Assembly: GCA_947372925.1 (NCBI GenBank)
Contig: CANBVQ010000008.1
Span: 1-46,892 of the forward strand
Source of the DNA: Acidimicrobiaceae bacterium
GTDB lineage: Bacteria > Actinomycetota > Acidimicrobiia > Acidimicrobiales > RAAP-2
Direction: 5' to 3'
DNA length: 46,892 nt
Made by a program: the position numbers and the translations under genes. The notes below the pieces were generated by a model. It was not told the origin of the DNA. It worked only from the letters and a program-made list of their open reading frames with translations, and did not search any database. Shown here piece after piece: positions 1 through 46,892 of this stretch (within the stretch, counting starts at the first letter, position 1; every line of letters begins with the position of its first letter).

Positions 1-197
1 CCGTCTAGGCCGAGGACGGGCACTTGGGTAATAGCGAGCTCGTAGTCGCGCCAGAGATCGGCCGCTGCCCCGGGCCCCTCCAGACGGCCCAACCCGATGG
101 CCGGTGAGTAACAGGTGGCAATTCCTCCGGGCACGTCAAAGCCCCCCTCCACGGCGTAGCCATCCAAGGTGGCGAGAAGCGGCGGCGGGGTTCCCAT
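1..197 (-). CDS. Unknown protein, N-terminal 65 codons only
   Basis: An open frame on the minus strand begins with ATG at 197 and runs off the left edge without a stop. The visible peptide starts MGTPPPLLATLDGYAVEGG and is rich in Gly, Ala and Pro. I recognise no family in it, and there is no signal peptide or membrane segment in the visible part. It is divergent from the enoyl-CoA hydratase gene, with 91 bases between the two starts, which fits two back-to-back promoters. No clear Shine-Dalgarno sequence precedes the ATG. The reading frame is supported by codon use (G/C-rich third positions) and by the absence of stops, but the piece is too short to exclude chance. Confidence 0.5.
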   Translation of the reverse strand, partial: MGTPPPLLATLDGYAVEGGFDVPGGIATCYSPAIGLGRLEGPGAAADLWRDYELAITQVPVLGLD

Positions 198-288
198 GGT
201 TCTTAGTTTCGCACTTCACCGCACCCGCCCGCTGTTCCACTAGCGTTCTGGCGACACCACAAGGTGACTTTTCTCTTAAGGAGCAACC

Positions 289-1053
289 ATGGCCGATGAA
301 ATTCTTCGCGAGCGACGTGGACACGTCGAACTTCTCACGATCAACCGACCCGAAGCCCGTAATGCAATGAACCGCGCCGCCGCCGTCGCGCTTTCCGACG
401 CCCTCGACGAGTGCGAGACGGACGATGACGTTTGGGTCGTTGTACTCACCGCCGCCGGCGACAAGGCCTTTAGTGCCGGTATGGACCTCAAGGCCTTCGC
501 GACCGGTGAGTTCCCCGTAACCGACAAGGGTTTCGGTGGTATCACCCAGCGCCAGTTCACCAAGCCCCTCATTGCGGCCGTGAACGGCTCGGCCCTCGCT
601 GGAGGTTTCGAAATGATGATCAGCTGCGACATGGTGATCGCCGCTGACCACGCCATGTTCGGCATCCCCGAAGCCAAGCGCGGACTCATTGCCGGTGGTG
701 GTGGACTAATTCGCCTCGGCAAGCGTGTCCCTCTCGCTATCGCCTACGAAATGGCCCTCACCGGTGACCCCATCTCAGCCACCCGTGCGGCCGAACTCGG
801 TCTCGTCAACTCCGTCGTTCCAGGCGACCAGGTGCTCGACGCCGCCCTCGCCCTCGCGGCCCGTATCGAAGCGAACGCCCCCTTGGCCGTCCGCACCTCG
901 AAGCAGGTCATGCGCGACTCCCTGGAGATCACCGAGGCCGCCTCGTGGGACCTCAACAACGAGAAGTTCGGCATGATTGGCCGTTCGGCCGACGCCATGG
1001 AGGGCGCCATCGCCTTCGCCGAAAAGCGCACCCCCAACTGGCAGGGTAAGTAG
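289..1053 (+). CDS. Enoyl-CoA hydratase/isomerase (crotonase) family protein
   Basis: The 254-residue protein is a full-length crotonase-fold enzyme. Members hydrate or isomerise acyl-CoA thioesters in fatty acid or amino acid breakdown. The oxyanion-hole segment AFSAGMDLKAF lies near residues 60-70, and the second one (SALAGGFE) near 101-108. The two catalytic glutamates of true hydratases have counterparts at Glu108 and Glu128, with the same 20-residue spacing as Glu144/Glu164 of rat enoyl-CoA hydratase, so real hydratase activity is likely; the acyl substrate cannot be read from sequence. An AAGGAG ribosome site sits seven bases before the ATG. The next gene follows after two bases, so the two are probably cotranscribed. 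Nothing links it directly to respiration. Confidence 0.9.
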   Translation: MADEILRERRGHVELLTINRPEARNAMNRAAAVALSDALDECETDDDVWVVVLTAAGDKAFSAGMDLKAFATGEFPVTDKGFGGITQRQFTKPLIAAVNGSALAGGFEMMISCDMVIAADHAMFGIPEAKRGLIAGGGGLIRLGKRVPLAIAYEMALTGDPISATRAAELGLVNSVVPGDQVLDAALALAARIEANAPLAVRTSKQVMRDSLEITEAASWDLNNEKFGMIGRSADAMEGAIAFAEKRTPNWQGK

Positions 1054-1055
1054 TC

Positions 1056-1475
1056 ATGACGGCCGCGGCACACCTGGCGTCCGGTATGGACATCCTGCGT
1101 ATTTCCCTGCACATCCTCGGCGTCGCCGTTTGGGTGGGCGGTCAGATCGTTCTCGCCGGGCTCGTTCCCGTGTTGCGCGACGCAGGAGAAGGTGTGCCGC
1201 AGAAGGCCGCCCGGGCATTTGCTCGCCTCAGCTGGCCGGCCTTTGTACTGGTCGTGATTACCGGGTTCTGGAATTACGGCCTCAAGAATCACGACGGCGT
1301 CTCCTACGGCTGGCAGATGGTCTTTGGCCTGAAGTTCGTGGTTGTCATCGCTGCCGGTGTCGGGGCCTACCTGCACTCCAAGGCCCAGACCCCCGCCCGC
1401 CGAGGCGCCACGGCCGGAATTGGCCTACTGGCCTCACTCGTAGCCCTTGTGCTGGGCGTCGCCCTCGCCGGCTAA
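1056..1475 (+). CDS. Small four-helix membrane protein, CopD/HemJ-like
   Basis: This 139-residue protein has four hydrophobic segments at roughly residues 13-35, 58-76, 87-107 and 119-138. The first helix carries a histidine in LHILGVAVWVGGQ (His19), a pattern seen in CopD-type and HemJ-like membrane proteins, where such histidines bind copper or haem. A second short pattern, WQMVFGLKF, precedes helix 3. It begins two bases after the hydratase stop and lies upstream of tatA and the cta genes. A role in copper or haem handling for the oxidase is tempting but is inference; a general uncharacterised integral membrane protein is the safer label. Confidence 0.6.
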   Translation: MTAAAHLASGMDILRISLHILGVAVWVGGQIVLAGLVPVLRDAGEGVPQKAARAFARLSWPAFVLVVITGFWNYGLKNHDGVSYGWQMVFGLKFVVVIAAGVGAYLHSKAQTPARRGATAGIGLLASLVALVLGVALAG

Positions 1476-1527
1476 TCCCGCACTACTGTTAGACCCACAA
1501 GCCGTATCAACACCAAGGAGTAAGCAC

Positions 1528-1722
1528 ATGATCGCCAACATCGCAGGTCCCGACCTCATCATTGTTCTCATTGTTATCGCCGTAGTTCTCTTTGGCGGAA
1601 GCGCAATTCCGAAGCTGGCCCGTAACCTCGGCTCAGCCAAGACGGAATTCGAAAAGGGTCTCAAGGACGCCAAGTCCAAGGCCGCTACCGACGCTCCGGC
1701 GGACGACACCACCGCTCAGTAG
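1528..1722 (+). CDS. tatA: Sec-independent protein translocase subunit TatA
   Basis: The 64-residue protein has the TatA/E plan: a short N-terminal transmembrane helix (about residues 8-25), a hinge with FGGSAIPKLARNLG, then a charged amphipathic helix (KTEFEKGLKDAKSK) and a polar acidic tail. TatA multimers form the channel through which the Tat system exports folded, often cofactor-bearing, proteins. I chose the ATG at 1528 because an AAGGAG site lies eight bases upstream; a longer frame from 1447 has no such support and would hide the N-terminal helix. tatB and tatC are not in the window. Its place just before ctaC, and the Tat-like motif in QcrA encoded at 9753-10691, suggest a link to assembly of the cytochrome complexes. 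Confidence 0.9.
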   Translation: MIANIAGPDLIIVLIVIAVVLFGGSAIPKLARNLGSAKTEFEKGLKDAKSKAATDAPADDTTAQ

Positions 1723-1726
1723 TGTC

Positions 1727-1747
1727 CGGCACCCTGTTGGGGTGCCG
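1727..1747 (+). terminator. Hairpin after tatA, weak terminator candidate
   Basis: An 8-bp perfect stem (CGGCACCC with GGGTGCCG) around a TGTTG loop begins five bases after the tatA stop. No T-run follows, so it may be a weak or factor-assisted terminator, or an mRNA-stabilising 3' structure. Confidence 0.5.
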
Positions 1748-1761
1748 TCGGAATTCAATCC

Positions 1762-1779
1762 CTCCTACATCGGTAGGAG
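1762..1779. repeat. Perfect inverted repeat upstream of ctaC
   Basis: CTCCTACATCGGTAGGAG is a 7-bp perfect inverted repeat with a 4-base centre. It lies 25 bases upstream of the proposed -35 of the ctaC promoter and has no T-run, so an operator or an upstream RNA structure is more likely than a terminator. No regulator can be assigned from the sequence. Confidence 0.45.
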
Positions 1780-1804
1780 AAATGCAATCTTTTCAGTTGT
1801 GAAA

Positions 1805-1835
1805 TTGTCGTTTCTCTGGCGAACATGACTAAGGT
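1805..1835 (+). promoter_or_regulatory. Predicted promoter of ctaCDF, leaderless type
   Basis: A TANNNT-type -10 box (TAAGGT, 1830-1835) lies exactly six bases before the GTG start of ctaC. TTGTCG at 1805-1810 is a possible -35 with a longish 19-base spacer. This geometry puts the transcription start at or next to the GTG, as in leaderless actinobacterial mRNAs. The same box-to-start distance recurs before the genes at 39977 and 44362. The AAGGT part could also act as a short ribosome site, so both readings remain open. Confidence 0.45.
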
Positions 1836-1841
1836 TTCGAT

Positions 1842-2699
1842 GTGGAATTAACGCCCCAAACCCCCAAGGGTGCACCAGCCAAGAGTCGACTTCGTCGACT
1901 TGCGACTGCGCTTGCACTCCCCATTGCAGGTATTTCCCTTTCTGGTTGCACGTTGCCCGGCTTCGGCGCACACCAGTCCGACACGACCACTGGTCAATCG
2001 GCGTACCACTTATGGCAGGGCTTCTCTGTCGGTGCCGCGATTATCGGTGCCTTCGTAATCGGTCTCATCTTGTGGGCCGTCGTGGCCTATCGACGCAAGG
2101 GTGACACGATTCCGAAGCAGACCCAGTACCACGTGCCCCTCGAAATCTTGTACACCGTGATTCCCGTGTTGATCGTGATTGTGCTCTTCGTGGCCACCAT
2201 TGTCACGGAGAACAAGGTCTTGGCCATGCCGAAGACTGACGTTTCCATCAACGCCAACGCCTTCCAGTGGGGCTGGGGATTCACCTACGACAACCAGAAC
2301 GCCATTGCCGTTGGCAGTACGACCGACTCACCCGTCATGGTGATGCCCGTCGACACCGACGTCAAGATCACGTTGACCTCCACAGATGTTGTGCACGGCT
2401 TTTACGTCCGCGACTTCAACTTCTCCCGCTACGCCCTACCCGGTGTCGACAACCAGTTCACGCTGCATGCCACGAAGACCGGCATGTTCTTCGGCCAGTG
2501 CACACAGCTCTGCGGCCTCTACCACTCGATCATGTACTACAAGGTCAAGGTCGTAACTCAGGCCGAGTACCAGACTTGGTTGAGCTCGTTTAATACGCCT
2601 GAAGGTAAGGCTGCCGCCGATGCGGCCAAGAAGGTACTCAAGGAGCAGATGTCTGCCCACGTACCAGTCAAGACTGAAATCTCTCGAGGAGCCAACTAA
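1842..2699 (+). CDS. ctaC: Cytochrome c oxidase subunit II (CuA subunit, lipoprotein)
   Basis: The 285-residue protein carries the CuA electron-entry site of the aa3 oxidase. A basic N-terminus leads into a lipoprotein signal with lipobox LSGC (lipid-modified Cys36). Two transmembrane helices (about 60-83 and 102-121) anchor the cupredoxin domain outside the membrane. CuA ligands are visible as His185, Cys220, Cys224, His228 and Met231; Gln222 stands where most family members have Glu, but that ligand acts through its backbone carbonyl. The aromatic stretch FQWGWGF (141-147) is the usual electron-entry region. I take the GTG at 1842 as the start; an ATG two bases earlier is in another frame. 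The stop overlaps the ctaD start in TAATG, indicating translational coupling. Confidence 0.96.
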   Translation: MELTPQTPKGAPAKSRLRRLATALALPIAGISLSGCTLPGFGAHQSDTTTGQSAYHLWQGFSVGAAIIGAFVIGLILWAVVAYRRKGDTIPKQTQYHVPLEILYTVIPVLIVIVLFVATIVTENKVLAMPKTDVSINANAFQWGWGFTYDNQNAIAVGSTTDSPVMVMPVDTDVKITLTSTDVVHGFYVRDFNFSRYALPGVDNQFTLHATKTGMFFGQCTQLCGLYHSIMYYKVKVVTQAEYQTWLSSFNTPEGKAAADAAKKVLKEQMSAHVPVKTEISRGAN

Positions 2700-4375
2700 T
2701 GACTACTACTGCTCACGAAATCCAGGCCGAAGCACACGACCATGGTCACGGCCACGCCGAGCACCACGGTCCTCGTGGAATTCTGAACTGGCTGACCACG
2801 ACCGACCACAAGATCATTGGTCTTTCTTACACCATCACGTCGGTCATCATGCTGGTGATCGGTGGTGCGCTGGCCGAGGTCATCCGTGGCCAGCTCGCTA
2901 ATCCCGATGGCCACCTAGTCACCATGGCTCAGTACAACCAGCTGTTCACGATGCACGGCTCGATCATGATTTATCTGTTCGCCGGTCCCTTTGCATTCGG
3001 AGCCTTGGCCAACATCATCGTGCCGATTCAAATCGGTGCTCCCGACATGGCCTTCCCTCGACTGAACGCACTGTCGTACTGGCTCTACCTCACGGGTGCC
3101 ATCACGATGTTGCTCGGCTTCTTCGTCACCGGTGGTGCCGCGAACTTTGGCTGGGTCGGATACGCCCCACTCTCTGACGCGATCTACTCCCCCGGAGCCG
3201 GCGCCGACCTGTGGATCGGTGGCTTGATGCTGACCGGTTTCTCGGCCATCTTCACTGGTGTCAACATCTGCGCCACGGTCTTCTATCTGCGCGCACCTGG
3301 CTTGACCCTGTTCCGTATGCCGATTTTCACTTGGAACCTCCTGGTCGTGTCGATCCTCATCCTGCTGGCATTCCCAGTTCTGACCGCTGGACTAGTAATG
3401 CTCTACAGCGACCGCCACCTGGGCACCCACATCTACACCGTGGTGGGTGGAGGTTCGCCGGTCCTCTGGCAGCACATCTTCTGGTTCTGGGGACACCCCG
3501 AGGTGTACATCTTGGCCCTGCCATTCTTTGGAATGGTTACCGAGATCATCCCGGTCTTCTCTAAGAAGCCCGTCTTTGGTTACAAGGGCATGGTCTTTGC
3601 CACACTGACCATCGCCGCTCTGTCTTTGGGAGTATGGGCCCACCACATGTTCACCACTGGTGTCGTGCTGCTGCCGTTCTTCTCCATCATGAGTCTCTTG
3701 ATTGCCGTGCCAACGGGTATCAAGATCTTCAACTGGATTGGTTCAATGTGGCGAGGTCAGATTTGGTTCTCCGCCGCCATGCTCTTCTCGATTGGGTTCG
3801 TAGTTACGTTCCTCATCGGTGGTTTGACCGGTATCTACCTGGCGAGCCCACCGCTGGACTTCTTCACCCACGACACCTACTTCATCGTCGCCCACTTCCA
3901 CTCGGTGGTTATGGCGCTCGTGATTGGTGGAATGGCTGGCCTCTACTACTGGGGCCCGAAGATCACCGGCTACATGCTCAATGAGCGCATTGGTAAGGCC
4001 CAGTTCTGGTTGCTCTTTATCGGAACCCAGGTCTTCACGATTCCTCAGTACATCCTGGGTCTCCAGGGCATGCCCCGCCGCATGGCTATCTACCCCAACG
4101 ATCCACAGTGGCAGAACTTGAACACGTGGAGCTCCGTCGGCGCCATCATGATCGGTATCTCGACGCTGCTGTTCGTTATCAACATTGTCGCCAGCTGGAA
4201 GAAGCACCCCGCTGGTGACAACCCGTGGGACGGCCACACACTGGAGTGGTTCACCACCTCGCCACCACCGCACCACAACTTCTTCCGTCTCCCCCAGATT
4301 CGCTCCGAGCGACCTACGTGGGACCACAACCACCCCGACGCCAAGGCTTTGGCTCACGGAAAGGACGCCCACTAA
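2699..4375 (+). CDS. ctaD: Cytochrome c oxidase subunit I (aa3 type)
   Basis: This 558-residue, roughly twelve-helix protein holds haem a and the haem a3-CuB site where O2 is reduced. Low-spin haem ligands are His86 and His401, haem a3 binds His399, and CuB binds His266, His315 and His316; Tyr270 of HPEVY is the cross-linked tyrosine. Proton-path residues are intact: Asp116 and Asn123 (GAPDMAFPRLN) and Glu268 for the D path, Lys342 (PTGIK) for the K path. This makes it an A-family proton pump. The N-terminus is His-rich (HDHGHGHAEHH), a possible copper-loading stretch. It overlaps ctaC and ctaF by one base each (TAATG). Subunit III lies in another operon at 11619-12215. Confidence 0.98.
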   Translation: MTTTAHEIQAEAHDHGHGHAEHHGPRGILNWLTTTDHKIIGLSYTITSVIMLVIGGALAEVIRGQLANPDGHLVTMAQYNQLFTMHGSIMIYLFAGPFAFGALANIIVPIQIGAPDMAFPRLNALSYWLYLTGAITMLLGFFVTGGAANFGWVGYAPLSDAIYSPGAGADLWIGGLMLTGFSAIFTGVNICATVFYLRAPGLTLFRMPIFTWNLLVVSILILLAFPVLTAGLVMLYSDRHLGTHIYTVVGGGSPVLWQHIFWFWGHPEVYILALPFFGMVTEIIPVFSKKPVFGYKGMVFATLTIAALSLGVWAHHMFTTGVVLLPFFSIMSLLIAVPTGIKIFNWIGSMWRGQIWFSAAMLFSIGFVVTFLIGGLTGIYLASPPLDFFTHDTYFIVAHFHSVVMALVIGGMAGLYYWGPKITGYMLNERIGKAQFWLLFIGTQVFTIPQYILGLQGMPRRMAIYPNDPQWQNLNTWSSVGAIMIGISTLLFVINIVASWKKHPAGDNPWDGHTLEWFTTSPPPHHNFFRLPQIRSERPTWDHNHPDAKALAHGKDAH

Positions 4376-4767
4376 TGCGCGTTGAAGCAAAGATTCTTCT
4401 CTGGCTCGGCCTCTTCTTCGGCATCATGTGTGCCGTGTACTGGACATGGAGCCTGGAAAACGCCGGCGGCGTCATGATGTTCTTCGGTACGGGCCTCTGC
4501 CTGCTGCCAGGTAGCTACTACTACTGGTGGAGTCGTCGCATGGGCCCTCGCGCCGAGGACGACCCCAATGCCACGCAGGAGTCCGGCGCGGGCTACATCG
4601 ACGCCTTCCCTGGTTCGAGCATCTTCCCCTTCACCTTGGGTATGGGTGCATTCTGCATCGTGCTCGCCATGGTGTTTGGCTCGTGGATGCTGGTTCCCGG
4701 TTTGGCTCTCGTCATCTGGGCCGCCCTAGGCGGCATCGCCGAAGGTCGTCGAGGCGGCACTCGCTGA
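4375..4767 (+). CDS. ctaF: Actinobacterial cytochrome c oxidase subunit IV
   Basis: The 130-residue protein matches the actinobacterial oxidase polypeptide 4: two helices at the N-terminus (about 6-26 and 33-49), a polar loop with PGSYYYWWSRRMGPRAEDD, and two helices in the second half (about 80-97 and 101-119). This small subunit packs on subunits I and III of the actinobacterial aa3 oxidase. It starts at ATG 4375, overlapping the ctaD stop by one base; an in-frame extension upstream lies inside ctaD and is rejected. It closes the ctaCDF unit and is followed by a strong terminator. Confidence 0.93.
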   Translation: MRVEAKILLWLGLFFGIMCAVYWTWSLENAGGVMMFFGTGLCLLPGSYYYWWSRRMGPRAEDDPNATQESGAGYIDAFPGSSIFPFTLGMGAFCIVLAMVFGSWMLVPGLALVIWAALGGIAEGRRGGTR

Positions 4768-4782
4768 TTTTTGAATCTTCTT

Positions 4783-4816
4783 AAAACCCGCGGGGAAACC
4801 GGCGGGTTTTTTGTTT
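4783..4816 (+). terminator. Intrinsic terminator of ctaCDF
   Basis: AAAACCCGC pairs with GCGGGTTTT around a 10-base loop, directly followed by a run of Ts. It begins 16 bases after the ctaF stop. This is the only textbook rho-independent terminator I found in the window. Confidence 0.88.
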
Positions 4817-4887
4817 CCGTCCCAATCATGTTCGTTACTCGGAAGAATTCCTGGGCGGTCTCATTCTTGCGGTGATTAACTGGTGCC

Positions 4888-5448
4888 ATGGAAAGGCGAA
4901 ATTCGACCAGTGTTCGACGCCGATTGACCTTCGCCAAGGTCTACCGATTTTTCGGCTTTGCAGTCGTGGCCTTTGGCGTTATGGGCATTGTGGGCGCCGT
5001 CAGCGACCAGAGCCACCCCTCTGACACCGTGGGGGTCGTCATTACCAGTTTGGTTTTTGTCACCATTGGCATCGCGCTTGTGATTCGAGGAAGCCGAGCC
5101 CGATCTCGGTTGACTCAACTTCTACCAGACGCTTCTGGGGCGAATATCAAGAAATCGGATACGCCAGGGACGGCATCGTGGCGGCTCCGCACATTGCTCC
5201 GCTGGGCTCTACTCACTCCCGGGGGAGCCATCGCGACGCTCGTGGCAATAGTGGCGTCTATCAAGATTCCCGCCGCCCACTCCGCGCCAATCATCCTCTA
5301 TAGCGCCCATGCCGCCCGCTCGGTATTCGCTCAAGAGGCGATTGCTCAGCGGGATCAAGCCGATGTTCTTTCTCCCGACGAGAAGTTGAAAATGTGCCTG
5401 GCGAGTGGCGAGAGTGAAGCATCGGGCCTTGGCAGCCAGCCGACTTAG
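4888..5448 (+). CDS. Unknown membrane protein
   Basis: I do not recognise a family for this 186-residue protein. It has a basic N-terminus (MERRNSTSVRRR), two hydrophobic segments near residues 21-39 and 48-66, and a third around 105-125, then a polar tail of about 60 residues that is probably soluble. No catalytic motif stands out. The ATG at 4888 has no good ribosome site. It stands alone after the ctaF terminator, and its stop overlaps that of the convergent next gene in TTAG. Codon use is less biased than in the cta genes, which fits a weakly expressed or lineage-specific gene. Confidence 0.55.
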   Translation: MERRNSTSVRRRLTFAKVYRFFGFAVVAFGVMGIVGAVSDQSHPSDTVGVVITSLVFVTIGIALVIRGSRARSRLTQLLPDASGANIKKSDTPGTASWRLRTLLRWALLTPGGAIATLVAIVASIKIPAAHSAPIILYSAHAARSVFAQEAIAQRDQADVLSPDEKLKMCLASGESEASGLGSQPT

Positions 5449-5948
5449 GGCTGGTGTTGTAGGCGCTCACGCATAAGTGCCTCAAGAGTCATGTTGACTC
5501 TCGCAATTCGTGCCTTTCGTAGCATCCACAAATCGAGAGCGACCTGTACCCTCGAACCGTCGCTCATAATAAATCGGAGGTCGCCACGCCGAATCAGGGA
5601 GAGTTCGGAAATATTTTTGAGACTCCAGAAGAGATGGAGACCCTCGGAATGAAGCCAAATAATTCGTTGATTCGTGACGACCAAACCGAAGCTCACGCGA
5701 CCCCCAACAGTAACTCTGCCCCCTGAAGTGTCGCGAAGTCGAATGTAGGCACCGCCTGGAATTGCTAAGACCTGCTCGTTTGGGCGAATTATTCCCCACA
5801 GTTCTTCGAGCCACCTGTTTCCTATGCCACCAAGCTCGCTAACAATCGAGATCGCAAACTCGTGAAATAAGTCGTCTGGGACAATCTTGGGGGTTTTCTG
5901 CCAGTTGACGAACATGGGTAGGGATATTAGTGCGATGGTCTTAAGCAT
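5445..5948 (-). CDS. PH-like domain protein, function unknown
   Basis: This 167-residue protein contains a segment, GLVVTNQRIIWLHSEG (about residues 88-103), that is typical of small bacterial pleckstrin-homology-like domains. There a strand leads into TN-x-R-(I/L) and an aromatic turn. Preceding text (IIRPNEQVLAIPGG, about 53-66) fits the first strand of such domains (x-P-x-E-x-V/I). No enzyme motif is visible. The first helix is moderately hydrophobic but short. No ribosome site is clear, so the start could be 5948 or the in-frame ATG at 5915. Its 3' end overlaps the gene at 4888-5448; its start is divergent from the zinc-ribbon gene at 6130, with a 181-base gap in which I see no gene. Confidence 0.6.
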   Translation of the reverse strand: MLKTIALISLPMFVNWQKTPKIVPDDLFHEFAISIVSELGGIGNRWLEELWGIIRPNEQVLAIPGGAYIRLRDTSGGRVTVGGRVSFGLVVTNQRIIWLHSEGLHLFWSLKNISELSLIRRGDLRFIMSDGSRVQVALDLWMLRKARIARVNMTLEALMRERLQHQP

Positions 5949-6129
5949 TCACTGAAGGACCCGAGCCCGACTGAACCCTCCATCGCGATAGTTGAAAGCC
6001 AACCGCAGCACTACACGTCTGCAATAAGAACGTGATCAGGTCTCGAGGGTGGAAGCAACGAGTCGGGTCGTCGCTGGTCATTAGCGTTCATGTCATACCC
6101 CCTTGCGAGATTGTCCTTGGAGGTAGGTC

Positions 6130-6831
6130 ATGTGCCAAATGGATTTCAGCGAACGATGCCCGTCGTGTCGCAGTCACGCCCTCGTGCTCTTTATGGACGA
6201 AACATTTTTTGGGCCTGACCACTACGAAGGCTGGGTGAGTCAGGACCGCAATGGCACCTGGATCTTTCATCGCACGCCCCGAGAAGGTATTCGCCAGTAT
6301 CGAGCGTCGCGGGGCGAACGAGCCCGGGGCAACTGGTTCATAATCCCGCCAACCCCTCGTCCTAATGGCGTGAACCTGGCGGCTGTCTGCCGCAGTTGTG
6401 GCTGTGAGGTGACGTTCATCGAGCCCGGCGGCTGGCGTCTTTACAACAATCGCACCTGGGCTGGGATGCTCATGGTCCGCAAGCCGCTGACCTCCAAAGA
6501 GGAATACTTCGAGGAAATCGACTACAACCACGAGGTCATCTTCTCCACTGAGCCCATGATCCGACTGGTACGCACCGCGACCAACAACGTGTGGTGGATC
6601 AACTGGGACGACCCCAACGGCGACTGGGTTGAGAGTCACAATTGGATTCCCGGAGCGCCCTACCGTTGGACTGAATATCGCGCCGGTATGGACTTCGTGG
6701 GACCCCAGCCGACACACTCGTTTTGGCGCACCCCGGACGGCCTAGCCCTTTTAGCAACCCACCAATTCCCGTCCCATCGAGCAACGTACCAACGACAACC
6801 AGGAGAGCACTATGAGTCAGTCAGAGTTTGA
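6130..6831 (+). CDS. Zinc-ribbon protein A of a tandem pair, function unknown
   Basis: The 233-residue protein has one CxxC pair near the N-terminus (CPSC, about residues 10-13) and a second near residue 87-92 (CRSCGC), a split zinc-ribbon arrangement. Between them lies an aromatic, arginine-rich region; the second half is rich in Trp and Asn (VWWINWDDPNGDW) and has no motif I know. There is no signal peptide or membrane helix, so it should be cytoplasmic. A strong GGAGGT site lies six bases before the ATG. The last 20 bases overlap the next gene, whose product shares the same layout of CPxC, D-x-x-G-x-W and CRxCG, so the two look like diverged copies. Nearest known families cannot be named from the sequence. 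Confidence 0.6.
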   Translation: MCQMDFSERCPSCRSHALVLFMDETFFGPDHYEGWVSQDRNGTWIFHRTPREGIRQYRASRGERARGNWFIIPPTPRPNGVNLAAVCRSCGCEVTFIEPGGWRLYNNRTWAGMLMVRKPLTSKEEYFEEIDYNHEVIFSTEPMIRLVRTATNNVWWINWDDPNGDWVESHNWIPGAPYRWTEYRAGMDFVGPQPTHSFWRTPDGLALLATHQFPSHRATYQRQPGEHYESVRV

Positions 6832-7261
6832 AGAATTTCCGCACGATCCCTTTTACGACGAGTGTCCTCGCTGTCACTCAACACAGCTCATCAAGGTGAT
6901 CCACGGGATGCCGATGTTTCGTGAGGAGTTTCAACATCAGACCTACGCCGCCCGCGATGCCGAAGGGGTGTGGCACTACCGAACAGAGCAAGATCGCCAC
7001 GAACCAACCGAAGAGTCACCAGAGTACGAGACGTTCGATCCACGGATCTTTCCGGACGTGCCACACCTCTACTTCACCTCGTACTACGGCACTCCCGAGG
7101 GAGCTCTCTACGAGCTAGCGGGATGCGAGATCATGATGGGTGATCCCAGTGCTCTGCTCGACACGACTTGTCGGGCCTGCGGCCTGCGCTACGGATTCCG
7201 AGACGACGATCGCAACGACGAAGAAGAGCCGCGGGAGTTTGACTACGAGTTATTCGGCTAG
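6812..7261 (+). CDS. Zinc-ribbon protein B of a tandem pair, function unknown
   Basis: The 149-residue protein is very acidic (C-terminus DDDRNDEEEPREFDYELFG) and cytoplasmic by appearance. It carries CPRC at about residues 18-21 and CRACG at about 119-123. A D-x-x-G-x-W stretch (DAEGVWHYRT) sits at the same distance from the first CxxC as in the upstream protein, so they are probable paralogues. An AGGAG site lies six bases before the ATG at 6812, inside the end of the upstream gene, so the pair is likely translated together. Its stop shares CTAG with the stop of the convergent glycosidase-like gene. A zinc-dependent nucleic-acid or protein-binding role would be a guess. Confidence 0.6.
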   Translation: MSQSEFEEFPHDPFYDECPRCHSTQLIKVIHGMPMFREEFQHQTYAARDAEGVWHYRTEQDRHEPTEESPEYETFDPRIFPDVPHLYFTSYYGTPEGALYELAGCEIMMGDPSALLDTTCRACGLRYGFRDDDRNDEEEPREFDYELFG

Positions 7262-8226
7262 CGCCGAGCAGTCACGACAAAGAAGTCGCGAATCCAGCCC
7301 TCAACAAAAACAAAGGGGCTGTGCTGTGAGCCAGGCAACGTGACCGAGAACCCTCCGGCGGGCTTGTGATTGGGCGTGGGGGCCATCCCCAAGATGGGCC
7401 AGTAGGGGTTGATGTCGAGTTCCATCCCCTTGACGAGGCCGGCCTGAACCATGGCGTGAGCCAACTCTGAGGGGAGACACTTAGCCATCGTTGCGACATA
7501 GACCAGGTTGCCCGACGCATCGAGTCCGGCACCCGTGCGGGACTGGCGGAGAACTGGGCCCACAGTGGCCCCCCAGAGGCTCTGTGAGGGATTTAGGGCC
7601 GGAGTCGTGACCTTGCCACCCTCCACCAGAAATTGAAGGTTTTGGCGAAACACAACGCCTGTGAAGCCGGCTGGTGCCTGATAGGCCGCTCCAGCCCACA
7701 TGGCGACATGACCGTCAGTGTCGATAGCCATTGTTGCGTAGCCCGGCTTAAATGGGGCCAGAACGGCACTACGGACCTTGAGTCCGCCGGACCGCGCCGA
7801 GAGCTTGAAAGCGCCATTGAAAGCCCCTAGAACGCCATCTAGGCCCTCCTGGCCGGCGAAATCAATCTTGTTAGACATCCCGGCAAGAGACTTTTGAGCA
7901 TTCGGTGGATCCTCGGAACCGGGGTGCCACGAAAGTTTGGTCGTCGTCTTACGGAACCGAGCGGCGAGGAAGGTAATCCCGCCAACGGTCACCTGCTTCT
8001 TATCGGAGAAGACGCCTTGGGTTCCTCGGCCGACAACGGTCCAGCCAGCTTGGGGCGTTTCCTTCGGCACAGTCGTGACGGTGGCCTCTTCGCTCGCCGA
8101 GGTGGCTGCATCCGCAGATCCGCGGGAGGTGGTGACGTACAACGTGGTGCCGGCAGCCACCAGGGCTGCCGACACCACGATAAGACCTAGGCGCCGACGT
8201 CGCTTACGACGTAGAGCGGCGCGCAC
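7258..8226 (-). CDS. Membrane-anchored phosphodiester glycosidase-like protein
   Basis: The 322-residue protein starts with a strongly basic stretch (RRKRRRR) and a single hydrophobic helix (about 13-30), so it is exported and anchored or cleaved. The rest resembles the phosphodiester glycosidase (NAGPA, DUF2233) fold: FNGAFK, an SRTGAGLD-type turn, and AHAMVQAGLVKGMELD before a short C-terminal strand. Known relatives remove N-acetylglucosamine from phosphodiesters or act on surface glycans; the substrate here is unknown. The GTG start at 8226 lies three bases after the qcrB stop, which makes it the last gene of the ctaE-qcrCAB unit. Family assignment rests on motif memory, not on a search. 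Confidence 0.65.
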   Translation of the reverse strand: MRAALRRKRRRRLGLIVVSAALVAAGTTLYVTTSRGSADAATSASEEATVTTVPKETPQAGWTVVGRGTQGVFSDKKQVTVGGITFLAARFRKTTTKLSWHPGSEDPPNAQKSLAGMSNKIDFAGQEGLDGVLGAFNGAFKLSARSGGLKVRSAVLAPFKPGYATMAIDTDGHVAMWAGAAYQAPAGFTGVVFRQNLQFLVEGGKVTTPALNPSQSLWGATVGPVLRQSRTGAGLDASGNLVYVATMAKCLPSELAHAMVQAGLVKGMELDINPYWPILGMAPTPNHKPAGGFSVTLPGSQHSPFVFVEGWIRDFFVVTARR

Positions 8227-8229
8227 GAC

Positions 8230-9756
8230 TTAGCGCTCTACCGTGCGAACACCGTCGCTCGATGGCGCTTCATCCTTCACGACGAATGTCGGCACCGGCA
8301 CGGCAACTTCTTCGTGGTGTTCCATTTCTTCGTGATACGGAGCGGCCGCTGAGACGTATTCACCTTCGGACGTACGAGTCACCAAGTTCGGGGTCTTACG
8401 ACGACCCGATCCGTCGGCATCACGCATCTCTTGGCAAATCTTCAACGTGATGATGTACGTCAAGACGGGAACGATAAAGGTCGCGATCCTCATGAACCAC
8501 AGAACGTTGTTCAAAGACAGGTGCATGAAGTTGGCGATGACGTCAGTGGAGCTGGCGATGAAGAGCCAAATCACCAGAGCCAGGACGGCCGAACCAGCCG
8601 CCGTGCGAACTGGCACTTCGCTGGGTCGGTCCAGCAAGTTGTGCAGTTCCTTGTCACCCGTGAGCTTGCGCTCAAGTGCGGGCCAGGCGTAGGCAATTCC
8701 GAAGATGATGCCGGGCAGAATCAGCGCCGGGAACGTTACTTCCCAGGGAATCGTGTGGCCGAAATTATTCGTCTGCCAGGCCGGCGCAATACGGAGGGCA
8801 CCGTCCAAGAAACCCATGTACCAGTCAGGCTGCACGGCGTAGGAAATCTTCGCAGCGTCGTACGGACCGAAGAGCCAGATTGGGTTGATCTGCACGAATG
8901 CACCCAGCAGCGCCGTTACACCGGTCACGATGAAGAGATAGCCGGTGGTCTTACCCATGAACACGGGGAACATTGGGGTGCCGACCACATTCTTTTCGGT
9001 GCGACCAGGCCCAGGGAACTGCGTGTGCTTTTGTCGCACCAGCAAGAACAAGTGAGCCCCAACCATCGCCATGATGATGCCGGGAACCAGCAGTACGTGG
9101 AGGATGAAGAATCGAGGAATCACCGCGGTACCGGGGAAGTTTCCGCCGAAGATAAAGAAGGCGAGATACGTACCAACGACGGGGACCGATTCCAAAATCG
9201 AATAGGCGATTCGAAGACCAGTACCCGAGACCAAGTCGTCGGGAAGCGAGTAGCCCAGGAATCCGTTCACGATGCCCAAGGTCAACAACGTGGTGCCGAT
9301 TGAGTAGTTCAACTCACGAGGCTTACGGAAGGCTCCAGTGAAGAACACGCGGGCCATGTGGACGACCATTGCACCGATGAAGATGTCGCAGGCCCAGTGG
9401 TGCATTTGGCGCATCAAAAGCCCGCCGCGTACGCCAAACGTCAGATCAACTGAGGAGGCAAATGCCTGTGTCACCTTGATGCCGTAGAGCGGGGCGTAGG
9501 AACCGCGGTAGGTAACGACCGTCTGACTCGGTACGTAGTACAGGGTTAGGAATGTTCCGGTGACCAAAATAATTACGAACGAATAGAGCGCAATCTCACC
9601 CAGCATGAAGGACCAGTGGTCGGGGAAGATCTTGTCGAGGAAATTGCGCGCCTTGGCGGAACCAAGGCGGTCGTCCAACTCGTTCAGTGCGTGCCCAACG
9701 TTGCCGTAGGGGCCGCGGGCTGCCTTGGCAGTCCGCTTCGTCTTTACTTCGCTCAT
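8230..9756 (-). CDS. qcrB: Cytochrome bc1 complex cytochrome b subunit
   Basis: The 508-residue protein is the quinol-oxidising cytochrome b of the bcc complex. Haem ligands are His119/His133 and His220/His235; the second pair is 15 residues apart, as in cytochrome b6. The quinol-site motif is PDWY (310-313) in place of the common PEWY. Eight or more helices are followed by a charged tail of about 70 residues with HEEMEHHEE. I start it at the ATG at 9756, because it overlaps the qcrA stop in ATGA; an in-frame ATG four codons upstream lies inside qcrA. It works with QcrA and QcrC, passing electrons to the aa3 oxidase without a soluble cytochrome c in this type of supercomplex. Confidence 0.96.
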   Translation of the reverse strand: MSEVKTKRTAKAARGPYGNVGHALNELDDRLGSAKARNFLDKIFPDHWSFMLGEIALYSFVIILVTGTFLTLYYVPSQTVVTYRGSYAPLYGIKVTQAFASSVDLTFGVRGGLLMRQMHHWACDIFIGAMVVHMARVFFTGAFRKPRELNYSIGTTLLTLGIVNGFLGYSLPDDLVSGTGLRIAYSILESVPVVGTYLAFFIFGGNFPGTAVIPRFFILHVLLVPGIIMAMVGAHLFLLVRQKHTQFPGPGRTEKNVVGTPMFPVFMGKTTGYLFIVTGVTALLGAFVQINPIWLFGPYDAAKISYAVQPDWYMGFLDGALRIAPAWQTNNFGHTIPWEVTFPALILPGIIFGIAYAWPALERKLTGDKELHNLLDRPSEVPVRTAAGSAVLALVIWLFIASSTDVIANFMHLSLNNVLWFMRIATFIVPVLTYIITLKICQEMRDADGSGRRKTPNLVTRTSEGEYVSAAAPYHEEMEHHEEVAVPVPTFVVKDEAPSSDGVRTVER

Positions 9757-10691
9757 GAGCGCTCCCAATATCCAGGGCCAACGGGTTCGAGGTAGTCACT
9801 TTGACTACGGAGATAGCCGTCCTTGTCGATGAACAGCGGGAGCTGTGGCAACGGACGAGGAGCGGGACCGAAGTTCGGCTGTGCACCCACGGTGACATCG
9901 AACATCGACTGGTGACACGGGCAGACGAGCAACTGCAACTGCTGCTCGTAGAGACCCACGGGGCAGCCGAGGTGACTGCAGAGCTTCGAGTAGGCGACGT
10001 AGCCCGCGGGGCCCCAGGTCTCGCGACCCTTCTTCGTGGTGAAGTCTTCGGTGTCCAAACGGATAATGATCGTCTGGTCCACCGCTTGACCATTCGTCGT
10101 CTCTTCAAAACCTTCAGGGAAGACGGTGGCTACTTCGGAAATTTTGTAGTCATCAACGTGAATGCGACGACCGTCCTGGGTGACCAGATAGGAACCCTTT
10201 TTCCAGTCAGTGCGCGTCAGCGTCTTACCGGGCAACGGCCCAAGGCTGCGCAGAACGGGAAACAGTGCAACTATTCCAAAGACACCAAGTCCTCCACCGA
10301 GCAGGGCACCCAACATGGGGCGACGCTTGATAACGCCACCACCCCGCTGAATGATCGCGGCGGCGAAGGCGTCACGCTCTTCGTCAGTACTGCGGAGGTC
10401 GTGGCGCTCTTCAACGAATGGGCCCTTTGGCATGAGGTACTTACCCCAGGCGACGACACCAATACCAATGAGGCTAAAGGCGATACCCACCGTGCTACCG
10501 AGAATCCACGGCGCGGCATCGACCCAGTAGGCCCAGCCGAAACCGATGAAGCCGACGAAGCCGAGGACGAAAAGGAGTGCAATCCATCGCTCAACGCGCT
10601 CGGGGTTTTTCGCCGCGGGCTGCATGCGGGGGTCATTTTCCGAAACGCTTGAAAGCGAGACGGGTGTGCGGTGTTCTTCGTTCGTGCTCAC
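9753..10691 (-). CDS. qcrA: Rieske iron-sulfur subunit of the bc1 complex
   Basis: The 312-residue protein has the three-helix N-terminus typical of actinobacteria (about 36-56, 60-82, 127-147) before the Rieske domain. The 2Fe-2S ligands are Cys238, His240, Cys257 and His260, and Cys243/Cys259 form the stabilising disulfide. A KRRPML stretch (122-127) immediately before helix 3 looks like a twin-arginine signal; in Streptomyces the third helix of QcrA is inserted by Tat, so the same is expected here. Both ends overlap neighbours by four bases in ATGA. The gene order ctaE-qcrC-qcrA-qcrB is the usual actinobacterial one. Confidence 0.96.
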   Translation of the reverse strand: MSTNEEHRTPVSLSSVSENDPRMQPAAKNPERVERWIALLFVLGFVGFIGFGWAYWVDAAPWILGSTVGIAFSLIGIGVVAWGKYLMPKGPFVEERHDLRSTDEERDAFAAAIIQRGGGVIKRRPMLGALLGGGLGVFGIVALFPVLRSLGPLPGKTLTRTDWKKGSYLVTQDGRRIHVDDYKISEVATVFPEGFEETTNGQAVDQTIIIRLDTEDFTTKKGRETWGPAGYVAYSKLCSHLGCPVGLYEQQLQLLVCPCHQSMFDVTVGAQPNFGPAPRPLPQLPLFIDKDGYLRSQSDYLEPVGPGYWERS

Positions 10692-11611
10692 TGGCGGTCT
10701 CCTACCCAGAATGCGGCGAGGGCCAAAATACCAATACCCAACGCGAGTGCAACAAATCCTTCGGCCACTGGGCCAAGTCCACCCATACCGATTCCACCAA
10801 TGTTGTTGGGGTTCTGGATGTCAACTTTTACGTACTTCACAATGTCTGCCACTTGCGCGTCAGTCAGACTGCTCGAGAAGTTCGGCATGTTGCCCGGACC
10901 ACTTCGAATCGCCGTGGCGATCTGTGTGGCCGTGATGTCCGAGTCCTGCAACGTCGGGGCGTACGTACCGGCGGCCAGCGCGTCACCACCACCGGTGATG
11001 GTGTGACAGGCGGCACAGTTCAACGCGAAGAGATTCAGACCTTCAGCGCGACTCGCGTCGTTCGTATTGACGACTGGTACGTAGGGGTAGGCGTTCGACA
11101 GCGAGTTAACCCATTCGGCGATGGCCAAGCTCTGGAGCGGACTCAAACGGGAAGGCTTCCGGGGCGCCTGAATCGCTGTGGGATCGGCTGCGGGCATACG
11201 TCCGGAGGAGATCCAAAAGTCGATAACCGCGGGGCCGAGATTAATCAAGCTCGGGTAGGCCTCGGGATTGCCCTGGGACAATACGCCGTCAGCCTTGACG
11301 CCGTGGCACGACGAGCAGTTCTGCATGTAGAGGGCTCGACCAATGGCTCGCAGTTCGGCCGCGGTCTTACCCGTGACAGCCGAAGGCGACTTGTACGTAA
11401 TGGCGTCAGAGCCGTACTGCACGACATTGCCCTTTGAGTCCTTAACGGTGTTCGTAGCAGTGGGCTCACCGATATTGGAGGCCACGCCGGATCGGGCGCC
11501 AGCCTTTTCGTCGTCAGCGGCATGAGCCGTGACGGCGAAAACCGAGAAGGTGCCCAAGAAGAGCACGAACAGAGCTGCGAACGAGCGGCGGAGTGTGGAG
11601 AGGGTGATCAT
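10688..11611 (-). CDS. qcrC: Dihaem cytochrome c subunit of the bc1 complex
   Basis: The 307-residue protein has an N-terminal signal sequence (about 1-31), two cytochrome c domains with CSSCH at 99-103 and CAACH at 199-203, and a C-terminal membrane helix (about 281-301). Likely axial methionines are Met139 (GRMP) and Met242 (NMPNF). QcrC links cytochrome c1 function and electron delivery to CuA of CtaC, replacing a mobile cytochrome c. It starts seven bases after the ctaE stop and overlaps qcrA by four bases. About 50 residues between the signal and the first haem domain are low in structure. Confidence 0.96.
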   Translation of the reverse strand: MITLSTLRRSFAALFVLFLGTFSVFAVTAHAADDEKAGARSGVASNIGEPTATNTVKDSKGNVVQYGSDAITYKSPSAVTGKTAAELRAIGRALYMQNCSSCHGVKADGVLSQGNPEAYPSLINLGPAVIDFWISSGRMPAADPTAIQAPRKPSRLSPLQSLAIAEWVNSLSNAYPYVPVVNTNDASRAEGLNLFALNCAACHTITGGGDALAAGTYAPTLQDSDITATQIATAIRSGPGNMPNFSSSLTDAQVADIVKYVKVDIQNPNNIGGIGMGGLGPVAEGFVALALGIGILALAAFWVGDRQ

Positions 11612-11618
11612 TATTTGC

Positions 11619-12215
11619 CTACTTCAACAAGAAGAGAGCCGAGTACAAACCGACCCAGATGACGTCAACGAAGTGCCAGTAGTACGAGACACCTTGGAAC
11701 GCGGCGAGCTCACCGGCATCCCCTTCGCGGCCCTTCATGCGGTAGAGCAAGAGGCCCATGGCGACGAGGCCGAGGAATACGTGAAGTCCGTGAAGACCGG
11801 TCGTGATGTAGAAGACCGAACCGTACGAGTTCGTGTACCAGCGGGTCGTCAGGTTGATCCACTCGTAGACCTGGTTGGCGACAAAGACGGCACCCATAGC
11901 GATGGTGATCCAGACCCAGCGCTTGGCCTTAGCCCGCTGGCGGTGCTCTTCGAGCCAGACTGCCCACTGCATCGTGCCCGATGATGCCACCAGGATGATG
12001 GTGAAGATGCCCGCTTGCAATGTGTCGAGTTCGGTGCCGGTGGGCGGCCAAACGGGGACGTGTGCACGGATAGTAAATAGCGCAGCGAAGAGACCGGAGA
12101 AGAACATCAACTCCGAACCGAGCCAAATCATCACACCGATGGCCAGCATCGGTGGACGATCGTGAACGATCTTGTCCTGCTTCGCCAGACCTAGGGAGGA
12201 ATTTGCCTGACTCAC
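11619..12215 (-). CDS. ctaE: Cytochrome c oxidase subunit III
   Basis: The 198-residue protein is a five-helix subunit III as found in actinobacteria, lacking the first two helices of the mitochondrial form. Typical segments are WLGSELMFFSGLFAA, TTGLHGLHVFLG and SYYWHFVDVIWVGLY. It stabilises the catalytic subunit during proton pumping. The start is GTG at 12215 (GTG AGT CAG). Upstream, a TAGAAC hexamer at 12223-12228 lies seven bases before the start, a weak candidate -10. It heads the operon with qcrC, qcrA, qcrB and the glycosidase-like gene, while the other oxidase subunits are encoded 7 kb away on the other strand. Confidence 0.95.
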   Translation of the reverse strand: MSQANSSLGLAKQDKIVHDRPPMLAIGVMIWLGSELMFFSGLFAALFTIRAHVPVWPPTGTELDTLQAGIFTIILVASSGTMQWAVWLEEHRQRAKAKRWVWITIAMGAVFVANQVYEWINLTTRWYTNSYGSVFYITTGLHGLHVFLGLVAMGLLLYRMKGREGDAGELAAFQGVSYYWHFVDVIWVGLYSALFLLK

Positions 12216-12237
12216 GACATATGTTCTACAAGGAAAT

Positions 12238-12270
12238 GGTCCCTCTTCGCCACATTTGGGAAGAGAGACC
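12238..12270 (-). terminator. Hairpin between helD and ctaE
   Basis: On the minus strand GGTCTCTCTTC pairs with GAAGAGGGACC across an 11-bp stem with one mismatch and a loop of about 11 bases. It starts seven bases after the helD stop and is followed only by ATTTCC, not a T-run. It probably ends or attenuates helD transcripts before ctaE. Confidence 0.55.
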
Positions 12271-12276
12271 TGGTCG

Positions 12277-14580
12277 CTAGGACAGACTCGGGGGCAGTTC
12301 GCCGACGTGAACGACCGCCAACCGACGAGTTGGCCGTGTCAATGAGACGTACAGAGTGCGGAGTCCACGAGGCGTAATCGACCCGACGGCGCCACCACGA
12401 CTCGCAATTTCTGAGGGCTCCACCACGACAACACCGTCAAATTCAAGGCCGTTAGCCCCCTCCGAGGGAATAACCACTATGTCCGCTGCTAAACCGGTTT
12501 CGAGATCGTTGGCCGGGTCAATCGCAACCACTCCGTGCTCGGCGAGCAGGGCCACAATTTCTCCCACGCGCGTGGTGGTAACGATGACGGCGATCCGACC
12601 ACCGTGCACTCCGTCGAGCTCTTCGCGAGCCACCCGCGCCAGGGTCGCCCCTAGGGCATCAGCTTCACTACGGACCACGCGAGGCGTACTTCCCGCGCGT
12701 CGCACCGGCACCGGCGGCGTGAGATCCGGCATGGCGGCGTGGAGTGTGGGTGCGGCAAACTCCAACACTTCTTCGGGCGTTCGATAACTGACAGAGAGAT
12801 CGACGCGGCTGGGCTTCTTGGTTGAAGCAAGTATCTCCATCGTCGCGTCCCACGAGGCCGAAGCGGCCGCCGTGGTGGCTTGCGCCATGTCGCCCACGAT
12901 CGTCATCGAGCCCGTCTCGTTACGACGGCCAATGACCCGCAGTTGCATCGCCGACAAGTCCTGGGCTTCGTCCACGACGATGTGGCCGTGCTTAACAAAC
13001 TCTGCTTCATCGAAGTCTCGTTCCACGACGCGCGTCACTACGGTGCGCTCGCGAAGGGCGGCGTCGCGGTGGTGATCGGGCAACTGGTCAACATCTTCGA
13101 GCGTCAGCTCGCTGTCGACAACGCGCGAGTGTCCCCGGGGCTTCTTGCGGGGCCCTAAGAGGACGCGGGCTTCGTCGATCAACGCGAGGTCAGCATCGGT
13201 CCAAGGGATATCACTCATGTACTCCGAGCGAGGTCGCACCAGAAGGCTTATTTCATCGTCGGTGAGAATGTCCCGTCCGGCCACCCGAAGTAGTGCCTCG
13301 GCCCCAAAGAGATCGTGGAGAAGATCTTGACCGGTAAGGCGGGGCCAGATTCGCTGCAGAATCTGCTTGAAGGCCGCGGTGGCACGAATCGCTTCTTCGA
13401 GTCCCCCTTCGACTTCTTCAATTTCCAAATGCTCCGCCGTGACACCCGAACGAGTCCGGTACTGGTCGGCCAATGCTCGAGCGAGTTCGCGACCCACAAC
13501 ACTGCGACGTGGATTGTGTTGCCCACCACGCCGTTTAGCTCGATCCACAATGGCCTTGGTCTCTTCCGGGGTCACCTTCAACACGAAACGGCCAAAGGGC
13601 ACGTCCATGATTTTGCGCAGTGCCCGCTGGCGGGTCGCCAGTGCCCGGGCAATGACTTCCTGCATCCGGATATCGCCCTTGAGCTGGGCCAGCTCGTCAG
13701 ACTCTTTACCTCGCGCGGCTACTCCCCGCACGAGATCTGAGACCGTTGTCAATGTGACACCCGACTCACCGAGTGACGGCAAGACGTTGCCGATGTAGCC
13801 CATGAATACCGGGTTCGGTCCCACGACCAAAACGCCACGCTGGCGCTCCAGTGTGGCGCGGTAGGTGTAGAGGAGGTACGCCGCACGGTGGAGCGCCACG
13901 GCGGTCTTCCCCGTTCCCGGACCACCCTGCACCAACAAGATGGTGTTCAAGTCCGTTCGAATGATTTCGTCCTGCTCACGTTGAATCGTGTCGACGATGT
14001 CACCCATGCGACCGGTGCGTGCTCGGCCCAGAGCCGCCAAGAGTGCGGCCGGTCCACCGAGCGCTAATCCGCCTTCGACAAGACCTTCTTCATTGATGGC
14101 CGGTGCCGTCGCCGACGCGTCGGCCATTGCCGCTCCTTCATCGGAGAGGTACTCGTCTTCGACCGAGAGGACTTGGCGGTTGCGAATCGAGATGTGGCGT
14201 CGGCGCGTTACGCCAAAGTTTTCAATGGCAGTGGCACGATAGAAGGCTTCGGCGATTGGGGCACGCCAGTCAATGATGAGCTGATTCTGATCAAGGTCGA
14301 CGATGGAGATGCGACCGAGGCGATAGGTAGCTTCGCCCTTAGGGCTCGTCGCGGAAAAGTCCAGCCGACCGAAGAAGAGTGGCGTATTGCCAATTTGGAG
14401 GTGATCGATCCGTCGAAGGAAGTTATCCATGGCCCCGTCGCGCACCGAGAGGTCACCGGGGACCCCGTCCGAGACGGCGTAGCGCTTCCGGCTCAGTTCG
14501 GCGTCGGCCAGCATCTGGGCGTGCGCCTCATAGGCGAATTCGAGGAACGTCTGTTCTTCGGCTATTTCGCGCTCATGCAT
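12277..14580 (-). CDS. helD: HelD-type RNA polymerase recycling ATPase (UvrD-like)
   Basis: The 767-residue protein has the superfamily 1 helicase core with HelD features. A coiled N-terminal arm (about 1-60) is followed by the conserved IDWRAPIAEAFYRAT (103-117), Walker A GGPGTGKT (219-226), Walker B DEAQD (537-541), VGDMAQAT (562-569) and SYRTPEEV near 600. HelD proteins push into the RNA polymerase channels and release stalled enzyme from nucleic acid; some actinobacterial forms protect against rifamycins. Whether this one does cannot be seen. An AGGA site lies five bases before the ATG. It is divergent from hemE and probably transcribed alone, ending at the hairpin near 12250. Alternative: an ordinary DNA helicase, less likely given the N-terminal arm. 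Confidence 0.88.
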   Translation of the reverse strand: MHEREIAEEQTFLEFAYEAHAQMLADAELSRKRYAVSDGVPGDLSVRDGAMDNFLRRIDHLQIGNTPLFFGRLDFSATSPKGEATYRLGRISIVDLDQNQLIIDWRAPIAEAFYRATAIENFGVTRRRHISIRNRQVLSVEDEYLSDEGAAMADASATAPAINEEGLVEGGLALGGPAALLAALGRARTGRMGDIVDTIQREQDEIIRTDLNTILLVQGGPGTGKTAVALHRAAYLLYTYRATLERQRGVLVVGPNPVFMGYIGNVLPSLGESGVTLTTVSDLVRGVAARGKESDELAQLKGDIRMQEVIARALATRQRALRKIMDVPFGRFVLKVTPEETKAIVDRAKRRGGQHNPRRSVVGRELARALADQYRTRSGVTAEHLEIEEVEGGLEEAIRATAAFKQILQRIWPRLTGQDLLHDLFGAEALLRVAGRDILTDDEISLLVRPRSEYMSDIPWTDADLALIDEARVLLGPRKKPRGHSRVVDSELTLEDVDQLPDHHRDAALRERTVVTRVVERDFDEAEFVKHGHIVVDEAQDLSAMQLRVIGRRNETGSMTIVGDMAQATTAAASASWDATMEILASTKKPSRVDLSVSYRTPEEVLEFAAPTLHAAMPDLTPPVPVRRAGSTPRVVRSEADALGATLARVAREELDGVHGGRIAVIVTTTRVGEIVALLAEHGVVAIDPANDLETGLAADIVVIPSEGANGLEFDGVVVVEPSEIASRGGAVGSITPRGLRTLYVSLTRPTRRLAVVHVGELPPSLS

Positions 14581-14692
14581 AGGAGTCCTGCTTCCGGTAC
14601 CTCTAGAAAGAGATGAGCAAGCCTAACGGGCAAACGGGGAATCAGGTTGGGGCATTAGAACCTACGATGACTACGCCGTTCCAGGAGGAGCC
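14581..14692. promoter_or_regulatory. Divergent helD/hemE promoter region
   Basis: The 112 bases separate two outward-facing genes. For hemE, TACGAT at 14663-14668 fits a TANNNT -10 box and AGGAGG at 14683-14688 is a strong ribosome site; I see no convincing -35. For helD no box is clear. No operator-like palindrome is evident. Confidence 0.35.
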
Positions 14693-15730
14693 ATGACCGA
14701 GTCAAATTTCCTACGGGCCGCCCGTGGCGAGTCCGTCGACCACGTTCCCGTCTGGTTTATGCGCCAAGCCGGGCGCTCTTTGCCCGAGTACCGGGCCCTT
14801 CGCGGGTCGGGCTCAATTCTCGACGCCATCGCCGATCCGGCCCTCGCCTGCGAGGTCACCATGCAGCCTGTCCGTCGCTACGGGGTCGATGCGGCCATTC
14901 TCTTCTCGGACATTGTCGTACCCGTCGAAGCCATTGGCTTTGGCGTCGACGTCGTTCCCGGTCGTGGCCCCGTCGTGGCCAACCCGTTTGGTTCACGAGC
15001 CGACCTCGATCGCCTTCGGCCCCTCGAAGAAGCCGATATCGCTCACGTCACCAAGACGGTGGACCTCGTGGTCGAGCAGCTTGCTCCGCTTAATGTTCCG
15101 CTCATCGGTTTTGCGGGCGCCCCCTTCACTGTCGCCAGCTATCTCGTCGAGGGCGCTCCGACGCGGACCTTTGGCGTCATCAAGGGAATGATGCACGCCG
15201 ATCCGGCCCTCTTTGATGCCCTCATGGATCGACTCATTCCAATCACCATTTCTTTTCTCCGGGCCCAAGTGCAGCACGGGGCGCAGGCTCTCCAGCTCTT
15301 TGACTCTTGGGCCGGCTCCTTGACCCGTGACGAGTACGTGCGCTACGCCTTGCCCGCCACCAAGCGCGTGCTCGAAGGGGTCGCCGATCTCGATGTGCCG
15401 ACCATCTTGTTTGGCGTGGGGACGGGTGAGCTTCTGGACCTCATGGCCACCGCGAATACCAACGTCATGGGTATTGACTGGCACGTTGATCTCAACGAAG
15501 GTCGCCGTCGGGTCGGGGGTCGCCCCGTGCAGGGCAATCTCGATCCCGCCCGTTGTCTCAATGGTGCCGATCTGGCCGTCACCGCCGCTCGCGAGGTACT
15601 GCAGCGTGCTGGAACCGACGCCGGACACATTTTTAACTTGGGTCACGGGGTACTGCCCGAGACCGATCCGGCCGTTCTCGAAGCCGTTGTTCGCGTCGTA
15701 CACGAAGAAGGAAAGGCTGGCGTGCGATGA
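14693..15730 (+). CDS. hemE: Uroporphyrinogen decarboxylase
   Basis: The 345-residue enzyme converts uroporphyrinogen III into coproporphyrinogen III by removing four carboxyl groups. Family signatures are present: PVWFMRQAGRSLPEYR (about 20-35), GFAGAPFT (about 139-146), FDSWAG (about 203-208), GVGTG (241-245), QGNLDP and FNLGHG near the C-terminus. The two arginines of the N-terminal signature and the Asp of FDSW line the active site in known structures. A strong ribosome site precedes the ATG. Its stop overlaps the hemH start (ATGA), so hemE, hemH and hemY are one coupled operon. Confidence 0.97.
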   Translation: MTESNFLRAARGESVDHVPVWFMRQAGRSLPEYRALRGSGSILDAIADPALACEVTMQPVRRYGVDAAILFSDIVVPVEAIGFGVDVVPGRGPVVANPFGSRADLDRLRPLEEADIAHVTKTVDLVVEQLAPLNVPLIGFAGAPFTVASYLVEGAPTRTFGVIKGMMHADPALFDALMDRLIPITISFLRAQVQHGAQALQLFDSWAGSLTRDEYVRYALPATKRVLEGVADLDVPTILFGVGTGELLDLMATANTNVMGIDWHVDLNEGRRRVGGRPVQGNLDPARCLNGADLAVTAAREVLQRAGTDAGHIFNLGHGVLPETDPAVLEAVVRVVHEEGKAGVR

Positions 15731-16632
15731 AGAAGATTGGCGTCCTCGTCATGGCCTACGGCACTCCGTCGTCGACGGAAGCTATCGAGCCCTACTACAC
15801 CCGTATTCGGCACGGCCGGGCACCGACCCCCGAACTACTGGCCGACCTCACACGTCGCTACAACGCCATTGGTGGCATCTCACCCCTACGCGAGCGCACC
15901 GACGCCCAGGTCGATGCGCTGCGGGCCGAACTAGAACGCCGTGCCCCGGGCCGCTTCGATGTTCGTTTTGGATCGAAGTACGAACCGCCAATGATCGAAG
16001 AGACGGCCGCGACGTTCGTCGCCGAGGGCTTTACCGACGTCATCGGCATCGTGCTCGCCCCGCACTCGTCTTCCATGTCGACCGACCAGTACATGGACCG
16101 GGCTCGAGCGACCCTCCCGGGCATCAACTTCACGGGCATCGGAGCTTGGTGGGACTTCCCCGGTTTCCTCGAAATTATTGCCAAGCGGGTCAATGAGGCC
16201 CTCGCGCAGATTCCCGCTGAACGACGCGCTAACACCGAAGTACTCTTCAGCGCTCACTCGCTCCCCGAGAAAATTCTGCTCAACGGTGACACCTATCCCG
16301 AGCAGCTCCGGGACTCGGCCGAGCAGGCGGCGGAAATCGCCGGCACTCCTCGATTCGATTTAGCCTGGCAGTCCGCCGGACGTACCCCCGACCCCTGGCT
16401 CGGGCCCGACATCTTGGACGTGCTGCGAACCAAGGCGGCCAATGGCATAACTGACATTGTTTCTTGCCCAATTGGCTTCGTCGCCGATCACCTCGAAGTG
16501 CTCTTTGACATCGACGTGGAGGCACAGGACGTGGCGCACACGGTCGGCCTCAATCTCGTACGCACGGAGTCGCTCAATGCGGCCCCCGACTTCATCGCCC
16601 TTCTCGCAGACGTGGTGATGGCCAACGAATGA
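15727..16632 (+). CDS. hemH: Ferrochelatase, probably coproporphyrin type
   Basis: The 301-residue enzyme inserts Fe2+ into a porphyrin. His177 in SAHSLP and Glu257 in DHLEVLFDID match the catalytic His183/Glu264 of Bacillus subtilis ferrochelatase, and YNAIGGISPL (45-54) is the usual porphyrin-binding signature. In actinobacteria the substrate is normally coproporphyrin III (CpfC), and the hemE-hemH-hemY neighbourhood supports this. Only one cysteine (Cys247) is present, so the 2Fe-2S cluster known from some actinobacterial ferrochelatases cannot form. It overlaps both neighbours by four bases (ATGA). Confidence 0.95.
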   Translation: MKKIGVLVMAYGTPSSTEAIEPYYTRIRHGRAPTPELLADLTRRYNAIGGISPLRERTDAQVDALRAELERRAPGRFDVRFGSKYEPPMIEETAATFVAEGFTDVIGIVLAPHSSSMSTDQYMDRARATLPGINFTGIGAWWDFPGFLEIIAKRVNEALAQIPAERRANTEVLFSAHSLPEKILLNGDTYPEQLRDSAEQAAEIAGTPRFDLAWQSAGRTPDPWLGPDILDVLRTKAANGITDIVSCPIGFVADHLEVLFDIDVEAQDVAHTVGLNLVRTESLNAAPDFIALLADVVMANE

Positions 16633-18050
16633 GTCGACGCTCCGTCGTCATTGTCGGCGGTGGTATCGCCGGCTTAGCCGCGGCGTGGGAAGCATCGGGA
16701 GGCAGTACGCCAAACCCCGATGTGTTTGTTGAAGTAATAGAGGCACTCCCCGCAACGGGAGGGGCACTTCGAACGACGGAGTTTGCGGGACGCACCATTG
16801 ACCTCGGCGCCGATGGCTTCTTGGCCACTCGGGGTGAGGCGACTGACTTCGTTCGAGCAGTAGGTCTCGGTGACCAGCTCCGCCCCATTGGCGCGAGCGG
16901 GGCCTGGATCTATCTCCGCGGCACTCTCGAGAAGATACCGACGGGCTTGGTACTCGGCGTGCCCACCCGGTGGGCACAGCTTCGAACGATGCGACAACTT
17001 TCACGTCGGGCAAAGATGGGGGCGCTCCGTGATCTTCTCGTGCCCCGACGACTTCGTCCCAAGGAAGAGTTCACTATCGGTGCAATTCTGCGTAGCAAAC
17101 TCGGCGACGCCCTCGTTGATGAACTCATTGAGCCGATGATTGGCGGTATTCAGGCCGGGCGGGTCGACGAACTCAGTGCCGCTGAGGTCTTTCCCGCGTT
17201 AGATGCCGCCGCCCGTAAAGGTGGTTCTCTTATGCGAGCTATTCGTCCGAAGCCCCCAACCACGCCTGCGGCGCCTACGCCAATTTTCTTTTCGCTCCAA
17301 GATGGAGTCGGCTCTCTGCCCCTCCAGCTGCGCCCAATTCTGCAGCAGCGGGGAGTCCTCTTTCGCACGGGCGACCCCGTTACAGCTATTCGCCTCACCA
17401 CCGATCAGGCCCACTCATTGAGCGTAGAAACTGCGACGTCCGTGACCCCGGCCGACGCCGTTGTTGTCGCCACACCACCACAAGTTGCCGGAGCCCTACT
17501 CGGTCAGCTTTCGGCCGACGTTCGCCAGTTGGAGTTTGTCAAGAGCGCTAGCAGCACCATGGTGACCTTCGCCGTTCCCCGAGAAGCGTGCCCGCTCCCT
17601 GAGAGCGGCACCGGTGTACTGGTACCGCTACAGACCGACTTTATTGCGGGTACCGATTCGCTCCTAACGACTGCCGTGACGTTTCTGGATCGGAAATGGG
17701 CCCATCTGCATGACCCCCAGCTCGCACTGGTGCGGGTGCACACGGGACGGATTGACGATGAACGGGCGATGGCTATGAGTGACGATGCCCTGGTGCATCG
17801 AATCCACGCCGAACTAGCGCAGCTCTTTGGAGCATGGCCCGAAGCCGTTGAGACGCGAGTGCAGCGATGGCCCCACGCGTTACCGCAATACTTCCACTCA
17901 CACCGGGCCATGGTGACGGGGGCGCGAGCCGCTCTAGTACCGCACGGAATATTTCTCGGAGGGATGGCCTATGACGGGGTGGGCGTACCCGCCAGTATCG
18001 GTTCGGGTCGACGGGCCGGAAGTGAAGCGTTAGCGCACGCTCAGAGGTAG
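16629..18050 (+). CDS. hemY: Coproporphyrinogen III/protoporphyrinogen oxidase, FAD-dependent
   Basis: The 473-residue flavoprotein begins with the FAD dinucleotide motif VIVGGGIAGLAAAWE (about 7-21) and ends with GGMAYDGVGVPASIGSGRR, the C-terminal FAD motif of the HemY/CgoX family. It oxidises the porphyrinogen to porphyrin using O2. In Gram-positive bacteria the natural substrate is coproporphyrinogen III, so CgoX is the better functional name; the final decarboxylase ChdC (HemQ) is not in this window. It overlaps hemH by four bases and, at its 3' end, the convergent HAD gene by ten. Confidence 0.93.
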   Translation: MSRRSVVIVGGGIAGLAAAWEASGGSTPNPDVFVEVIEALPATGGALRTTEFAGRTIDLGADGFLATRGEATDFVRAVGLGDQLRPIGASGAWIYLRGTLEKIPTGLVLGVPTRWAQLRTMRQLSRRAKMGALRDLLVPRRLRPKEEFTIGAILRSKLGDALVDELIEPMIGGIQAGRVDELSAAEVFPALDAAARKGGSLMRAIRPKPPTTPAAPTPIFFSLQDGVGSLPLQLRPILQQRGVLFRTGDPVTAIRLTTDQAHSLSVETATSVTPADAVVVATPPQVAGALLGQLSADVRQLEFVKSASSTMVTFAVPREACPLPESGTGVLVPLQTDFIAGTDSLLTTAVTFLDRKWAHLHDPQLALVRVHTGRIDDERAMAMSDDALVHRIHAELAQLFGAWPEAVETRVQRWPHALPQYFHSHRAMVTGARAALVPHGIFLGGMAYDGVGVPASIGSGRRAGSEALAHAQR

Positions 18051-18532
18051 TAACCCGAGTGGATGTAGATGCAGGGAACACCTTCGCGGACGTACATCGC
18101 GTGGTTCTTCGGATCGTCATCAAGCGCTAAGCGCAAATCAAAACCGGTTTCTCGAAGTTCGTGCACCACGCTTCGTTTGAAATAGTCAACGCCCGAGTAG
18201 TCACCGAACTCACGCATGATGAGAACATCCCAACGAAGGCCATACCGCTCTAACCAACCCAACGTGTGTGGAGCGACCCGACGGGGGCGGCCAGTGAGCA
18301 AGATCACAGTGAGATTTGAATCGAGAAGTTCTAGTAGTCGTTCAATTTCTTCGATGACCGGATCGTCGCCGCAGGCTTCAAAGAAACTGCGCCAGTCGCC
18401 GTAGTCGAGGTAATGCTGCCGACCGGCCGCATCGGCCAGTACGCCGTCAATGTCGAAAATAACGGCGGGGCCAGGGGTAATTTCGGCCGCTCGCCAATGC
18501 CAGTTTTCGGGAGAACCTTCGCGCATACTCAC
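18041..18532 (-). CDS. HAD-superfamily phosphatase, PNKP-like
   Basis: The 163-residue protein has the HAD phosphatase motifs: FDIDGVLAD (motif I, nucleophile and acid/base Asp, about 26-34), LLTGRP (motif II Thr, about 78-83), Lys119 as the motif III candidate, and LALDDDPKN (motif IV, about 134-142). Small HAD proteins of this form resemble the phosphatase domain of polynucleotide kinase-phosphatase or nucleotidases; no kinase domain is attached. The substrate is unknown. GTG at 18532 gives the longest frame; the ATG at 18526 is equally possible. It faces the large membrane protein gene across 55 bases and overlaps the hemY end by ten bases. Confidence 0.8.
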   Translation of the reverse strand: MSMREGSPENWHWRAAEITPGPAVIFDIDGVLADAAGRQHYLDYGDWRSFFEACGDDPVIEEIERLLELLDSNLTVILLTGRPRRVAPHTLGWLERYGLRWDVLIMREFGDYSGVDYFKRSVVHELRETGFDLRLALDDDPKNHAMYVREGVPCIYIHSGYYL

Positions 18533-18587
18533 AGTGTCTATTGTCTCACTTCAACCCGCTGGCGCCATCTCTGCGAGACTAGGGGCC

Positions 18588-21566
18588 GTGAGTTCCCTGT
18601 CGAATCAAGTAATTGCATTACCTCAGGGCCGACGTCTAACCGTCTATAGCGACCTGCAATTGAGCCCAGAAATGGCGCATGACTCGATTGCCATGAGTTC
18701 CATTGTCGAACAGTTAAACGAAATTGACGAAGCCACTGTCATTATCTTTGCGGGGTCAACGTTTGCATTCGGGCCCACGTCCAATCCCCAGCGCTTCGTA
18801 GCCGCATGCTGGCGCCGATTCCCAGCTTTTTACCAAGCACTTCAGCGGGTTGCCTCGCTCGAACAGTCACAGGTTATTTTTCTACCGGGAGCCACCGATG
18901 AAGAGCTCGGCATTGACGCGCCAACGCAGGCCGCCCTGATCAGCATGGGCTTTGCCGTGGCCGCTTCGGTATCCGTCGACGTAATGACGTGGCGCGGAAG
19001 TCGACGCTTGGAAGTAGTGGCCGGAGTAACCACTCGCGATACTTCACGCGTCGACGAACGCGAACGAAACGATGCTCAGCGTCTCGACGACACCCAGTCG
19101 CTAACGAGATTTGTGCAGTCACGCTTGATGTACCGAACCTTCAGTGGCTGGGCCTGGGCCCCACTGTGGATTTTCGCTTTCTTGATGTTGAGTTCGTTCG
19201 TTATCGGCTTGAACGATCTCTTCGGCAGTCACGGCTCGCAACTCTTGGGCCAGACGCCACACTTCACCACGTGGGGTTGGCTTTCAGCCTCCCTCTTTGC
19301 CGTGGCTGCCATCGAGGCCGTATTGGTAGTCATCGCGAGCACTATTGCTCGACGGAGATTTTTCCATCGAGACGGACCACAGTTCACTTCAAGCGAACCG
19401 TTGGGCGACGTACTCATTGGAACTAAAGACGCGCTCACGTTAGCGAGCAGCATTGTGGCTGCAGGCGGCGTAGGCCTGATTGTCGGGGGCTGCGCCCGAC
19501 CGGCATTGGCCTACCTCGACCAGGGCGTCTGTGCGGCACCCGGGCCATCAGGTCGAGTCTTTGTCGAGCGCCACGGACGATTCGGGCTTCCGCCAATTTT
19601 CCAGCCAGTGGCACGAACGAGCTACGTCGAAGTAGAGGCTGGTGGAACTGTTCGGGTGCGGCTGGTTGCCGGTGGTCTACGCGAGCCCTCTTCAACTCGC
19701 CTAGAGCGTTGGCTCGCCGGGAAAACCACGTTGCCGGCACCACCAGAGCCACCAACTCTCATAGGTTCGTGGCCCGATGGTTCGCCCTGGCCACAGACGC
19801 CGATCTTCCAGCAAACCTTTCGTCGTGAGCTTCGACTGAAGCGCATCGTCAGTGGCGTCGTTCTCCTTACGGGTCTCGCCAATGTCGTGAGTGCCGTGGT
19901 GCCTCCCGCCCGAGGACGACTGGAATCACTGCTCAATGTCCTGCCACTCGGCGTCGCCCAATCGGCCGCAGCGGCCACCGCCCTCGCCGGCGTGGGAATG
20001 ATCATGATGGCTCGAGGCCTTCGTCGGGGTCAGCGCCGCGCGTGGATTGTGGCCGCCATTCTCTTTGCCGTCACCACTACGACCCATGTCGCGCACGGTG
20101 GCAACGGTCTCGGCACGCTGATAAACGCCATTGTCTTCATCCTGCTCATCACCGAGCGCCGCATTTTTCAGGGCGCGACCGATCGAGGCTCCTTTAGCAG
20201 TGCACTTCCCAAGCTGCTCAGTATTCCCGCAGTGGCCACTGCGAGCGCCATGCTCGTTGTCATCGTCACGTCACGAATTCCATTCGGTCGTGAGTGGTGG
20301 CACATCGCTCAGGCCTGCGTGGAACGCCTCATAGGTATCACCCGCCTGCCACTCCCGGATCGAGCGGGCGACTTCCTTTCGCCGTCACTGTTTGCGACGG
20401 GCATTGTGATCATCATGGGCAGCCTCTACTTGTTGACGCGACCCGTCGTGGATCGCCGCCTCTCCAACCACGGTTCTTCGGCCGAGCGTCGCTTGGCCGA
20501 ACTGCGTGCCCGAGACATCGTTCGACGGCATGGTCGAGGCACCCTTGACTACTTCGCACTCCGTGATGACAAACAGTTCTTCTTTTTCCGCGACTCGGTG
20601 GTTGCCTACGCCGTCTACGGCGGCGTAGCGCTCATCTCTCCGGACCCCATCGGCCCCGAACCAGAGCGCGTCGAAGTCTTTGCCGCTTTTCGCCGATTCG
20701 CCGAGCAGCGCGGCTGGACCCTCGCCATCATTGGTGCGAGTCAACAATGGCTGCCGGTCTATCAGGGCGCCGGCCTCCATCACATCTACGTGGGTGACGA
20801 AGGGGTTGTGAACTGTCAGACCTTCACGCTGGAGGGCGGCAAAATGAAGGGGCTGCGCCAGGCCTGTACTCGATTGGCCCGTAACGGCTACTCCGTCGAG
20901 TTTGTGGACCCCTCCACTATCGATCCGACCCGCGTGCGTGGAATCATGGAATTGATTGCCAAACTCCGTCGCGGGGAGGACGAGCGGGGCTTTTCGATGA
21001 TGCTCGGTCGACTCTTTAATCCCCGCGACAAAGGTCTCCTGCTGACGATTGTGAACGGTCCAGATGGCACTCCCGCGGCCGTCTGCCAGTTTGTGCCCTC
21101 TCCAGCTATCAATGGTTACTCTCTCGACCTCATGCGTCGCGATCCGGGCGAACACCCCAACGGGCTGATCGACTTTGCCCTCTGCTCCACGATCGAACAC
21201 CTACGCCAACAGGGTGGGCAGGGACTGAGCTTGAACTTCGCCGCCTTTCGAAGCGTGCTCGATGGTGAGAAGGGTGACGGTACGTTTACCAAAGTTGAGC
21301 GGTGGGCCCTAAAGCGACTTTCGGGCATTCTGCCCATTGAGACTCTCTGGACCTTTAATGCCAAGTATCAGCCCGACTGGCTCCCCCGCTACCTGGTCTA
21401 TCCCGCCTTTGAATCGCTAGTGCCTGTCGTGGCTGCGCTCTTGCGCGCCGAGAGTTTGACAGAGATTCCCATCATCGGACGACTGCTCGCCAACGACCCG
21501 TCCAACCGACCCAGCACCGTTATTCCCGAAGAAATCTTGGCGGCTGCGAGCGAGGATGCTACGTAA
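18588..21566 (+). CDS. Degenerate metallophosphatase fused to MprF/LysX-type synthase
   Basis: This 992-residue protein has two parts. Residues about 14-150 follow the calcineurin-like metallophosphatase plan, but the metal ligands are lost: SDLQ (21-24) where SDxH is expected, AGST for GD, GATD (101-104) for GNHD. Membrane helices start near 188, with a beta-rich insert, and more helices lie around 430-610. Residues about 640-950 match the DUF2156 domain of MprF and mycobacterial LysX (LRDDKQFFFF, GGVALISPDPIG, LEGGKMKGLRQ, GYSLDLMRRD), which transfers lysine or another amino acid from tRNA to phosphatidylglycerol at the membrane. I chose GTG 18588 because upstream codons overlap the divergent HAD gene and add no domain; the ribosome site there is poor. 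The 3' end overlaps the SGNH gene by eight bases. Confidence 0.82.
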   Translation: MSSLSNQVIALPQGRRLTVYSDLQLSPEMAHDSIAMSSIVEQLNEIDEATVIIFAGSTFAFGPTSNPQRFVAACWRRFPAFYQALQRVASLEQSQVIFLPGATDEELGIDAPTQAALISMGFAVAASVSVDVMTWRGSRRLEVVAGVTTRDTSRVDERERNDAQRLDDTQSLTRFVQSRLMYRTFSGWAWAPLWIFAFLMLSSFVIGLNDLFGSHGSQLLGQTPHFTTWGWLSASLFAVAAIEAVLVVIASTIARRRFFHRDGPQFTSSEPLGDVLIGTKDALTLASSIVAAGGVGLIVGGCARPALAYLDQGVCAAPGPSGRVFVERHGRFGLPPIFQPVARTSYVEVEAGGTVRVRLVAGGLREPSSTRLERWLAGKTTLPAPPEPPTLIGSWPDGSPWPQTPIFQQTFRRELRLKRIVSGVVLLTGLANVVSAVVPPARGRLESLLNVLPLGVAQSAAAATALAGVGMIMMARGLRRGQRRAWIVAAILFAVTTTTHVAHGGNGLGTLINAIVFILLITERRIFQGATDRGSFSSALPKLLSIPAVATASAMLVVIVTSRIPFGREWWHIAQACVERLIGITRLPLPDRAGDFLSPSLFATGIVIIMGSLYLLTRPVVDRRLSNHGSSAERRLAELRARDIVRRHGRGTLDYFALRDDKQFFFFRDSVVAYAVYGGVALISPDPIGPEPERVEVFAAFRRFAEQRGWTLAIIGASQQWLPVYQGAGLHHIYVGDEGVVNCQTFTLEGGKMKGLRQACTRLARNGYSVEFVDPSTIDPTRVRGIMELIAKLRRGEDERGFSMMLGRLFNPRDKGLLLTIVNGPDGTPAAVCQFVPSPAINGYSLDLMRRDPGEHPNGLIDFALCSTIEHLRQQGGQGLSLNFAAFRSVLDGEKGDGTFTKVERWALKRLSGILPIETLWTFNAKYQPDWLPRYLVYPAFESLVPVVAALLRAESLTEIPIIGRLLANDPSNRPSTVIPEEILAAASEDAT

Positions 21567-22563
21567 GTTTCGGCGAGATCAGGGGCACTAACGCTCGTGA
21601 GATGTACGTCATATACGAAGCCAACGCGTGGTAGCGATCGCTATACACGAGTTGCTTGCCAACGACCGAAACGCAGGTCGTGGGGGAACAAAAGAGATTA
21701 GATACATCAACAATCGGCAAGTGCTGATTACGCGCAGCTTGCCACAACCCATCACTGACGTCATTAACGAGAGCGTCACCTGTCCTTGACGCAAAGCAGT
21801 TGGAGATCGAGGTGGGATTCGCACTCATGCAAGAGTTGGTGTCGGCTCCGGTACCCGACATACGTAGCCATGGAATATTCGAGAGCAAGATAATTTTTGA
21901 CTTGGACGACTTGAGCAGGGCGGCGGCCGTCTTGACACCGGTCGCTAGCTCCTGAGCCGATGGGTGGTGCGTAGCCGACATAAAGCCAGAGACTCCTGTG
22001 AGAACGACGTACGTCGGATGCGAATCATTGATGTACTTGCGCACCGCAGTACGCCACGAGATGCAATCAGGGTAGGCGGCACCACTGGTTTGCGTCACGA
22101 CGTACCCCCATGGCGGACAGCCGGGCTTCGAAAAAGCCACGACACGAAGGTTCAGCAAAATACCGAGTTCATGGAAGGCCGGGGTCCACATATTTGCCTG
22201 TGAGTCGCCGAAGAGGACGAGGGTTCTCTTGGCTGTCGGTTGGCCAAAGAGGCACGTCACTCCGGGATTAGCCGGGAGGGTGGACTGGCCGGTCTTGGCA
22301 TCGCAGTGGGTCGTTCGCGACTTCGGGAGACCGACATAAAAACCGGAGTACTTCGAGGCGACATTAGCCAACATTGTTTTCGCTTCGGCCGGAAGCTGAG
22401 TGACCGTACTGGACTGCTGGAGCTGAGTCGCGAGTTGCGCCAATGTTGGTCGCGTGTCGGCGGTTACGGCACCGGCGGTGAGTGGAGCGAACGCCGTTAC
22501 GAGCGCACATCCGGTGAGAAGAACAGCGATCTTGCTGCGTACTGCCGATTTCGTAAGCCGCAT
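21559..22563 (-). CDS. Secreted SGNH-fold protein (hydrolase or acyltransferase-like)
   Basis: The 334-residue protein has a signal peptide (about 1-35, ending near TAGAVTA) and the SGNH pattern: GDSQ at 119-122 (nucleophile block, Ser121), and DRYH near residue 311, where the catalytic Asp and His of block V sit in the DxxH form. Eight or so cysteines suggest disulfides outside the cell. The form resembles the C-terminal SGNH domain of OafA-type acyltransferases, which handle O-acetyl groups on surface glycans; here it stands alone. I start at ATG 22563: it gives a clean signal peptide and has AAGGA ten bases upstream; the longer frame to 22686 runs into the opposite gene. Substrate unknown. 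Confidence 0.8.
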   Translation of the reverse strand: MRLTKSAVRSKIAVLLTGCALVTAFAPLTAGAVTADTRPTLAQLATQLQQSSTVTQLPAEAKTMLANVASKYSGFYVGLPKSRTTHCDAKTGQSTLPANPGVTCLFGQPTAKRTLVLFGDSQANMWTPAFHELGILLNLRVVAFSKPGCPPWGYVVTQTSGAAYPDCISWRTAVRKYINDSHPTYVVLTGVSGFMSATHHPSAQELATGVKTAAALLKSSKSKIILLSNIPWLRMSGTGADTNSCMSANPTSISNCFASRTGDALVNDVSDGLWQAARNQHLPIVDVSNLFCSPTTCVSVVGKQLVYSDRYHALASYMTYISRALVPLISPKLT

Positions 22564-22665
22564 TAACTGCCAATCCTTAGGTTGCGTAGGCATCAACTTA
22601 CACGGCGAAAGAAGAATTTTCGACGCGCCAGCCAAGTGGCAGAATCTCTCCGCAGGGAACGTGAC

Positions 22666-22673
22666 AGGAAAGG
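22666..22673 (+). promoter_or_regulatory. Ribosome site deciding the MFS gene start
   Basis: AGGAAAGG lies five bases upstream of GTG 22679 and supports that start over the in-frame ATG at 22694 and over the far-upstream ATG at 22454, which lies inside the divergent SGNH gene. Confidence 0.6.
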
Positions 22674-22678
22674 TGACC

Positions 22679-23920
22679 GTGGCCAAAAATCCAATGTCTT
22701 CAGTCTTGCGCTACCGCGAGGCGCGCTGGCTTCTCTTCGGTCAAAGCACTTCTCGACTTGGTGACGGTGTTTCGGCCGTCACGATCGTTCTGCTGATACT
22801 GGACCGCTGGCCCGGGGCGACACACCTCTCGCTCTATTCGGCCGTAGCGACTCTCGCTCTCGTCGTCTTTCTCCTCTTCGGCGGTGCCGTCGTCGACCGC
22901 TTTTCACGACGAACCATCCTGCTGATATCAGACCTTTCGCGAGCGGTCATTATGGGCACTGTGGCCCTCTTGCTCGCCACCGATCGCCTGACCTTCTTAG
23001 AACTACTGCTGAGCGCCTTCCTCTTTGGCATTCTCGACGCGGTCTTCATGCCCGCGGCCACCGCACTAATTCCCGAGATTGTTCCCGAGGAGGCACTGAA
23101 CTCGGTGAATGCTGCCAGCGCAGTGTCTCGGAGTCTCTTTGGGGGCATGCTGGGTCCGGCTCTCGGTGGAATTCTTTCGGCGTGGAGCATTCCGGGGGCT
23201 CTGGCTTTTGACGTTGGAACATTTCTCATTAGCGCCGTCTCCATCTTGCTCATGAGACGAACGACGGCACCGGCAGCGCCGGCGGATGGTCACGAAAACA
23301 TGTTGAGGTCAATTGCTTCCGGACTTCGATACACCTATCAGACCAAGTGGCTGTTTTGGACGTTGATGGGCGCGGGTTTAACGAACGCCCTACTTTTCGT
23401 CCCCCAGGGAACGTTGATGCCGCTCTTCTTAAAGGACGAGTTTCACGCCAATCGACAACTGATTGGCCTGAGCTTTGCGATTAGCGGTGTGGGCTGGCTG
23501 GTTGGTTCATTGATCGTGGGATCGCTCACCACGCCTAAGCGCCGAGTCAGATGGCTCACCACCTCATGGTTACTGGGCAACATCGTGGTCGGATTTATCG
23601 CCATTGTGAATCACGCCTGGATGGCATTAACAATCGTCTTTCTCGTCGGACCACTCCTGTCCTACGGCAACGTGCTCTGGGAGTCCATGATGCAAACGGA
23701 AGTTCCCAAAGAACTGCTGGGTCGCATTACGTCAGTGGACTGGTTCATCTCGCTCGGTCTGACACCTATTGGCGTGATGGCCGCGGCAGCGCTCTCTACG
23801 CATCTCGGCATTCGGACCTACTTCTTGATCGCCACACTGGTGTGCGTGCCGTTTCAGATTGTTCTCTTGTTGTCCAAGCGAGTCAATGCCGTAGACGCAA
23901 CTCGAGTCGCTTCAAAATAG
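22679..23920 (+). CDS. Major facilitator superfamily transporter
   Basis: The 413-residue protein has about twelve hydrophobic helices in two halves joined by a loop near residue 200. The loop between helices 2 and 3 carries GGAVVDRFSRR, the MFS motif A, and the family looks like the drug/enterobactin-exporter type (GQSTSRLGDGVSAVT at the start, FMPAATALIPEIVP near helix 4). A proton-driven efflux role is likely; the cargo is not readable. It starts from GTG 22679, 115 bases from the divergent SGNH gene. Its last 38 bases overlap the convergent ATP-grasp gene. Confidence 0.88.
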   Translation: MAKNPMSSVLRYREARWLLFGQSTSRLGDGVSAVTIVLLILDRWPGATHLSLYSAVATLALVVFLLFGGAVVDRFSRRTILLISDLSRAVIMGTVALLLATDRLTFLELLLSAFLFGILDAVFMPAATALIPEIVPEEALNSVNAASAVSRSLFGGMLGPALGGILSAWSIPGALAFDVGTFLISAVSILLMRRTTAPAAPADGHENMLRSIASGLRYTYQTKWLFWTLMGAGLTNALLFVPQGTLMPLFLKDEFHANRQLIGLSFAISGVGWLVGSLIVGSLTTPKRRVRWLTTSWLLGNIVVGFIAIVNHAWMALTIVFLVGPLLSYGNVLWESMMQTEVPKELLGRITSVDWFISLGLTPIGVMAAAALSTHLGIRTYFLIATLVCVPFQIVLLLSKRVNAVDATRVASK

Positions 23921-24743
23921 CGTCAGCCAACTTCGCGGCGGCCTCGGGGTGGTAGGTCAAAAAGAGTGAGGGCTCGGTCAGTTCGAGCTCCATCACGGCC
24001 CAATCGTCATCGAGGCGACAGAGGTCGACTCGGGCGTAGAGCGCTGACGATGCGCCTCCCGCTTCCAACACCCTTCGAGCGAATTGCAGCGTTTCGGGAC
24101 TTGCCGTGGCCACCGACATCTGTTCGGCACGAAAGAGTTGACTGCGGTCGTTCTCGACCGCATTGAGCATCGCTCCCTTGCGCATGGCGTGGGAAAACTC
24201 ACCGTCCACAAAGACGAGAGCTAACTCACCCTCTTCATCAATTGACTCCACGTAGGGCTGGATAATTACATCTCGACCTGAGGCGTGCAGAGATCGGACG
24301 TGGGCGTGAGCGCGGGCGTGGTCCCCTGCTCCGTAGCGTTCGGCGTCCATACTGCCCGCCCCGACTGTGGGCTTTACCACGAAGTTGCCCGCGGGGAAGA
24401 TGGGGTCGATAGCTACGTCAGCAAAGGTCGAAGGAATTACGTTGATTCCGGCTAGTTGCAAGGACCGTAGGTAGTGCTTGTCGGTATTCCAGGTCACAAG
24501 GTCCAACGAGTTATAGAGCGTAGGAACGCTCGACGCCCATTCGAGAAATTCATCTCGGCGGGGTGCGTAATCCCACGTCGAACGGATGACCGTCGCATCA
24601 AATCGATCCCATTGGGCATTCGGGTCGTCCCAGGCCAACAGTTCATACGCAAGCCCGACGCTCGTTAATGCCTCTAGGAGCAGTGGTGTGTCGGGGTCGA
24701 CGTAGAGGTCCTCACACGTCGCGATTGCGACGCGACGACTCAC
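23883..24743 (-). CDS. ATP-grasp ligase-like protein coupled to nuoN
   Basis: The 286-residue protein has an ATP-grasp layout like RimK, glutathione synthetase or the DcsG-type ligases: STWDYAPRRDEF (about 55-66), NTDKHYL, the ATP-binding FVVKPTVGAGS (about 121-131), QPYVESIDEEGELALVFVDG (about 165-184) and the metal-binding ELELTEPSLF near 255-265. Such enzymes join a carboxylate to an amine with ATP; the substrates are unknown. The GTG at 24743 overlaps the nuoN stop in GTGA, so it is probably translated as the last gene of the nuo operon. The frame extends further upstream inside nuoN, but that part does not look like this family. Confidence 0.82.
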   Translation of the reverse strand: MSRRVAIATCEDLYVDPDTPLLLEALTSVGLAYELLAWDDPNAQWDRFDATVIRSTWDYAPRRDEFLEWASSVPTLYNSLDLVTWNTDKHYLRSLQLAGINVIPSTFADVAIDPIFPAGNFVVKPTVGAGSMDAERYGAGDHARAHAHVRSLHASGRDVIIQPYVESIDEEGELALVFVDGEFSHAMRKGAMLNAVENDRSQLFRAEQMSVATASPETLQFARRVLEAGGASSALYARVDLCRLDDDWAVMELELTEPSLFLTYHPEAAAKLADAILKRLELRLRH

Positions 24744-26224
24744 GGAAGGAGGAGGTAGGCGTGGTGCGCCAAGTTGGCAATAGGTCCAGGCCACACACCA
24801 AAGAGGATGGCCGAAACACTGCCGATGGCTATTACCGACCCGGTGAGGCGGGGAACGGCCACTCGGACTCCAGCACCCTCGTCGTCGCTGTAGAGCGAAA
24901 GCACCAGTCGAACGTAAAAGAATCCACCAATGGCTGCCGCCACCATGGCAATCACGGCCAGCCAGGAGCCACCAGCGTCCACGGCAGAGGTAATCACGGC
25001 GAACTTGGCGAAGAACCCAGTGGTGAACGGCGCACCGGCCTGTGACAGCAGCAGCACGGCGAGCGCCGCTCCGAGTAGGGGCTGACGACGAGCTAGGCCA
25101 CGGTAGTGATCAAGGTCGTGACTGGTTTCACCCTCTCCCCCAACGAGCGTCACCACCGCAAAGGTGGCGATCACGACCGGGAGATACGTCACGACGTAGT
25201 ACAGAGTGCCGGCGACACCAGAAGGTGAGGCTGACCAAAGGCCCAGCAACATGAAGCCGGCCTGCGATATCGAAGAGTAGGCGAGAAGACGCTTGATGTT
25301 GCGCTGCACCAGAGCCACTGCGGCACCGACCAACGTCGAGAGAACGACGAGACCCCACACCAGTGGACGCCACGACTCTGACTGGGTCGTGAGTGCTCCA
25401 AAAATCACGCGCAAGACGGCGGCAAATGCACCGACCTTCACGATGGACGCCATGTAACCCGTAACGGGTGACGGAGCTCCCTCGTAAACGTCTGGCGACC
25501 AGACGTGGAACGGAACCGCAGCCACCTTGAAGGCAAAGCCGACCAGCATGAGTCCGAGGCCCGCAACCAGCACACCAGGCTGGAGGATGAAGTTGTGCGC
25601 GAGGAAGTAAGCGATTGACGACAAGTTCGTCGAACCGGCGCCGCCGTAGGTCAGCGCCACGCCGTAGATGAAAATTGCTGACGCAAAGCCACCCAGCAGG
25701 AAGTACTTCAAGGCTGCTTCGGCCGAACCGGAGCGGTGGCGGTCAAAGGCGACCAACACGTAGAGCCCAATGGACAGGATTTCGAGTCCGAGGAAGATCA
25801 CGATGAGATCGTTGGCTTGCGCCATCATCATCGCGCCGGAGGCCGAGGCCAAAACCAGGATGTGAAATTCGGCACCCACAACGTGAGCACGATGCGCCCA
25901 GTCGTGTGCGACCAGCGCGGTGAGCCCGACGCCGAGAGCGATGGCGGCCGAGGCCAGAACTCCGAAGCCATCGAGCGCAATGGCGTGAGCCAGCGTTGTC
26001 GTCGAACCATGGATCGACACATCACGCCACTGGAAGAACGAAAGTGCGAATGCACTTACAGCCGTCACGACCGTCACGCTGGTGGCGACTACGGCCGAAA
26101 CGCGAGCGCGTGTCATGGCCGTTACGAACATCAAGATCAGTGAGCCGCCCAGGAGGACCAATATCGGCGCAATGGCCAGATAGTGGACGGAGGGCATCGC
26201 TAGTTGTGCCACTTTCGCGATCAT
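24740..26224 (-). CDS. nuoN: NADH-quinone oxidoreductase subunit N
   Basis: The 494-residue protein is an antiporter-like membrane subunit of complex I with about fourteen helices. A lysine and glutamate in the core helices carry protons; the segment DLIVIFLGLEILSIGLYVLV contains the conserved glutamate of helix 5, and VQRNIKRLLAYSSISQAGF is the characteristic central stretch. I start at ATG 26224, which overlaps the nuoM stop in ATGA; a longer frame to 26350 is inside nuoM. It sits at the far end of the proton-pumping arm with NuoM and NuoL. Confidence 0.95.
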   Translation of the reverse strand: MIAKVAQLAMPSVHYLAIAPILVLLGGSLILMFVTAMTRARVSAVVATSVTVVTAVSAFALSFFQWRDVSIHGSTTTLAHAIALDGFGVLASAAIALGVGLTALVAHDWAHRAHVVGAEFHILVLASASGAMMMAQANDLIVIFLGLEILSIGLYVLVAFDRHRSGSAEAALKYFLLGGFASAIFIYGVALTYGGAGSTNLSSIAYFLAHNFILQPGVLVAGLGLMLVGFAFKVAAVPFHVWSPDVYEGAPSPVTGYMASIVKVGAFAAVLRVIFGALTTQSESWRPLVWGLVVLSTLVGAAVALVQRNIKRLLAYSSISQAGFMLLGLWSASPSGVAGTLYYVVTYLPVVIATFAVVTLVGGEGETSHDLDHYRGLARRQPLLGAALAVLLLSQAGAPFTTGFFAKFAVITSAVDAGGSWLAVIAMVAAAIGGFFYVRLVLSLYSDDEGAGVRVAVPRLTGSVIAIGSVSAILFGVWPGPIANLAHHAYLLLP

Positions 26225-27735
26225 CGGTTGACCCCCTGCGGAGTTGAGTGCGCCACGATGGCGTGCGTCGAGGGATTGATCTTGTTCAAGAGGGGTGCGG
26301 GGTAGACACCGAGAACCACCACCAGAACAATGATCGGGGCCAGTACCCATCGCTCAGCGGTTGTCGCGTCGGGAATGGAGGCATTCTCACCCGTGGCTTC
26401 ACCGTGAAAGACACGTTGGTAAGCCCAGAGCAGGTAGAGCGCCGCGAAGATAACACCCGTCGTGGCGATAACTGCCCACCAGGGATGAGCGTTGAATGAG
26501 CCGAGGAGGACGAGAAGCTCCGAGACGAAGCCCGAAAGACCTGGCAGACCGATAGAGGCCAGCATCACCACGGTAAAGAGCGCGGCGAGCACTGGCGCGG
26601 GACCCTGGAGTCCAGAGAGTGCGCTGATGGTCGAGGTACCTCGACGACGTTCGATACCGCCAATCAGCAAGAAGAGCCCCGCGGTGATGACACCGTGGTT
26701 AAACATCAAAAGAACGGCGCCACTGGTGGCGATTTGCGAACCGGCAAAAATCCCGAGCACGATAAAGCCCACTTGAGCCATTGACGAGTAGGCCACCACT
26801 CGCTTCAGTTCCTTGCTCACGGCGGCGAGTGCTGATCCGTACAAAATACCGATGACGGCCAGGGTCAGGACGACGGGCCGAACAGTATCGAGACTCTGCG
26901 GCAGAAGGCCCACGGCAAATCGGAGCAGTCCGTACGTACCCAGCTTGGCCAACAGCGCTGAGAGCACCATCGAACCCGCGATTGGTGCCTCGGCGTAGGC
27001 CAATGGCGACCAGGTGTGCAGAGGGAAGATGGGGCTCTTAATACCGAAGGCAATTAAGAAACCAATCATGATCCAAGTGGCGACACCGGATGACAGAGGC
27101 GTCTCCTTGAGGGCCGACATGGCAAAGGTGAGGTCGCCGCCAAAGACGTGCTGGTGGCGAACGGCAATGTAGACCATGCCCACGAGCAAAAAGCCGGAGC
27201 CAAAGAGGGTGTACACGAAGAACTTCAGCGCCGCGGCGGCCCGCTGTGAGCCTCCCCAACCAGCAATCAGGAAGTAACTCGGAATAAGCGTGAGTTCGAA
27301 GAAGAGGAAGAACGAGAGCATGTCGCGCGTCGCGAAAGCGCCAATAGTTGCCGTCATCAAGACGAGCAACCACGCCACGAAGGCGGGCGTACGACGTGAT
27401 TCATTAGCCCCCACGAGAGCCAGCAAAATCACCAGCGCTGTCAAGGCCACCAAGAAGAGTGAGATGCCGTCAACACCAATGTCGTAAGCGACACCGAGCG
27501 ATGGAGCCAAGACCTTGCGATAGGTGAAATCAAAGACCGTGGTGGTCGAACCTGATCCAATCGTGTGCGAGGCGCGGTACGACAACGCGACCACGACGGT
27601 TATAGCCAGCTCGAGAGCGGCGGCTGTGATTCCAATGACTCGAGCGAGGTGGTCCGATGCCCGGAGACCGATGATGAGTGCGGCACCCACCAAAGGAATG
27701 ATGAGCAAGAGGGAAAGCCAAAGTGACGTATGCAT
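26221..27735 (-). CDS. nuoM: NADH-quinone oxidoreductase subunit M
   Basis: The 504-residue protein is the middle antiporter-like subunit. Glu147 in SFFLFFELTLIPSYF matches the essential helix-5 glutamate, and LKRVVAYSSMAQVGFIVLG is the signature near the middle. I take ATG 27735, two bases after the nuoL stop; a TTG start at 27744 would overlap nuoL. It forms a proton channel together with the long helix of NuoL. Confidence 0.96.
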   Translation of the reverse strand: MHTSLWLSLLLIIPLVGAALIIGLRASDHLARVIGITAAALELAITVVVALSYRASHTIGSGSTTTVFDFTYRKVLAPSLGVAYDIGVDGISLFLVALTALVILLALVGANESRRTPAFVAWLLVLMTATIGAFATRDMLSFFLFFELTLIPSYFLIAGWGGSQRAAAALKFFVYTLFGSGFLLVGMVYIAVRHQHVFGGDLTFAMSALKETPLSSGVATWIMIGFLIAFGIKSPIFPLHTWSPLAYAEAPIAGSMVLSALLAKLGTYGLLRFAVGLLPQSLDTVRPVVLTLAVIGILYGSALAAVSKELKRVVAYSSMAQVGFIVLGIFAGSQIATSGAVLLMFNHGVITAGLFLLIGGIERRRGTSTISALSGLQGPAPVLAALFTVVMLASIGLPGLSGFVSELLVLLGSFNAHPWWAVIATTGVIFAALYLLWAYQRVFHGEATGENASIPDATTAERWVLAPIIVLVVVLGVYPAPLLNKINPSTHAIVAHSTPQGVNR

Positions 27736-27737
27736 GA

Positions 27738-29618
27738 CTACCAAGACCTCGCAACCAAGAACAGCACGACAAGCATCATGCCGACGACCACTACGAGGGC
27801 GTAGTGGCGAACAAAACCAGACTGAATCTTGCGAATGCCTTCAGCGCTCTTACGGACCGAAACGGCCGTTGCGACCACGGCACCATCGAGGATTTTGGGC
27901 TCGATGGTCGTGCTGCCGAATTGCGCCACCCGTTGTAGCGGACGACCAATAGTGAAGTCGTAGAAGTCGTCCCAGCGCCAGACCTTCTCCAAGAAGCTCG
28001 ACTCGAAGCGGGGCCATGGCGATGTGGAATTCCACAGCGAGAAGGCAATGAGAAGACCAATGATGCCGGCAGCGGCATCGGCTCCGGCGAGTACGAACTC
28101 GGACATGTGTGAGCCCAGGACTGGCGATACCGTCGACTCGAACACGGGGTCGAGGAAGCCAGCGAGTGACATGGAATGGGCCCACGGCAGATCCAACAGA
28201 CCACCAAGAGCACTAAAGACGGCGAGGATAACCAGAGGCACTGTCATCATCCACGGACTCTCGTGAGGGTCGTGACCTTCGGTCACTTCACGGAACCGCT
28301 CGTCGCCTCGGAACGTCAAGACGAAGAGTCGACTCATGTAGTACGCCGTGAGGACTGCCGTGAAAAGGCCGAGAACGTAGAGCGGCTTAGAGAAGGCGTA
28401 GACGTTCGCTAGAACATCGCCCTTGGCCCAGAAACCGGCAAATGGTGGAATGCCGGCAATTGCGAGCCAACCAATAAGGAAGGTGGGAAATGTCAGCGGG
28501 AGATACTTCTGCAGTCCACCCATTTTGCGGAGGTCTTGCTCGCCATTAAGCGAGTGAATAACGGAACCGGACCCGAGGAACAAGAGAGCCTTGAAGAATG
28601 CGTGGCTCACCATCAAGAAGATGGCTGCGGAGTAGGCCCCTGTGCCCACGGCCAAAATCATGTATCCAATTTGCGAAACCGTTGAGAAGGCCAAGACTTT
28701 CTTGATGTCCTTCTGAGACGTGGCCACCGTGGCGGCCACGAAGGCCGTAAGTCCACCGATAACCGCAATGACCCATCGACCAGACGTCGACCAGGCCAGT
28801 ACGGGTGACATTCGGATAAGCAGATAGACACCGGCCGTAACCATGGTGGCGGCGTGAATCAATGCCGACACTGGCGTAGGACCTTCCATGGCGTCAGGGA
28901 GCCAGTTAAAGAGAGGGATCTGCGCCGACTTACCACTAGCGGCCAACATCAGAGCCAGCACAATGAGCAGGGCGACCGTGCTCGACAAAGGAATCGTCGA
29001 GCCGAGACCAATGATGGTGAGGTAGTTCAGCGAACCGAAGTGACTGAAGAGCAGGAACATCGCGAGCAAGAGACCAACGTCACCGACTCGGTTGTAGATA
29101 AAGGCCTTCTTGCCGGCGCTCGCCGCGGAGTCCTTCGTGAAGTAGTAGCTCACGAGCCAGTACGAGCAAACACCCACGCCTTCCCAGCCCACGAACGTCA
29201 CGAGCAAGTTGTTGCCCAAAACCAACACCAACATGGAGAAGACGAACAGGTTGAGATAGAGGAAGAACTTCTTGAAGTCCTTCTCCCCGTGCATGTAGCC
29301 AATCGAGTACAGGTGAATCAGCGTCGAGATGCCCGAAACAAAGAGGCACATAGTCACCGAAAGCGGGTCCAAGAGGAACGCGGCATCGACCTTGAGCGGG
29401 CCCACCGAGAGCCAGGAGAAAAGTTGAATCGTGACTTCGCGCTCAGTCTGGCCCAGGAGCCAGACAAAGGAGATCACGGTCGTTAGAAATGACGCCAATA
29501 CGGCCGATGTGGCAATCCAGCCAGAAACGGGTTCACGCGTCGTGGACTTCGGCAGGACGAGAACCAGCAGGAATCCGACGAGCGGGAAGAGCGGGATGAG
29601 AGCGGCTAAGGAGTTCAT
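27738..29618 (-). CDS. nuoL: NADH-quinone oxidoreductase subunit L
   Basis: The 626-residue protein is the distal antiporter-like subunit with the long lateral helix at its C-terminus that runs along the membrane arm. Signatures include LLVTFVGWEGVGVCSYWLVS (helix 5 glutamate) and QKDIKKVLAFSTVSQIGYM. ATG 29618 lies one base after the nuoK stop; an upstream in-frame ATG at 29645 would overlap nuoK. The length is normal for the family. Confidence 0.96.
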   Translation of the reverse strand: MNSLAALIPLFPLVGFLLVLVLPKSTTREPVSGWIATSAVLASFLTTVISFVWLLGQTEREVTIQLFSWLSVGPLKVDAAFLLDPLSVTMCLFVSGISTLIHLYSIGYMHGEKDFKKFFLYLNLFVFSMLVLVLGNNLLVTFVGWEGVGVCSYWLVSYYFTKDSAASAGKKAFIYNRVGDVGLLLAMFLLFSHFGSLNYLTIIGLGSTIPLSSTVALLIVLALMLAASGKSAQIPLFNWLPDAMEGPTPVSALIHAATMVTAGVYLLIRMSPVLAWSTSGRWVIAVIGGLTAFVAATVATSQKDIKKVLAFSTVSQIGYMILAVGTGAYSAAIFLMVSHAFFKALLFLGSGSVIHSLNGEQDLRKMGGLQKYLPLTFPTFLIGWLAIAGIPPFAGFWAKGDVLANVYAFSKPLYVLGLFTAVLTAYYMSRLFVLTFRGDERFREVTEGHDPHESPWMMTVPLVILAVFSALGGLLDLPWAHSMSLAGFLDPVFESTVSPVLGSHMSEFVLAGADAAAGIIGLLIAFSLWNSTSPWPRFESSFLEKVWRWDDFYDFTIGRPLQRVAQFGSTTIEPKILDGAVVATAVSVRKSAEGIRKIQSGFVRHYALVVVVGMMLVVLFLVARSW

Positions 29619-29619
29619 C

Positions 29620-29925
29620 TCAGCCTCGCAACTCTGAAAGTTCATCGACAGCCGTCGACTGGCGGCGGCGGAAGATTGCTACCACGATGGCCAAACCAAC
29701 AGTGACCTCAGCGGCCGCCACGACAAGAATGAAGAAGACCGAAGCCTGTCCCCCAATGTCGTGTAGCGAGCGTGAAAACGTTACAAACGTCAAATTGACG
29801 GCATTGAGCATGAGTTCAATGCACATAAACATGATGAGGGCGCTGCGTCGGGTTAAGAGCCCGAACATGCCAATGCCAAAAATGACGGCGGCCAAAATTA
29901 AGAACCAGGACTCGGGAATGGTCAC
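29620..29925 (-). CDS. nuoK: NADH-quinone oxidoreductase subunit K
   Basis: The 101-residue, three-helix subunit carries the two buried glutamates needed for proton pumping, Glu37 (MCIELMLNAVNL) and Glu73 (AAAEVTVGLAI), equivalent to Glu36 and Glu72 of Escherichia coli. The GTG start at 29925 overlaps the nuoJ stop as GTGA. Confidence 0.96.
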   Translation of the reverse strand: MTIPESWFLILAAVIFGIGMFGLLTRRSALIMFMCIELMLNAVNLTFVTFSRSLHDIGGQASVFFILVVAAAEVTVGLAIVVAIFRRRQSTAVDELSELRG

Positions 29926-30491
29926 GCGTCGGCTCCTTCCGAAATCGACTCTCCGGTGCGGTCACGCCGCGCGAGCAAAACGGCACCAACAACGGCAATG
30001 ATCAAAAGCGCCGCGGTGGCTTCAAAGGCAAAGAGGTATGTCGTAAAGACGGCCGAGCCGACGGCTTGTACGTTTTCGGCACCGCTCGGAGATGCACCGG
30101 TGGCGACTTGTGCTCCGGTCGACCAACCGCCCCGACTTAACATGGCCAAGATGCCAACCATGGTGACGACTACCGAGGCGTAGGCCATAGGGCGTTGAGC
30201 GACGAGTGGCTCAATCGTTACATCCTCTTGGTTGTCGACACCCAAAAACATGATGACGAACAAGAAGAGCACCACGATGGCGCCGCAGTAGACGATTACT
30301 TGGACCGCAGCTAGGAAGTGGGCCTCTTGCTCCAGGAAGGCAATGGCCACACCGAGCAGCGTCAAGATCAAACTCAGCGCCGAGTGGACGGGATTGCGAT
30401 ACGTGATGATTCCGAGGGCTCCAATGACGGCCATCGCTGCCGCGGCAATGAAGACGATGAGGTCTGGCCAGGTGGTGGTCATGGCAATCAT
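29922..30491 (-). CDS. nuoJ: NADH-quinone oxidoreductase subunit J
   Basis: The 189-residue protein has five helices; helix 3 carries the VIVYCGAIVVLFLFVIMFLG stretch whose tyrosine and pi-bulge help couple quinone chemistry to proton transfer. A soluble loop near 115-140 is rich in Gly, Ser and Ala. ATG 30491 overlaps the nuoI stop in ATGA; an ATG three codons later is also possible. Confidence 0.95.
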   Translation of the reverse strand: MIAMTTTWPDLIVFIAAAAMAVIGALGIITYRNPVHSALSLILTLLGVAIAFLEQEAHFLAAVQVIVYCGAIVVLFLFVIMFLGVDNQEDVTIEPLVAQRPMAYASVVVTMVGILAMLSRGGWSTGAQVATGASPSGAENVQAVGSAVFTTYLFAFEATAALLIIAVVGAVLLARRDRTGESISEGADA

Positions 30492-31246
30492 GCGCGTACC
30501 TTGCGGACCAAGTGGCCAACCTTGCTGGCTTCCAATTTCGTAATCACTCCGGCAATACCTCGTCGATTGAGCGGGACGTCTTCGGGCTCTAGGTGGGACG
30601 TGAATGCGTCGCGGAGTTGCTTTGAACCTGTGGCGGCGTCATCACGGTTTTCGCTCTGGCCACCTTCGGCTGCACGCACACCAACGCCGAGGTCTCCCGA
30701 CCACTGGGTGATGCCTTCGTACTCCGCATTGCCAGCGGGCGCCGTGGCGCGCATCCAACCACCGGTCATGGCCGATTCACCGGCACGCCAGTCTTCCCAG
30801 GGCAAGCGCTTGGGCTCACCCATGTCGTCCACAACAAGTTCGGCCTTGGTGTAAATCGCGTCCGATCGGTTGGTGAAGGAGAACTCGAACATCTTGGACT
30901 CCGTAATGGCCTCGGTTGGGCAGGCTTCCACACACAGGTCACAGTGAATGCAGCGGAGATAGTTGATCTCGTAGATGTACCCGTAACGCTCGCCTGGGCT
31001 AACGGGATGGTCCATGGGGTTATCGAGTCCACGGACGTAGATGCAGTTGGCGGGGCAAACACCGGCGCAGAGTTCGCAGCCGATGCACTTCTCCATACCG
31101 TCTTCGTACCGATTAAGAACGTGACGGCCGTGCTGACGCGGCTGCTTCGGACGCTTCTCCTTGGGATAGCTCGACGTCACCGACGGCCTTCCGATGTGGA
31201 GGAACGTGAGCTTGAAGCCTCCGAAGAAATTGAAGGGATTCGCCAT
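30488..31246 (-). CDS. nuoI: NADH-quinone oxidoreductase subunit I (2x 4Fe-4S)
   Basis: The 252-residue subunit binds clusters N6a and N6b: Cys54/57/60 with Cys109, and Cys99/102/105 with Cys64 (CIGCELCAGVCP and CIHCDLCVEACP). It relays electrons from NuoG to NuoB. After the ferredoxin domain a tail of about 90 residues, with GGQSENRDDA and a basic end, makes it longer than usual (about 160-210). ATG 31246 overlaps the nuoH stop by one base. Confidence 0.95.
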   Translation of the reverse strand: MANPFNFFGGFKLTFLHIGRPSVTSSYPKEKRPKQPRQHGRHVLNRYEDGMEKCIGCELCAGVCPANCIYVRGLDNPMDHPVSPGERYGYIYEINYLRCIHCDLCVEACPTEAITESKMFEFSFTNRSDAIYTKAELVVDDMGEPKRLPWEDWRAGESAMTGGWMRATAPAGNAEYEGITQWSGDLGVGVRAAEGGQSENRDDAATGSKQLRDAFTSHLEPEDVPLNRRGIAGVITKLEASKVGHLVRKVRA

Positions 31247-32484
31247 TATTGATCGTCTCCGTCAGTCAGTTTCCGCAGGATGTACGGCGGCAGCGGACGC
31301 TCACCAACCGTAGGGAGGACCGAGTCTGGACCAGCCTCACGGTTGAGACCAATGTCAAAAGCGCGCGTAAGGAATGTCGAAGCCACCAGGCTGAGGGCAG
31401 CGAGCGCAAAGCCCCAGGCCGGCGAGATGATGAAGCCCGCTACCAGCAGCATCCACGCCAAGCTCAGCGGAATCAAACGCTTCCAACCGAGATCCATCAA
31501 TTGGTCGTAGCGGAAACGTGGCAGAGCCGCGCGGAACCAAACGTAGGCGAAGCAGAACAGAGTGGTCTTACCGAGGAACCACAGAATTGGGAAGACCCAC
31601 TGAATGTGCGGAATGTTGGGTACGTATCCGGCCGGACCACCGAAGAAGAGTGTCACCATGACGGCCGACATCGTGATGGTGTTCATGAACTCCGCGAGGA
31701 AGAACAGGGCGAAACGAATCGAAGAGTATTCCGTGTGGAACCCACCGACAAGCTCACTTTCGGCTTCGACCACATCGAAGGGTGGACGGTTGAGTTCGGC
31801 CGTGATGGAGATCAAGAACAGCACGAAGGGCACAATGCCGAGGCGAATCAAATTCCAGTGCCATACGCCGTGGGCTTGACTCGTAACGATGTCGTGCGTC
31901 GAGAGCGATCCGGTGGCCAGGACGACGGTAACTACGGTCATGCCCAAGGCAGCCTCGTAAGAAATCATCTGGGCACTGGCTCGCACGGAAGAGATAAGTG
32001 GGTACTTCGAACCGGAAGACCATCCAGCCAAGATGACGCCGTACACCGAGAGTCCCGACATGGCCAGCAGAAGCAGGATGCCAATCGGAGGGTCGGCCAC
32101 CTGAAGCAGGAATGTGTGGTGAGCCACCGTGACGGTTCCGCCCACGGGCACGATTGAAAACGTGATGAGTGCTGGAATCAAAGCCAAGTACGGGGCGAGC
32201 TTGAACGTAAAGCGGTCGGCTTGCGCCGGAATTAAGTCTTCCTTAAAGAAGAGCTTGATGCCGTCAGCGAGCGTCTGGAGGAGGCCGAAAGGTCCCCAAC
32301 GGTTTGGTCCGATGCGACTCTGCATGTCGGAAATGACCTTGCGCTCAAACCAAATCATCAGGGTGACGCAACCCATGAGCGCTCCGAAGGCCACGAGGAC
32401 CTTCAACGCGGCGATGATGAACACCGCAAGATTGACACCGAATACGTACAGCGGATCGCCGGCAGCGAGAATCAGGTGGCTCAC
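31246..32484 (-). CDS. nuoH: NADH-quinone oxidoreductase subunit H
   Basis: The 412-residue membrane subunit holds the quinone chamber and joins the two arms of complex I. ERKVISDMQSRIGPNRWGPF and GIKLFFKEDLIP (about 48-85) are the family signatures on the quinone side, and EAESELVGGFHTEYSS is the second conserved loop. The GTG at 32484 overlaps the nuoG stop as GTGA; the frame continues upstream inside nuoG but that part is not NuoH. Confidence 0.96.
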   Translation of the reverse strand: MSHLILAAGDPLYVFGVNLAVFIIAALKVLVAFGALMGCVTLMIWFERKVISDMQSRIGPNRWGPFGLLQTLADGIKLFFKEDLIPAQADRFTFKLAPYLALIPALITFSIVPVGGTVTVAHHTFLLQVADPPIGILLLLAMSGLSVYGVILAGWSSGSKYPLISSVRASAQMISYEAALGMTVVTVVLATGSLSTHDIVTSQAHGVWHWNLIRLGIVPFVLFLISITAELNRPPFDVVEAESELVGGFHTEYSSIRFALFFLAEFMNTITMSAVMVTLFFGGPAGYVPNIPHIQWVFPILWFLGKTTLFCFAYVWFRAALPRFRYDQLMDLGWKRLIPLSLAWMLLVAGFIISPAWGFALAALSLVASTFLTRAFDIGLNREAGPDSVLPTVGERPLPPYILRKLTDGDDQ

Positions 32485-35111
32485 AGTGATTCCATCCGAA
32501 CTTCCACGACGACTTGTTCGGAGTCGACAATCCAATTCACGACATTGGCCGAATCACTCGCCTCGGTCGTAGACAACGTGCCCATACGCAGTGCCACGCA
32601 GCCGCGCGGTACGGCCACGTCAGCCAGCACGGCAATGACTTCCGAGCCGCGAGCTGAGGTCAATCGAACCGCACCACCGCTCGTAACACCGATTCGGGTC
32701 AAGTCGTGCGGGTTCACGCGAAGCACGGACGTTGGTACCAACGCACGCAATGCTTCGGTACCTCGGACTGCTGCTCCGTTGTCGTAGATCGTGCGATCCA
32801 CCACGAGTCGGAGCGAGTACGTGTCGGGCATTGGAATAACGGGGTTGATATCACCAGCCACGTTGCTCAACGTTGGACGCGAGGCAACACCGGCCGTACT
32901 GGCGTCAGACGAGGCAACCGCGCCGGCCCGTGGGGCAATTCCGACCAAGTCGGCAGAGCGAATCCCAGGGAAGGCCATGGGGTCGAGCGGACGCCGTTCG
33001 ACTTGCACATCGGTGCGACCAACAACGACGCCCTCCATCGCGGAGCGCATGGCTGAACCGCAGGGGTAGCCCGTAGTGGCTTCAATCACGTTGGCAGTCT
33101 CTTCGGGGTTCGATAGGCCGAGGTTCTGCCCGAACTCTTCAGCCAACTCGGAAGCAATAGCCACATCGGGCCACGTTGAACCGGGTGGGGTCACCTTGGG
33201 GGCCAAGAGTGAAACACGACCTTCAATGTTCGTAACGGTACCCAGACGCTCATGCATCACCGTGGTGGGAAGCACGACATCAGCGAAGGCCAGGGAGGGG
33301 CCGCCGTGACCAGTCACCGAGATCAATGAGGCCGCCGTCAAAGCCGCCGTCGCTAGGGGCGTATCGACAACATTTTCGAGGATGTCGCCACCGAGAGCAA
33401 CGATTACCGACTGCTCGCCTGCTGTCGCCGCTCGGAGCTGCTCCAATGTTGAGCGACCGGTCGTCGGCGCAAACTGCTGTCCGGGAGCGAGGTTGGGGGT
33501 GAGCCCCATGTCTAATGCACCGTTGACATTGCCACGGCGCAGCGTGGGGAGGAACTTGGCCTGAGGGAAACGCTCGGCGAAAATACGGATCGCCGCTTCG
33601 ATGGGGGCCGCTGATTCGGCCACGTTCGGACGACCAACAATAAAGACCACACCGTTGCCATCGTCACCGATGAGGCGTCGAGCCTCCACAAGATCGGCTG
33701 AAGTAAAGAGACCACCGTGGGGGTGGGATGCCAACGTGGCGAGCGGTGCATCGTCAGTCGCTATCGCCTGCGCCACGAGGTGGGCTTCGCCGGGACGGAT
33801 CGGCAACTTGACTCGGCTCAACGCCGAGAGAGCTGAGCCGGAGGCCGACATCGCTACGGCATTGGTCGTGCCCTTAACGAGACCTTCGCGCAGACGGAGG
33901 AACAGAACGGGCAACTCTTCACGGAGATCACCGGTTAGAAGAACGACAGTGCAGGCTTCGGCCGCTTCATTGATGGTGGCTCGTGGCAGAGCGGCCACCA
34001 AAACTGGGTCGAGACCATCGCCGTATTGAGCGTCGATGGAGTCAGTACCGACCACACCCCGGAAGAAACGCTGCCACGCAAAGGCACCTTCATTCGTCAA
34101 TGCCGCGCCACCGATGGCACCAACTGCCGAAGGGGTCGAGGCACTCGAAATAATTCGGGCTGCTTCGCGAAGTGCCTCACCCCACGTGGCCATTTCCAAT
34201 TCACCATTACGGCGAATCATCGGCTCGCTGATGCGTCGTGCCGAATCGGTGAGCGGTGCTTCGTCAATGCCAACGACCGAGTCAATGGCGAACCGGCCCT
34301 TGTCGCAGAGCCAACCGTGGTTAACGGCTTCGCTGTCCATACCGAGAACACGCGTTAAACGGTTACTGGAAGATTGAACGGCAACGCGACAGCCAACCGC
34401 ACAATTGGTGCAGGTACTCTCGACTTGCTCGAGGTCCCAGGGTCGGGCGGTGAAGCGATATGGCTTGGCCGTCAGTGCGCCCACGGGGCAAATCTGAACG
34501 GTGTTGCCGGAGAAAATTGAGTCGAAGGGCTCGGTAGGTGATGGGGCGACTTCGATGTTGTCACCCCGACCGGCAAAATCAATCTGGGCGTCGCCGGCTA
34601 CCTCGGAGGCGAACCGGGTGCAGCGGCTGCACTGGATGCAGCGTTCACGGTCGAGCAAGACGAGCTCACCAATTTCGATGGGCTTAGGAAAGTGGCGCTT
34701 CTCTTCGATGAAACGGGTCTCACCAGATCCGTGGGCCAACGTTTGGTCCTGCAGCGGGCATTCGCCACCCTTGTCACAAACTGGGCAGTCGAGTGGGTGG
34801 TTGGCCAGTAGGAATTCCAAGACGCCGTCTTGGGCCTTCTTGACCTTCTCGCTCTCCGTGTTAACGACCATGCCTTCACCGACCTGGATGTAACAGGCGG
34901 GCTGCAACGTGGCCCCACGGGGCCCGTCAACTTCCACGAGGCACATGCGACAGACGCCGACTGGCTCCATGCGAGGGTGGTAGCAAAAGCGTGGGATGTA
35001 GGTTCCCACGCGGTCGGCGGCAGCGATCAACATCTCACCCTTGGTGGCGGTGACTTCGCGTCCATTAACGGTGAGAGTAACGGTGGTCCGTGTTTCGAGG
35101 GCGTCAGTCAT
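32481..35111 (-). CDS. nuoG: NADH-quinone oxidoreductase subunit G
   Basis: The 876-residue subunit carries most of the iron-sulfur chain. N1b uses Cys43/54/57/73, N5 uses His105 with Cys109/112/118, N4 uses Cys158/161/164/208, and a fourth set, Cys234-x2-Cys237-x3-Cys241-x27-Cys269, has the exact spacing of the N7 cluster. The rest is a molybdopterin-oxidoreductase-like fold that has lost its cofactor role in complex I, ending in a dinucleotide-binding-like domain. ATG 35111 overlaps the nuoF stop by eight bases; an earlier ATG at 35153 is inside nuoF. Confidence 0.96.
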   Translation of the reverse strand: MTDALETRTTVTLTVNGREVTATKGEMLIAAADRVGTYIPRFCYHPRMEPVGVCRMCLVEVDGPRGATLQPACYIQVGEGMVVNTESEKVKKAQDGVLEFLLANHPLDCPVCDKGGECPLQDQTLAHGSGETRFIEEKRHFPKPIEIGELVLLDRERCIQCSRCTRFASEVAGDAQIDFAGRGDNIEVAPSPTEPFDSIFSGNTVQICPVGALTAKPYRFTARPWDLEQVESTCTNCAVGCRVAVQSSSNRLTRVLGMDSEAVNHGWLCDKGRFAIDSVVGIDEAPLTDSARRISEPMIRRNGELEMATWGEALREAARIISSASTPSAVGAIGGAALTNEGAFAWQRFFRGVVGTDSIDAQYGDGLDPVLVAALPRATINEAAEACTVVLLTGDLREELPVLFLRLREGLVKGTTNAVAMSASGSALSALSRVKLPIRPGEAHLVAQAIATDDAPLATLASHPHGGLFTSADLVEARRLIGDDGNGVVFIVGRPNVAESAAPIEAAIRIFAERFPQAKFLPTLRRGNVNGALDMGLTPNLAPGQQFAPTTGRSTLEQLRAATAGEQSVIVALGGDILENVVDTPLATAALTAASLISVTGHGGPSLAFADVVLPTTVMHERLGTVTNIEGRVSLLAPKVTPPGSTWPDVAIASELAEEFGQNLGLSNPEETANVIEATTGYPCGSAMRSAMEGVVVGRTDVQVERRPLDPMAFPGIRSADLVGIAPRAGAVASSDASTAGVASRPTLSNVAGDINPVIPMPDTYSLRLVVDRTIYDNGAAVRGTEALRALVPTSVLRVNPHDLTRIGVTSGGAVRLTSARGSEVIAVLADVAVPRGCVALRMGTLSTTEASDSANVVNWIVDSEQVVVEVRMESL

Positions 35112-36408
35112 GTGGGCATCCGTTGTGGTCGACGTGAGCAATGAAGTCATCACGGAAGTTGGTGATGGCCGAGTGAATGGAAGAGGGAATTGACGGACCG
35201 AGCACGCAGATGGTGGTCTGCTGCGGTGGCCACGACAGACCTGGAGCGATGTTGTCGCAGAGGTCTAAGAGCAGGTCGAGGTCTTCACGACGACCACCAC
35301 CGTGTTCCATGCGGTACATGATGCGCTCGAGCCAGCCCGAACCTTCACGACATGGAGTGCACTGTCCGCACGACTCGCGGGAGAAGAACTTCGTAATACG
35401 CCACGCCGCGCGAACGACACAGCTGTCTTCGTCGAGAACCACAATGGATCCCGAACCGAGCATTGAAGCCTGTTCCGCAACTTCGTCCTGACCGAGGGGA
35501 ATATCGAGTTGCTCGGGCGTGAACCACGGAGCAGAAACGCCACCGGGAATGAAGGCCTTGATTTTCTTGTCACCAACGATGCCACCACCAAGAGCGGGGT
35601 CAAAGATGATGTCACGGAAGGTGTTCTTCACCATCTCGAGTTCGTACACACCGGGGTTCTTCACGCGACCAGAGAGTGCGAAGAGTCGAGTGCCGGCCGA
35701 GCGACCTTGGCCGAGCGCAGCGAATGCGGCGCCGCCGTTGTTGACAATCCACGGCATGTTGGCCATCGTCTCAACGTTGTTGACGACGGTGGGCTGGCCG
35801 TAGAGACCAATGGCGGCTGGGAAATATGGAGGCTTGATGCGAGGGAACCCGCGCTTGCCTTCGAGCGCTTCGATCAATGCAGTCTCCTCGCCACAGATAT
35901 AGGCACCGGCGCCGGGGTGGACCACAATGTCTAGCGAGAATCCCGAATCGAAGATGTTGGAACCCAATGCACCGTGTTCGTAGGCATCGTTAACGGCCTG
36001 CTGTAAGCGCTCGAGACCGAGTGCGAATTCACCACGGAGATAGATGAACGCTTGTGAGACCTGGAGGGCGTACGCCGCAATGGTGACGCCTTCGACGAGC
36101 TGGTGTGGTTCGCGCTCTACGAGATAGTGGTCCTTGAACGTTGCGGGCTCCGATTCGTCGCCGTTCACCACGAGGTACGAAACGGGTGCCTTTCGCAGCA
36201 TCGACCATTTACGTCCGGCGGGAAACCCCGCTCCCCCACGTCCCAGCAACGAGGCTGCATCGACTTCGGCGGCCACGGCTTCGGGGTGCATGGAGAGTGC
36301 CTTACGGAGTGCCGTAAAGCCGTCGGTTGCCAAGTAACGCGACATGGAGTGACTGTCGGCGTACTCCGAACGGGAAGAGACAATCTTGGGTGCGGTAAGG
36401 ACGGCCAT
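35104..36408 (-). CDS. nuoF: NADH-quinone oxidoreductase subunit F (NADH/FMN site)
   Basis: The 434-residue subunit oxidises NADH. GRGGAGFP (56-63) binds NADH and FMN, GDESEPATFKDHYL binds FMN, and the N3 4Fe-4S cluster uses Cys347, Cys350, Cys353 and Cys401 (SCGQCTPCREG). ATG 36408 overlaps the nuoE stop by one base in TAATG. Length is standard. Confidence 0.97.
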   Translation of the reverse strand: MAVLTAPKIVSSRSEYADSHSMSRYLATDGFTALRKALSMHPEAVAAEVDAASLLGRGGAGFPAGRKWSMLRKAPVSYLVVNGDESEPATFKDHYLVEREPHQLVEGVTIAAYALQVSQAFIYLRGEFALGLERLQQAVNDAYEHGALGSNIFDSGFSLDIVVHPGAGAYICGEETALIEALEGKRGFPRIKPPYFPAAIGLYGQPTVVNNVETMANMPWIVNNGGAAFAALGQGRSAGTRLFALSGRVKNPGVYELEMVKNTFRDIIFDPALGGGIVGDKKIKAFIPGGVSAPWFTPEQLDIPLGQDEVAEQASMLGSGSIVVLDEDSCVVRAAWRITKFFSRESCGQCTPCREGSGWLERIMYRMEHGGGRREDLDLLLDLCDNIAPGLSWPPQQTTICVLGPSIPSSIHSAITNFRDDFIAHVDHNGCPHD

Positions 36409-37028
36409 TACTTCGTCTCCTTCGCCGCGCGAGCTTCGCGAGCCGTTTGGGCCGCTTCACGTTCCGCGGCAACTTGAGCGCGAGGCGCTCGGAGGCCGCC
36501 GTTACGACGAACTCGAATCAAGGTGCCGTGGGGTGGGATTTCATCGTCGCGTCGACCATTTCGAAGATCGGCAACGAGAGCGTCGAGAGCGTCGGGCGTC
36601 GTAGTGCGGACGTACCGGTGGTTCACCTGCACCACGGGAGCAATGTCGCAGTCGGCGAGACACTCAGTCTCTTCAAGAGTGAACAGTCCGTCGGCTGAAG
36701 TGGCACCTACAGCGCAGCCCAGCGTCTTGCTGGCGTGATCGAGCAATTCTTCACCGCCAGCCAAGAGGCACGCAATGTTGGTGCAGACACCTACGACGTA
36801 CTTTCCAACGGGCTCGAGGTGGAACATGTCGTAGAAGCTCGCAGTACCGCGAACTTCGGCAGGTGACGTACCCGTGAGTTCAGCAACTTCGGCCATACCT
36901 TCGTCGGTCAAATAACCGTCTTGTTCTTGGGCGAGGTGGAGCAAGGGCAGCATTGCCGAACGCTTCTGTGGGTAGAGCGATACAAGTTCATCGGCACGCT
37001 GGCGAATGTCGGGGCGGAGATAACTCAT
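36408..37028 (-). CDS. nuoE: NADH-quinone oxidoreductase subunit E
   Basis: The 206-residue thioredoxin-fold subunit binds cluster N1a with Cys82, Cys87, Cys123 and Cys127 (CTNIAC and CLADC). The C-terminal 60 residues are a basic, Ala- and Arg-rich extension without known fold. It overlaps the nuoD stop in ATGA and works directly with NuoF. Confidence 0.96.
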   Translation of the reverse strand: MSYLRPDIRQRADELVSLYPQKRSAMLPLLHLAQEQDGYLTDEGMAEVAELTGTSPAEVRGTASFYDMFHLEPVGKYVVGVCTNIACLLAGGEELLDHASKTLGCAVGATSADGLFTLEETECLADCDIAPVVQVNHRYVRTTTPDALDALVADLRNGRRDDEIPPHGTLIRVRRNGGLRAPRAQVAAEREAAQTAREARAAKETK

Positions 37029-38386
37029 CGGTCCACTTCTCCCATTACGGGGTCTACGGTTGAAATCACCGTGATGGTGTCAGAAACCAAACCTCCGCGC
37101 ATAAGTAGCGGGATGGCCTGGAGGTTTACAAAGGAAGGTGCGCGCACGTGGATGCGGTAAGGACGAGGACCGCCGTCGGCCACGATGTAGCAACCCAATT
37201 CACCACGAGGTGATTCGATGGCCGAGTAGACCTCACCGGCCGGCACGTGAAACCCTTCGGTGAACAGTTTGAAGTGGTGAATCAACGCTTCCATCGACTC
37301 GTCAATACGAGCGCGCGGTGGTGGTGTGACCTTGGGGTCCTGGGTCCGATAGTCGCCCTTCGGCATCATGTCGATGCACTGACGAACAATCTTGATGGAC
37401 TCGCGAATCTCATTGAGTCGAATCGCGTAGCGGTCAAAGTTGTCGCCATACGTACCGACAATGACGTCGAAGTCGATCTGGTCGTAAGCCAGGTACGGCA
37501 TCTCCTTGCGGAGGTCCCACGGCACACCGGTCGATCGCAGCAATGGTCCCGTAAGACCTAGGGCCAGCGCCTCCTCAGCGGTGATGGGGGCGACACCCTC
37601 CATGCGCTGACGGAAGATCACTTGACCGGTTAGCAGTTGGTCGTATTCGTAGGTCCGAGCATCGATGGTGTCGCAGATCACCAGAACGTCGTCCTGCCAA
37701 CCATCAGGCAGGTCGGCGGCCACGCCACCGGGGCGCACGTAGTTCAAGTTCAGTCGAAGACCGGCCGTCTTTTCAAAGAAGGCCAAGACGAGCTCACGCT
37801 CGCGGAGACCGTAAATCATCATCGATGTCGAACCGAGGTCCATACCGTTGGTCGCCATCCACACGAGGTGACTGGAGATACGGTTCAGCTCGCTCATCAG
37901 CATGCGAATCCAAACGGCCCGCTCGGGCACCTCGATGCCGAGCAACTTTTCAACGGCCATCGAGTAACTCAGCTCGTTGTTGATTGGGCTGAGGTAGTCC
38001 ATACGCGTGACGTTGGTGCCACCCTGCACGTAGCTGAGCTCTTCGCCCTGCTTTTCCATGCCCGTGTGGAGATAGCCAATAACGGGCTTGGTCCGAAGAA
38101 CAAATTCTCCATCGAGTTCCAGCATCAGGCGCAACACGCCGTGCGTACTGGGGTGACTCGGACCCATGTTGATAATCATCAACTCATCGTCACGACTCTC
38201 AAAGTCGATAGCCGAGGGATCCAGAGTGCGGCCGTCGAGGCGGAGGACCGCGCCCATTTCACGACCGAGCTGGTCGCTTTCGGTGTCCCGGCGAAAACCG
38301 AGCTCCTGGGGACCTTCGCTCGTCTCAGCAACGAGGAGAGGTTCGCGGTCAATTGACCGGATGGAGTTCTTGGTGGTGTCACTCAT
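37025..38386 (-). CDS. nuoD: NADH-quinone oxidoreductase subunit D
   Basis: The 453-residue subunit forms the quinone head-group site with NuoB. His82 (GPSHPSTHG) and Tyr131 (RMDYLSP) are 49 residues apart, exactly like His38 and Tyr87 of Thermus thermophilus Nqo4, so the quinone site is intact. The N-terminal 65 residues before NMGPSHP are longer than usual and acidic. It overlaps nuoC by four bases. Confidence 0.97.
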   Translation of the reverse strand: MSDTTKNSIRSIDREPLLVAETSEGPQELGFRRDTESDQLGREMGAVLRLDGRTLDPSAIDFESRDDELMIINMGPSHPSTHGVLRLMLELDGEFVLRTKPVIGYLHTGMEKQGEELSYVQGGTNVTRMDYLSPINNELSYSMAVEKLLGIEVPERAVWIRMLMSELNRISSHLVWMATNGMDLGSTSMMIYGLRERELVLAFFEKTAGLRLNLNYVRPGGVAADLPDGWQDDVLVICDTIDARTYEYDQLLTGQVIFRQRMEGVAPITAEEALALGLTGPLLRSTGVPWDLRKEMPYLAYDQIDFDVIVGTYGDNFDRYAIRLNEIRESIKIVRQCIDMMPKGDYRTQDPKVTPPPRARIDESMEALIHHFKLFTEGFHVPAGEVYSAIESPRGELGCYIVADGGPRPYRIHVRAPSFVNLQAIPLLMRGGLVSDTITVISTVDPVMGEVDR

Positions 38387-38877
38387 CGTGGACCTGGCGC
38401 TTCCTTGAACTGCACGGGAACTCGACCGATGCCGTAGTCCTTGCGCAGTGGATGACCCTCCCAGTCCTCCGGCATCAAGATGCGGGTGAGGTCGGGGTGA
38501 TCGGTGAACTGGACGCCGAAGAGGTCGAAGGCTTCGCGTTCCATCGCTTCGGTTCCGGGGTATTCATGAAAGAGGGTGTCGACAAAACAGTCCGACTCAG
38601 GAACCTGGACGCGAATCCGAACGCGTACGCGACGGCTCAAACTCAGCAGGTTGACGACGACTTCAAATCGCTCACCGACGACACCGGTGGGTAGCGGACG
38701 ATCGGCGTGGCTCAGGTAGTCAACGGCGCAGAGGTCGACGCACATTTCAAATCCGTCGGCTCGGAACGCAGCCACGAGGTCGCGGTACTGAGCGCGCGTG
38801 GGAAAGCAAGCGAGATCGACGTTGAGGCCTTCGCTCGTGATGACGCCGGCCGGGGCGTTGGCAGGAAGGGTGATCAC
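38383..38877 (-). CDS. nuoC: NADH-quinone oxidoreductase subunit C
   Basis: The 164-residue subunit is the 30-kDa-type protein with [20 protein letters not shown] (about 112-131) and [18 protein letters not shown] near the C-terminus, its standard signature. It packs against NuoD and is not fused to it. The GTG start at 38877 overlaps the nuoB stop in GTGA. Confidence 0.96.
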
Positions 38878-39437
38878 TTGGGCGTTCCCAAACGGACCGA
38901 GACGGGCACTTCGGGAGTCCAGAGGCCCGTGGTCGAAGCGGTGATGCCGGGGAGCCCCGCCTCACGACGCTTCATGATTTCACCGGTGCGAATCTGCTCG
39001 TGCAGCGTCAAGATGGCGTGCATCAACGTCTCGGGGCTCGGTGGGCAGCCGGGGGCGTAGACGTCTACGGGCACGATTTGGTCCACTCCCTGCACGATGG
39101 CGTAGTTGTTAAACATGCCACCGGTTGAGGCGCAAACGCCCATGGAGATAACCCACTTGGGCTCCATCATCTGGTCGTAGACCTGACGCAAGACGGGGGC
39201 CATCTTTTGGCTAACGCGACCCGCCACAATCATCAAGTCGGCCTGGCGAGGTGAGTTTCGAAAGACTTCCATACCGAAGCGGGCCAGGTCAAAGTCGGCA
39301 GCACCGGCCGCCATCATTTCGATAGCGCAGCAGGCCAGACCAAAGGAGGCTGGCCACAGGGACGCTCGTCGAGCCCAGCGAACCAAGTCTTCAACGCGCC
39401 CGGTCAGAAAGTTGTGCTGGAGGTCTTCGAGAGCCAA
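38874..39437 (-). CDS. nuoB: NADH-quinone oxidoreductase subunit B (N2 cluster)
   Basis: The 187-residue subunit binds N2, the last cluster before quinone, through Cys36, Cys37, Cys102 and Cys131 ([26 protein letters not shown]). Three bases separate it from nuoA. The C-terminal 35 residues are longer than in many homologues. Confidence 0.97.
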
Positions 39438-39440
39438 GGG

Positions 39441-39881
39441 CTACGCCGCCTTTGTGGTTGAACCGATACGGCTAATGGTTGATTCACTGGTGCGCGACGG
39501 CGCACCCTTCGTCAAGCGCTTCACGGGACCCCACGAAAGGGCCCCTTCGCTAACGAGGAAGAGCAAAGCGCCGAAGACCACCACGGAGAAGAGGAGAACT
39601 TCGACAAGACCGAAGGCTCCGAGCTGGCGGAAGACCACGGCGAAGGGGTACATAAAGACGACTTCGATGTCGAAAATGACGAAGATCATGGCGACGAGAT
39701 AGAAGCGCACGGGGAAGCGCGTCGGCGGCTCGATTTCGGGGACGATGCCACATTCGTAGGGAGCCAACTTTGCATCAGTGGGTCGCTTGTGGGGAGCCAG
39801 CAGAGCTGACGCCACAAACGATCCAGAAGCAAACAAGGCGCCTAGAACAAGGAGTCCCAGTATGGGGATGTACTGGTCCAT
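39441..39881 (-). CDS. nuoA: NADH-quinone oxidoreductase subunit A, first gene of the operon
   Basis: The 146-residue protein has three helices; YECG (about 43-46) is the conserved loop near the quinone chamber, and [15 protein letters not shown] (about 67-81) carries the conserved acidic residues of helix 2. The C-terminus is a basic extension of about 25 residues. No ribosome site precedes the ATG; a TAGAAC hexamer nine bases upstream (39891-39896) could be a -10 box with an approximate -35 (TCGGAA) 17 bases away, giving a short-leader mRNA. It opens the nuoA-N operon and is divergent from the reductase gene. Confidence 0.95.
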
Positions 39882-39940
39882 CGGTTATTAGTTCTACCAG
39901 AAAACGACCGGAGTTCCGACACCTCGGTCCGGCCGACCCC

Positions 39941-39970
39941 GTCACACCACTGGGGTACTGCTCGTAGGGT
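39941..39970 (+). promoter_or_regulatory. Predicted promoter of the reductase gene, leaderless type
   Basis: TAGGGT (39965-39970) is a TANNNT -10 box six bases before the ATG at 39977. GTCACA (39941-39946) is a weak -35 with an 18-base spacer. No Shine-Dalgarno sequence lies between box and ATG, so a leaderless transcript is likely. Confidence 0.5.
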
Positions 39971-39976
39971 GGCGAC

Positions 39977-41308
39977 ATGACTTCCCGTGCCTACCCCTCA
40001 CCCTCGCACATCTTTGACGTCGTGATCGTCGGAGGCGGGCCATCCGGCTCCGCGGCTGCCTACTGGCTCGCTTCTGCCGGGTGGGATGTCTGCCTCATTG
40101 AGAAGAAGACATTTCCCCGTGAAAAGACGTGTGGTGACGGGCTCACCCCTCGTTCAGTGCACCAACTCGCCGAAATGGGCCTCGAGAGTGAAGTGGCCAA
40201 GCACGGACACAAGTACTCCGGCCTTCGTTCCTACGGCTTCGGTGCCTCCATTGAAATGCAGTGGCCGGAACACCCCGTATTTCCGAACTATGGCTACTCC
40301 ATCACCCGTTACAGCCTCGACGGCATGGTGGCCGGGCACGCCGAGTCCCACGGGGCCACCTTGCTCACTGGCAGCGAAGTCGTTGGCCTCCTGAACGCCT
40401 CTGACCCCATTGAAGGCAAGCTGCGTGGTTGTGCCGGCGTTATTGCTAAGGACAAAGAGACGGGCAACACCCACGAGATCATGGGTCGCGTTGTCCTGGT
40501 CGGCGACGGACAGAACTCCCGTATTGGTCGTGAACTCGGCGTCAGCCGTCGTCGTGACTGGCCCATGGGTATGGCGATTCGTGGTTACTACAAGAGCGAC
40601 CGTCACGACGAGCCGTGGATTGAGTCGCACCTTGACATCCGCAGTCCCGAGGGTGAAGTCGTCCCCGGCTACGGCTGGATATTCCCTCTTGGTGACGGAC
40701 GAGTCAACGTTGGCGTTGGCCTTCTTTCCACCGATCGGGCCTGGAAGGGTGTGAATACCACCAAGCTCCAGGAGTACTTCGTCGCCCAGACGGCTCAGGC
40801 ATGGGGCCTCAACGAGTCCACTTCCTGCGGTCCCCCAACGGGAGGGCGTCTCCCTATGGGCCTAGCCCTGGGACCTCGCGTCGGACCGAACACGTTGACC
40901 ATTGGTGATGCCGCCGGCACCGTCAATCCCTTCAACGGTGAAGGCATTGCCTACGGATACGAGACTGGCCGCCTGGCCGCTGCCGTCGTGGGTGAGGCGC
41001 TCATTGCCGACGATCTCGGCAAGCTCTCGCTCTACGACACCCGCATCGACGACGCCTACGGCGAGTACTACAAGGTCGCCCGCATGTTTGTTCGCATCAT
41101 TTCCGAGCCTCAGATTTTGTCCATCTGTGTCAAGTTCGGCCTCCGAGTCGAGCCTCTCATGAAGGAGCTTCTCGCGATTATGGCCAACCTCATGAGCAAC
41201 GGCACGCGTGGACCGGCCGAACTCGGTTTCGGTGCGATGTCCAAGTTGGTCGACATCATCCCCCAGCAAGCATTTGACCTTCTACTGAATCGAGGTTCAG
41301 AGTCATGA
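39977..41308 (+). CDS. Geranylgeranyl-reductase family, probable menaquinone prenyl reductase
   Basis: The 443-residue flavoprotein starts with the FAD motif VVIVGGGPSGSAAAYWLA (about 15-32), then REKTCGDGLTPRSV (about 48-61), a family signature, and GDAAGTVNPFNGEGIAYG (about 313-330), the second FAD motif. Relatives saturate isoprenoid double bonds; in mycobacteria MenJ does this on menaquinone-9, and in many actinobacteria the gene lies next to nuo, as here. Menaquinone is therefore the most likely substrate, but chlorophyll- or lipid-type isoprenoids cannot be ruled out from sequence. It overlaps the ZIP gene by four bases. Confidence 0.88.
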   Translation: MTSRAYPSPSHIFDVVIVGGGPSGSAAAYWLASAGWDVCLIEKKTFPREKTCGDGLTPRSVHQLAEMGLESEVAKHGHKYSGLRSYGFGASIEMQWPEHPVFPNYGYSITRYSLDGMVAGHAESHGATLLTGSEVVGLLNASDPIEGKLRGCAGVIAKDKETGNTHEIMGRVVLVGDGQNSRIGRELGVSRRRDWPMGMAIRGYYKSDRHDEPWIESHLDIRSPEGEVVPGYGWIFPLGDGRVNVGVGLLSTDRAWKGVNTTKLQEYFVAQTAQAWGLNESTSCGPPTGGRLPMGLALGPRVGPNTLTIGDAAGTVNPFNGEGIAYGYETGRLAAAVVGEALIADDLGKLSLYDTRIDDAYGEYYKVARMFVRIISEPQILSICVKFGLRVEPLMKELLAIMANLMSNGTRGPAELGFGAMSKLVDIIPQQAFDLLLNRGSES

Positions 41309-42114
41309 GTGCACATATCACCTTTGCTAACACCGTGCTACTTGGTTTTATCGCTGGAGCCACCATCTCACTTGGACTGCTGCTCGGTCGCATGAAGGCA
41401 CCCGCTCCACGGTTCCGGGCCCTCCTCAATGCCATTGCCATCGGAATCTTGCTCTTCTTGTTCGTTGATGTACTCCACGGTGCCATTGCGCAACTCGAAG
41501 TCGCCATCGACACCCACAACCACGGCCTAACGTTCTTACGCACCGTGCTCGTCATAGGTGGACTCGCCCTCGGGATCTTGGGACTGGTGGGCTACGACAG
41601 CTGGAGCAAGCGACGCCGCGCGAAGCTCACCGAAGTATCCGAAGAAAACGAGTGGACGCCGGCCGCGCGCATGAGCATGCTGCTCGCTGTGGGCATTGGA
41701 CTTCACAACTTTGGTGAGGGTCTCGCCATTGGCTCTTCCGCCCATAGTGGTGCTGTATCCCTCACTACCGTCCTGGTGGTTGGATTTGCCCTTCACAACG
41801 CCACTGAGGGCTTCGGCATTATCGCGCCACTCTCCGGTGCTAGCGAGCGGGCCTCTTGGAAATTCCTCGGCCTCATGGCCGTCATTAGTGGTGGCCCCAC
41901 CACACTCGGCACCATTGTCGGCTGGTCGTGGACCAGCGACACCCTGAGCGTGGCCTTCTACGCACTGGCGGCCGGATCGATTATCTACGTAGTCGCCCAA
42001 CTCTTTACTGTGGCCCAGCGTCAAAAGGCCGGCAACTTGTTGTTCTACGGAATCATCATTGGCATCTCGACCGGTCTGCTGACCGAGCTAATCGTGGAGT
42101 TGGCTAACGCCTAA
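41305..42114 (+). CDS. ZIP-family metal transporter
   Basis: The 269-residue membrane protein has about eight helices with the metal-binding helices of ZIP transporters: GIGLHNFGEGLAIGSS (about 132-147) and GFALHNATEGFGIIAP (about 158-173), each with the HNxxEG pattern. It likely imports Zn2+, Fe2+ or another divalent metal. Linkage to haem synthesis (next gene hemL) could fit iron or zinc supply, but this is inference. It overlaps the reductase by four bases; its TAA stop shares CTAA with the hemL stop. Confidence 0.87.
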   Translation: MSAHITFANTVLLGFIAGATISLGLLLGRMKAPAPRFRALLNAIAIGILLFLFVDVLHGAIAQLEVAIDTHNHGLTFLRTVLVIGGLALGILGLVGYDSWSKRRRAKLTEVSEENEWTPAARMSMLLAVGIGLHNFGEGLAIGSSAHSGAVSLTTVLVVGFALHNATEGFGIIAPLSGASERASWKFLGLMAVISGGPTTLGTIVGWSWTSDTLSVAFYALAAGSIIYVVAQLFTVAQRQKAGNLLFYGIIIGISTGLLTELIVELANA

Positions 42115-43382
42115 GCAATAGCGCGGGCCGACTCGGCCGCTGCCTGCAACGTCCGATCGAACTCACGTGATCCGTGAGCCATCGAGACGAACATAATTTC
42201 GTAGGCACCAGGCGCCATGGCGATGCCCCGCGTGAGCATTTCGTGGAAGAACTTGCGGTAGAGGCCGTTGTCACAGAGAACTTTGGCCTCATCAAAGTTC
42301 GTGGGTGCCGCGACTTCGCTCGACGCTAAGAAGAGGCCGAGTAACGGTCCTTGAGTGGGGATCACCGCGTAGAGGCCGTTGGCGCGAATCACTGCTTCCA
42401 ACTCCGTAGCGAACTTCTGTGCCGCGGTCGTGAGTGCAACGTAGGCGGCCGTATCCATGGCCTTCATAACCGTGATCCCGGCGGCCGTCGCCAAGGGGTT
42501 GCCCGAGAGCGTGCCCGCTTGATACACGGGACCCAATGGAGCCAAGTTGCTCAGAAGCTCACGGCTACCGCCGAAAGCACCGACGGGCAGACCACCACCG
42601 ATGACCTTGCCGAAGCACCAGATATCTGGAGTCACGCCGAAGTACTCCTCCGCACCACCACGGGCGAGACGAAAGCCAGTTATCACTTCGTCAAAAATCA
42701 AGAGCGCACCCACGCGGTCACACTCAGCGCGCAGTCCCGCCAAGAAGCCGGGTGCTGGGGCGACGAGATTCATGTTGGCCGCCACTGGCTCCACGAGGAC
42801 GGCCGCTACAGACTCGTCCAGCGTGGGCACAACGTTGTACGGCGCGACGAGGGTGTCACCCACCGCACCGGCGGTGACACCGGCCGAGTCGGGCAGACCC
42901 ATCTGCGCCACACCGCTACCACCGGCGACCAACAGGGCGTCAGAGTGTCCGTGGTAGCAACCGTCAAACTTGAGAATCTTCGAACGCTTAGTGGCCCCGC
43001 GAGCCAGTCGCACGGCACTCATGACGGCCTCGGTGCCTGAACTGACGAGGCGCACTTGCTCGAGGCCAGAGACGCGCGCCACCATGGCTTCGGCGAGTTC
43101 GACCTCTCCTTGTGTTGGCGCTCCAAACGTTGTACCGAGAGCGGCCCGCGACTGGATGGCGGCCACCACGTCAGGGTGAGCGTGGCCGAGCAGGGAGGCG
43201 CCGTAGCTCTGGACGTAGTCCACGTAGGTCGTTCCTTCGACGTCCGTGACGTAGGCGCCTGAACCGGAAACGACGGTGTACGGCGTCCCGCCGACGCTAC
43301 GGAAACTACGAACCGGAGAATCGACACCACCGGGAATCACAATTTTCGCGCGGTCGAACCACGCCTCGTTAGTCATGGTCAT
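42111..43382 (-). CDS. hemL: Glutamate-1-semialdehyde 2,1-aminomutase
   Basis: The 423-residue PLP enzyme makes 5-aminolevulinate from glutamate-1-semialdehyde, the second step after HemA. The PLP lysine is Lys259 in FGKVIGGGLPVGAF, and DEVITGFR (231-238) is the phosphate/pyridine-ring signature. ATG 43382 overlaps the hemB stop in ATGA; ATG 43376 is also possible. It is the last gene of the hemA-C-D-B-L unit. Confidence 0.96.
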   Translation of the reverse strand: MTMTNEAWFDRAKIVIPGGVDSPVRSFRSVGGTPYTVVSGSGAYVTDVEGTTYVDYVQSYGASLLGHAHPDVVAAIQSRAALGTTFGAPTQGEVELAEAMVARVSGLEQVRLVSSGTEAVMSAVRLARGATKRSKILKFDGCYHGHSDALLVAGGSGVAQMGLPDSAGVTAGAVGDTLVAPYNVVPTLDESVAAVLVEPVAANMNLVAPAPGFLAGLRAECDRVGALLIFDEVITGFRLARGGAEEYFGVTPDIWCFGKVIGGGLPVGAFGGSRELLSNLAPLGPVYQAGTLSGNPLATAAGITVMKAMDTAAYVALTTAAQKFATELEAVIRANGLYAVIPTQGPLLGLFLASSEVAAPTNFDEAKVLCDNGLYRKFFHEMLTRGIAMAPGAYEIMFVSMAHGSREFDRTLQAAAESARAIA

Positions 43383-44362
43383 CGTTGCAACACTTCGGCA
43401 ATCTCTTTCGCGAAATACGTCAGAACAAAATCAGCTCCGGCGCGACGAACCGCGAGCAATTGCTCCAGGGCTACCACTTCACCATCTATCCAGCCGTTGG
43501 CGGCAGCGGCCTTGATCATGGCGTACTCCCCGCTGACGTGATAGGCGCACAGCGGAACATCGAGTTCACGACGCAGGTCGCTGACGATATCGAGATAGGT
43601 CATGGCCGGCTTCACCATGATGATGTCCGCACCTTGCTCAACGTCTGCCCGGGCCTCGCGGAGTGATTCGCGACGATTCGCGGGATCTTGCTGGTAGGTC
43701 TTGCGATTCCCGCCACCGGCGATCTCCACGCCAACTGCTTCACGGAAAGGTCCGTAGAGACCACTGGCGTACTTGGCGGCGTAGGCCAAAATAACGGTGT
43801 CGAGATAGCCCGCACCGTCGAGTCCCTGACGAATAGCGCCAACCTGGCCGTCCATCATGCCGCTGGGAGCCACGACATGTGCTCCCGCTTCCACCTGGGC
43901 GAGGGCCGTGCGAACGTAGAGCTCGAGTGTGGCGTCGTTGTCGACCGTTCCGTCGGCCTTCACCACGCCACAGTGACCGTGCGAGGTGTACTCGTCGAGG
44001 CAAAGGTCGGACATGATGACCATGGAGTCACCGAACTCATTGCGGATTTCACGAAGAGCCACTTGGGCAATCCCGTTGGCGTCGTAGGCGCCTGAACCCA
44101 ACTCATCCTTGGCACTCGGTACACCAAAGAGAATGAGACTGCGAATACCGCGGTGATAGAGCTCACGCACTTCCGCCAGTAACGACGGCACGGTGTGTTG
44201 AAACTGACCGGGAAGCGATGTAATGGCCTTGGGCTCGGAAAGCCCCTCGGCCACGAAGAGAGGCGCCACGAGGTCATCCAAGCTCAGTGTGGTCTCGGCC
44301 ACCAATTGACGCAGTGCCGGGGTCGAGCGGAGTCGGCGAGGACGTTCAGTCGGGAAAGTCAT
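43379..44362 (-). CDS. hemB: Porphobilinogen synthase (5-aminolevulinate dehydratase)
   Basis: The 327-residue enzyme joins two aminolevulinates to porphobilinogen. The Schiff-base lysines are in AYAAKYAS (about 198) and MVKPAMTYLD (about 252). The metal region reads SDLCLDEYTSHGHCG: where zinc enzymes have CLC, one cysteine is an aspartate, so the site is a mixed type and Mg2+ or another metal may replace Zn2+. A 31-base gap with a leaderless-type -10 box separates it from hemD. Confidence 0.96.
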   Translation of the reverse strand: MTFPTERPRRLRSTPALRQLVAETTLSLDDLVAPLFVAEGLSEPKAITSLPGQFQHTVPSLLAEVRELYHRGIRSLILFGVPSAKDELGSGAYDANGIAQVALREIRNEFGDSMVIMSDLCLDEYTSHGHCGVVKADGTVDNDATLELYVRTALAQVEAGAHVVAPSGMMDGQVGAIRQGLDGAGYLDTVILAYAAKYASGLYGPFREAVGVEIAGGGNRKTYQQDPANRRESLREARADVEQGADIIMVKPAMTYLDIVSDLRRELDVPLCAYHVSGEYAMIKAAAANGWIDGEVVALEQLLAVRRAGADFVLTYFAKEIAEVLQR

Positions 44363-44368
44363 GACGTC

Positions 44369-44374
44369 AGGCTA
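44369..44374 (-). promoter_or_regulatory. Possible internal promoter of hemB-hemL
   Basis: On the minus strand TAGCCT (a TANNNT box) lies exactly six bases before the hemB ATG, the same distance as at 1830 and 39965. No ribosome site is present. The -35 region is poor, so this is a tentative secondary promoter inside the hem operon. Confidence 0.35.
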
Positions 44375-44393
44375 GTAGCCACGATTTCACGAA

Positions 44394-45059
44394 CTAAATG
44401 AGGACTTGCCCAATTTCCTCGGCGGTCGCTGCGATCACTACGTTGGCGTGAGTGTCTCTGATGACCTCAGCCGTCGTGGTGCCCTGAGCCACCACGACCG
44501 TCTCAGGCCGGATATGCGGGGCCGCCACTTCCCACGCCGAAGGTGCGCCAATAACGACAACGTCCGTGGTGGCCAGCAGTTCTTGCTCTGCGGCCGTAAG
44601 CACCCGGGGCACCGTTTCGTAGACGGCGACGTGAGTGTGCGCCACACCACGTGCCGCGAGGCCATTGGCGAGCTCGGGCCGTGGATGAAGAGCGCCGAGC
44701 GAGAGCACGGGTGCGGCCAAATCCATGGTGGCGATCGAAGTGGCCGAGAGGGCCGGAGACACGTGGGCGTCTGAAATGCCCTGGAGTTCGAGAGCGCGGA
44801 GCGTGGCCGGACCTACGGCCACCATGACGGCGTGAGGAAAGCGTCGTTTCGCACGGCCCGCATAGATAGCTGCGCGGGCACTCGTGACCACAATGGACGC
44901 AGCCTCGCCGCTCAGGTGCTCGAGGGTGCGATCAAATTCCGAAACTTCAAATTCCCGCGTCGAGGTCAGCGGAAGTTCTTGAACTACGCAGCGCCCTTCA
45001 AGACGACGTCGCACTTCGTCGTTACGAGGTGGCTCTCGCGTGAGGAGTACGTGCTTCAC
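44394..45059 (-). CDS. hemD: Uroporphyrinogen-III synthase
   Basis: The 221-residue protein has the poorly conserved HemD bilobal plan: VLLTREP at the start (about 4-10), VVTSARAAIYA (about 57-67, the usual T-S-x-x-A/G-V position), and VIGAPSAWEVA (about 171-181) in the second lobe. It closes hydroxymethylbilane into uroporphyrinogen III. I prefer GTG 45059, one base after the hemC stop, because the family begins near this point; a frame from GTG 45101 would overlap hemC by 41 bases. Confidence 0.88.
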   Translation of the reverse strand: MKHVLLTREPPRNDEVRRRLEGRCVVQELPLTSTREFEVSEFDRTLEHLSGEAASIVVTSARAAIYAGRAKRRFPHAVMVAVGPATLRALELQGISDAHVSPALSATSIATMDLAAPVLSLGALHPRPELANGLAARGVAHTHVAVYETVPRVLTAAEQELLATTDVVVIGAPSAWEVAAPHIRPETVVVAQGTTTAEVIRDTHANVVIAATAEEIGQVLI

Positions 45060-45060
45060 G

Positions 45061-45957
45061 TCACCGACTCGTTGGCAGTGCGCCACCGCCAAGTTCGTCA
45101 CGAATGTAACGAGCGACCGCTATTCCGAGTGCGGTGGCATCAGTGCCGGACTCGCGAAAGCGCAGCACGCGAATCCCCGTTGGTGCCGCCATCATTCCGC
45201 TCAAGGAAAGTGTGCCGTTATGCAAGGTGGCGTGGGCGGCGGCGGGAATCGCACAGCCCGCACCGAGCTCAGCCAGGAACGCTCGCTCACAGATCAGACG
45301 AACGGCAGCATCTGCGTCGTGAATCGCGGCGAGGGCGCGTTGCGTCGCTTCATCATCAATGCGGGTTTCCAGCGCGATGGCCCCTTGGCCCACTTGTGGA
45401 ACAAACCATTCGGGATCGAGTCGCTCGGCGATCTGCTCGCTCCAACCCAGACGATCAAGAGCTGCCGCCGCGGCCACGACGGCGTCAATGCCTGACTCGT
45501 TTACGGCGGCCAGCCGGGCCGCCATATTTCCGCGGAGTTCCACGAAGTTCAGATCGGGACGACGCTCCGCTAAGAGGGAGCGGCGGCGGGGCGAGCCGGT
45601 GGCGACCGTGGCTCCAGGACCGAGACCAGCCAGTGAGCGTCCAACCAGCACATCGGCCGGATCGCGTCGTTCGGGGACGCACGCGATGACGAGGCCCTCG
45701 GGTGTTACCGATGGAAGATCTTTGGCCGAATGGACCGCAACGTCGGCCCGCCCTTCGAGAACCGCGTGTTGCACTTCGGCGGTAAAGACGCCTTGGCCCG
45801 CAATCGTGGTGAGCGGAACATCATTTTGACGGTCACCCGTCGTAACGACTTCGACAATTTCACACGTCATACCTGTTAACTCGAGTCGGCGCGCTACTTC
45901 CGTGGCCTGGGCCAGGGCGAGGGGCGAACGACGAGTCGCGAGACGCAGGTGGCTCAC
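45061..45957 (-). CDS. hemC: Hydroxymethylbilane synthase (porphobilinogen deaminase)
   Basis: The 298-residue enzyme polymerises four porphobilinogens. LRLATRRSPLALAQA starts the family pattern, GSPRRRSLL binds the growing chain, and Cys235 in LGAGCAIPAA holds the dipyrromethane cofactor. GTG 45957 overlaps the hemA stop in GTGA. Confidence 0.96.
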   Translation of the reverse strand: MSHLRLATRRSPLALAQATEVARRLELTGMTCEIVEVVTTGDRQNDVPLTTIAGQGVFTAEVQHAVLEGRADVAVHSAKDLPSVTPEGLVIACVPERRDPADVLVGRSLAGLGPGATVATGSPRRRSLLAERRPDLNFVELRGNMAARLAAVNESGIDAVVAAAAALDRLGWSEQIAERLDPEWFVPQVGQGAIALETRIDDEATQRALAAIHDADAAVRLICERAFLAELGAGCAIPAAAHATLHNGTLSLSGMMAAPTGIRVLRFRESGTDATALGIAVARYIRDELGGGALPTSR

Positions 45958-46892
45958 AGGTCAAAGAGGTTGCGAAGCGCCTCCGTCAGGCGCTGACCTC
46001 GGTCCGTTCCAGCAGAATCTTTGAGCCCCAGGGTGGGTTGGTGGGCAATCTTGGCCACGATCGAACGTGTCAGTGATTCCACCATCTCCCACTGCTCCGC
46101 CGTCATAAACGAAAATTCTGATTGACGCTTGGCTAATTCCATGCGACGAATATCTTCGAATCGCTCACGCAATTCGGCGACAATGGAAGCAGCGCCACGC
46201 GACCGACGATCTTCGAGATACTTTTCAACTTCTGACTTCAAGATTTCCTCGGCCGCCTTGATCTCATCACGCCGTTCAGCCAGAGAGCGGTCAATTACTT
46301 GACTCAGATGTGCAATGTCGAGTCGTCGTACGTGTAGCAATGTATCCACGTCGCCATCGACGACCCGAGGCATACCCAAGTCCACGATGAGCACGGGAGT
46401 TCGGCTGTCGGCAAAGTCGCTGATACTCAAGAGGGCGTGAGGCACTTCAATTGCCGTCACCACGATTGAAGCCTGGGGTAGGTGCTGTGGCGCTTCCTCC
46501 AAGGAGATGGCCTTGATGCGGTCATCGGCGAGTTCCACCGACACGGCATCGGCATTCGCGACAGTTCGGTTTGCCACCACGATGCGTTCCAGACCGAGAC
46601 GATCGTCGCGAAGACCCTTGACGATGCCCTGTCCTAACTGGCCTGCCCCATACACAATGGCAGTAGCTCCATTCGTGGCGTCGCCCAGTTCGTGACGAAT
46701 GAGGTCGACGGTGGCTTGGGCGAAACTGGTCGTACCCCTGGCAATAGCTGTTTCACTGCGCACCTTGCGGCCAGCGGCAATGGCGCGCTGGAAGAGTGCG
46801 GAGAGTTCCGCACCAACGGCGTTCTCTTCTTCGGCTCGTTCGAGCGAGCGTCGAAGCTGACCGAGTACTTCGAATTCACCGGGCACCACTGA
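45954..46892 (-). CDS. hemA: Glutamyl-tRNA reductase, 5' end outside the window
   Basis: The visible 312 codons are the C-terminal three quarters of glutamyl-tRNA reductase, which commits glutamate from tRNA to haem. The region begins in the catalytic-domain end (SVVPGEFEVLGQLRRSL), followed by the NADPH-binding GAGQLGQGIVKGL (about residues 82-94 of the visible part), VIVANRT-type strand, VDLGMPRVVD, and a long dimerisation helix with ERFEDIRRMELAK. The catalytic cysteine lies upstream and is not visible. It is probably the first gene of hemA-C-D-B-L. Confidence 0.95.
   Translation of the reverse strand, partial: SVVPGEFEVLGQLRRSLERAEEENAVGAELSALFQRAIAAGRKVRSETAIARGTTSFAQATVDLIRHELGDATNGATAIVYGAGQLGQGIVKGLRDDRLGLERIVVANRTVANADAVSVELADDRIKAISLEEAPQHLPQASIVVTAIEVPHALLSISDFADSRTPVLIVDLGMPRVVDGDVDTLLHVRRLDIAHLSQVIDRSLAERRDEIKAAEEILKSEVEKYLEDRRSRGAASIVAELRERFEDIRRMELAKRQSEFSFMTAEQWEMVESLTRSIVAKIAHQPTLGLKDSAGTDRGQRLTEALRNLFDL

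Follow-up and report, generated by a model that had tools for sequence, protein, structure and literature searches.

Enzymes of the MprF/LysX type determine the charge of the membrane and the degree of cationic-peptide resistance, and in MprF the front part of the protein is a flippase. In LysX of Mycobacterium and Corynebacterium (NF002821) six membrane helices are followed by a DUF2156 synthase domain, six being also the number of helices in M. tuberculosis LysX (PMC8974105), and the product of the actinobacterial enzyme is lysyl-diacylglycerol, with diacylglycerol as the acceptor (PMC10580965). LysX2 (Rv1619) has an unusual membrane part and an MprF-like domain that is extracytoplasmic, with no metallophosphoesterase (MPE) domain described (PMC8974105). 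In the literature searched, no description of an MPE-DUF2156 fusion was found, and the two papers in which MprF and metallophosphatase are both named are genome papers on other subjects, judging from their titles and abstracts; the MprF-type classification of Smith et al. 2015 lies outside that scope and may list it.

Such a fusion is encoded in the window, a stretch of 46,892 nucleotides analysed here, from an Acidimicrobiaceae genome of 1.49 Mb and 96% completeness. The protein consists of an MPE-derived front domain, a membrane part of six helices and a DUF2156/LPG-synthase domain of the LysX/MprF family that is well preserved.

Layout of the fusion protein and its synthase

The reading frame is uninterrupted from a GTG at 18588 to a stop at 21566, and this start is preferred because beginning at an ATG further upstream (18450) would make the frame overlap with a divergent HAD gene. 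A full-length homologue with 95% identity is present at another locus, L031. The parts of the gene are as follows:

18588..21566, + strand: fusion gene for pseudo-MPE, membrane part and LPG synthase (992 aa)
18603..19145, + strand: degenerate MPE domain, N-terminal half, residues 6-186 (alignment with the intact L037, L086 and L098; structure model; HMM of stand-alone proteins only; dN/dS 0.081 against L031)
19146..19391, + strand: two-helix membrane hairpin that interrupts the MPE domain after HGH and before GHTH (helices at about 191-213 and 238-260 in the model; hydropathy)
19392..19799, + strand: degenerate MPE domain, C-terminal half, residues 269-404 (alignment; model strands at 296-395; dN/dS 0.031)
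19839..20432, + strand: six transmembrane helices of the LysX/MprF synthase part, residues about 418-615 (full-length model; hydropathy and charge; NCBIfam LysX match; Foldseek matches to MprF structures)
20517..21401, + strand: LPG_synthase_C/DUF2156 aminoacyl-lipid synthase domain, residues 644-938 (PF09924, E=1.3e-64; alignment to 4v34 and others; Foldseek TM-score 0.82 to 4v36)

The only Pfam match above cut-off in the protein is LPG_synthase_C (218.6 bits against a cut-off of 27.5), and no other PF09924 protein is encoded in the genome. Of the NCBIfam models, LysX (NF002821) matches residues 420-966 with E=6e-79, its 266 bits standing against a cut-off of 742, and MprF (NF033480) matches with E=4e-64, below its equivalog cut-off and over model positions 323-837 only; together the two cover residues 418-966. 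The synthase aligns end to end with the solved alanyl-PG and lysyl-PG synthases and keeps the blocks DK, DPIGP, K-LR, E-GFS, SLDLMR and PRYL that they share. It is probably an ordinary and active enzyme, as judged by its sequence, for which tRNA-dependent aminoacyl transfer to a lipid is predicted from those blocks, and since the motifs match known synthases of this kind, it may simply make aminoacyl-PG or aminoacyl-DAG of the usual sort.

The arrangement of six helices and a DUF2156 synthase is that of LysX, but the window protein has an MPE-derived domain added in front, and a lysyl-tRNA synthetase domain, sought in Pfam and NCBIfam, was not found, which sets it apart from bifunctional LysX. 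In the full-length model (pLDDT 84.7), Foldseek matches the synthase and its adjoining helices to the MprF structures of Firmicutes and Proteobacteria (7duw, 7f47, 9goe) over about 545 columns, with E down to 9e-25, and to isolated synthase domains at TM-scores up to 0.82. Unlike MprF, the protein has no N-terminal flippase helices, and in their place residues 1-404 form the pseudo-MPE with its single hairpin of two helices. The sequence-only reading had expected a full membrane region followed by a DUF2156 synthase; the synthase does follow, although the region is the six-helix one of LysX and not a full MprF flippase. In the model, and from the positive charge of the loops on the MPE and synthase sides of the helices, two in the MPE and six after it, both soluble domains are predicted to be cytosolic, with the helices placed directly before the synthase. 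This predicted location would distinguish the synthase from the extracytoplasmic MprF-like domain of LysX2.

A metallophosphoesterase domain without its metal ligands

Residues 1-400 have no convincing match in Pfam or NCBIfam. Their MPE ancestry is nevertheless shown by fold and profile homology. An HMM built from intact stand-alone MPEs alone, and thus a non-circular test, matches residues 1-404 with E=6.4e-14, and hhalign of the genus profile against the stand-alone profile gives 99.7% across 375 columns; with none of 500 shuffles reported by the HMM, chance resemblance to an MPE is ruled out. The AlphaFold2 model of residues 1-416 is confident (pLDDT 90, pTM 0.87) and shows the MPE fold. 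In a Foldseek search of the PDB with this model the top six matches are all LpxH (8qjz, E=2e-6, probability 1.00), followed by other proteins with the MPE fold, among them SbcD/Mre11, GpdQ and Vps29; when the intact domain was compared with PDB sequences, no meaningful match emerged. A phosphoesterase layout had been proposed for the first 150 residues, and the fold and homology bear this out, but the domain in fact extends over about 400 residues (about 6-404), its two halves parted by the hairpin insert at residues 187-262 or so.

LpxH, the UDP-2,3-diacylglucosamine pyrophosphatase, shares with the domain an MPE core with an insertion before GHTH. It is catalytic and carries a helical cap where the window domain has its membrane hairpin. 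The TM-scores to LpxH reach a modest 0.47-0.55 when scaled to LpxH length, which the hairpin insert would lead one to expect, and the identity is 12-14%. Vps29 is an MPE fold in a non-catalytic binding role; its context is unrelated to that of the window domain, and the comparison is one of principle only.

The loss of the catalytic residues becomes evident when the protein is aligned to a distant homologue, L037, which has the textbook motifs SDLH, AGD, GNHD, HGH and GHTH and scores above the cut-offs that Pfam sets for both PF00149 and PF12850. At these places the window protein reads SDLQ, AGST, GATD, AGV and GCAR. The first three had been noted from the sequence and are confirmed, and the last two are further losses. 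Site by site, all from the alignment:

18651..18659, + strand: SDLH site, D22 kept, H replaced by Q24 (D in all 33 genus rows; S at the His position in 25)
18756..18758, + strand: GD site, bridging Asp replaced by S57 (N in 26 of 33 genus rows)
18891..18899, + strand: GNHD site, N replaced by A102 and H by T103, D104 kept
19020..19022, + strand: HGH site, H replaced by A145 (Ala in 28 of 33 genus rows)
19488..19496, + strand: GHTH site, H replaced by G301 and H by A303 (G in 33 of 33 genus rows at 301)

Every metal-binding His and the bridging Asp are gone, and of the metal ligands only the first Asp survives, together with the non-ligand Asp of GNHD. The domain therefore has neither the ligand set of an enzyme-type MPE (D-x-H, GD, GNH, H and GHxH) nor a match to PF00149, and the catalytic motifs of LpxH, including any ligand His, are absent from it. 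The picture is that of a dead metallophosphatase domain joined to an MprF/LysX-type synthase, as had been read from the sequence. That the domain still cleaves phosphoesters through another metal site or a metal-free mechanism is very improbable. The retention of D22 and D104 in almost all members of the genus would fit such an activity, but the former ligand positions are all without His, another residue has taken the place of the bridging Asp, and a second conserved His/Asp/Cys cluster is not evident in the alignment. A search of the whole genome with PF00149 and PF12850 for a second, active MPE as a possible complement returned no match; both profiles are found in 14 of 14 control genomes, which makes this genome unusually poor in MPEs.

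Fusion and loss across the order

Of the 36 further genomes in the genus, 34 contain homologues of residues 1-404, which also occur in several more families of the order. In the order, 248 genomes were examined: the MPE domain is present in 73, PF09924 in 100 and both in 72, so that the MPE domain accompanies the synthase in 72 of the 100 sampled LPG-synthase genomes, and at nearly all loci examined the two domains share one frame, a few being split by contig ends. The same two-domain arrangement is common in the order. The lone genome of the order with the MPE domain and without PF09924 (G038) has a stand-alone intact MPE. In one genome (G013) the same fusion gene lies at two contig ends, L045 and L046, with slightly different sequences, probably through strain variation splitting the assembly.

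Homologues with intact ligands do exist. The sequence-only reading would have taken them as a sign of a local sequence error, but the loss is found throughout the genus and in most members of the order, by which a sequencing or assembly error is ruled out.

Ligand degeneration accompanies fusion. Among non-redundant ORFs, the six ligand sites are intact in 4 of 89 fused ORFs and in 26 of 27 ORFs without the synthase domain. Because the counts were not drawn independently of one another and the profile may be biased towards stand-alone proteins that are intact, the Fisher p (1e-20) is descriptive only. The exception among the synthase-less ORFs, L070/L087, is a fused gene interrupted by an ambiguous base, and one of the 26 intact ones, L088, stops at a contig end and might be part of a fusion. 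All nine motif residues are found in the fused L086 and L098 within the order and in L177 and L178 elsewhere in the phylum, and L085, also fused, has one motif residue changed; L086, L098 and L177 score for both PF00149 and PF09924.

In a tree of the synthase domain the intact fused forms fall in a single clade (support 99) among the degraded relatives L193, L101, L106, L072 and L179, and the large remainder of the tree, the genus of the window included, is wholly degraded. The simplest reading is that the fusion took place when the MPE was active, and that the large group then lost its ligands once, early on, and the other group on further occasions; the tree was made by a quick method and its root was not inferred, which leaves it to the intact stand-alone relatives and those outside the class to indicate the direction. 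Catalysis was probably lost after fusion, and more than once.

The stand-alone relatives are membrane-hairpin MPEs of Actinomycetota (L180, L181, L184-L191, L196 and others) that contain the same domain, homologous over about 375 columns, but are unfused, with ligands all intact where resolved and with LPG synthase absent from most of the genomes tested. L180-L195 represent a family of such intact proteins in other Actinomycetota, three of which, scanned against NCBIfam, received no curated name above cut-off. Outside the order, PF09924 is absent from six of the seven genomes with a stand-alone MPE that were tested, and the seventh (G439) has a separate one. Together with the stand-alone MPE of G038, this shows that the MPE's own reaction is independent of aminoacyl lipids. 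The neighbourhoods of the stand-alone MPEs, taken as a clue to the substrate, have no constant neighbour and no conserved operon tying the intact MPE to lipid synthesis.

These distributions bear on the idea of a two-step enzyme, in which the phosphatase would make the acceptor, turning phosphatidate into diacylglycerol or PG-phosphate into PG, and pass it to the synthase. Intact fused forms inside and outside the order are consistent with it, as is LpxH as the closest fold, and the diacylglycerol acceptor of LysX (PMC10580965) could come from a phosphatidate phosphatase. However, intact stand-alone homologues occur in genomes without LPG synthase, and a two-step reaction is impossible for the window protein itself, every ligand His being missing. 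The idea could apply to the intact fused forms, with the window protein as a descendant, and is on the whole unlikely.

Constraint on the dead domain, its possible role and its surroundings

The dead domain is under purifying selection, with a constraint weaker than that on the synthase. Between the window and L031 (dS 0.5-1.0), dN/dS is 0.081 and 0.031 for the two MPE halves, 0.064 for the hairpin, 0.036 for the membrane part and 0.018 for the synthase. Within the genus the identity is about 40% for the MPE domain and about 56% over the full length, the MPE part changing faster than the synthase. The segment that follows the former GHTH loop, RPALAFLDxGVCAxPGPSR...GRFGLPPxF, hardly varies in the genus, and D22, D104 and G301 are fixed or almost fixed. 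A further step of reduction is seen in a fused relative, L036 in G039 (4149-6698, + strand), the MPE part of which has neither the hairpin nor the middle of the domain.

Pseudogene decay is disfavoured by dN/dS and by the full-length open frames of the fusion in tens of genera across the order. The same evidence, with dN/dS values of 0.03-0.08 and a confidently predicted fold, makes it most improbable that the MPE part is functionless junk decaying after fusion and headed for loss, even though the ligands have been lost in many different ways, the part evolves faster than the synthase and the hairpin has gone from L036.

The preserved dead phosphatase instead suggests a part kept for binding or control. 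The ancestral MPE, anchored by its hairpin and nearest in fold to the lipid hydrolase LpxH, would have worked next to the synthase as a hydrolase of some phosphorylated membrane lipid, an ancestry that the lipid substrate of LpxH favours. Such an active membrane MPE would have been joined to a LysX-like synthase, tRNA-dependent and with phosphatidylglycerol or diacylglycerol as acceptor, and once joined, it may either have supplied the acceptor lipid or held it in place. The phosphatase chemistry would then have become dispensable, the dead domain being retained as a cytosolic module at the membrane surface. We infer, with a probability of roughly 0.45, that the dead pocket now serves either to bind the head group of a phospholipid or to dock on the synthase, and that it thereby presents the acceptor lipid or adjusts the activity.

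The main rival is that the dead MPE is a mere structural membrane anchor or folding scaffold that replaced the MprF flippase helices, with neither a ligand nor a sensing role. It is a tentative alternative, with which the variation of the ligand-site residues by lineage, beside a persisting fold and Gly/Pro framework, is consistent. The hairpin-less L036 and the faster evolution of the MPE part point the same way, and suggest, against a binding or docking module, that some of the domain may be a scaffold under weak demands; the lack of a conserved operon linking the intact stand-alone MPE with lipid synthesis also counts against the module. On the other hand, the near invariance of the stretch after GHTH and of D22, D104 and G301 goes beyond the apparent needs of an anchor, and in dN/dS the C-terminal half differs little from the membrane part.

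What stands is a class of LysX-like synthases with a dead MPE in the place of the flippase, common in one order, and this is a bigger finding than first noted, as a large share of that order carries a dead phosphatase in the MprF flippase position. In a wider and rather doubtful extension, the class would be widespread in actinobacteria, the fusion of an active membrane lipid phosphatase with a LysX-like synthase having served as a one-protein route from phosphorylated to aminoacylated lipid, in which the phosphatase died repeatedly in most lineages and became an allosteric or lipid-presenting pseudoenzyme controlling the synthase. Intact fusions, dead fusions and intact stand-alone relatives together offer a rare set of stages for a direct test of how an enzyme turns into a binding module, and they may show which phosphorylated lipid feeds aminoacyl-lipid synthesis.

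Upstream of the fusion lie a haem cluster (uroporphyrinogen decarboxylase, ferrochelatase and a hemY-like oxidase) and a divergent phosphatase gene:

18041..18532, − strand: HAD phosphatase of the PNKP-phosphatase type, divergent neighbour (conserved head-to-head with the fusion in relatives)

The head-to-head arrangement is seen at nearly all genus loci examined and also at L033 in another family, and a functional link is possible. Downstream, a gene without a Pfam match and nuo-like genes (putative names) follow, and the gene order is kept in the family; the conserved surroundings give no direct functional link for the fusion. The gene without a match (23883-24794, − strand; none at E 0.001) is kept beside the fusion across the family. 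Between it and the fusion, at 21559-23920, an SGNH-domain gene (− strand) and an MFS gene (+ strand) look like a recent insertion or replacement, because they are absent at the 95%-identical L031 locus; an MFS gene is also found at this position in L050.
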